A DNA stretch of 31,275 nt from the IMG/VR virus record IMGVR_UViG_3300050343_000174, positions 1-31,275 of that record, one strand, 5' to 3'. Each line of letters begins with the position of its first letter. Position 1 is the stretch's first letter. Below are positions 1 to 31,275 of this stretch, piece by piece. The notes below the pieces were generated by a model, which was not told the origin of the DNA, ran no database searches, and saw only the letters and a program-made list of their open reading frames with translations. A program made the position numbers and the translations under genes. This stretch comes from a virus.

Positions 1-15
1 TTTGTTTTTTTTCAT
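1..15 (-). CDS. Start of a 42-aa membrane protein, continued at the right edge
   Basis: On the minus strand an ATG at 15 opens MKKNK and runs off the window. If the window is circular, the next base is 31275 and the frame continues without interruption into 31162-31275, giving a 42-residue protein with a basic N-terminus and one hydrophobic segment. The start overlaps the stop of the 51-residue gene (12-167) in an ATGA arrangement, the same coupling used at its far end. The function is unknown. The five codons alone would not support a gene; the in-frame join does. Confidence 0.55.
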
Positions 16-167
16 CTTATTATGTTTTTAATTATTTGTGTGTCCACCGTACCATATTTTTTATGTACGTTTCTTAAATATATTTCTGCATAGTCAATTT
101 GTTCTTGATTATTAGAATATAAATAAGTTTTTAGCTGCATATTTATTTCTGTTAGTTCTGTTGCCAT
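12..167 (-). CDS. Hypothetical protein, 51 aa
   Basis: The reading frame starts at an ATG (165-167) whose T is shared with the stop of the upstream 38-residue gene (TAATG coupling). It ends in a TGA overlapping the next ATG. The product begins MATELTEINMQLKTYLYS, is charged and probably helical, and has no signal peptide or membrane segment. I do not recognise the family. Coupling on both sides and its place in a run of small genes behind a Bacteroidetes-type promoter (943-985) make it a likely real early gene. Confidence 0.6.
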   Translation of the reverse strand: MATELTEINMQLKTYLYSNNQEQIDYAEIYLRNVHKKYGTVDTQIIKNIIR

Positions 168-283
168 TAGTGATAATCGTTATAAATTTCTACAACTTCG
201 CTTCTTTCTTCTGCTGTTAGTTCCCACAAATCTTTTCCTGGAAATAACTTATTTGCTATACTAATAAATGCTCCTGTTTGCAT
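167..283 (-). CDS. Hypothetical protein, 38 aa
   Basis: A short frame starting at ATG 281-283, two bases after the TAG of the 61-residue gene upstream, and ending in a TAA that overlaps the next start. The product begins MQTGAFISIANKLFPG and is acidic in its second half (LTAEERSEVVEIYNDYH). It resembles the small helical accessory proteins common in phage early regions, but no function can be named. Confidence 0.55.
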   Translation of the reverse strand: MQTGAFISIANKLFPGKDLWELTAEERSEVVEIYNDYH

Positions 284-285
284 AT

Positions 286-471
286 CTATTCTTTTATTAA
301 AGTTAAATTTAAATAGCCTGCAACATAGTTAATATGTTTTTGTGTAGTCATACTCCAATAACCTAATTGGTGTAATTCGTTGCCTTTAATTTTTGCAACA
401 ATAGTAGTGTAACTCCATACATTGTTTCCCTCTAATCTTAAATTCTGTTTGTACTTTGGTAATGTTCTCAT
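286..471 (-). CDS. Small conserved-type phage protein, 61 aa
   Basis: The 61-residue product carries a motif, S-Y-T-T-I-V-A followed about 20 residues later by Y-W-S-M-T-T-Q-K-H-I-N (residues about 20-48), that I associate with small phage proteins of unknown function in which 'SYxTxVA' and 'TTxxHIN' are paired (DUF8033-like). That family link is from memory and not a search. It belongs to the same run of small genes transcribed from 943-985 towards the left edge. No membrane segment or cysteine pair is visible. Confidence 0.7.
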   Translation of the reverse strand: MRTLPKYKQNLRLEGNNVWSYTTIVAKIKGNELHQLGYWSMTTQKHINYVAGYLNLTLIKE

Positions 472-487
472 TTTGTTATGATTTTAA

Positions 488-724
488 TTAATAATTTTTG
501 TTTATAAATTTGCCACAAAAGGGGTACATTCTTGTATGATATGATTGCCCTTTTTTAATGCGTTTTTTATTTGTAAATATAATATCATTTTCTGCAACAT
601 TATCAATGCGCCCATAATATCCAATTTCTTTTCTGTCCGGCTGTGCTATATTTTTTGTTCCCATAAATTTATTGCCAACCATATATTCTATAAAGTAACC
701 TTTATGTTCAAATTCTGTAGCCAT
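488..724 (-). CDS. Hypothetical protein, 78 aa
   Basis: A 78-residue basic protein starting at ATG 724, four bases after the stop of the 61-residue gene at 729-914. It has alternating hydrophobic and polar residues suggestive of beta strands (MATEFEHKGYFIEYMVG, then a lysine-rich middle). No known motif, signal peptide or membrane segment is visible. It is the second gene of the small-gene unit read from the promoter at 943-985. Confidence 0.65.
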   Translation of the reverse strand: MATEFEHKGYFIEYMVGNKFMGTKNIAQPDRKEIGYYGRIDNVAENDIIFTNKKRIKKGQSYHTRMYPFCGKFINKNY

Positions 725-728
725 TTGT

Positions 729-914
729 TTATTTTATTATTTTTATAATAGTTTCGCCTCTACCTTTTAAAGCTCTTTTTTTACTAACTTCAGCTAACTT
801 AATATGGTCTTCACGAAGCAAATCTAAACTCTTGAATTTTTTAGTTGTTTTGCTGCTATCATATATCCAAACTTTAGTTAATTTTTTTTCGTTGTATGTT
901 ACAATGTGTTTCAT
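729..914 (-). CDS. Hypothetical protein, 61 aa, first gene of small-gene unit
   Basis: A lysine-rich 61-residue product beginning MKHIVTYNEKKLTKVWIYD. It is the first gene after the promoter at 943-985, about 29 bases from the -7 element, so it is probably made early with host RNA polymerase. The N-terminal part looks like a small beta sheet and the remainder like a basic helix, which could suit nucleic-acid or host-protein binding, but nothing identifies it. Confidence 0.65.
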   Translation of the reverse strand: MKHIVTYNEKKLTKVWIYDSSKTTKKFKSLDLLREDHIKLAEVSKKRALKGRGETIIKIIK

Positions 915-942
915 AATTTTTGTTTTTGTTATTAATAATTTA

Positions 943-985
943 TAAAAGTAACTTAAATTAAGTTATAAACAAAACTTTTAATAAC
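943..985 (-). promoter_or_regulatory. Bacteroidetes-type promoter with upstream repeat (P1)
   Basis: Reading the minus strand: GTTATTAA (978-985), five bases, TTGTTTA (-33 TTG at 970-972), 19 bases, then TACTTTTA (943-950) as the -7 element. The same GTTATTAA-N5-TTGTTTA block with the same 19-base spacer recurs at 7060-7102 and 10638-10680. The known Bacteroidetes consensus is TTG about 19 bases before TAnnTTTG; here the last G is an A. It lies in the gap between the terL stop and the gene at 729-914. Confidence 0.7.
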
Positions 986-989
986 TTTT

Positions 990-2153
990 TTAGTGCAATG
1001 CGTATTTGCCAAAATTAGGTCGGCTTAAAATTGAATAAGTTGCATACCTGCAGCTATCAATTATATGGTTATGTTTATCTATTGGTGTATTTGTAAGCAT
1101 ACCTGTTTTGTCCTCTTTCCATTTATAGTTTCTAAACTCCGATATTGCATTTACTGATGTGCTTAATACATTTATTTTATATCGTTTTAATAAATCTATG
1201 CCAGCATTAATACTGTCCCTGCCTTTTATGCTTGCAAATATGTTGTGGCCCATTTTACGCAACTCACTAATTAATCTTGGCTCTGCACTATCTGCATATA
1301 TAGTGCCTGTTATATTTTCCTTTTTTAGAAACAAGCTAATATCGTTTGTTGTCATTTGTGTTCTATGCAAATGCTCTTTTATATATAAGTTATTATTTTC
1401 TAAATAAACAGAGCATAAAACTGTCGGGTCGTTGGTGTAGCCAAAGTCCATTCCATACGATACTAAATTTGCAGTTGCAGGTATTTTATTAACCTCAACA
1501 TAATTAAATATTGTACTCCTGCTGGCTGCTCTTTCGCCCAACCCATATATTTGCCAATACTGTTCATCAGTTTGTTTTAATAGCTCTATTTCTTTTTTTA
1601 TGCTATCCTCAATAAAGGGGTTATCAAGGTATGTAGTTTTAAAAAAGTCACAATCTAATCTTGGTATTAGTTTATCATATATCCAATGGTATTCGTCTGA
1701 CGGGTTGAAATCTAAAATAACACGTTCCTGCGTTCTAAAAAGTAGCTGCTGCATATCTTCATAATACAATTCGTTTCCCTCATTTACAAATAGTAAGTCC
1801 CTTTTTCTACCTCTTATTTTTTGTGGCATATCTAAAGATATAAACTCTACAAGGTTTCCAAACAAATAATATTCAGAGTTTGATTTATTATGATGTGCTT
1901 CTGTGTATATATTATGCACCTGCAGTATATTTAAAAAATCACGCATAACTGTTGCACGCAAGCTGGGAAATGATTTTCTACATACTGTAATAACTTTGTC
2001 ATTGTTATTAATGCAATACTTAAATATTATCCAAAGTAGTATATTATAAGTTTTGCCCGACCTTGTACCACCCTGCTCAACAATAATTTTTTTATTACTG
2101 TTAGATAGATGTTTGTAGATTTTATTTGTTTGTAACGTCTTCTGTTTTATCAA
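990..2153 (-). CDS. terL: Terminase large subunit
   Basis: This is the 387-residue packaging motor that pumps DNA into the prohead and cuts it. The N-terminal ATPase has a Walker A QGGTRSGKT (residues 27-35), a Walker B DLLFVNE (119-125) and a coupling segment ILDFNPS (146-152). The C-terminal RNase H-like nuclease shows aspartates at 236 (GMDFG), 288 (YADSAEP) and 366 (IIDSCRY), matching the three-Asp metal site. Length and motifs fit the PBSX/Terminase_3 type. It overlaps terS by 32 bases and ends the packaging operon; a separate promoter follows its stop. Confidence 0.96.
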   Translation of the reverse strand: MIKQKTLQTNKIYKHLSNSNKKIIVEQGGTRSGKTYNILLWIIFKYCINNNDKVITVCRKSFPSLRATVMRDFLNILQVHNIYTEAHHNKSNSEYYLFGNLVEFISLDMPQKIRGRKRDLLFVNEGNELYYEDMQQLLFRTQERVILDFNPSDEYHWIYDKLIPRLDCDFFKTTYLDNPFIEDSIKKEIELLKQTDEQYWQIYGLGERAASRSTIFNYVEVNKIPATANLVSYGMDFGYTNDPTVLCSVYLENNNLYIKEHLHRTQMTTNDISLFLKKENITGTIYADSAEPRLISELRKMGHNIFASIKGRDSINAGIDLLKRYKINVLSTSVNAISEFRNYKWKEDKTGMLTNTPIDKHNHIIDSCRYATYSILSRPNFGKYALH

Positions 2154-2487
2154 TTATTTCAATCTTAAAATTAGTAGGCATTCCGTCTGCACCTGTAATT
2201 TCTTGCCTTTCAATATAACCCCTTTTTTTGCCTTTAGTTTTTAAATAAAATATTGTTGCTGCTGTACTGTTAGCAGATATTTGTTTATGCAGCTGGCTTT
2301 CGGCAAAATCTAATGCTACATTTTCAATATCTTTTACTTGCTGTGCAAATACATCATCTTCATTTAACCATTTGTAATAAGTGCTTCTTGGTATGTCTGC
2401 TTTTTTGCACGCAACTGTTACAACCCCTAAACTTTGTTCTAATGCTTTTAATAGGCTTTCCTTTTTTATATGTCTACTTTCGTTCAT
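2122..2487 (-). CDS. terS: Terminase small subunit
   Basis: A 121-residue protein with an N-terminal helix-turn-helix (residues about 12-42, containing VACKKADIPRSTYYKWL) and an oligomerisation-like middle with the typical 'AATIFYLKTKGKKRGY' stretch. Small terminases bind the packaging site and load the large subunit. Its position immediately before terL, overlapping it by 32 bases, supports the assignment. The start at 2487 lies inside the end of a 35-residue gene. Confidence 0.9.
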   Translation of the reverse strand: MNESRHIKKESLLKALEQSLGVVTVACKKADIPRSTYYKWLNEDDVFAQQVKDIENVALDFAESQLHKQISANSTAATIFYLKTKGKKRGYIERQEITGADGMPTNFKIEIIDKTEDVTNK

Positions 2488-2581
2488 TTTTTTTTGTTTT
2501 TTTGTTATATTTTAATTGCTTTTGCTTGTTTATATATTTAAACCTTTCAAGCATATTTATATATCTAATATCTTTTTCCAT
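2474..2581 (-). CDS. Lysine-rich micro-protein, 35 aa
   Basis: The frame starts at ATG 2579-2581, sharing its T with the speD-like stop (TAATG), and ends inside the terS start region. The product, beginning MEKDIRYINMLERF, is strongly basic, with many lysines in the second half. It may simply couple translation from the speD-like gene to terS, or bind DNA during packaging; neither is shown by the sequence. Confidence 0.45.
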   Translation of the reverse strand: MEKDIRYINMLERFKYINKQKQLKYNKKTKKNERK

Positions 2582-2850
2582 TAGTGATTTTTTACAAATA
2601 AGTCAAACTGCTCTTTTACGCAACTTGACAACTCAATATATGTTTCTTTGTGTTCGGGAAAAGTATGTATTGCAAAATGGCTTTCGCTTAATAAAAAAAG
2701 TGCTGTATAACCAAATGGCTCAAAATGCTTTTCAATAACATTTAACACATTAAAACCACTTTCCGATAATAGTTTACTGTATTTATTATAAAGTGCATTA
2801 GGGTTTGTTATATCAACCCAAACTGCATAGTTATATATTTGTGCTTTCAT
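2581..2850 (-). CDS. speD: S-adenosylmethionine decarboxylase-like protein (short SpeD)
   Basis: An 89-residue protein with the full active-site signature of bacterial/archaeal AdoMet decarboxylase, the pyruvoyl enzyme that makes the aminopropyl donor for spermidine. The motif LSESHFAIHTFPE (residues 54-66) contains Glu56-Ser57, the expected self-cleavage site that would yield pyruvoyl-Ser57. His62 is five residues on and Cys77 twenty residues on, the same spacing as Ser63/His68/Cys83 in the Thermotoga enzyme. The family is usually about 115-130 residues, so the C-terminal strands are shortened. It overlaps the ParB-methyltransferase by 20 bases and lies just before terS, so it is probably co-expressed with packaging. 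Decarboxylation of another amino acid, or loss of activity, remains possible because of the truncation. Confidence 0.85.
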   Translation of the reverse strand: MKAQIYNYAVWVDITNPNALYNKYSKLLSESGFNVLNVIEKHFEPFGYTALFLLSESHFAIHTFPEHKETYIELSSCVKEQFDLFVKNH

Positions 2851-4063
2851 CTAAATTTGTAAAATCTAATTTTTTATAATTGTTTTTAATATTTTTTGGA
2901 TTGCCTTTGTAAAACACTAATATATTTTGGTGGCATTTTCCAATTTTTCTGTTATTCATATACCTGCCTACTCTTTGTGGTAACGTGCCTAAACTTTCCG
3001 CAATAATCATTTCATTATATACTTGCAATCCATTTTGTAAAAATATGTTTTTAACATCATCAACAAAACCATAATAAAAACCTTTTTCGTCTCTTATATC
3101 CCCAACTACAATTACTGCAAACCTATCTTCTTTTAAACATTTAATTGCGCCTGTAAATGCCTTATTTATAATTTTTAAAAAATCTTTATAGTTATTTTGA
3201 TTACTTGCATCATTTTCCAATTCAGAATATACCTCTAAATCATAATAAGGTGGGCAACTAAATAATAAATCTTGGCTTGCTGCTGGTATGTGTTTTAAAA
3301 CATTTACACCGTCATCACATATATATTTGCTCTTGCTACCTTTTAATCTTTCGTTATTTAAGTCAGCCTGTTCCTGCCTTAATTCAATACCTGTAAATTT
3401 ATTGCCTAATGCATCGCTAACATAACCAAAAACACTATCGCCAGCAAAGCAATCAAAGGTATTGCCATTATCTATTCCAAACCACCTATTTGAAATTTCA
3501 GCAAGTACAGGGTCTAATATAGATGTACCGTAAAAATCACTTATTAAATTTTCTCTTGTTTCGCCATTATCCCCTATTAAGTTTTTCCAATATTTTTTTC
3601 TATCCAACCAATATCCCTGCTTTGTGTCTAATATGCTAAATGGTGGCACAATAAATATATCTTGCAACTTATTATGTTCTTCTTTTTCTTCTATTGCATC
3701 AAATGGAAAACCGTCTAATCCCCACTCTTCTAATTTATTTATATCCCATTCGTTACCTAATATGTCCCAATCCCACTCGCCAAAACCAACGTTGTCTTTT
3801 ATTATAAATTCTTCCTTTTGTGCTGCTGTTAAATCTTCTGCCTTTACAATATATACTTCTTTAAAATTTAATTCCTGGCAAGCCTTAAATCGCATATTAC
3901 CACCCAATATAATATTGTTTTCGTCCACAACTATTGGGCGCAACTTTAGCATTTGTGGAAAATCTTTTAAAGATGTTTTTAGTTTTTTAAATTTACTATC
4001 TTTAATTATTCTTGGGTTTGCAGTATTTGTTTTTACTGCAGTAATTTTTACTTTTTCTATCAT
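2831..4063 (-). CDS. ParB-like domain fused to N4/N6 DNA methyltransferase
   Basis: A 410-residue two-domain protein. Residues 1 to about 110 resemble a ParB/sulfiredoxin-type domain, including ILGGNMRFKA (52-61). From about 140 onward is a Rossmann methyltransferase with an AdoMet-binding motif I FDCFAGDSVFGY (203-214) and a catalytic motif IV SCPPYYDL (269-276), the [S/D]PPY form of amino-methyltransferases that act on adenine N6 or cytosine N4. Such fusions are common in phages and are thought to protect phage DNA from restriction or mark it. No partner restriction enzyme is present. It leads the packaging unit (speD, 35-aa gene, terS, terL) and has the CGTTATATA element one base before its start. 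Confidence 0.9.
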   Translation of the reverse strand: MIEKVKITAVKTNTANPRIIKDSKFKKLKTSLKDFPQMLKLRPIVVDENNIILGGNMRFKACQELNFKEVYIVKAEDLTAAQKEEFIIKDNVGFGEWDWDILGNEWDINKLEEWGLDGFPFDAIEEKEEHNKLQDIFIVPPFSILDTKQGYWLDRKKYWKNLIGDNGETRENLISDFYGTSILDPVLAEISNRWFGIDNGNTFDCFAGDSVFGYVSDALGNKFTGIELRQEQADLNNERLKGSKSKYICDDGVNVLKHIPAASQDLLFSCPPYYDLEVYSELENDASNQNNYKDFLKIINKAFTGAIKCLKEDRFAVIVVGDIRDEKGFYYGFVDDVKNIFLQNGLQVYNEMIIAESLGTLPQRVGRYMNNRKIGKCHQNILVFYKGNPKNIKNNYKKLDFTNLDESTNI

Positions 4064-4064
4064 A

Positions 4065-4073
4065 TATATAACG
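4065..4073 (-). promoter_or_regulatory. CGTTATATA start-proximal element (copy e)
   Basis: The minus strand reads ACGTTATATATATG at the start of the ParB-methyltransferase gene, leaving one base between the 9-mer CGTTATATA and the ATG. Four other copies precede structural genes (20799-20807, 23115-23123, 23917-23925, 30933-30941). It could be a -10-like element of a phage-specific promoter or a translation signal; the sequence alone does not decide. Confidence 0.55.
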
Positions 4074-4089
4074 TATTAATTGATTAGTT

Positions 4090-4233
4090 TTAAAAGTCTA
4101 ATGTAATTGTAATAAAAAATAAAAATAAATTTATTGTTCTATAATTAAATTTATCAGTTGGCTGCAGGCATTCCCACCCTAACATAAATCTGTCGTGTGG
4201 ATAATGTAACGATATTTCAATTTCCCAATCCAT
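4090..4233 (-). CDS. Small protein with hydrophobic C-terminus, 47 aa
   Basis: The frame starts at an ATG sharing its T with the stop of the 49-residue gene upstream (TAATG). The product begins MDWEIEISLHYPHDRF, has the pattern GWECLQP, and ends in a hydrophobic phenylalanine/isoleucine-rich segment that could sit in or on the membrane. A perfect DnaA box (4196-4204) lies inside this gene, encoding part of HYPHD, so the coding sequence may double as an origin element. The family is not recognised with certainty. Confidence 0.6.
   Translation of the reverse strand: MDWEIEISLHYPHDRFMLGWECLQPTDKFNYRTINLFLFFITITLDF
4196..4204 (-). promoter_or_regulatory. DnaA box (perfect consensus)
   Basis: The minus strand reads TTATCCACA, the canonical DnaA recognition 9-mer. 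It lies about 185 bases downstream of the gene for a stand-alone DnaA domain IV (4388-4792). Two more perfect copies occur at 28414-28422 and 29462-29470 inside tail genes. One isolated box is weak evidence for an origin, but its closeness to a DnaA-like gene is suggestive. Confidence 0.4.
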
Positions 4234-4382
4234 TATAAATGTCCCCTTGCATCTGCAACAGCTGGCTCCCCTACAATAATATCGTAAACCTCTTTGCGTT
4301 GTTCATCTTTACGTTTCCATTCAAAAGATTTTAAAACTAATTCTGCTCTTTGGTCGTAATCTTGTTTTTCTTCGTCTTTCAA
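4233..4382 (-). CDS. Hypothetical charged protein, 49 aa (TTG start)
   Basis: An open frame of charged, helical character (after the initiator: KDEEKQDYDQRAELVLKSF, later EWKRKDEQRKEVYDII). No in-frame ATG exists, because a stop precedes within eight codons, so the likely start is TTG at 4380-4382, six bases after the TAG of the DnaA-like gene. It ends in a TAATG overlap with the 47-residue gene. The function is unknown. Confidence 0.5.
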   Translation of the reverse strand: MKDEEKQDYDQRAELVLKSFEWKRKDEQRKEVYDIIVGEPAVADARGHL

Positions 4383-4387
4383 GTTTT

Positions 4388-4792
4388 CTATAAGCCGATT
4401 TCATTATTAGTTAATAAGTAACCAAAGTTTTTAGGTATTTTTGCAATTAATAAATCATTATATTTTTCTTTTAATTTATCGTACTGTTGCCTGTTTTTAT
4501 ATTCCTCTGTAATTTTTTGCCCTAAATAGTCAAGTTTATATATATCATATAATTTTGCGTAATTAGGTATGCTCATTAAATAATTAAATAATTTGTTCCT
4601 TGCATGCAAAACAGTTGCGTGGTCTCTATTTACTATTTTACCAATACTGCTTAATGTATTGTTGGTATTATCTATTGCTAATTTAAAATATAATGCTCTA
4701 AATAATACTGCATCAGCTTTTCTTGACCTTGTCGCTATATCATAACCTGCGCATTGGTCTACATAATTTTTAAATCTTTGTAATTTTTCCAT
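4388..4792 (-). CDS. Stand-alone DnaA domain IV-like DNA-binding protein
   Basis: A 134-residue protein whose first 90 residues match the C-terminal DNA-binding domain of the replication initiator DnaA. It has DIATRSRKADAVLFRALYF (about 18-36), equivalent to the helix that starts domain IV, then IGKIVNRDHATVLHARNKL (about 50-68), equivalent to the DnaA signature GRDHSTVLHA. The AAA+ domain and domains I-II are absent; the last 40 residues are lysine-rich and unassigned. It overlaps the C5 methyltransferase stop by one base. It may bind DnaA boxes at a phage origin or occupy host boxes. Confidence in the domain is high; the role is inferred. Confidence 0.85.
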   Translation of the reverse strand: MEKLQRFKNYVDQCAGYDIATRSRKADAVLFRALYFKLAIDNTNNTLSSIGKIVNRDHATVLHARNKLFNYLMSIPNYAKLYDIYKLDYLGQKITEEYKNRQQYDKLKEKYNDLLIAKIPKNFGYLLTNNEIGL

Positions 4793-5433
4793 TAAAATAA
4801 TTCTATTTGTTTAATATTTGATTTTTTTATAATTCCTAATGCAGTTTCAAAGATAGTTTTACCAGCTTTATAATCTACAAGGTTTCTTGCTATTTTATCT
4901 GTTCTTTGTTTTCCTTTGTATTTAGTAAAATCGTATTTATGAAATTCACACCATTTTTGCACTTCGTTTTTGCCCTCCATTATACTTAATTTTCTTTCAT
5001 TTAAATCGTTTGGTAAATTAAAGTTTGTCCAATATAAATGCCTGTTTCTTTTTTGTGCTGCAATTAATGGCTCATAATAAGGGATAACATTCTCAACAAC
5101 ATATTTTCCTTTGTACCATTTATTTAAAAATATAATTTCTTCATATAATTTTAAATCGGGATAGGCTGGAGTAGTTGTATTTCTTCTTGAAAACCTTGCT
5201 CTGCTATGTGTCGGACAAGGTGGACTGCTCCAAATAAAATCGTACTGCTGGTAATGGTCTAATAAATATTGGTGTGCATCTGCAACTATTACTGTATCAT
5301 TAGGAAAACGTTCTTGATATAGTTTAGCAAGTTCTTTGTCCCATTCAACTGCTACAACTTCAATATCTTCTTTTACTTCATTCCACTTGTATCTGTTACC
5401 ACCTAAACAAGCATATAAATTTAGTATCTTCAT
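4792..5433 (-). CDS. Short C5-cytosine DNA methyltransferase-like protein
   Basis: A 213-residue protein with the ordered motifs of DNA (cytosine-5) methyltransferases: motif I ILNLYACLGGN (3-13), motif IV SSPPCPTHSR (69-78) with the nucleophile Cys73, motif VI VVENV (112-116) and a motif VIII-like QKRNRHLYW (127-135). Normal enzymes exceed 300 residues and carry a target-recognition domain plus motifs IX and X, which I cannot find. The catalytic core seems intact, so it may rely on a partner for specificity or be a minimal phage form. Its start overlaps the TGA of the 43-residue gene before it. Confidence 0.85.
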   Translation of the reverse strand: MKILNLYACLGGNRYKWNEVKEDIEVVAVEWDKELAKLYQERFPNDTVIVADAHQYLLDHYQQYDFIWSSPPCPTHSRARFSRRNTTTPAYPDLKLYEEIIFLNKWYKGKYVVENVIPYYEPLIAAQKRNRHLYWTNFNLPNDLNERKLSIMEGKNEVQKWCEFHKYDFTKYKGKQRTDKIARNLVDYKAGKTIFETALGIIKKSNIKQIELF

Positions 5434-5561
5434 ATTTTAAAATTATCTTTGTGTTCATAATTATCTCCATTATTACAAAACTTGCATAATTCTTCACTAT
5501 GCAAATGTTTTAAAAGATTAGCGCAAGTGTAAAAACCATACTTACATTCATTATATTTCAA
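5430..5561 (-). CDS. Cys/His-rich micro-protein, 43 aa (TTG start)
   Basis: Between the exonuclease and the methyltransferase an open frame starts at TTG 5559-5561, overlapping the exonuclease TGA as TTGA, and ends overlapping the methyltransferase ATG as ATGA. It has cysteines and histidines in CKYGFYTC, KHLHSEELCKFC order, enough to bind one zinc ion. Exact coupling on both sides argues that it is translated. It may be a small zinc-binding accessory protein; no family is recognised. Confidence 0.6.
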   Translation of the reverse strand: MKYNECKYGFYTCANLLKHLHSEELCKFCNNGDNYEHKDNFKI

Positions 5562-6271
5562 TTAGTTCTTAATTTTAAAAGGTTATAACACTCTATATAT
5601 TTTAGCTTTGCTTTGCCTTTGTATTCTTGTTTAAATAATTCGTATAACTTTTTTGTGTATTGGTATTTTGTTTGGCAATCTGCAAAATATTTTTGTGCAA
5701 ACCTAACTCCCTTGCCTTTAAAATAATTAACATTGTCTGCAGTATCGCCAACAATACATTGCTCATAAAAATTGTATAGCGCTTCGTCTTCTGTTATATC
5801 TAATACCTCCTTATGCTTATAATGATAATTATAAATTAATGCAGGAAACTGCTTGTAATCTTTATCTATAGATACAATCATTACTTCATTCCTGCCTAAT
5901 TCATCGGTTAACTTTTTCCAATACCTTGCAACCATATCGTCAGTTTCAATACCATAACCATAAATACTATCGTAATGCTCTTTTACAAATTTGTGCATTT
6001 CATTTAGCAATGGTGGCAACTCTTGTTTTTTTCTATTTGCTTTATAGCTGCTGGCAATTTGTTTTCTAAAATTACCTTTTGAGCCACTAAAGGTTATTAC
6101 CTTATCAACTTGGTGCATTTCTTCAATATGGTTTACTATTGCCATAAATTGCTCATCAAATTTTGCCCTTGCATCTGCAATATCTGTATAGTACTTTTCA
6201 TCTTCGGGGTGTTCCCGTTTCTTATAACAGGCTGCAAATATTAAACTGTCAGCATCTACCAATAATATCAT
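5558..6271 (-). CDS. 5'-3' exonuclease / flap endonuclease (FEN-like)
   Basis: A 237-residue protein of the polymerase I N-terminal/T5 D15 nuclease family. It has the first acidic motif VDADS (Asp6, Asp8), a basic patch FRKQIASSYKANRKK (68-82) near the scissile phosphate, ETDD (109-112), SIDKDYKQ (134-141), and VGDTADNV (174-181) followed by a helix-hairpin-like KGKGVRFAQKYF. All expected metal-ligand aspartates are present. The family trims flaps and primers during replication and recombination. No DNA polymerase gene is visible in the window, so it likely works with the host polymerase. It overlaps the upstream gene by four bases. Confidence 0.9.
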   Translation of the reverse strand: MILLVDADSLIFAACYKKREHPEDEKYYTDIADARAKFDEQFMAIVNHIEEMHQVDKVITFSGSKGNFRKQIASSYKANRKKQELPPLLNEMHKFVKEHYDSIYGYGIETDDMVARYWKKLTDELGRNEVMIVSIDKDYKQFPALIYNYHYKHKEVLDITEDEALYNFYEQCIVGDTADNVNYFKGKGVRFAQKYFADCQTKYQYTKKLYELFKQEYKGKAKLKYIECYNLLKLRTN

Positions 6272-6483
6272 AACTTTGCTACTGTATTTTTTAAATCATC
6301 AAGAAAAAATTTATCCATTTTATTTTTTTCCTCAACACATAATCTAATTATGCTTGGTAAATCTTTATATAAAGTATCTATATTAAATGTTAATTGTTTA
6401 TCATCATCATATAGCATATATAGCTCTCCATTATCTGCATACAATGTATGTGTTTCGTGTATGTAAGTTGTTTTGTATTCCAT
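6268..6483 (-). CDS. Hypothetical protein, 71 aa
   Basis: A 71-residue acidic product beginning MEYKTTYIHETHTLYADNG, with an N-terminal stretch that reads as beta strands (tyrosine/threonine alternation) and a C-terminal helix. It lacks cysteines and membrane segments. Its end overlaps the exonuclease start, so the two are probably translated together. The function is unknown. Confidence 0.65.
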   Translation of the reverse strand: MEYKTTYIHETHTLYADNGELYMLYDDDKQLTFNIDTLYKDLPSIIRLCVEEKNKMDKFFLDDLKNTVAKL

Positions 6484-6485
6484 TT

Positions 6486-6635
6486 TTATTGTTTTACTGT
6501 TAGTTTTAAATAATTTTTGTTTTTAGCAGGTTTTACTTGGTAGGTAATGGTAACATCTGTTATTTCCTTGTCCTGCGCTGTAAAGTGTTCTATTTGCTTT
6601 TTTAAGCCATTCCAAACTGCATCGCTTACTTTCAT
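6486..6635 (-). CDS. Hypothetical protein, 49 aa
   Basis: A 49-residue frame starting at ATG 6633-6635, sharing one base with the upstream stop (TAATG), and ending two bases before the next ATG. It begins MKVSDAVWNGLKKQIEHF and continues with a beta-rich tail containing VTITYQVKP and KNYLKLTVKQ. The helix-then-hairpin pattern looks like a compact folded domain. I do not recognise it. Confidence 0.6.
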   Translation of the reverse strand: MKVSDAVWNGLKKQIEHFTAQDKEITDVTITYQVKPAKNKNYLKLTVKQ

Positions 6636-6859
6636 TATCTGTTTTCGTATTTACTATATTTAAGACCTATTGAATTGCATAAAAATTCTTCTTCAAACCA
6701 AAAAATATCGTTTATTTCTGTATCAGTAGGTGGCGTATAATTAAAGTATTCCTCAAATCTATATTCAAGCATTTCTAATTCTTCGTTTGTAAATTTATGT
6801 TCTGCTGCTGCATTCCAAAATTCAAAGTCTTTTAAGTTGATTTGTTTTGTATATTTCAT
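6635..6859 (-). CDS. Hypothetical acidic protein, 74 aa
   Basis: A glutamate/phenylalanine-rich 74-residue product (MKYTKQINLKDFEFWNAAA at the start, then ELEMLEYRFEEYF and DIFWFEEEFL). The strong acidity and aromatic content resemble small phage inhibitors or DNA mimics, but this is only a compositional observation. It is the second gene of the unit read from the promoter at 7060-7102. Confidence 0.65.
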   Translation of the reverse strand: MKYTKQINLKDFEFWNAAAEHKFTNEELEMLEYRFEEYFNYTPPTDTEINDIFWFEEEFLCNSIGLKYSKYENR

Positions 6860-6866
6860 TTTGTTT

Positions 6867-7034
6867 TTATTTTATATTTAATCTTTCAGCAAATTCATCA
6901 ACAGTATCATAACTGTTTTGTATAAGGTCTCTTTCAATTTCTATTTGTAAAATTTCAAGCTGGTGCAGCATATAAGTATTATCTGTTGTACTAACTAAAT
7001 CAATTAAATCTTGTAATCTTTTTTTGTGTAACAT
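6867..7034 (-). CDS. Hypothetical helical protein, 55 aa
   Basis: The first gene after the promoter at 7060-7102, starting at ATG 7032-7034. It begins MLHKKRLQDLIDLVSTTD and is almost entirely helical, with a heptad-like leucine/isoleucine pattern (MLHQLEILQIEIERDLIQ) suggesting a coiled coil or dimer. It ends seven bases before the next start. The function is unknown. Confidence 0.6.
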   Translation of the reverse strand: MLHKKRLQDLIDLVSTTDNTYMLHQLEILQIEIERDLIQNSYDTVDEFAERLNIK

Positions 7035-7059
7035 TTGTTTTGTTTTAAATTAATAATAA

Positions 7060-7102
7060 CAAATATACTATTAATTAAGTTGTAAACAACAATATTAATA
7101 AC
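7060..7102 (-). promoter_or_regulatory. Bacteroidetes-type promoter with upstream repeat (P2)
   Basis: On the minus strand GTTATTAA (7095-7102), five bases, TTGTTTA (TTG at 7087-7089), 19 bases, then TATATTTG (7060-7067), a perfect TAnnTTTG -7 element. It is the best of the three copies. The -33 region contains the near-palindrome GTTGTTTACAAC, which could also be an operator. It drives the unit running from the 55-residue gene through the exonuclease, C5 methyltransferase and DnaA-like gene. Confidence 0.8.
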
Positions 7103-7515
7103 TACTTATTTAAATTTATTCTAACTGCATCATTTTCCTTTAGTAGGTAAACTTCTTTTGTAACTCTTTTTTTTGCCCACATTGTACTGTCGGGACAATA
7201 TTTTTTAACTGTTTTTGGCATTTCTAATGTGTTTAAGTAATACATAAAATTACCTTTAGTATCATTAACAAAATAAATTTTTACAACTGCAGCATCTAAT
7301 TTCATTAATGCATCGTATCTATCTTTTTCAAGCATTTTAGTTTCATAGTATTTATTTCTAAATTTCATTTCAATTACACAATTTATGCCTTTAGGTGTTT
7401 TGCCTTTTGCATCGTAACTTTTGTTTCCTTTGCCCGTCCATTCTAATTCCCAACCGTCAAAGTTTAATAAATGTATAGTTGCTTTTTCAAGCTGATGTAT
7501 CTTATTTTGTTCCAT
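7102..7515 (-). CDS. PD-(D/E)XK nuclease-like protein, 137 aa
   Basis: A 137-residue protein with a possible PD-(D/E)XK core: Asp35 in SYDAKG, then CVIEMKF with Glu49 and Lys51, the D...E-x-K arrangement expected after a beta hairpin. An N-terminal helix and a later aromatic strand (KIYFVNDTKG) fit the restriction-endonuclease fold. It could be a resolvase-like enzyme or an inactive structural relative. Its stop coincides with the upstream edge of promoter P2, marking the end of the sigma-factor unit. It overlaps the preceding gene by 14 bases. Confidence 0.6.
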   Translation of the reverse strand: MEQNKIHQLEKATIHLLNFDGWELEWTGKGNKSYDAKGKTPKGINCVIEMKFRNKYYETKMLEKDRYDALMKLDAAVVKIYFVNDTKGNFMYYLNTLEMPKTVKKYCPDSTMWAKKRVTKEVYLLKENDAVRINLNK

Positions 7516-7714
7516 TATTCCATATTACATTTAAATCTTTTATCCACTGCTTTATTGTTTTTGGATTGCACGTGCAAGGCTTATAGTAATTGTGTTTGTG
7601 ATATTCTGCGTGCAGCTGGCATACCAACTCAAATTCTTTGTTAGTAATGTGTTGCTTTGTACCCATTCTAAAGTTTTCCCATTTTGCATAATCTTGTTTG
7701 TTAAATTTTACCAC
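7502..7714 (-). CDS. Small conserved-type protein with CTC motif, 70 aa (GTG start)
   Basis: A 70-residue basic protein starting with GTG 7712-7714. Residues 43-62 contain Y-K-P-C-T-C-N-P-K-T-I-K-Q-W-I-K-D-L-N, a pattern I associate with small phage proteins of unknown function. The two cysteines plus nearby histidines (CQLHAEYHKHNYY) could coordinate zinc. It overlaps both neighbours and lies between two nuclease-like genes, which suggests a role in DNA metabolism, not proven. Confidence 0.65.
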   Translation of the reverse strand: MVKFNKQDYAKWENFRMGTKQHITNKEFELVCQLHAEYHKHNYYKPCTCNPKTIKQWIKDLNVIWNNGTK

Positions 7715-7854
7715 CTGTCTATTTTTATATTGTTTAACTTTTTTCTTCTATCATTACATTTGCATTTTGTGCCTTTGTATTTATGCCAGGCTTCAACAAT
7801 ATATTTAATGCCTGTGTACTTTGTAATATAATAAATAACGTTCCCTAATTTCAT
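7708..7854 (-). CDS. Small basic protein with CKC motif, 48 aa
   Basis: The frame starts at ATG 7852-7854 inside the ATGA overlap with the nuclease-like gene, and its end overlaps the next start by seven bases. It begins MKLGNVIYYITKYTGIKY and continues IVEAWHKYKGTKCKCNDRR. Similar 'xxITxxTGIKxxV...C-x-C-xxRKxxLN' micro-proteins are frequent in small phages, with unknown function. It is basic overall, so nucleic-acid binding is possible. Confidence 0.65.
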   Translation of the reverse strand: MKLGNVIYYITKYTGIKYIVEAWHKYKGTKCKCNDRRKKLNNIKIDRW

Positions 7855-8258
7855 ATTAACTCTTTTATTGGTAAAATAATTCCTTTGCTTGCATTGTTGT
7901 CCCCACCTTTTTTATCCCTATTTGTATTAATGTATTTCCTGCATTTTTCTTTTAGCGCATGCGTTTCTATAACATATAAAAAATCTAAATAAACAAAATA
8001 ATATTTTGCAGTTGTTGTTGTAATACCACTTGGCTTTCCATTGCAATAATATTCTACATAAAAATTGCCTGTTTTTTTATACTGTTCATCACTTTTTACC
8101 TCAACTCCAATTTTTAATTCTGGCACATAAATATCATATTCTTTATGGTAACCGTCTTTAATGTATGCTTTTTTATAACCAACGCTGTGTATATATTTTA
8201 AAGCTAATTTTTCATAATATTGCCCTGTTTTTAAATCTTGTAAAAACTTTGTTCTCAT
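7851..8258 (-). CDS. PD-(D/E)XK nuclease-like (possible resolvase/endonuclease), 135 aa
   Basis: The sequence shows Glu16 in an N-terminal helix (GQYYEKLALKYI), Asp42 in EYDIYVPELKIG, and GVEVKSDEQ with Glu53 and Lys55: the E...D...E-x-K set of the PD-(D/E)XK superfamily in correct order and spacing. A following GITTTTAKYYFVYL strand resembles the conserved threonine/aromatic strand of Holliday-junction resolvases and restriction-like enzymes. It overlaps the sigma factor start by four bases. The most likely role is processing of recombination intermediates or concatemers. Confidence 0.75.
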   Translation of the reverse strand: MRTKFLQDLKTGQYYEKLALKYIHSVGYKKAYIKDGYHKEYDIYVPELKIGVEVKSDEQYKKTGNFYVEYYCNGKPSGITTTTAKYYFVYLDFLYVIETHALKEKCRKYINTNRDKKGGDNNASKGIILPIKELI

Positions 8259-8734
8259 AATAGCTTTTTTAGCTTGTTTTTTACTTTAGTATATGTGTTA
8301 TATAAAGAGTAATATTGTATGTAAGATTTTCTACTTAATTCTGCAATACTTTCGCCAGCATTAATTAATTCAAATACCTTTTTATCATACCAAAACATCT
8401 TATCCAATTCATCAGTAATTTTTTTATATGCAGCATCATAATCTATATCTAAATTTGAAACATTAATATCCACATCGTCAATATTAATAATTTTAATATT
8501 TTTCCCTTTACGCTTTAAATCATAAAATAAAGATTTTAACGTTTTAAAAATGTAGTAATAATTAATTTCATCTTTATACATTATATTTAAACCTTTAGTT
8601 AATTTTTTATGTATTTTAATATACATTTCTTGCACAATATCTTCTGCTGTTTCTTTATGGCAACCAAAACTAACAACTATATCTATCCAGGTTTTGTGCT
8701 TTTCAGCAATTAATATTAATGTTTTTTCTATCAT
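8255..8734 (-). CDS. Sigma-70 family (ECF-like) RNA polymerase sigma factor
   Basis: A 159-residue protein with two sigma domains. Residues about 10-75 fit region 2, with the characteristic CHKETAEDIVQEMYIKIHKK that binds the polymerase clamp and -10 element. Residues about 110-159 fit region 4, with a helix-turn-helix (VFELINAGESIAELSRKS, then LYNTYTKVKNKLKK). The size matches minimal extracytoplasmic-function sigma factors. Phage sigma factors redirect host RNA polymerase to late genes; the CGTTATATA sites before structural genes are the obvious candidates here. It is coupled by TAATG to the ATPase gene and by four bases to the nuclease-like gene. Confidence 0.82.
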   Translation of the reverse strand: MIEKTLILIAEKHKTWIDIVVSFGCHKETAEDIVQEMYIKIHKKLTKGLNIMYKDEINYYYIFKTLKSLFYDLKRKGKNIKIINIDDVDINVSNLDIDYDAAYKKITDELDKMFWYDKKVFELINAGESIAELSRKSYIQYYSLYNTYTKVKNKLKKLL

Positions 8735-9573
8735 TAAGCTAATGGGTCATATATATTTTTTACTACCTGTGGCAAGCCATAATTGTTGACTTCAAAACTA
8801 AACGTGTCAAAACAATATCCCCTGCTTCTTCCACATTTTACTGTAACCCAATTTTTATTAACTGTATTTGCTTCTAATGATATAACAGTTTCCGCTTTTT
8901 TTTCTAATGCACTTCCTAAATGTCCTGTTCCTAATTTTTGGCTGCCATAGTTTTGATGTATTACATTTATTATATGACAATTATATTGTGTGCTAATTCT
9001 CATTAATGCTGCGACTAATTCATTACTTTGCTCTATATTATTAACATCGCCACATAAATCTGCTATTCCGTCAATTATAACTAATGACTGTTTTTCAATT
9101 TTGTTTTTTAAAAACCATTCAATAAAATTTAAACGTTCTTTATAGCCTACAGTACGTAATGCAAAATGGTGGTATTTATCTTTTGGTATATTATTGTCCA
9201 TATCTAATGGTCTCTTAAACACTTTGCTGCAGTGCCAAACTCCCTGCTCTGTATCTATATGTAATAAATTTCCATTTCCCCTATGACCTTTAATATCGCC
9301 AACGTATATATTAGTATTACTTAAAAATGCTGATGCTAATAATGATACAAAAAATGTTTTCATTGTTTTTGGTGGTGCTGTGATTACACTTAAATTGCCA
9401 TAAGTGCCTAATGCTATTGGCACTAAAATATCTTTTTCTTTAGTTTGTATTAATTTTTCCCCATAGCTTAATGCAACTGGTGGATAATCTATTTTTTTGT
9501 CAATATCAACAATACAATCATCGTGTATATATTCCATTAACATATTTTGCTCTGTTTGTTTTTGTTCTGTCAT
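8734..9573 (-). CDS. RecA/RepA-like AAA ATPase (putative helicase or recombinase)
   Basis: A 279-residue single-domain ATPase. The nucleotide-binding loop reads VITAPPKTMKTFF (about residues 63-75, counting from the chosen start), a degenerate Walker A with Lys-Thr but without the usual glycines. Walker B is SLVIIDGIADL. Later LGTGHLGSALEKKAETVI resembles the sensor region of RepA/AAA_25 ATPases. I chose ATG 9571-9573 (MTEQKQTEQ) because the 13-codon extension to 9612 runs through a terminator hairpin and has no ATG. The family includes replicative helicases such as RSF1010 RepA and the phage recombinase Sak4. Its neighbours SSB and annealing protein fit either role. Confidence 0.75.
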   Translation of the reverse strand: MTEQKQTEQNMLMEYIHDDCIVDIDKKIDYPPVALSYGEKLIQTKEKDILVPIALGTYGNLSVITAPPKTMKTFFVSLLASAFLSNTNIYVGDIKGHRGNGNLLHIDTEQGVWHCSKVFKRPLDMDNNIPKDKYHHFALRTVGYKERLNFIEWFLKNKIEKQSLVIIDGIADLCGDVNNIEQSNELVAALMRISTQYNCHIINVIHQNYGSQKLGTGHLGSALEKKAETVISLEANTVNKNWVTVKCGRSRGYCFDTFSFEVNNYGLPQVVKNIYDPLA

Positions 9574-9593
9574 ATATTTTTTTTTACAATATA

Positions 9594-9629
9594 ATAAAAA
9601 AAAAGGCTGCAAAATTAATTACAGCCTTT
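9594..9629 (-). terminator. Rho-independent terminator after ssb
   Basis: Minus strand: AAAGGCTG (9622-9629), 12-base loop, CAGCCTTT (9602-9609), followed by a run of T down to 9596. It lies seven bases after the ssb stop and before the ATPase gene, ending the P3 recombination/SSB unit, though read-through could feed the ATPase gene. Confidence 0.8.
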
Positions 9630-9635
9630 AAAAGT

Positions 9636-9944
9636 TTAAAATGGCAAATCGCCACTTTGCGCATCAACTGCTACAGCAATCTGCTTATCATCTTCCTTAT
9701 CAGCTACCTTTATATTTCCGTCCGAAGTCCACACTACTTTTCCATTACCTAAATAAAGTTTTGGCATTTTAGCTTCCCGTTCTTCTTTTGTTTGATTATC
9801 CATAAAAGCAACGTTGTTTCCGTAACGTGTTTCGTCTTGTACTGCAACAGTAATGTTTAAATATACTGCTCCGTCTTTTCCACTGATAAATTTTTCTTTA
9901 GGTAATTTATCTACTCTAATTGAACCTGTGATAATTGTACTCAT
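9636..9944 (-). CDS. ssb: Single-stranded DNA-binding protein
   Basis: A 102-residue protein with an OB-fold-like strand pattern (SIRVDKLPKEKFISG, then AVYLNITVAVQDETRYGNN) and a C-terminal acidic tail ending SGDLPF, which resembles the D-(D/I)-P-F tip used by bacterial SSB proteins to recruit partners. It is shorter than E. coli SSB (178), as is common in phages. It would coat single-stranded DNA during replication and recombination. It lies in the same unit as the annealing protein and is followed by a clear terminator. Confidence 0.82.
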   Translation of the reverse strand: MSTIITGSIRVDKLPKEKFISGKDGAVYLNITVAVQDETRYGNNVAFMDNQTKEEREAKMPKLYLGNGKVVWTSDGNIKVADKEDDKQIAVAVDAQSGDLPF

Positions 9945-9967
9945 ATTTATTTAATTTTAGTTAATAT

Positions 9968-10093
9968 TTACTTTATTTCCCTTTGTGCTGATTTTTTATC
10001 TGTTCTTGTATATGAATATATTTGCCTATTTTCATCACAAGGTATAAATTTTATTTTATCATTTAAAGGTGGTTTTACTTTCCGTTTTCTCAT
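9968..10093 (-). CDS. Basic micro-protein, 41 aa
   Basis: An open frame between the annealing protein and ssb, starting at ATG 10091-10093 two bases after the annealing-protein stop. The product begins MRKRKVKPPLNDKIKFIP and ends SAQREIK. It is highly basic, with KFIPCDENRQIYSYTRTD in the middle. It may bind nucleic acid; the family is unknown. Confidence 0.55.
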   Translation of the reverse strand: MRKRKVKPPLNDKIKFIPCDENRQIYSYTRTDKKSAQREIK

Positions 10094-10095
10094 AA

Positions 10096-10491
10096 TTATT
10101 TTTTTTTAAAATCTTCGCTTTCGTCTTCTCCAAAAACCCCTAAACTGTAAAAGCCTGTAAGTTTTAGTACTGCTCTTGATAATGCACGCTTTTCTGCCAT
10201 TTCCATAACATACCAGCTGCCTGTATTTCCGTCTTTAAATGATGCTCCTTTATATGCAGAGCCAAATGTTTGTATAACATTTTTATCTTTTTCATTAATA
10301 GCTGCAGTTGCTTTTACTACTGCAAAATTATGTTCGCATTTTACTACATCAAATTTAATTAATATTTGTTCTTGCGCTTGTATTTTTTCTATGCCTTGTC
10401 TTGTAATGATTACAAAATGTTGGTGTTTAAATACATCTGTTTTTTCTAAATTATACTTTTTGTATAATTCAATTAATTTGTCTCGTTCCAT
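10096..10491 (-). CDS. Putative single-strand annealing protein (Sak/Rad52-like group)
   Basis: A 131-residue protein with the signature EMAEKRALSRAVLKLTGF (96-113) followed by acidic GEDESEDF. The block 'MAEKRAxxRAxLKLxG' with a trailing acidic stretch is typical of a phage recombinase group often classed with Sak3/Rad52-like annealing proteins; that comparison is from memory. It would pair complementary single strands with help from SSB, encoded 150 bases downstream. It is shorter than most relatives, but both ends look complete. Confidence 0.65.
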   Translation of the reverse strand: MERDKLIELYKKYNLEKTDVFKHQHFVIITRQGIEKIQAQEQILIKFDVVKCEHNFAVVKATAAINEKDKNVIQTFGSAYKGASFKDGNTGSWYVMEMAEKRALSRAVLKLTGFYSLGVFGEDESEDFKKK

Positions 10492-10496
10492 TTTTG

Positions 10497-10625
10497 TTAT
10501 ATTAAATTGTTAATTTCAAGAATTGCCTTTAATTCTTCTATCTTTTTTTGTAAGGCATCAACCCTAAACTGATATTCAGTAAGTAGTTGGTTTGTAGTTT
10601 GATTACTAAAGTTTGTGTTTATCAT
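10497..10625 (-). CDS. Coiled-coil micro-protein, 42 aa
   Basis: The first gene after promoter P3, starting at ATG 10623-10625. It begins MINTNFSNQTTNQLLTEYQF and continues with a heptad-like helix (VDALQKKIEELKAILEI). It ends five bases before the annealing-protein start. It is probably a small helical dimer of unknown function. Confidence 0.55.
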   Translation of the reverse strand: MINTNFSNQTTNQLLTEYQFRVDALQKKIEELKAILEINNLI

Positions 10626-10637
10626 TTGTTATGTTTT

Positions 10638-10680
10638 AAAAATTAATAATCGTAAAGGTATAAACAATTATGTTAATAAC
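10638..10680 (-). promoter_or_regulatory. Bacteroidetes-type promoter with upstream repeat (P3)
   Basis: Minus strand GTTATTAA (10673-10680), five bases, TTGTTTA (TTG at 10665-10667), 19 bases, TAATTTTT (10638-10645). The -7 element lacks the final G, so it is weaker than P2. It begins directly after the terminator tail at 10681 and reads into the 42-residue gene, the annealing protein and ssb. Confidence 0.65.
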
Positions 10681-10713
10681 AAAAAAAAAAGGGGTGCATT
10701 TCTGCAACCCCTA
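10681..10713 (-). terminator. Rho-independent terminator after ninG
   Basis: Minus strand: GGGGTTGCA, loop GAAA, TGCACCCC, then ten T. The stem pairs with one bulged T and has a GNRA-type tetraloop. It closes the long late/lysis/ninG unit and insulates it from promoter P3, which abuts it. Confidence 0.9.
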
Positions 10714-10749
10714 ATTTATACATAACAAAACAAACTTGTCAAATATACT

Positions 10750-11166
10750 TCAAATTAAATCATTAACCAAATTTTTATATTTAATAATCATTTCTTCTAT
10801 TTCATAATTACTAAACTTTACAATCTGTTTAGCTTTGTAATATAATTCATCTGCAATACCTGCATAATATTTCTCATCTAAATTTTTACCAAAAATAAAT
10901 TGTTCTCCATACTTAAAAACATTGCAGCCACTGCATTGGACTTGACAGTTTTGTTCGTCCCACCTTGTAGCATAATGTTTCCTGCTTTGAAAATGACCGT
11001 TTTGTAGTTTTTTCCAATGGTCTTTTTTACCACACGTAAAACACGTTGCATTATTATTTACTGCATCTTTTAATCGTATGTACTGACTAAATACTGCATC
11101 TAACTTTTTAACTAATTTACTCCTGCTGGGTTTTTTTTTTGTTTTAGGTATTGTTTTAAATGGCAT
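10750..11166 (-). CDS. ninG: NinG/Rap-like recombination nuclease
   Basis: A 138-residue protein of the lambda NinG (Rap) family, which processes branched recombination intermediates. It has a zinc pair CFTCGKK (Cys42, Cys45), the conserved LQNGHFQSRKHYATRWDEQN (54-73, with His58), and a second pair QCSGCN (Cys78, Cys81), giving an HNH-like metal centre. The C-terminal helix is lysine-rich. It lies last before a strong terminator, downstream of the lysis genes, apart from the other recombination genes. Confidence 0.9.
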   Translation of the reverse strand: MPFKTIPKTKKKPSRSKLVKKLDAVFSQYIRLKDAVNNNATCFTCGKKDHWKKLQNGHFQSRKHYATRWDEQNCQVQCSGCNVFKYGEQFIFGKNLDEKYYAGIADELYYKAKQIVKFSNYEIEEMIIKYKNLVNDLI

Positions 11167-11281
11167 TATCTATTTTTTCAATTATATGTCGCAGCTGGCT
11201 GCGCTCAAACTCCCCACAATGCTTGCCATTAATTATTAGCATAAAATGGTCTTTTCTAATTTTTATACAGGTTATTTCCAT
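11156..11281 (-). CDS. Micro-protein, 41 aa
   Basis: The frame starts at ATG 11279-11281 and its end overlaps the ninG start by 11 bases. The product begins MEITCIKIRKDHFMLIING, a beta-hairpin-like start, followed by a helix (FERSQLRHIIEKIDNAI). It is small but the overlap with ninG argues for translation. The function is unknown. Confidence 0.5.
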   Translation of the reverse strand: MEITCIKIRKDHFMLIINGKHCGEFERSQLRHIIEKIDNAI

Positions 11282-11423
11282 TTTTATTTTTTTTCTATTA
11301 ATATTTGTAATAAATTTAAACTTTTTTATAAATATATAAGTATGTATATATATAGGTATAATAATACAAAATAATATCTAAAAAAATATAGTAAAAATAT
11401 AATAAGTAATAATTTTCTGAAAT
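11282..11423 (-). other. AT-rich intergenic gap between holin and ninG group
   Basis: 142 bases with no coding potential, the longest untranslated gap in the left half of the window. It contains alternating TATATA tracts around 11330-11360 and several A/T runs. No clear hairpin terminator or promoter of the P1-P3 type is seen. It could be a DNA-unwinding region or carry an unrecognised promoter for the 41-residue gene and ninG. Confidence 0.4.
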
Positions 11424-11882
11424 CTATTTATTTTTTTGGGCAATAAATTTGTATTTTTCAACTCCCCTGCTTCCAAAATATGCAACGTAAACTGTTATTA
11501 AAAGGCTTTTAAGCAACTCAATCCATTCTACATTTACACCAAAATCAATATTTAAACTGTCAAGTACTATTAAAAAAATCATAGATACAGTAAGAAATAT
11601 CAAAGTCATCGGTCTTGTATTTTTGCTTAAATAGCTATCACTTGCCATATCAGCAGTCCACCTTTTACTTACTTCCTGCGCTTCTACAATGTCAAGTTCT
11701 ATTAGTTTTAAGGCTTTTTCTTTATCTACAGCTGGTAATGCACTATCATTAGAAATAAGTTGTTTAACCATACCTAAAACGCCTGCATCGGGCAATAAAT
11801 CTCCTGCAACCCCTAATATGTTTGGTGCAGCTTTTACCAAAAACTTTCCTACTCTTGTATCTTTAAACTTTTTTTTTGGCAC
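11424..11882 (-). CDS. Holin-like membrane protein, 152 aa (GTG start)
   Basis: A soluble N-terminal half contains a hydrophobic segment near residues 20-45 and is followed by a charged helix. Two clear membrane segments lie at the C-terminus (MTLIFLTVSMIFLIVLDSL, then LLKSLLITVYVAYFGS). The SKRWTADMASDSYLSKNTRP block just before the first membrane segment is typical of the three-helix holin group found beside phage endolysins. The start is GTG 11880-11882, overlapping the stop of the 51-residue membrane gene. It would form the lesion that releases the endolysin. Confidence 0.78.
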   Translation of the reverse strand: MPKKKFKDTRVGKFLVKAAPNILGVAGDLLPDAGVLGMVKQLISNDSALPAVDKEKALKLIELDIVEAQEVSKRWTADMASDSYLSKNTRPMTLIFLTVSMIFLIVLDSLNIDFGVNVEWIELLKSLLITVYVAYFGSRGVEKYKFIAQKNK

Positions 11883-12037
11883 TACTTCTTTTTCTTTTTA
11901 TTAAGTAAATACCACTTTTGTACTGTGTAGCCTATTGTTACTAATACAAGTATAATTTTTAATGCTATATCTATATTTGTCATTGAAATTCCAAATGCTC
12001 CTATGTTTATAAGTAATGTTTTAAAGTCTGTTATCAT
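11882..12037 (-). CDS. Single-pass small membrane protein, 51 aa (holin/antiholin candidate)
   Basis: The frame begins at ATG 12035-12037 within an ATGA overlap. The product starts MITDFKTLLINIGAFGIS, has one strong hydrophobic segment (IALKIILVLVTIGYTV) and ends with a run of five lysines. Size, single membrane span and charged tail resemble small holins or antiholins. It lies between the endolysin group and the larger holin-like gene, so a regulatory role in lysis timing is plausible. Confidence 0.65.
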   Translation of the reverse strand: MITDFKTLLINIGAFGISMTNIDIALKIILVLVTIGYTVQKWYLLNKKKKK

Positions 12038-12474
12038 TTCTTATCTATTTTTTTTAGTTTATTAATTGCCCAATTAATGCCAGCACTTCCACCCCAACAG
12101 TCCCACATTAAACCACCACAACCCTCTGTATATGGCACGTCTTTATGCTGTTGATGCCTTTTAAAAGATGCCATTCGTGCTATTGTATCTCTTGTAATAT
12201 TTTTGCCACTTGCTAATTGTCTTGCTCTTGTCCACCCTACCTGCGTACCACAACTGCTGCCATTTTTTTCTTTATATGCTATTGCACGTTTTGCATTATT
12301 ACTTGCTCCTTTTGGATAGTCGTTGTAACTTTCAAGTTCTACATCTGCGCCTTTAAATGATTTATAACAAATTGCAATAGCCTGTGATTTTTCGTGATAC
12401 TTCATTAATTGTGGTACACACCTAATCATAAAATCTTTTTGTTTTTCTCCTGCTTTTTTCTTTGGTATTGGCAT
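12034..12474 (-). CDS. Phage protein with GWTRARQLASG domain, 146 aa
   Basis: Residues about 1-45 form a basic N-terminus with CVPQLMKYHEKSQAIAICY, typical of phage structural-protein tails. Residues about 50-140 carry VGWTRARQLASGKNITRDT, then ARMASFKRHQQH and GGLMWDCWGGSAGINWAI. This tryptophan/glycine-rich domain is one I have seen attached to phage head-maturation proteases and related proteins. Its biochemical role is unknown to me. Here it stands alone, inside the lysis cassette between the endolysin-side gene and the small membrane protein. Confidence 0.7.
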   Translation of the reverse strand: MPIPKKKAGEKQKDFMIRCVPQLMKYHEKSQAIAICYKSFKGADVELESYNDYPKGASNNAKRAIAYKEKNGSSCGTQVGWTRARQLASGKNITRDTIARMASFKRHQQHKDVPYTEGCGGLMWDCWGGSAGINWAINKLKKIDKK

Positions 12475-12475
12475 C

Positions 12476-12718
12476 TTAAAACTTGTTTTCTAAATATGGG
12501 TAATTGTGAAAAAAATGTATTCCCTCCTCTTCAATATCAATAGCAAAAGGTAGCCATTCAGCTGGGTGTTCTGTAATATTATCATTCCAAAGTACATCAA
12601 CTTTGTATTTATCATCTATTACAGCAATAAAAGATATTGTATTTATATTATCATCTACACTTGCTGCAGCATTTTTAAATTCATCTTTTGTATTAAATTC
12701 GTATTTACCAACTTTCAT
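12476..12718 (-). CDS. Hypothetical protein, 80 aa
   Basis: An acidic beta-rich protein beginning MKVGKYEFNTKDEFKNAAA. The second half contains EHPAEWLPFAIDI and GIHFFHNYPYLENKF, a histidine/aromatic pattern seen in small phage proteins near lysis genes. There is no signal peptide or membrane segment. It ends one base before the next start. The function is unknown. Confidence 0.65.
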   Translation of the reverse strand: MKVGKYEFNTKDEFKNAAASVDDNINTISFIAVIDDKYKVDVLWNDNITEHPAEWLPFAIDIEEEGIHFFHNYPYLENKF

Positions 12719-12721
12719 AAT

Positions 12722-13186
12722 TTAATCTTTATAAATGTAATATTTTCCTTTGCGTCTTGTAACTAAAACTTGTTTTCTGTTTTTCTTTTTTGAAACATAG
12801 GAAACGTGCAACCATTTAGGTACTGCACCATACTCCCATATAAGCTGGTCAAAATCTAAATTTTTTCTAATATAATGAAACATATCTAAATTTGTTTTAC
12901 AGTCTTCTTTTTCGCAAGTCATGCTTGTAATGTCTATTGCTTGGCCTTTTAAATGACTACTTGTTACACTACCTTTAATTGCAGTATTTAATTCTTTACT
13001 TCTAAAAAAACTGTTTACTTTTATAGGGCAACCCACCCATTCACGTAATGGCTCAAAAACTTTTTCTGCAACTGTTTGCATACATTTAAGTTCTTTTTCA
13101 TTAGGCACGTTTTCAATACCGTATTTATTTGCAGTATTTGAATATGTCCCCTCTTTATAGCTTATGTGTTCACTTATTTTCTCCAT
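12722..13186 (-). CDS. Endolysin, peptidase M15-type (L-Ala-D-Glu or D-Ala peptidase)
   Basis: A 154-residue enzyme with the zinc site of the M15/VanY family: His78 and Asp85 in SSHLKGQAIDI and His127 in KWLHVSY, preceded by the acidic WEYG that can supply the general base. The substrate loop FFRSKELN (60-67) also matches. It would cut peptide cross-links in peptidoglycan at the end of infection. It lacks a signal peptide, so it needs a holin, which is encoded just downstream. A basic C-terminal tail (KKKNRKQ...RRKGKYY) may bind the wall. It overlaps the coiled-coil gene by 17 bases. Confidence 0.9.
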   Translation of the reverse strand: MEKISEHISYKEGTYSNTANKYGIENVPNEKELKCMQTVAEKVFEPLREWVGCPIKVNSFFRSKELNTAIKGSVTSSHLKGQAIDITSMTCEKEDCKTNLDMFHYIRKNLDFDQLIWEYGAVPKWLHVSYVSKKKNRKQVLVTRRKGKYYIYKD

Positions 13187-13409
13187 TTTCTATAGGTTTA
13201 ATTTGCCCGTTTGCTAAATCAATATTTACTTCGCCATATTTACTTTCCAGGACTTTTTTGTTTTCTTCAATCTCTTGATTAAGTTGTGCAAATAAATGAC
13301 TTAATGTATGTATTTGTGTTTGCAGCAATCCCATATCATTTAAAATTGCTTTTTTTCTTTGGTCTTGTTCTTGAATTAATGTTAATTCGTCTTTTGTGAT
13401 TTTTGACAT
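13170..13409 (-). CDS. Coiled-coil small phage protein, 79 aa
   Basis: A 79-residue helical protein with a long coiled coil (residues about 5-55, including LIQEQDQRKKAILNDMGLL, then HLFAQLNQEIEENKK). Similar small coiled-coil proteins often precede phage endolysins; their function is not established. Its end overlaps the endolysin start, so the pair is translationally coupled. A TATCTTTG element lies 25 bases upstream. Confidence 0.7.
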   Translation of the reverse strand: MSKITKDELTLIQEQDQRKKAILNDMGLLQTQIHTLSHLFAQLNQEIEENKKVLESKYGEVNIDLANGQIKPIENGENK

Positions 13410-13434
13410 TTTAATATTTTTTAAAGTTATTTAT

Positions 13435-13442
13435 CAAAGATA
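13435..13442 (-). promoter_or_regulatory. Possible -7 promoter element for lysis genes
   Basis: The minus strand reads TATCTTTG, a perfect TAnnTTTG, 25 bases before the coiled-coil gene start. No good TTG lies 19 bases upstream; the nearest is about 26 bases away. A short inverted repeat (AGTTAT/ATAACT) overlaps it. Only a weak promoter candidate. Confidence 0.3.
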
Positions 13443-13451
13443 ACTAATTTT

Positions 13452-13826
13452 TTAATACCCTAATGTTACAACAGTTAATTGTACTCTTGGTACTTGAAAT
13501 TGATTTGGTAATGAAGCAATTTGCAATTCAATAGTATCATTTACAGCATATCCACTTCCTATATTAGTTATTGTAAAAGCAGTTGCAGTACGATTGACTA
13601 ATGTTACAGTAAATGTTGCACCTGTTCCGCTTCCTGATGTTGAAAATTGTGTTGCTGAAAATGTACCGTCTTGTGATTTTATATTGCCTGATGAATTAGA
13701 TATACTTGCAGTTGCAATACCAGAGGGCAAAGGAAAAACTTGCGTACTTCCTAAATATGCTTTTAATACTGATGTACTACCTAACTTTAATGCACTAATA
13801 GCATTGCTTCCTAAATTTATTCCCAT
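13452..13826 (-). CDS. Putative virion/tail-fibre accessory protein, 124 aa
   Basis: The N-terminus has short repeats (LGSNAISALKLGSTSVLKA, then YLGSTQVFP) typical of small phage adhesin-associated proteins. The C-terminal half contains GTGATFTVTLV and ITNIGSGYAVNDTIEL, a glycine-rich beta motif I associate with marine phage structural proteins. It lies directly after the fibre gene, two bases from its stop, which supports a role in the receptor-binding tip or as a fibre chaperone. It is rich in serine and threonine and has no cysteine. Confidence 0.65.
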   Translation of the reverse strand: MGINLGSNAISALKLGSTSVLKAYLGSTQVFPLPSGIATASISNSSGNIKSQDGTFSATQFSTSGSGTGATFTVTLVNRTATAFTITNIGSGYAVNDTIELQIASLPNQFQVPRVQLTVVTLGY

Positions 13827-13827
13827 A

Positions 13828-16800
13828 TTAAGTAATTATATATAAAGTTGTTGAATTTTGAGGAGAGCCTGCATATTGTGCTGCTGTCATACTGACTACA
13901 TTTAAAATTTGAGTAGCTCCCGTACCTTCTCCTGTTGTATTACTATCAATAGTGTTTACTTCTGCACCCGTTTCAATACCGTCCTAAGTTTTGTTGAAGA
14001 TGTACTATCAAATGAAATTTTAGTATTGTTATCAGTAATATCTGCTGCTTGTTGTGCACTAATAGTTGTAGTATCTCCTGCTAATGCAGTTGTTGATGAT
14101 GTAAACCTAATTGTAACAATGCAGTATCTCCTGCCAACGCTGTTGATGCAGTAGTACCTAAAACCATATATTTATTAGTACCCTCTGCAATATTGCTTGT
14201 AGTTAATGTTACAGCACCTACATTTCCATTTACGCTGTCAACTGTATTAACTTGCGCACCTGCTTCAATATTTGATAATTTTGCACTTGAAGTTGCATCA
14301 AAAGATATTTTTGCAGTATTATCAGCAACATTTGTATTTCCTGATACTCTTGCTTCTGTGTAATAAAGATTAGTGTTTTCTGCTATATTTGCAGTTGTCA
14401 AAACTACTGCGCCTGTTAAACTGTTAACACTATCTACTGGAGCAGCACTTGGTATGCTTGGTTTGTTAAGTATTAAAGCATCGCCACTTGTTGCGTTCCA
14501 ATCCGATTGCACATTTACTTCTGCATTATCCTCAATCCCTGCCAACTTTGTTGCATCTGCACTTGGATAAGAATTTTTAGCAGTATTATTTGTTATTGCA
14601 GTTGCTTGCGCTGATGTTATTACAGTAGTGTTACCTGCCATTGCTTCATTTGCAGCAGTACCTATAACCATTGAAACCTTTGCATTATTATCTGTAATAT
14701 CAGCTGCTTGTGCTGACGTTATACCTACTTTGGCTGTGTTGTTTGTAACGTCTGTATTAGCAGATACCAAAGCTTGTGTAAAACCTACCTTTGCAGTATT
14801 TAGTGTAACAGCTGAATTTGCTTCCACCCTTGCATTTGTGAAATATAAATTAGTATTTTCTGCAATATCTGATGTATCTAAAACTACAGTTCCAACTTCT
14901 CCATTTACGCTATCAACAGGTGCAGCACTTGGAATTGTAGGCTTATTTAATATTACAGCTAAACCACTTGTTGCATTCCAATCACTTTGCACATTGCTAA
15001 CTTTAGCACTATTATCTGTAATTGCTGTTGCTTGTGCAGGTGTTATTGTTGTAGTATCGCCCTCTAAAGCTGTGCCTGCAGTAGTTCCTAAAACCATAGA
15101 AACTTTTGCAGTGTTATTGGTTATTGCTGTTGCCTGTACTGCAGAAATTGTAGTTGTGTTTCCAGCAAGAGCAGTAGTAGATGTTAAACCAATTTGTAAT
15201 AAATCTGTATTACCTGCTAAAGCAGTACTTGCTGTTGTACCCAATACCATATATTTATTGTTAGTACCCTCTGCAATATCGTCTGTATTTAAAACTACAA
15301 CCCCTGTTTTTGTATTTACACTATCAACGGGCGCACCAGCTGTTGGTGGCACGTTTAAAACTCCATTAACAATTTGTAAAGTTCCTACATTACCTGTAAC
15401 GCTTTGTACTATTCCTAAATTGCTTGTAAAATTACTTGGATTGGCATTGCTATATGGCGTAAAGCCTAAAGCACTTGTTACATCTGAATTTGTTACTGTA
15501 TATGTAGAAATAAAATTATCGGGGTTTGTATTGCTGTAAGGTGTAAAACCTAATGCACCTGTTACGTCTCCACTTGTTACAGTATATGTAGTTATATATC
15601 CTGCTGGGTTTGTAGCATTATAAGGAGTAAAGCCTAATGCTGTTGTAACGTCACTTGATGTAACGGTGTATGTTGAAATGTAACCTGCAGGGTTTGTTGC
15701 GTTATAGGGTGTAAAACCTAAAGCTGTTGTAACATCGCTGCTATCAATACCTGTAATATATCCTGCTGGGTTTGTACTGTTGTAAGGTGTAAAAGTTAAT
15801 GCATCTGTAACGTTTGCACTTGTTAAACTTAATGTGCCACCTAATGTTAATGTTATATTAGCTGCAGTACCACCTGTTGTTAATGTTAAGCCACTAACTG
15901 TACCTGTTCCTGTTACACTTGATACACCACCACCCCCCACTACTGACAGTTGTAAAAGTAAATGCACCGTTTCCGTCTGTTGTTAAAACTTGCCCACTTG
16001 CACCGTCTGCACCTACATCATCTAAATCAAGCAATCCTAAAGAAACGACACCTGTTGCACCATTTACGCTGTCAACATCGTTAACTTCTGCGCCTGTTTC
16101 TATTCCAGAAAGTTTAGTTGCATCAGCAGTAGGATAAGAATTTTTAGCTGTATTTGCAGTAATTTCATCTGCCTGCAATGTAGTAATTCCAACCTTTGCA
16201 GTGTTCAAAACAATATCATCTGCCTGTGCTGTAGTTATTCCTGTTTTTGCATTGTTTGCTGTAATATCTGATGCCTGTGCCGATGTTATACCAACCTTTG
16301 CAGTATTTGCAACTACATCAGAATTTGCAGAAACTGCAGCATCTGTATATCCTACCTTTGCATTATTAGCTGTAATGTCTGAAGCCTGTTGTGTGCTTAT
16401 TCCAACTTTAGCATTGTTGTTTGTTATATCAGATGCTTGTTGAGTTGTTATACCAACTTTAAGCGTGTTTGCTGCTATTTCATTTGCTTGTGCAGTAGTT
16501 ATGCCAACTTTATTATTATTCGTTGTTATATCGCTTGCTTGTTGCGTTGTGATGCCTACCTTTGCATTATTGTTGTTATGTCAGTTGCTTGTTGAGATGT
16601 TATGCCTACTTTAGCTGTATTTGCTGTTACACTACTATTTGCAGTAACTCTTGCTTCAGTATAGTATAAATTAGTTGCACCCTCACTTATATCATCAGTA
16701 TCAAGCGTAACTGTACCAGTTTGACCATTAACAGAATCAACTGCACCACCAGCAGCAACAGTAGTAAAAGTAAAACTACCACTACCATTAGTTGTTAATA

Positions 16801-17656
16801 CTTGACCATTTGATCCATCTGCACCTACATCATCTAATTCAAGCAACCCTAAAGAAACTGCACCAGTTAAACCATTTACGCTATCTACTGTATTAACTTC
16901 TGCACCAGCTTCAATACCATTTAACTTTGTACTTGAAGCACTATCAAAAGATATTTTAGCGTTGTTATTTGTAATATCAGTAGCTTGTTGTGTGGTTATT
17001 CCTACCTTTAATGTATTAGCAGATATTTCATTTGCTTGTGTTGGTGTGATACCAACTTTTGCATTTAAAACAATAGCATCAGATTGTGATGTAGTAATTC
17101 CAACTTTTGCAGTATTTGCTACAACATTACTGTTTGCATCAACTCTTGCATCGGTGTAATACAAATTTGTTGCACCCTCTGTAATATCATCTGTATCAAG
17201 TACCACAACACCAGTTTGCCCATTAACACTATCTACTGCACCACCACCACTTACAACTGACCACCCTTGCGATTGTCTTGCATACTGTTGCCCATCGTTT
17301 GGTGCTTCGGGGAATGTAACTTTTGCAGTATTTAACGTAACTGCACTATTTGCTTCTACTCTTGCATCTGTAAAATATAAATTTGTACCCTCACTTATAT
17401 CAGTAGTAGTAAGTACAACAACACCCGTTTGCCCGTTTACACTATCAACTGCACCACTTGATAAACCAACTACAGTTGCGTTTGTTAAATCTAAAGTTCC
17501 AGTAAAACTTGCTGATGATGTACCTATACTTAAAGTTGATGCGTTGCCTAAACCATCTGTTAGGTTTTTTTCTACTGCACCTATTACACCATTATCAGAT
17601 GTTTTTATTAACCCCTCGTAAGTATCAGATATTTTAGTATTAAATAAAGTTGCCAT
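13828..17656 (-). CDS. Giant repeat-rich tail fibre (frame broken at about four points)
   Basis: Minus-strand frames from ATG 17654-17656 (MATLFNTKISDTYEGL) to the stop at 13828-13830 read as one protein of about 1,275 residues: pieces 16556-17656, about 15894-16570, 14081-15967 and 13828-14110 continue one another in adjacent frames. Repeats include VDSVNGQTGVVVL with NLYFTDARV, 17-residue AKVGITTQQA units, and 28-residue GFTPYNATNPAGYI units. The end is TAAQYAGSPQNSTTLYIIT. These are typical of trimeric phage fibres that bind host receptors. Breaks lie near 16563, at a six-C run near 15931, near 14105 and near 13985, so they probably reflect indel errors. Phase variation at the C run is an alternative. 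Confidence 0.82.
15440..15800 (-). repeat. 84-bp tandem repeats inside the fibre gene
   Basis: Four units spaced exactly 84 bases apart (marks at 15456, 15540, 15624, 15708) and a fifth at 78 bases (15786) encode 28-residue repeats with core LGFTPYNATNPAGYI and linker TYTVTSSDVT. The units differ at third codon positions, so they are old repeats under protein-level selection. Confidence 0.85.
16190..16615 (-). repeat. 51-bp tandem repeats inside the fibre gene
   Basis: About nine units encode a 17-residue repeat with the core NNAKVGITTQQASDIT. The spacing is mostly 51 bases, with one longer unit near 16330 that carries an extra VSANSDV segment. The last unit holds the apparent frameshift near 16563. 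The pattern fits a long triple-stranded fibre shaft. Confidence 0.75.
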
Positions 17657-17657
17657 A

Positions 17658-17738
17658 CTATTTTTTGTTTTTTATTTTAACCCTTTTTAAAAAGGTTTTT
17701 AGTTTTTCTATGTTTGCTTTTTTCGGTTTATAAATCAT
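17658..17738 (-). CDS. Possible lysine-rich micro-protein, 26 aa
   Basis: A 26-codon frame exactly fills the gap between the connector and the fibre. It starts in an ATGA overlap with the connector stop and ends one base before the fibre ATG. It begins MIYKPKKANIEKLKTFLKR and is strongly basic. The exact fit supports translation, but the gap also holds an imperfect inverted repeat (AACCTTTTTAAAAAGGGTT) that may be a regulatory hairpin. Confidence 0.35.
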   Translation of the reverse strand: MIYKPKKANIEKLKTFLKRVKIKNKK

Positions 17739-18241
17739 AATACCCACCCATTAAAAGTTGCATCATTACTTGGGTATATATCATCATTTATATTACTTGT
17801 GTATTCGGGATATGTAGTTTGGTTAAAACTCATAAAGTCAATAAATCTTCTACTATACCATTCAGCGTTTGTACGTGCTTTTTCTACTAAAAAATCTATT
17901 TCGTTTTTATCAACTGATTGTGAATTTTCTGATGTATGTTTAAACACCCCACCATTTTTTATTTGATACGCTGCAAATGGCATATAATTAGATTGTGCAT
18001 ACCATATTAACATTGGTGCTATATAATCATCTAAAACTGTTTTCCATCTTGCATTAGCTGGTAAATCAATATTAGGTATTGCAGCAGTTAAACCATCGTA
18101 CATTTTAGTTCCCATTATTTGCTGCACATCTATTTCTTGTGCAATCTTAATAAACTGAATAAACTTATCAGTATCAACATTACCATCCATAATTGAATTA
18201 CGGATCAAATCAGTTCTATTTATAAATAAAGTTGTAGCCAT
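17735..18241 (-). CDS. Putative head-tail connector protein, 168 aa
   Basis: An intact 168-residue protein beginning MATTLFINRTDLIRNSIMDG, with helical segments (DKFIQFIKIAQEIDVQQIMG and VLDDYIAPMLIWYAQSNY) and a disordered acidic end. Its position right after the portal gene and its all-helical character match gp6-type or related Bacteroidetes-phage adaptors that dock below the portal. No specific signature residue proves this. It starts one base after the portal-gene stop. Confidence 0.6.
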   Translation of the reverse strand: MATTLFINRTDLIRNSIMDGNVDTDKFIQFIKIAQEIDVQQIMGTKMYDGLTAAIPNIDLPANARWKTVLDDYIAPMLIWYAQSNYMPFAAYQIKNGGVFKHTSENSQSVDKNEIDFLVEKARTNAEWYSRRFIDFMSFNQTTYPEYTSNINDDIYPSNDATFNGWVL

Positions 18242-20357
18242 CTATCTTCTTTTATTACTTGGTAAAAACCCCTCGTTGGGCATATCTATTGGTCTTTTTG
18301 CTACCAATGAATCGTTTTTTTCTGGTTTAAAACCAGCAGCTATTGCCTTGTTTACACTAATTGTAGGTGCTAATGGACTATCAATATCAATCCTTTTACT
18401 ATCTATTGTATACATATATGTTTTACGCATCCAAAAATGATGGCAAGCACCACCACCTTTATATAAATTAGTTTTACCACCTTTATGTAACCATATAGAA
18501 TAAGTATCAGCACCCCTTGCACCCCAACCTGGATTTACTGCCCTATCACCCATTTGTTCTATATCTTCTTTTCTATATATTTTTTTTGCTTGTACCATTG
18601 TTTTACAAAAATCTCTTGATACATTTTTACCACTATCAAAGGTATCTTGTAATGGTGCATATTGGTATCTTACTTTAAATGCAGCAGCACCAACTACTTC
18701 ATCTTGTTCACTTTTTGCATTTGGTCTTGCAGTTCCAGTAGATACAAATTCCCATATTTTAGCTAATGTGCTTTTTTCTTTTTTTTTGTTTAGTTCATTA
18801 ATTTGATAATCTAATGCTTCTTCATCATCATAATCAACTTTGCGTTCATCAATTAATGTCCAATTTTCTAAATCTTCATCTTCACCAAATTCATCAATAA
18901 AATTATCTAATTCTGTTTTTTCTTTAGACATTTTAACACAATTAGGTACTTCTTTACCATCTTTTATTTTTGTACCATATTGTTCGTAACCATCCCAACA
19001 AGGTGCTTTTAAGTTCTTGGTGTGTTTCGCAAGGCATATAATATGTAACACCCTCTACTTCGTGTTCGTGATAACCACCACAACCCATTTCTTCAGCTAC
19101 CTTTATTGCTTCTTCTTTAGTTTCGTATGCTTGTTTACCATCAATTTGTTTTAGGCTAAATCTTCTGCCATTTCAACACCAGTTTCTTCTTCAATAGTTT
19201 CTGCATCTTGTACTGACTTATCTACATCTGTAAATTCTAATGGTTGTAACGTTGTAAAGTATAGATTTAAGCTAATATCATTGTAAGCTAAGTATTTTAT
19301 CAAAGCAATCAATTAAAAGTTCTTGAAACGGTCTTATAACGGTGTTATCCATTAATAAGATGCAGTCTTTATTTCTTCTGCATTATTACCTAAACCACTA
19401 CCATCTTTTATACCTAATAAGCATAGGAGATACAATCTATGTGATACCATTATTTTTTGTGTGATTCCTCACTTAAAAATTGGTATTGGTTATGTGCATC
19501 ACTTAATTGTACTGGTGTTATTTCTGCTTGTGATTCTTTGTTATCGTTAAAAGCTAAAATAAATTTACCAGCGTTTGATGTACCACTAAACTTTCTGTGT
19601 ATTTTTTTTCTATTAATTGTCTTTCTTGTTGGTTAGGTGTACCATTATTAAAGTTAATTAACATTGATGGTGCTAAACCATTCATTATATTATTTAAGGT
19701 GGTAATTAGATACTTCTTCTTCTAATTCTGCATATTGTAAACCACCTTGATAATCTACGGGTGAATAGTAATAAAACCCACTTTTATAAGGTTTTATATA
19801 ATATTTCTATAGGTTCTTTAGACACACCAAAAGCTGGTATTCTTAAAGGTTCATCACTTGGTTTTATATTTGCCCAATCATTAAAATAGTAATATGCTGG
19901 TATTTCACCATCTTCATCACATTTTTCTGCTCTTAATGTTTCAATAGGCATATGCTCTAACTTTGAACAATTTTACTACTATCTTTTGATAAATTACTTG
20001 TATTGCAGCATTACCCATTAAGTTTTAAATCGTAACATACTTTTCTAACTACATCTTTTTTAAATAAAGAAATCATTTGTGCATACTCATTAGGTTTTCT
20101 GTTACTATCAGTTGCATTTAAACCTTTTCCATATATAGCTTGACTAATACCATTTATAGCAGCGTTATTTGTAGGTGAACCATTGTATCTATCTATTAAG
20201 TATTGAAAATAATTGTTATCTGCACCGTATTCAATCCAATCTTCACCGTTTACTTCTTTAATTTCTGGGCTTGTGTAAGTACTTAAATTAACAAAGCCAA
20301 ATTCTGATACCTTTGATGCTTTTGTAAATTGCCCTTTACTATTTCTTTTCTTTTCAT
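18242..20357 (-). CDS. Portal protein with long C-terminal extension (frame broken)
   Basis: Pieces from ATG 20355-20357 to 18242 fit one protein of about 700 residues. The N-terminal half gives portal-like segments after frame correction: KGQFTKASKVSEFGF, DRYNGSPTNNAAINGISQ, AIYGKGLNATDSNRKPNEY, YYYSPVDYQGGLQYAELEEE and NYHLNNIMNGLAPSMLINF. The C-terminal part (18242 to about 19150) is largely intact. It has a Cys/Gly segment (EMGCGGYHEHE, PCWDGYEQYG) and a terminal domain with DSGKNVSRDFCKTM, KKIYRKEDIEQMG and GGGACHHFWMRKTY. The portal forms the DNA entry ring. The extension resembles domains I have seen following portal or Mu gpF-like proteins; its role is unknown. At least six frameshifts, the first at an A-run in codon 4-5, point to indel errors. 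Confidence 0.75.
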
Positions 20358-20375
20358 ATTACTATATAAGTATTA

Positions 20376-20793
20376 TTATAACCATTGTAGGTCTGTATAT
20401 TGCCCTTTATTTAAGTTATAATAGTCATTATTATTTTGGTCAATATCTTGGTCTGTACAGAAAATTCTATCCTTATAAATAACTCCATCACTTGCATCAT
20501 CTACATTCCAAAGCGTTGTATCGTTTTCCCATAACTTAACATTTGTATTCCAAAAACTATTTGCAGTCTTATAAGTTACATCGTAAAAATGATTTTCTAC
20601 TAATATAGGGTTAAATATACATTGTTTGTAAATGTTAAATAATTACCTACTTGTGTAGCACCATTACTAATTTGATAGGTTTTTACTACGTTTGTACTAT
20701 CATCTCTTATAGACATAATAAAATCACTTGAACATAATCTCTTGGTATTACTGATAACGATTGTGCAGTTGCACTTGTGGTTAATATAATCAT
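20376..20793 (-). CDS. Structural protein, about 139 aa (frame broken)
   Basis: Starts at ATG 20791-20793 (MIILTTSATAQSLSVIPR) behind a CGTTATATA element and ends at 20376. Remnants FIMSIRDDSTNVVKTYQIS, NGATQVGNYLTFTNNVY, VENHFYDVTYKTANSFWN and DGVIYKDRIFCTDQDID follow in shifting frames. The beta-rich pattern suggests a virion protein, and it lies immediately before the portal gene. No family is recognised; it may be a minor head, decoration or tail component. Confidence 0.6.
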
Positions 20794-20798
20794 CAACT

Positions 20799-20807
20799 TA
20801 TATAACG
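20799..20807 (-). promoter_or_regulatory. CGTTATATA start-proximal element (copy d)
   Basis: Minus strand ACGTTATATA, five bases before ATG 20793, and about 35 bases after the poly-T tail of a terminator (20842-20870). This makes it likely to mark a new transcription unit leading into the portal, connector and fibre. Confidence 0.55.
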
Positions 20808-20841
20808 TAAATAATTACCTAATTTGTAGAAATTATATTGC

Positions 20842-20870
20842 AAAAAAAAAGCACCCTATAAAGGATGCTT
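20842..20870 (-). terminator. Rho-independent terminator after tail-tube-like gene
   Basis: Minus strand AAGCATCC, loop TTTATA, GGGTGCTT, then nine T. The eight-pair stem includes one G-T pair. It follows the stop of the gene at 20895 by about 25 bases. Confidence 0.88.
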
Positions 20871-20894
20871 AATTTATTAAACTAAAATTAAAAT

Positions 20895-21415
20895 TATGCA
20901 GTTGGATCTATTTGTGTTGCATCACCAGTTACTGGTGCATCTAAAAATAAGGTGCAGTTTCTTCCATACCCTCAAAAGTAAGTGTAAAACCACTTAAATC
21001 TCCTGCTGCTGCTCCAGTTACTACTGTTCCACCAGTACATTCCATTCCATTTTCAAACCCACATAAGAAACTATTACCATAGTAATCTTCTACAACTACA
21101 TGTGGTCTGCTACTGCAAGTGTTTGTAGTTCTGCTTGTGTTTAAGCATCTAAATAAGTTAATGTTAAGTTTAAAGTTTGAGTATAAAAAGTTGTTCCATT
21201 TTCTCTACTACTTGTTACAGTAGTTTCTAAAGATGAATTACCTTTTACATCGTATTCATACCAACGTTGGAGCTACCTGTGTATTGTTGCTTCTTTGTTG
21301 TACTATCTACTGTTACTGCAGTTAGTTCCATAATCAGCAAAGTAATACTTTTTTAATACCCCCAAAGCGCTGATTTGCAAGGTATTTTTCTTCCAGTTGT
21401 TAATGTACAAGCCAT
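20895..21415 (-). CDS. Putative major tail tube-like structural protein (frame broken)
   Basis: About 173 residues from ATG 21413-21415 (MACTLTTGRKIPCKSAL) to the stop at 20895. Correcting at least three shifts gives VYFADYGTNC, KYDVKGNSSLETTVTSSREN (written here with the expected first K), GTTFYTQTLNLTLTYLDA, VVVEDYYGNSFLCGFENGME and GDLSGFTLTFEGMEETAPYF. This sheet-rich pattern, one copy framed by its own terminators, resembles Bacteroidetes-phage proteins annotated as tail tube or major tail proteins, from memory. Terminators on both sides suggest high, separately tuned expression, as expected for a tube subunit. Confidence 0.6.
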
Positions 21416-21430
21416 ATTTATATTTTTTTT

Positions 21431-21466
21431 AAAAAAAAAGGGTAAGTAGATAAACCTACCTACCCT
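21431..21466 (-). terminator. Rho-independent terminator after capsid gene
   Basis: Minus strand AGGGTAGGTAG, loop GTTTAT, CTACTTACCCT, then nine T. The 11-position stem has one central mismatch. It lies about 22 bases after the major capsid stop and just before the tail-tube-like gene. Confidence 0.85.
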
Positions 21467-21487
21467 AATTTATTGGTTAATTAATTA

Positions 21488-22472
21488 TTATGCGTATTCT
21501 ACTAAATCTTCAGCAATTCCAAACTGTACTGCTGACTTGTAAAACGCATTACCATTCTTACATTGTTTGAAGCATCTAAATCTGCCATATCTAAAACTTT
21601 AATAGACATTTGTATCATTTAACAATCCTGTTCCAAAGTATAAGTTACTTCTTTGTGCTGCATACATTTTGTTGTCTGACATTCCAGGACATACAAAGAT
21701 CTTAACACCATTTACAGTTAGTGATCCGTTGTTCCACCATTGTGTTCCCATATTGTTTACACCATTTGCACCTAAACCATTTGCTGCAAAACCACCTAAT
21801 GCTTGTACATAAATTTAGCTGCTTTGAACCAATGTATAAGAATAAATCTTCTTTTCCGTAAAGTGAAGCTGGTATAGCATCTACAACTTTAGATAATTCA
21901 TCAATAATATTCCCTGCATGTTAAACCACCTGCTACTGCTGCTACTTGTTGACCTGCTGGTATATCTCCTGCTGCTGCTGATGCTGCAATTAGTTTTTCA
22001 AACCCATCAAATGAATTGTTAGTACCTGCTGCTGTATCGCCTTGCCAAATACAAAATTCTGTATTCTGTGCTACTTCTGCTGCTACGTGTGCAATCATAA
22101 AGTCAGAAAATTTAGGTGGTAAAGATTGACCTAAACCATAACCCATTTGTTGTGCTTCCCAATCGTTTACAAAATCATACTTACATAATTGTAGATTTAC
22201 TTGTAATTCAACTGGTTGAAATAATTCTTTCTGTTAATGTTACAGATGAATTAGGGTGTAAAATCACAACCTGCTGGACTTACTAACTGAACCTGTTGCT
22301 AATTTTTTAATTACTTCTTTGTAAGCAATATTTGCTTTTACTGTAAACCACCATCATCAATAGTAGATGCAGATAGTAAAGCTGCTGCAATATACTCACC
22401 TGCAAATTCACCTGCATAAGTTGTAGTGATATTAACTGTAGTTGCAAGATTTGTTTTTCTTAAATTTGCCAT
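21488..22472 (-). CDS. Major capsid protein (frame broken)
   Basis: From ATG 22470-22472 (MANLRKTNLATTVNITTTY) to the stop at 21488, about 328 residues after correction. Recognisable stretches include GEFAGEYIAAALLSASTIDD, KYDFVNDWEA, LPPKFSDFMIAHVAAEVAQ, CIWQGDTAAGTNNSFDGFEK, VKIFVCPGMSDNKMYAAQRS and the C-terminal VQFGIAEDLVEYA. The order (scaffold-like gene upstream, strong terminator downstream), length and alanine-rich composition fit a phage capsid subunit; the HK97 fold is assumed, not shown. At least five frame changes are needed, several in short homopolymers. Confidence 0.75.
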
Positions 22473-22479
22473 TTTTATT

Positions 22480-23108
22480 TTATTTATTTAATTTATTTAA
22501 TACTCTATCTAATGTTGTGTTAAATTTTCCTTTTGCAAATTCAACATTTAGTTTTTTAGTTTTACTGCTTCTGGGTTATGCTTTATTGGTTTTCTTGCTG
22601 CAGATAATTCTTCTTTTTTTTCTTCAGAAAATTCTTCTTCAGTAATTGTTCTTGACTTCATTTTGTCATGCCATTTCTTCTTCTTTACATTCTTCATTTC
22701 GTAAGCCTTTTTACTGTCGCTCTTTTAAATGGTGCAATAGCATCTTCAACTATGCTTTTTCCATACCTTCCAACTTCTGCAACATCAGCTACTTCTTCTA
22801 TCTTCTGTTGTTTCAATTTTTCTTCTAAATCTTCAGTGCTTCTTCTTTAGCTGGTACTTCATCAGATACATCTCTTACATCTGCAATAATTCCTTCTTCT
22901 TCTACAATACAATAGTCTTACCATCTTCAAGGATATATTCCCCTACAGGCATTGCTACTTTTTCATCATCTGTAACAATAAAAACTTCGTTGCCTTTTTC
23001 TAATGATTCTGTTGTTATAACAGTGCCATTTTCTAACTTCATTTCTTCAAGTTTTACCTCGATGTTTAGAAGCGTTTTAATTTCGTTTAACATTTTTGTT
23101 GCTTTCAT
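22480..23108 (-). CDS. Putative scaffold-like protein, about 209 aa (frame broken)
   Basis: Starts at ATG 23106-23108 (MKATKMLNEIKTLLNIEVKL) and ends at 22480, eight bases before the capsid ATG. The intact first third contains VFIVTDDEKVAMPVGEYIL. The rest, after corrections, is rich in Glu and Lys (VEEEGIIADVRDVSDEVPAK, MKSRTITEEEFSEEKKEEL) and ends NTTLDRVLNKLNK. High charge, helix content and position between protease and capsid are what one expects of a head scaffold, though no signature exists. At least five shifts are present. Confidence 0.6.
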
Positions 23109-23114
23109 AATTAT

Positions 23115-23123
23115 TATATAACG
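23115..23123 (-). promoter_or_regulatory. CGTTATATA start-proximal element (copy c)
   Basis: Minus strand reads AATCGTTATATAATAATTATG: the 9-mer is six bases before ATG 23108. The upstream AAATTAAA stretch resembles that of copy b. It may start the scaffold-capsid transcript. Confidence 0.55.
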
Positions 23124-23148
23124 ATTATTTAATTTATTTTTTGCGTTT

Positions 23149-23305
23149 TCAGTCTGTTCTTGTTATTACACCTATGCCTTGTGCGTGTCATAGAACCATC
23201 ACAACAGTCAATAGAATAGGTGTTAGTTATCCCAACATAAACAAGCTCTTGAACCCTTTAGGCTGATGTTCTACTTGGTATAAATATTTTATTTTTAGCC
23301 TTCAT
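23149..23305 (-). CDS. Small Cys-rich phage protein, about 51 aa (frame broken)
   Basis: Starts at ATG 23303-23305 (MKAKNKIFIPS), overlapping the protease stop. Corrected fragments EHQPKGSRACLCWDN, TYSIDCCDGSM and AQGIGVITRTD fit in successive frames and recall a small phage protein type with 'ACLC...CCDGS...AQGIG' that I have seen in Bacteroidetes phages. The paired cysteines could bind metal. About three single-base shifts are needed in 157 bases. Confidence 0.5.
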
Positions 23306-23913
23306 TTAGAATATCAATTATTTTATTTAATATTTCTTCAAGTATCTTTTCATCACCTTTATTTGACATATGCCTTCTTTCAATTTTATCTTTAGGTCGT
23401 TCCATTTTATCTGCAAAGTAACCCTCAATAGAAAAACCTTTAACTTTATTTGTTTTAACATACTCTTTCCAAATTTCATCATTATTAACTTTTACTGCAC
23501 CCATCCAAGTTCCAACTGGTACATTAAGTCCGTATTTTCTTGTCTTGTCTTTGTACCTCATCTTCTACAATCCAACTTTCAACTAATGTTAAACCTTTAA
23601 TGTTTCGTTGTGTTCTAATGTGCTATTGTTTTGATAACCATTTTGTAAATACATTTGAGATGCTTTTTGTACTAGTATCTTTTGAAAAATAAATATAATA
23701 ATCACCCTCTGCACCATTTCTGTAAATAGGTTTGTTAGGTATTAATAAAGCACCCATTAATATTTTTTTATCTTCATCTACTTCTGCTAACTTTATTTCT
23801 TGGTCTTTTAAAGCAATAAAGTCGATTCAATAGCTGGACTTTCAACAATAGATATTGCTTCTACTCCAGCTTTCTTCTTGTTCTTCATCTAAAATAAGTT
23901 CTATTATTTTCAT
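23295..23913 (-). CDS. XkdF-like prohead protease (frame broken)
   Basis: From ATG 23911-23913 (MKIIELILDEEQEE) to the stop at 23295, about 206 residues. Corrected pieces read AGVEAISIVESPAIE, DFIALKDQEIKLAEVDEDKK, ILMGALLIPNKPIYRNG, GDYYIYFSKDT, then LTLVESWIVEDEV and an intact end with KYGLNVPVGTWMGAVKVN and VKGFSIEGYFADKMER. The segment order, with 'SxVxxPA', 'GALLIPNKPIYR', 'SWIVED' and 'GFSIEGYF', is that of the XkdF/head-maturation serine protease group, which trims scaffold and capsid during assembly. It precedes scaffold and capsid, the usual order. Confidence 0.8.
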
Positions 23914-23916
23914 AAT

Positions 23917-23925
23917 TATATAACG
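23917..23925 (-). promoter_or_regulatory. CGTTATATA start-proximal element (copy b)
   Basis: Minus strand AAAAACGTTATATAATTATG, with the 9-mer three bases before the protease ATG (23913). It occupies the 34-base gap after the tape-measure stop, so it may begin the head transcript. Confidence 0.55.
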
Positions 23926-23947
23926 TTTTTAATTTAAATTTTGCATT

Positions 23948-25856
23948 TTATCCTATACTTGCACCCTCAATTATGTTTCTGTCCATTTCTTGTGCAGTTG
24001 ACACGTCACTTGCAACAACAAATGCTTTAGTAGGTACTTGCGTTTGACCACCTATTGCATCTGCTAATTGGTTTGTACCACTTGCACCTACTATATTAAA
24101 TGCAGGTGCTACGCTTTCTGCTGCTTCGGGTGCTGCTGCTGCTACAGGGCTGGGTGTAGCACCACCACCCCCACCACCTTTGACTGTACTTAAAATGTTT
24201 TTGGCTTGCATTACAGCACCTAATACTGCCGTTATTTGAGTTGCATAAAATATAGGAAATGCAAATGGTGCTGCAGGACCTGTAGCTTTAGCACCCTTTT
24301 GCGCTATATCTAATGCGTTTATAAAGCCAATACCTGTTCCAATAGCAATTTCTGCTAATGCTGCTGCTTTTGATGCTGCAGTACCTTTATCAAATAATTG
24401 TCCTATTTGCCCAATAGCACCACCAATCGCTGCTGTTAATTGTAATTGTAAAGATTTTTTAGCTTCTGTAATTGCTGTTTCCTCTTTTAAAATTTCTTTA
24501 TCACGTGTTATATTCTGTTGCCTTGATTGTTCTAAAAAATCATCAAGTGCTATCTGTGCATCTATTTTAGCCTGTGTTCCTGCTGTTGCTTCATCAACTA
24601 CTGCCTGCAGCCTTGCTTCTTGTAATATTAGTTCTTCTTCATCAATTAATTTTTGTGCTTCTAATCTTGCAAGGTTATCTTCTATTTGTTCAGCATTAAA
24701 ACGTTTTTTTGCTATTGCTAAAGTAGTATCGCTTTCCAGCTGTGCATTTCCTAACTCCAATAATTCTTTGCTTAATGCTAAATCATTTGCTTTTTGTTCT
24801 GACCTAAAACCCTCTATTTGAGCAAGCACACCCTCTTTTTCTGCTTGCGCTTCTAATACAGCAACATAATCTTCATCTTTGCCTGTTAGATTAAAGCGTG
24901 CCTGTGCAGCAGCTAAAACAGCATCTGAATTTTTTAGCATTTGTTTTTCTTGGTCATCAAGTACAACTTTTAATTCATTATTTGCTGCTATCCTATCTGT
25001 AATGCTATTACGTTCCTCATCACGTACTTGCCTTAATTTTTCTGCTTCCTTATCCTTTTGCTCTAATAATATTCTTGATTGTGCTACTGCTATCATAGCA
25101 GACTTTTTAAGTGCTTTATTTGTCTTTGCAGTTTCTAATGCCTGTTGCACATTAATTTCTGAAAATTCTTTCATAGCAACCTCTCCTATTGCACCCAATT
25201 CATTTGTTGCTTCACTAAAATTATCTACAATATCATTACCTGCTGTTTCTGCTGCTTCTGCAACTTCAACAATATTAGTTTTAGTTTCTAATATATCTGC
25301 ATTTAATTGCTTAATTGTTTCTGCATCTTTTCCACCAAAAAAACTATTTTCCCACGCCAGCATTGCTTCCTGTATTCCTAATTTAATTGCATAAAAAGAA
25401 AATTTAAGAGGTGTTAATGTAAGTGTTAAAATACCACTTAATACCTTGCCTAATGCATCAAAATTTTCACTGCTTTGCGTTACTGCTTTATATATATCTG
25501 TAATTGCATTTAATACTTGGTTAAATACTATTTGTGCTGTATCAAAAACAACAGTTAAAGCGTCCATTACTTCTTGGTTTTCTTGTACTGCACTGCTAAC
25601 AAACTCAAATGCTTTTTGTAATAAAAATATTATACCACTTGCTTTGGCTAAAGTTTTAATTGATGCACCAACTTTTTGTATTCCTTTAGAACTATCTTTT
25701 GCACCTTTTTCAACTTTTTGCAATACTTTTGGCTGTAGCTTCATTAGCTTTTACTATTTCCTTTTCTAATTTTGCATACTCCTTTTGAAACTCGTCAAGG
25801 TTTTTGACAGCTTCCTTATATTTTAACTCAAAATCAATTCTTACTTTTTTCGACAT
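23948..25856 (-). CDS. Tail tape measure protein (one frameshift near 25735)
   Basis: About 635 residues. The N-terminus MSKKVRIDFELKYKEAVKNL starts at ATG 25854-25856. One base must be changed near 25735 to join it to the long frame below 25744 (QKVEKGAKDSSKGIQKVGAS). A hydrophobic segment (SGIIFLLQKAFEFVSSAV) is followed by a very long coiled coil rich in Ala, Glu, Lys and Leu. Alanine/glycine membrane-like segments (LTAAIGGAIGQIGQLF and GIGFINALDIAQ) come next, and then a Gly/Ala/Pro tail. This is the standard make-up of proteins that set tail length; at about 0.15 nm per residue it predicts a tail near 95 nm. Confidence 0.85.
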
Positions 25857-25987
25857 TTGTTTTTGTATTTTATCTGTTGCATGCTTTCAGTAAACGTTTC
25901 TGCCAGCTTATATTTGCCCTGTGCTATTCTTATTAATTCTGTTTCTCCTTTTACTAACTGCAGTAAATCAATTATATTTTTTATCAT
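25841..25987 (-). CDS. Small protein before tape measure, 48 aa
   Basis: The frame starts at ATG 25985-25987, sharing its T with the upstream stop (TAATG), and its end overlaps the tape measure start by 16 bases. It begins MIKNIIDLLQLVKGETELI and is mostly helical with a basic end (QQIKYKNKCRKK). The tight coupling suggests a tail-assembly accessory, possibly a tape-measure partner, but no family is recognised. Confidence 0.6.
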   Translation of the reverse strand: MIKNIIDLLQLVKGETELIRIAQGKYKLAETFTESMQQIKYKNKCRKK

Positions 25988-28209
25988 TAATCGCTGTTTA
26001 ATAATTCAAATTCTGTTTTGCCTGTTGTTAGGTTTGTAGTCATTGAATTAATTTTATAATTCTGTTGCCTAAATCTTATTCTATCATATAACTGCAGGCT
26101 ACTAAATATTTTGTAAGGTAGGTATGCAGTAACTTTTGTTATTCTTAATCTTGTATTAAAAACTTCTTGTATGTAATTCTTGTAATGGTTTTCAAATAAC
26201 GTGCCTGTAAAATCGTTTGCATCTGCGTATATATTTGCATTGTATTCCATTATTTCATTATTGAAATGTAACGATGTATTGCTTTGTTGCTGGGTTTATT
26301 TCTTTCGTGTTCATCGGTAGCCAATATTCATCAATTTGTTCGGGTGTAGCTGCTTCTGTTGATTTTAGAGCAAATGATGTAGATGTTAACGGTGGCTGTC
26401 TTCTGAAAACCGTAAAAAAATTAAAGGATTTCCATAATAGGCTTCTTGGTTATCATCAACAAAATAACCATACATTAATGTCGTTGTATTATTATTACTG
26501 CTATTCCATAAACGTTCAAACATTACGTGCTCAAAAGGCAACTCAATACTATATTTTTCTGTAGGCGCATCAAAATAACTATTAGCACTATAGGATAAAC
26601 TCCCCCAACCTGTGTTATTTAATTGTTCATATTGTTGTGCTAAAAAATGTTTTTAAGCCTTTATAACTAAAATTAATTTCTTTAAAAGGTAATGCAATAT
26701 CTACTGTTGATTTTGTTACATCTAAATACTTGTCAATATCTACACCAATAAATTCGGGGGTCTTCGCCTGCAGGTGGGACTGTCTGCGGTGCTTTATTAT
26801 AAAATTCATCTAAAGGCTGCACTACAATAATATCATCTTCAACGTATGCAGTCAAATTAAACATTTGAAATACACCTGTAAGAAAATCTATAATTTTCAT
26901 TTTAGGTATTTGCTCTTGTATGTTAAAAGGTAATGTTTCAGAATTTGTAAAAGGAGTTTGGTTTTTCCAATATTGATAGTAATATTCAGGCCCTTGCTCA
27001 AAAGGGTCTTGATATACTATTGTCCATTGTATGCCATTAGCAGGGATTGTTATAGGTGTTCCTGTAGGTGCAGTTATTTGTATTATATATTCAGCACCAC
27101 AATCAAACATTCCTGTTTGGTTTGTTGGACTAACATTCCCCATAAATTGTGTTCCTGTAACATTTACTAAACTATCAACAACATTTTGTTGTCCGTTTTG
27201 TATCATTAAAAGTCTTGCTGAATAAGTAGCTGTATTACCACCTCCAGGATATATTCCTACTGTTGTTTGCTTTAAATTATAAAACCCACCCCACGAAGCA
27301 GCACCTCCACAACCAATAGTAACAACTCCATTATTTTCTGTTGAAAAAGTAACACAACCTTGATTTCCTGTGCAACTATAAGTATCAAGTTCTGATACAT
27401 TTGTCCAAATAATATCTACTTGTTCTGCAGGTGTAACATCGCCCTTTTTTTCTGTGCAGCCACATATACAAATTATCCCAATCTGTATTTGTTGCATCAT
27501 TAAAAAAATCATTAGAAAATGTAATTGGAAATTGTGCTTCTATTGCTTCAATAATTCTTTGCAGCCTTAAAGCATATTTAAATTGACTAAAAACAACTCC
27601 GTTTTCTGTGTATATATTTCTGTAATAAATATTATTTAATGCTCTGTCAACATTTGCACTTGAATAAGTAAGCCTTGCTGTATGCGTAATTAATGGCACA
27701 ATAATATCATCGCCATAATCTGTATTTTCAATTTTATCTTTTACAGTTGTGTAATCATAATCTAAATTTAAATCATTTAAATCTGTTAAACTGCTTAACT
27801 GATTATCCCCTAAAATATCTTTTAAATCAACTGTGCTGCCATAAAAAGTGACCTTATATGTGTGAGGTACATTATTTTTTAATTCAACGCCTGTCAACGC
27901 TATTTTGCCTGTTTTAAATAGTATATCGTTTAACTCTAATGACGCATCTACTTTTACTCTTGCATCAAATGCACTATTTTCTGAAATATCAAAATTATAA
28001 TAATGCTTAAATAATTTATTGTTTTTGGGCGATGCTGGTAATGCAAAGGTTTTAGTAAATTCAGTAAAGATTTTTTTTATGTCTTTTACGTTTTGTATTG
28101 TTTGCGTAAAAGAAACACTTTCATCTTTGAATTGGTCAACCCTATTAGCTTCGGTATATACACCATTAGTGCCAATATTCCCAATATATAATATTAATTT
28201 TTGCTGCAT
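25987..28209 (-). CDS. Large tail/baseplate structural protein, about 740 aa (frame broken)
   Basis: Pieces 27385-28209, 26733-27512, 26627-26809 and 25987-26250 continue one another. The start is MQQKLILYIGNIGTNGVY. Notable segments are ESVSFTQTIQNVKDIKKIFT, EFTKTFALPASPKNNKLFKH and VELKNNVPHTYKVTFYGSTV. A central Gly/Cys-rich beta domain (GCGGAASWGGFYNLKQTT) follows, and the end is LYDRIRFRQQNYKINSM. The 'FTxxFxLPAS..NN..FKHYYNFD' pattern is common in Bacteroidetes siphophage tail proteins of unassigned role. Its place between tail-completion genes and the tape measure suggests a baseplate or hub part. Breaks are near 27450, 26755, 26640 and 26405. Confidence 0.7.
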
Positions 28210-29189
28210 TACCTCACGTTGTTTATATAATCAAATGCTTCTTCAAATTCAATAGTGTAATCAATAAGCCTGTTATTTACACTTGTTTTAAAAGCTATTG
28301 AAGATTGTGTTACTTTAACAGGCACAACCTCATCAGTCCCCGTTGCCTTGTTTGGTCTTTCAATCCAAACGTGTTCGCTTAATAAAAGTTCCTCAAAAAA
28401 GTTATTTGCACCCTGTGGATAATAACCACTGCATAAAGTAAATTTTTGTTTAGCAGTTGTGTTAAATGTTTTGTTTGGTGCATCAGAAATAGAATAGGTA
28501 GCAGGGTTATTTGTGCTTGGATATGTTAATATATTAGTTTTATAATTTTCATTTCTTCTTGATAGTGTTTTAGTTTCTTTTAAGAAAAACCATAAATCTT
28601 GCTGCACACCATATTTATTTATAAAAATTATTCGTCTCCCGTCTCCATATTTTGTGCAATCTATTCTTTTAATTGTTCCCCCGTAATTCCCACCTATTGT
28701 AGTTGCAGTTGCACCAAAACTAACTGTTACCTGTGAACTTGACATTGTTTGCACAACTATTCCTGTTGTGTTATTAGGATAATATAGTTGCACATCGCTT
28801 TCGTTTGGGTTTTCAGAAATAAAATATTGACCGTTTGCAATAATAGGGTTTGTTCCGTCTTCAAAATAACCATAACCCATAAAACCTGTATCAGTACTGT
28901 ATGCTTTTGTGCTTCTTAAAGTTCCTGTTCCGTTAAAATCAGAGTAGTTCCTTAATGTTACTTGTATTGATATTGTTTGAGGTGCATAATTTGATTGGTA
29001 AGAAATTTCTAAATAGTCCCTGCAAAGTTCTGAAATATCAAAATTTTGTGTACTTGATTTTTTAGTATTTTTTACTAATAAATATTCAACAACATTGTTA
29101 ATTTTTATTTCGCACGTACAAGAATTTACAGCTGAAACAGGTATCTCTATAAATTTAAACTGAGGACTTCTTAATAATAATCTTGGCAT
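28209..29189 (-). CDS. Tail structural protein, 326 aa
   Basis: An intact, beta-rich protein of 326 residues beginning MPRLLLRSPQFKFIEIPVSA. The first half contains alternating strands (CEIKINNVVEYLLVKNT). The middle has two glycine-rich segments, and the end shows SIAFKTSVNNRLIDYTIEFE, the sort of closing strand found in tail tube or distal-tail domains. It shares one base with the stop/start of the large tail gene. It is probably a baseplate or tail-tube-proximal part. No signature identifies it more closely. Confidence 0.65.
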   Translation of the reverse strand: MPRLLLRSPQFKFIEIPVSAVNSCTCEIKINNVVEYLLVKNTKKSSTQNFDISELCRDYLEISYQSNYAPQTISIQVTLRNYSDFNGTGTLRSTKAYSTDTGFMGYGYFEDGTNPIIANGQYFISENPNESDVQLYYPNNTTGIVVQTMSSSQVTVSFGATATTIGGNYGGTIKRIDCTKYGDGRRIIFINKYGVQQDLWFFLKETKTLSRRNENYKTNILTYPSTNNPATYSISDAPNKTFNTTAKQKFTLCSGYYPQGANNFFEELLLSEHVWIERPNKATGTDEVVPVKVTQSSIAFKTSVNNRLIDYTIEFEEAFDYINNVR

Positions 29190-29193
29190 AATA

Positions 29194-29694
29194 TTATAAT
29201 TTATTTTCTATATCTTTAATTAAGGCATCTTTAAAAAATTGCCTGTATTTATCTTTTCCCCTGTTTAATGGTTTCGTAAAAAAAAATGTAGCCATAATTC
29301 CTTTTTCATATATGCTTCTTGCAATTAAAAATTTTAAAGATTTTCTTGAAATAAACCTACCTTTTTTGTCTCTTGGTGCAATACCTCTTTTAATTAACCA
29401 CTTATCAAAAACTCTTTGTGGTGGCATTTTTGTTGTATAACTAAATGGCGATTTTGTTGATTGTGGATAAACAGACTTTGCACCCTTAACTCCCTCATCT
29501 TGAAATTGCCCGTAATAATCCATAAAAAATTCTACTACTACATTATCAGTCGTTTTTTTATTTACAATTTTATATTCAAGTGAATTATATAAATTGCCAC
29601 CACCATTTTGCCTTTTTGTTAAATTTGTTCTTGCCTGCTGGATTACATACTTTGCATATCTCTCTGCAGCCATTTCTAAATACGTTCTTTCCAT
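29194..29694 (-). CDS. HK97 gp10-like tail completion protein
   Basis: A 166-residue basic protein. The N-terminal helix MERTYLEMAAERYAKYVIQQ is followed by TNLTKRQNGGGNLYNSLEYK, then the core VVVEFFMDYYGQFQDEGVKG and MPPQRVFDKWLIKRGI, and a C-terminal 'MATFFFTKPLNRG' strand. 'L..SL.Y......I.F.M..Y..F.D.G' is the pattern of the HK97 gp10-type family, which joins head and tail. It lies next to a tail-terminator-like gene, as in many siphophages. Confidence 0.78.
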   Translation of the reverse strand: MERTYLEMAAERYAKYVIQQARTNLTKRQNGGGNLYNSLEYKIVNKKTTDNVVVEFFMDYYGQFQDEGVKGAKSVYPQSTKSPFSYTTKMPPQRVFDKWLIKRGIAPRDKKGRFISRKSLKFLIARSIYEKGIMATFFFTKPLNRGKDKYRQFFKDALIKDIENKL

Positions 29695-30168
29695 TTAGCA
29701 AATAGTTATGTCATTATGTATTAATACGTCCATAGTGCAAGTCCAACCTGCTAACATATTTTCAAATCTATCATAAAAAGGCTCACAACTTGGATTTCCG
29801 TCTAATTGGTATTTTTCTATATATAGTTGCCCTTTACGTAAAACTTGAACTAATTTATTTATTACTGCCAGCTGCGTGTTTAATATATCTTGTTCGTTGT
29901 TGTTACCTGTAAATCTATCAAGTGTTTCTGTTTTGCTTTGATCCACAATATCGCATGCAATTACTGTAATGTTAAATCTTAATACTTGTTCTTCATGCTA
30001 CTACGTTGTTTACTATGATATGCGCCTAATGGAAATATATCTTGTTTGTTTAAATTCAATTTCGCTTACATCACCACTTGAAACAGTATTAATATTTGTG
30101 TCTGCAAGTAGCTGCTCTTTTATTGTTTCGGTTAATTGGTAAAATCCTCTTATACCTTGATTCATCAT
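29695..30168 (-). CDS. Tail terminator-like protein, about 157 aa (frame broken)
   Basis: Starts at ATG 30166-30168 (MMNQGIRGFYQLTETIKEQL) or the second ATG, overlapping the chaperone stop, and ends at 29695. After at least two shifts near 30050-29960 (bridging NTVSSGDVSEIEF to DIFPLGAYHSKQRSS and LRFNITVIACDIVDQSKTET) it continues to VLIHNDITIC. The 'xxxIFPLxxY' element, then a strand and a C-terminal beta sheet, fits tail-terminator/minor tail proteins that cap the tube. The intact part is 29695-29946. Confidence 0.6.
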
Positions 30169-30929
30169 TTGAATTTACTTTTAATTTGCTTTGCTTCTAT
30201 TTCGTTTTTTTCCTTTACAAATGATAACATTGTAAAACATTTATGCACTTCTAATTTGGTGATATCTTCAAGTCTTGTAATATCCCCATTAGCGAGCAGT
30301 GCATAGACTGATTGGTACCATCCCCATTTTCTGCTAAAATTTGCTGATAAATTAAGTTCTGTTCCCCCCCCCCAGTTTCCGAATAGTTCATCATAGTTTT
30401 CGATAAGTCTATCCCTAAATTCCAAAAAAAAAAATTGCTGACAAATACTGCATCCATTGGCATAGCTAAAGGTAAATTCATCAGCTTGCATCAACATTGT
30501 ATTCTTTTATTGTATATCTATCTTCTTAATTTGTTTTCTATTGGTCTGTATAATACATTCATTGTCTATTTCCATTTTTTCCCAATCTGCAATGTAAGTA
30601 TCTACATCAATATATTCGCCTAATGTTAATATCGTCTAAGTTGTAGGGATGGAAGCCATATTCAACACTATCAATTTAAAAGTTTTTGTACCAGCTTTGG
30701 TTTTTTCAAACAATGAATTTATCTATAATATTAATAATTTTATCTGTATCTGATAACTTCAAACGTTTCATAACGTGTTGCAGCATCTATATCACAAAAT
30801 ATTTCAATAGCTTTAGCACTTTAAAAAATGTGCATTCTTCGTTTGCTTCTTGGATATTTAAGAAACCTTTTGATATTGCCCTAAAGTAATATCAGATAAC
30901 TTTGTTGGTATTTCAATATTAATATTCAT
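30165..30929 (-). CDS. Putative tail assembly chaperone, about 254 aa (frame broken)
   Basis: Starts at ATG 30927-30929 (MNINIEIPTKLSDITLGQYQ) behind a CGTTATATA element. After several frame corrections it passes through LKLSDTDKIINIIDK and an intact C-terminal part (30165-30497) with MLMQADEFTFSYANG, FGNWGGGTELNLSANFSRKW, GWYQSVYALLANGDITRLED and VKEKNEIEAKQIK. The 'WGWYQxxxALxxGDIxxxxxIxxLxVxxxxxxLxFxKEKxE' ending is what I expect of Bacteroidetes phage tail chaperones. It contains runs of ten C (30364-30373) and eleven A (30424-30434). A programmed slip is a normal feature of such genes, but the many breaks look like errors. Confidence 0.55.
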
Positions 30930-30932
30930 ATA

Positions 30933-30941
30933 TATATAACG
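30933..30941 (-). promoter_or_regulatory. CGTTATATA start-proximal element (copy a)
   Basis: Minus strand AAAAACGTTATATATATATG with the 9-mer three bases before ATG 30929. It lies 37 bases beyond the poly-T of the terminator at 30978-31006, so it plausibly starts the tail operon. Confidence 0.55.
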
Positions 30942-30977
30942 TTTTTATTTAACTATTTTATTAGTAGTAAATATAAT

Positions 30978-31006
30978 AAAAAAAAAGCAGCCATTTATTG
31001 GCTGCC
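30978..31006 (-). terminator. Rho-independent terminator after zinc-ribbon-like gene
   Basis: Minus strand GCAGCCA, loop ATAAA, TGGCTGC, then nine T. It follows the stop of the small Cys-rich gene by about 27 bases and ends the small-gene unit that begins at P1 and passes through the window edge. Confidence 0.9.
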
Positions 31007-31032
31007 CTCTTTCATTCATAAAAAAAACTTAA

Positions 31033-31165
31033 CTAACTACCTATCATACTTGCTTCAAAACAACGTTCCACTGAACACACCTTTATCATTTTGCATTGCT
31101 GCACCACATTCGCTGCATTCATATTCTGCTTGTTCGTGTGGGTTTAAAAAATCATCCCAACTCAT
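31033..31165 (-). CDS. Small zinc-ribbon-like protein, about 43 aa (probable frameshift)
   Basis: Starts at ATG 31163-31165 (MSWDDFLNPHEQAEYECSEC), overlapping the stop of the membrane protein as ATGA. The sequence frame stops at 31055, but a one- or two-base correction near 31075 joins CSVERCFEASMIGS and moves the stop to 31033. The result holds CSEC and a second C-x4-C pair (CSVERC), or a standard C-x2-C if one codon is miscalled, enough to form a zinc ribbon. It is probably a small regulator or adaptor; no family is named. It lies just before a strong terminator. Confidence 0.55.
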
Positions 31166-31275
31166 ATATTAAAAAGTATTGATGCTAATGTCCTACCTAC
31201 AAAGTAGCACAATGCAAATATTAAAAAATACTTTGTTAACTGCTTAAAAATTTTGCCAGCTTTGCCAGCTTTACT
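31162..31275 (-). CDS. C-terminal part of a 42-aa single-pass membrane protein
   Basis: An open frame enters from the right edge and stops at 31162. It reads SKAGKAGKIFKQLTKYFLI, then FALCYFVGRTLASILFNI. The hydrophobic stretch YFLIFALCYFVG is a membrane helix following a lysine-rich, AGK-repeated start. Joined to bases 1-15 it gives a complete 42-residue protein in frame. Its TGA overlaps the next ATG. Function unknown; a small phage membrane protein, possibly blocking superinfection, is conceivable but not shown. Confidence 0.6.
   Translation of the reverse strand, partial: SKAGKAGKIFKQLTKYFLIFALCYFVGRTLASILFNI

Follow-up and report, generated by a model that had tools for sequence, protein, structure and literature searches.

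The constant partner of the short S-adenosylmethionine (AdoMet) decarboxylase gene, speD, in the viral sequence analysed here is an overlapping gene for a ParB/amino-methyltransferase protein. This methyltransferase (MTase) belongs to a clade with a fixed change in its AdoMet-binding loop, and no recognisable spermidine synthase is encoded in any of 33 phage records, the window included. We propose, as a reading with an even chance of being correct, that SpeD supplies decarboxylated AdoMet (dcAdoMet) to the MTase-fold enzyme, which would use it to aminopropylate phage DNA. The sequence (the window) is the 31,275 nt of IMG/VR record IMGVR_UViG_3300050343_000174, and the features that matter are as follows.

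2122..2487, minus strand: terS-like gene (matches to phrog_4044 and further terS families), downstream of speD at a distance of 93 nt and outside the conserved pair
2581..2850, minus strand: speD, AdoMet decarboxylase proenzyme of class 1b type, 89 aa (PF02675, phrog_27309, T. maritima match, alignment, AF2, Foldseek)
2831..2850, minus strand: 20-nt overlap between the 3′ end of the transferase gene and the 5′ end of speD (ORF coordinates, relatives)
2831..4063, minus strand: 410-aa protein with a ParB-like N-terminal domain and an N6/N4 amino-methyltransferase fold (PF01555, ParB_N, phrog_498, profiles)
3245..3259, minus strand: motif IV, residues 269-273 (SCPPY), the amino-methyltransferase catalytic loop (computed from the ORF)
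3419..3451, minus strand: motif I region, residues 205-215 (CFAGDSVFGYV), with D209 and F212 (computed from the ORF)

A preliminary description of this DNA had placed speD between a methyltransferase gene and terS, and this arrangement was borne out on both sides, by the overlap upstream and by the terS-like gene downstream.

SpeD is a short AdoMet decarboxylase

The speD ORF comprises 89 codons beginning with ATG. In a Pfam profile search its product scored 51.1 bits against PF02675 (AdoMet_dc), above the family cut-off of 25, and residues 1-87 matched the phage family phrog_27309 at 117.5 bits. The AdoMet decarboxylase (AdoMetDC) of T. maritima (1tlu) was recovered as a sequence match with an E value of 2.8e-6, and in the alignment Glu56-Ser57, His62 and Cys77 of the window protein correspond to T. 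maritima Glu62-Ser63, His68 and Cys83 and are spaced identically (Glu immediately before Ser57, His at S+5 and Cys at S+20). These four residues were invariant across 26 diverse SpeD relatives. According to PMC10407285, S63, H68 and C83 are the processing and catalytic residues of the T. maritima enzyme; Glu56/Ser57 is the predicted cleavage site of the window SpeD, and His62 and Cys77 are predicted to be catalytic. An AF2 model of the protein had a mean pLDDT of 96.4, and a Foldseek search with this model returned AdoMetDCs as its top five matches (TMq 0.71-0.76), the T. maritima and A. aeolicus enzymes being the best, followed by human spermine synthase (TMq 0.70). The profile and phrog matches, the match to 1tlu and the residue spacing all agree with the earlier identification of a minimal SpeD, and the comparison of a structural model with the T. 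maritima enzyme upheld it. The score of 41.6 bits against the TIGR03330 equivalog (B. subtilis type) falls below its threshold of 75.65 bits, which places the window SpeD in a divergent subfamily outside that equivalog.

The 106-aa SpeD of Croceibacter phage P2559S is 53% identical to the window SpeD over 98% of the query. It gave spermidine back to E. coli lacking speD and is thus a working AdoMetDC, as reported in PMC9992855, where the evidence on its function is limited to this restoration. Because this ortholog complements the E. coli mutant, it is very likely that the window SpeD decarboxylates AdoMet. The preliminary description had also raised a change of substrate, by which the short SpeD would decarboxylate arginine, ornithine or another amine acid instead of AdoMet. 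SpeD homologs of other phages have indeed become ADC or ODC (PMC9992855, PMC10407285), but the closest characterised homolog is the bona fide AdoMetDC of P2559S, and the gene found in a cluster with the cellular relatives encodes a spermidine-synthase domain. No finding made here favours a changed substrate, and we consider it very improbable.

In fold, Glu-Ser site and spacing of His and Cys the protein resembles the class 1b AdoMetDC of T. maritima (TM0655; 1tlu, 1vr7), but it is 41 residues shorter than that 130-aa enzyme. The loss is mostly C-terminal, with the window SpeD ending 12 residues past the catalytic Cys and lacking the C-terminal third of the alpha chain. Its viral relatives were 89-111 aa long and its cellular ones 89-119 aa, short versions recurred in about 80 viral contigs, and in the aligned set the short relatives stop soon after the catalytic Cys and retain invariant catalytic residues. 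A truncated or broken SpeD is ruled out by these equally short relatives and by codons under purifying selection (dN/dS against near relatives of about 0.05-0.19). The unusual shortness pointed out earlier is therefore genuine, being seen again in viral and cellular relatives, and the P2559S homolog is active.

speD is linked to the methyltransferase gene rather than to packaging genes

The 410-aa product of the overlapping gene scored 40.4 bits against PF01555 (cut-off 26.7) and weakly, at 22.1 bits, against ParB_N. It also matched phrog_498 and ParB-like phrogs, as well as ParB structures by profile. Its AF2 model reached a moderate pLDDT of 82.4. The CPPY of motif IV (xPPY type) was invariant in 32 aligned MTase proteins.

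Among 80 distinct viral SpeD contigs, a gene for this MTase was adjacent in 75 and usually overlapped speD (by 11-41 nt in relatives, recurrently). Downstream in the same contigs, BLAST found a window-like TerS in 33/80 and a TerL in 37/80; these contigs were gathered as relatives of the query SpeD and are not a neutral sample, and BLAST may have missed divergent terminases, so that the contrast with the MTase is an upper estimate. Packaging linkage as the main association of speD was rejected on these counts. The five contigs without an adjacent MTase comprise one that starts inside speD (L014) and four large-phage loci (L132, L143, L164 and L168), and these large phages, with a short SpeD and no adjacent MTase, were counted against aminopropylation. 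An adjacent SpeD is also present at certain loci whose MTase ORF, at about 65% query coverage, is missing the greater portion of the ParB region. The pair was kept even where MTase identity falls to about 40%, with different terminases and with overlaps of varying length. Together, the counts show that SpeD and the MTase have stayed together over long divergence and in differing packaging contexts.

At three genome loci (L017, L020 and L024) SpeD and the MTase are paired within a stretch of phage genes, and these loci resemble prophages. In the cellular genomes of Tenacibaculum, Aquimarina and Marinilabiliales, which hold the closest cellular short SpeDs, speD clusters instead with genes for a DUF350 protein, a membrane protein with a Spermine_synth domain (PF01564) and an ion channel. 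The partner there is also a Rossmann-fold group-transfer enzyme, but it is a spermidine-synthase-domain protein where that of the window is a DNA methyltransferase. As the cellular short SpeD stands beside an aminopropyl-transferase-like enzyme, the phage MTase occupies the place of that enzyme. In five marine Bacteroidota loci (L022, L027, L030, L037 and L043; about 5.2-9.4 kb) this arrangement around the short SpeD is conserved, the ion channel being of TrkA type. A Woesearchaeota contig (L016:6481-7417) carries a short SpeD after an 8-oxoguanine glycosylase-like gene (PF22175).

Spermidine synthase is missing from the phage records and infrequent in likely hosts

A profile search for Spermine_synth in the window and in 32 records of related phages, fragments among them, gave no match (0/33). 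A phage-encoded spermidine module of SpeD and SpeE was thus rejected. The window matches Flavobacterium and Croceibacter phages at the DNA level, and Flavobacteriaceae are the likely hosts, an assignment made by phage relatedness only. Strong Spermine_synth matches (120 bits or more, in ORFs of 509-545 aa) occurred in 9/120 Flavobacteriaceae genomes. Matches above the Pfam cut-off occurred in 35/120, the remaining 26 scoring below 58 bits, often in ORFs only 186-260 aa long; these weak matches may be other methyltransferase-fold proteins. SpeD was present in 10/120 of the genomes. The carboxyspermidine route offers no help, since nspC exceeded its cut-off in 1/120. With few Spermine_synth genes in the hosts and none in the phages, dcAdoMet would have no known consumer in most such hosts except the phage enzyme, although the prophage-bearing genomes that were checked do carry Spermine_synth matches, which limits this argument.

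These results bear on the possibility that SpeD raises host spermidine for translation or DNA packaging and that the MTase is a mere neighbour; a role in packaging had been the first suggestion of the preliminary description. The restoration of spermidine by P2559S SpeD in E. coli speaks for such a supply, as does the benefit that phages draw from spermidine (PMC9992855). It is set back by a linkage that tracks the MTase rather than the packaging genes, by the lack of SpeE in the phage records, and by the scarcity of strong Spermine_synth matches in Flavobacteriaceae, where most of the others are weak and lie in short ORFs. We judge spermidine supply to be improbable.

A fixed change in motif I accompanies SpeD

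The ParB-amino-MTase family that includes phiFL3A gp36 and Listeria B054 gp77 (phrog_498) shares the domain layout and the CPPYxDLE motif of the window enzyme. Its motif I is typically FAGGSVRG and no SpeD partner was found for it, whereas the window combines FAGDSVFG with SpeD. Relative to this sister clade, the SpeD-linked enzymes have Gly replaced by Asp and Arg by Phe in the AdoMet-binding loop. For a sample independent of SpeD, viral contigs were scanned for DNA encoding CPPYxDLE, which is common to the whole MTase family, and 119 members were scored. SpeD was adjacent in 7/7 assessable members with FAGDxxFG, one further such member running off its contig, and in 0/105 other assessable members. 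The corresponding Fisher p of 2.8e-11 treats related sequences as independent and overstates the correlation, because the linked enzymes have a single origin (see below). The converse scan of viral contigs, with the pattern FAGD[ST][VI]FG, yielded 113 enzymes, with SpeD within the strict distance in 96, farther away in 7, cut off by a contig end in 7 and absent in 3. The greater distance in the seven was due mostly to over-long ORF starts, one lying at 834 nt, which brings the share of assessable FAGDxxFG enzymes with SpeD to about 103/106. The three without an adjacent SpeD (L357, L368 and L400) were counted against aminopropylation and are natural test cases for the source of the donor.

A column comparison of 65 SpeD-linked and 80 unlinked dereplicated MTase sequences found four fully exclusive positions (linked/unlinked: 209 Asp/Gly, 212 Phe/Arg, 183 Leu/Phe and 163 Ile/Gly) and three nearly exclusive ones (223, 247 and 250, the last D/G). 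In Rossmann methyltransferases, it is the motif I loop that grips AdoMet by its amino-acid end. From their position in the motif, D209 and F212 would lie near this end of the donor, and the loss of an Arg that could have partnered the carboxylate, together with the gain of an Asp, would suit a donor that has an amine and no carboxylate.

In a tree calculated with the motif columns removed, the SpeD-linked MTases formed one clade with full support, which indicates that the motif change and the linkage to SpeD arose once. The two genes might accordingly be hitch-hikers, joined in one ancestral phage module and co-inherited without a shared reaction, the motif differences being lineage drift. The single clade is in keeping with this, and so is the correlation between SpeD and MTase distances (Mantel r 0.64), which is expected of adjacent genes and of joint inheritance. 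On the other side stand the persistence of the pair at low MTase identity, with different terminases and an overlap maintained at varying length, the rarity of SpeD loss (3/106 assessable FAGDxxFG members) and the complete fixation of the motif I substitutions, which is unusual for drift. Hitch-hiking therefore appears quite improbable.

A further suggestion of the preliminary description was that SpeD acts as an AdoMet sink, starving AdoMet-dependent host defences or methylation; the adjoining MTase would then be an ordinary enzyme, protecting the phage at an earlier stage or binding AdoMet with high affinity. Counter-defence by phage SAM lyases is known (PMC7877911), and in most of the sampled Flavobacteriaceae, which lack a strong SpeE, dcAdoMet would be a dead end. 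A sink needs no tie to one MTase clade, however, and removal of AdoMet would starve that very MTase; the change at D209/F212 is also left unexplained. This idea thus fared less well against the tie of SpeD to a single AdoMet-family enzyme with an altered cofactor loop, and we regard it as unlikely. None of the rival explanations accounts for both the exclusive pairing and the change in the donor loop.

A proposed DNA aminopropylation cassette

Under the proposed aminopropylation, SpeD and the overlapping ParB-methyltransferase would form a two-gene DNA-modification cassette. SpeD would cleave itself at Ser57 to generate the pyruvoyl group and convert AdoMet to dcAdoMet, a step strongly suggested by the activity of the P2559S ortholog. 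The MTase-fold enzyme, with Asp/Phe in the loop where the sister clade has Gly/Arg, would accept dcAdoMet as donor and transfer the 3-aminopropyl group to an exocyclic base amine of phage DNA, either adenine N6 or cytosine N4. The ParB-like domain perhaps aids DNA binding. Charged bases of this kind would be expected to shield phage DNA from restriction and other base-reading defences. In favour of the proposal we count the linkage in 75/80 contigs, the motif I association in the two scans (7/7 against 0/105, and about 103/106), the fixed columns, the cellular Spermine_synth clusters, the lack of Spermine_synth in the 33 phage records and its scarcity, with that of SpeD, in Flavobacteriaceae, and two precedents, the active P2559S SpeD and the CmoA/CmoX system.

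The closest precedent is phage CmoA, which feeds Cx-SAM to the DNA transferase CmoX for DNA carboxymethylation (PMC12783734). Like the window pair, this system joins a synthase of an AdoMet derivative to a DNA methyltransferase homolog with a changed donor pocket, and ParB-domain genes lie nearby in both; it differs in its donor (Cx-SAM), its transferase class (C5-cytosine) and its modification (PMC12783734). No match to CmoA (TIGR00740) was found within the 31-kb record, which is possibly a fragment. Croceibacter phage P2559S carries the same gene pair with the same overlap (SpeD AFM54845, MTase P2559S_66), its MTase having the motif FAGDTVFG and its SpeD 106 aa against 89 aa in the window; the accessible text of PMC9992855 makes no mention of the MTase pairing.

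Both SpeD in phages and a phage DNA transferase that uses an AdoMet derivative are already known. No report of aminopropylated DNA or of a SpeD-MTase pairing was found in the literature searched, outside which lay many subscription papers and all preprints. Were the proposal true, the range of DNA modifications would gain a new chemical group, and CmoA/CmoX would be joined by a second phage case in which a DNA transferase draws on a private AdoMet derivative. The presence of a polyamine gene in phages whose hosts seem unable to use the product would be accounted for as well. Aminopropylation predicts aminopropylated nucleosides in the DNA of existing cultured phages (P2559S, Pseudomonas phage ZRG1), and either outcome would tell the purpose of SpeD in this group.

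Other genes in the sister clade and the window

A related downstream gene accompanies the FAGGSVRG-type MTase in 8/94 sampled members of the sister clade (L177:1406-2275, L208, L242 and others). In L208, L237 and L242 the downstream gene resembles that of a PLP-dependent enzyme (PALP) which overlaps the MTase of Mycobacterium phage Vincenzo, and a protein of Pseudanabaena phage Pam4 annotated as PLP-dependent contains the MTase region. Such neighbours may conceal other AdoMet-family chemistry. Four sister-clade MTases (L210, L227, L249 and L252) share a downstream gene of ~380 aa whose product, as judged by eye only, resembles an acetyltransferase in its first part and a dioxygenase in its second.

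The window also encodes a short (213 aa) C5-cytosine methyltransferase homolog (4792-5433, minus strand) with an SPPC motif like that of CmoX, in a record without CmoA. It is adjoined by the gene for a 134-aa protein (4388-4792, minus strand) with a DnaA C-terminal DNA-binding domain (38.1 bits).
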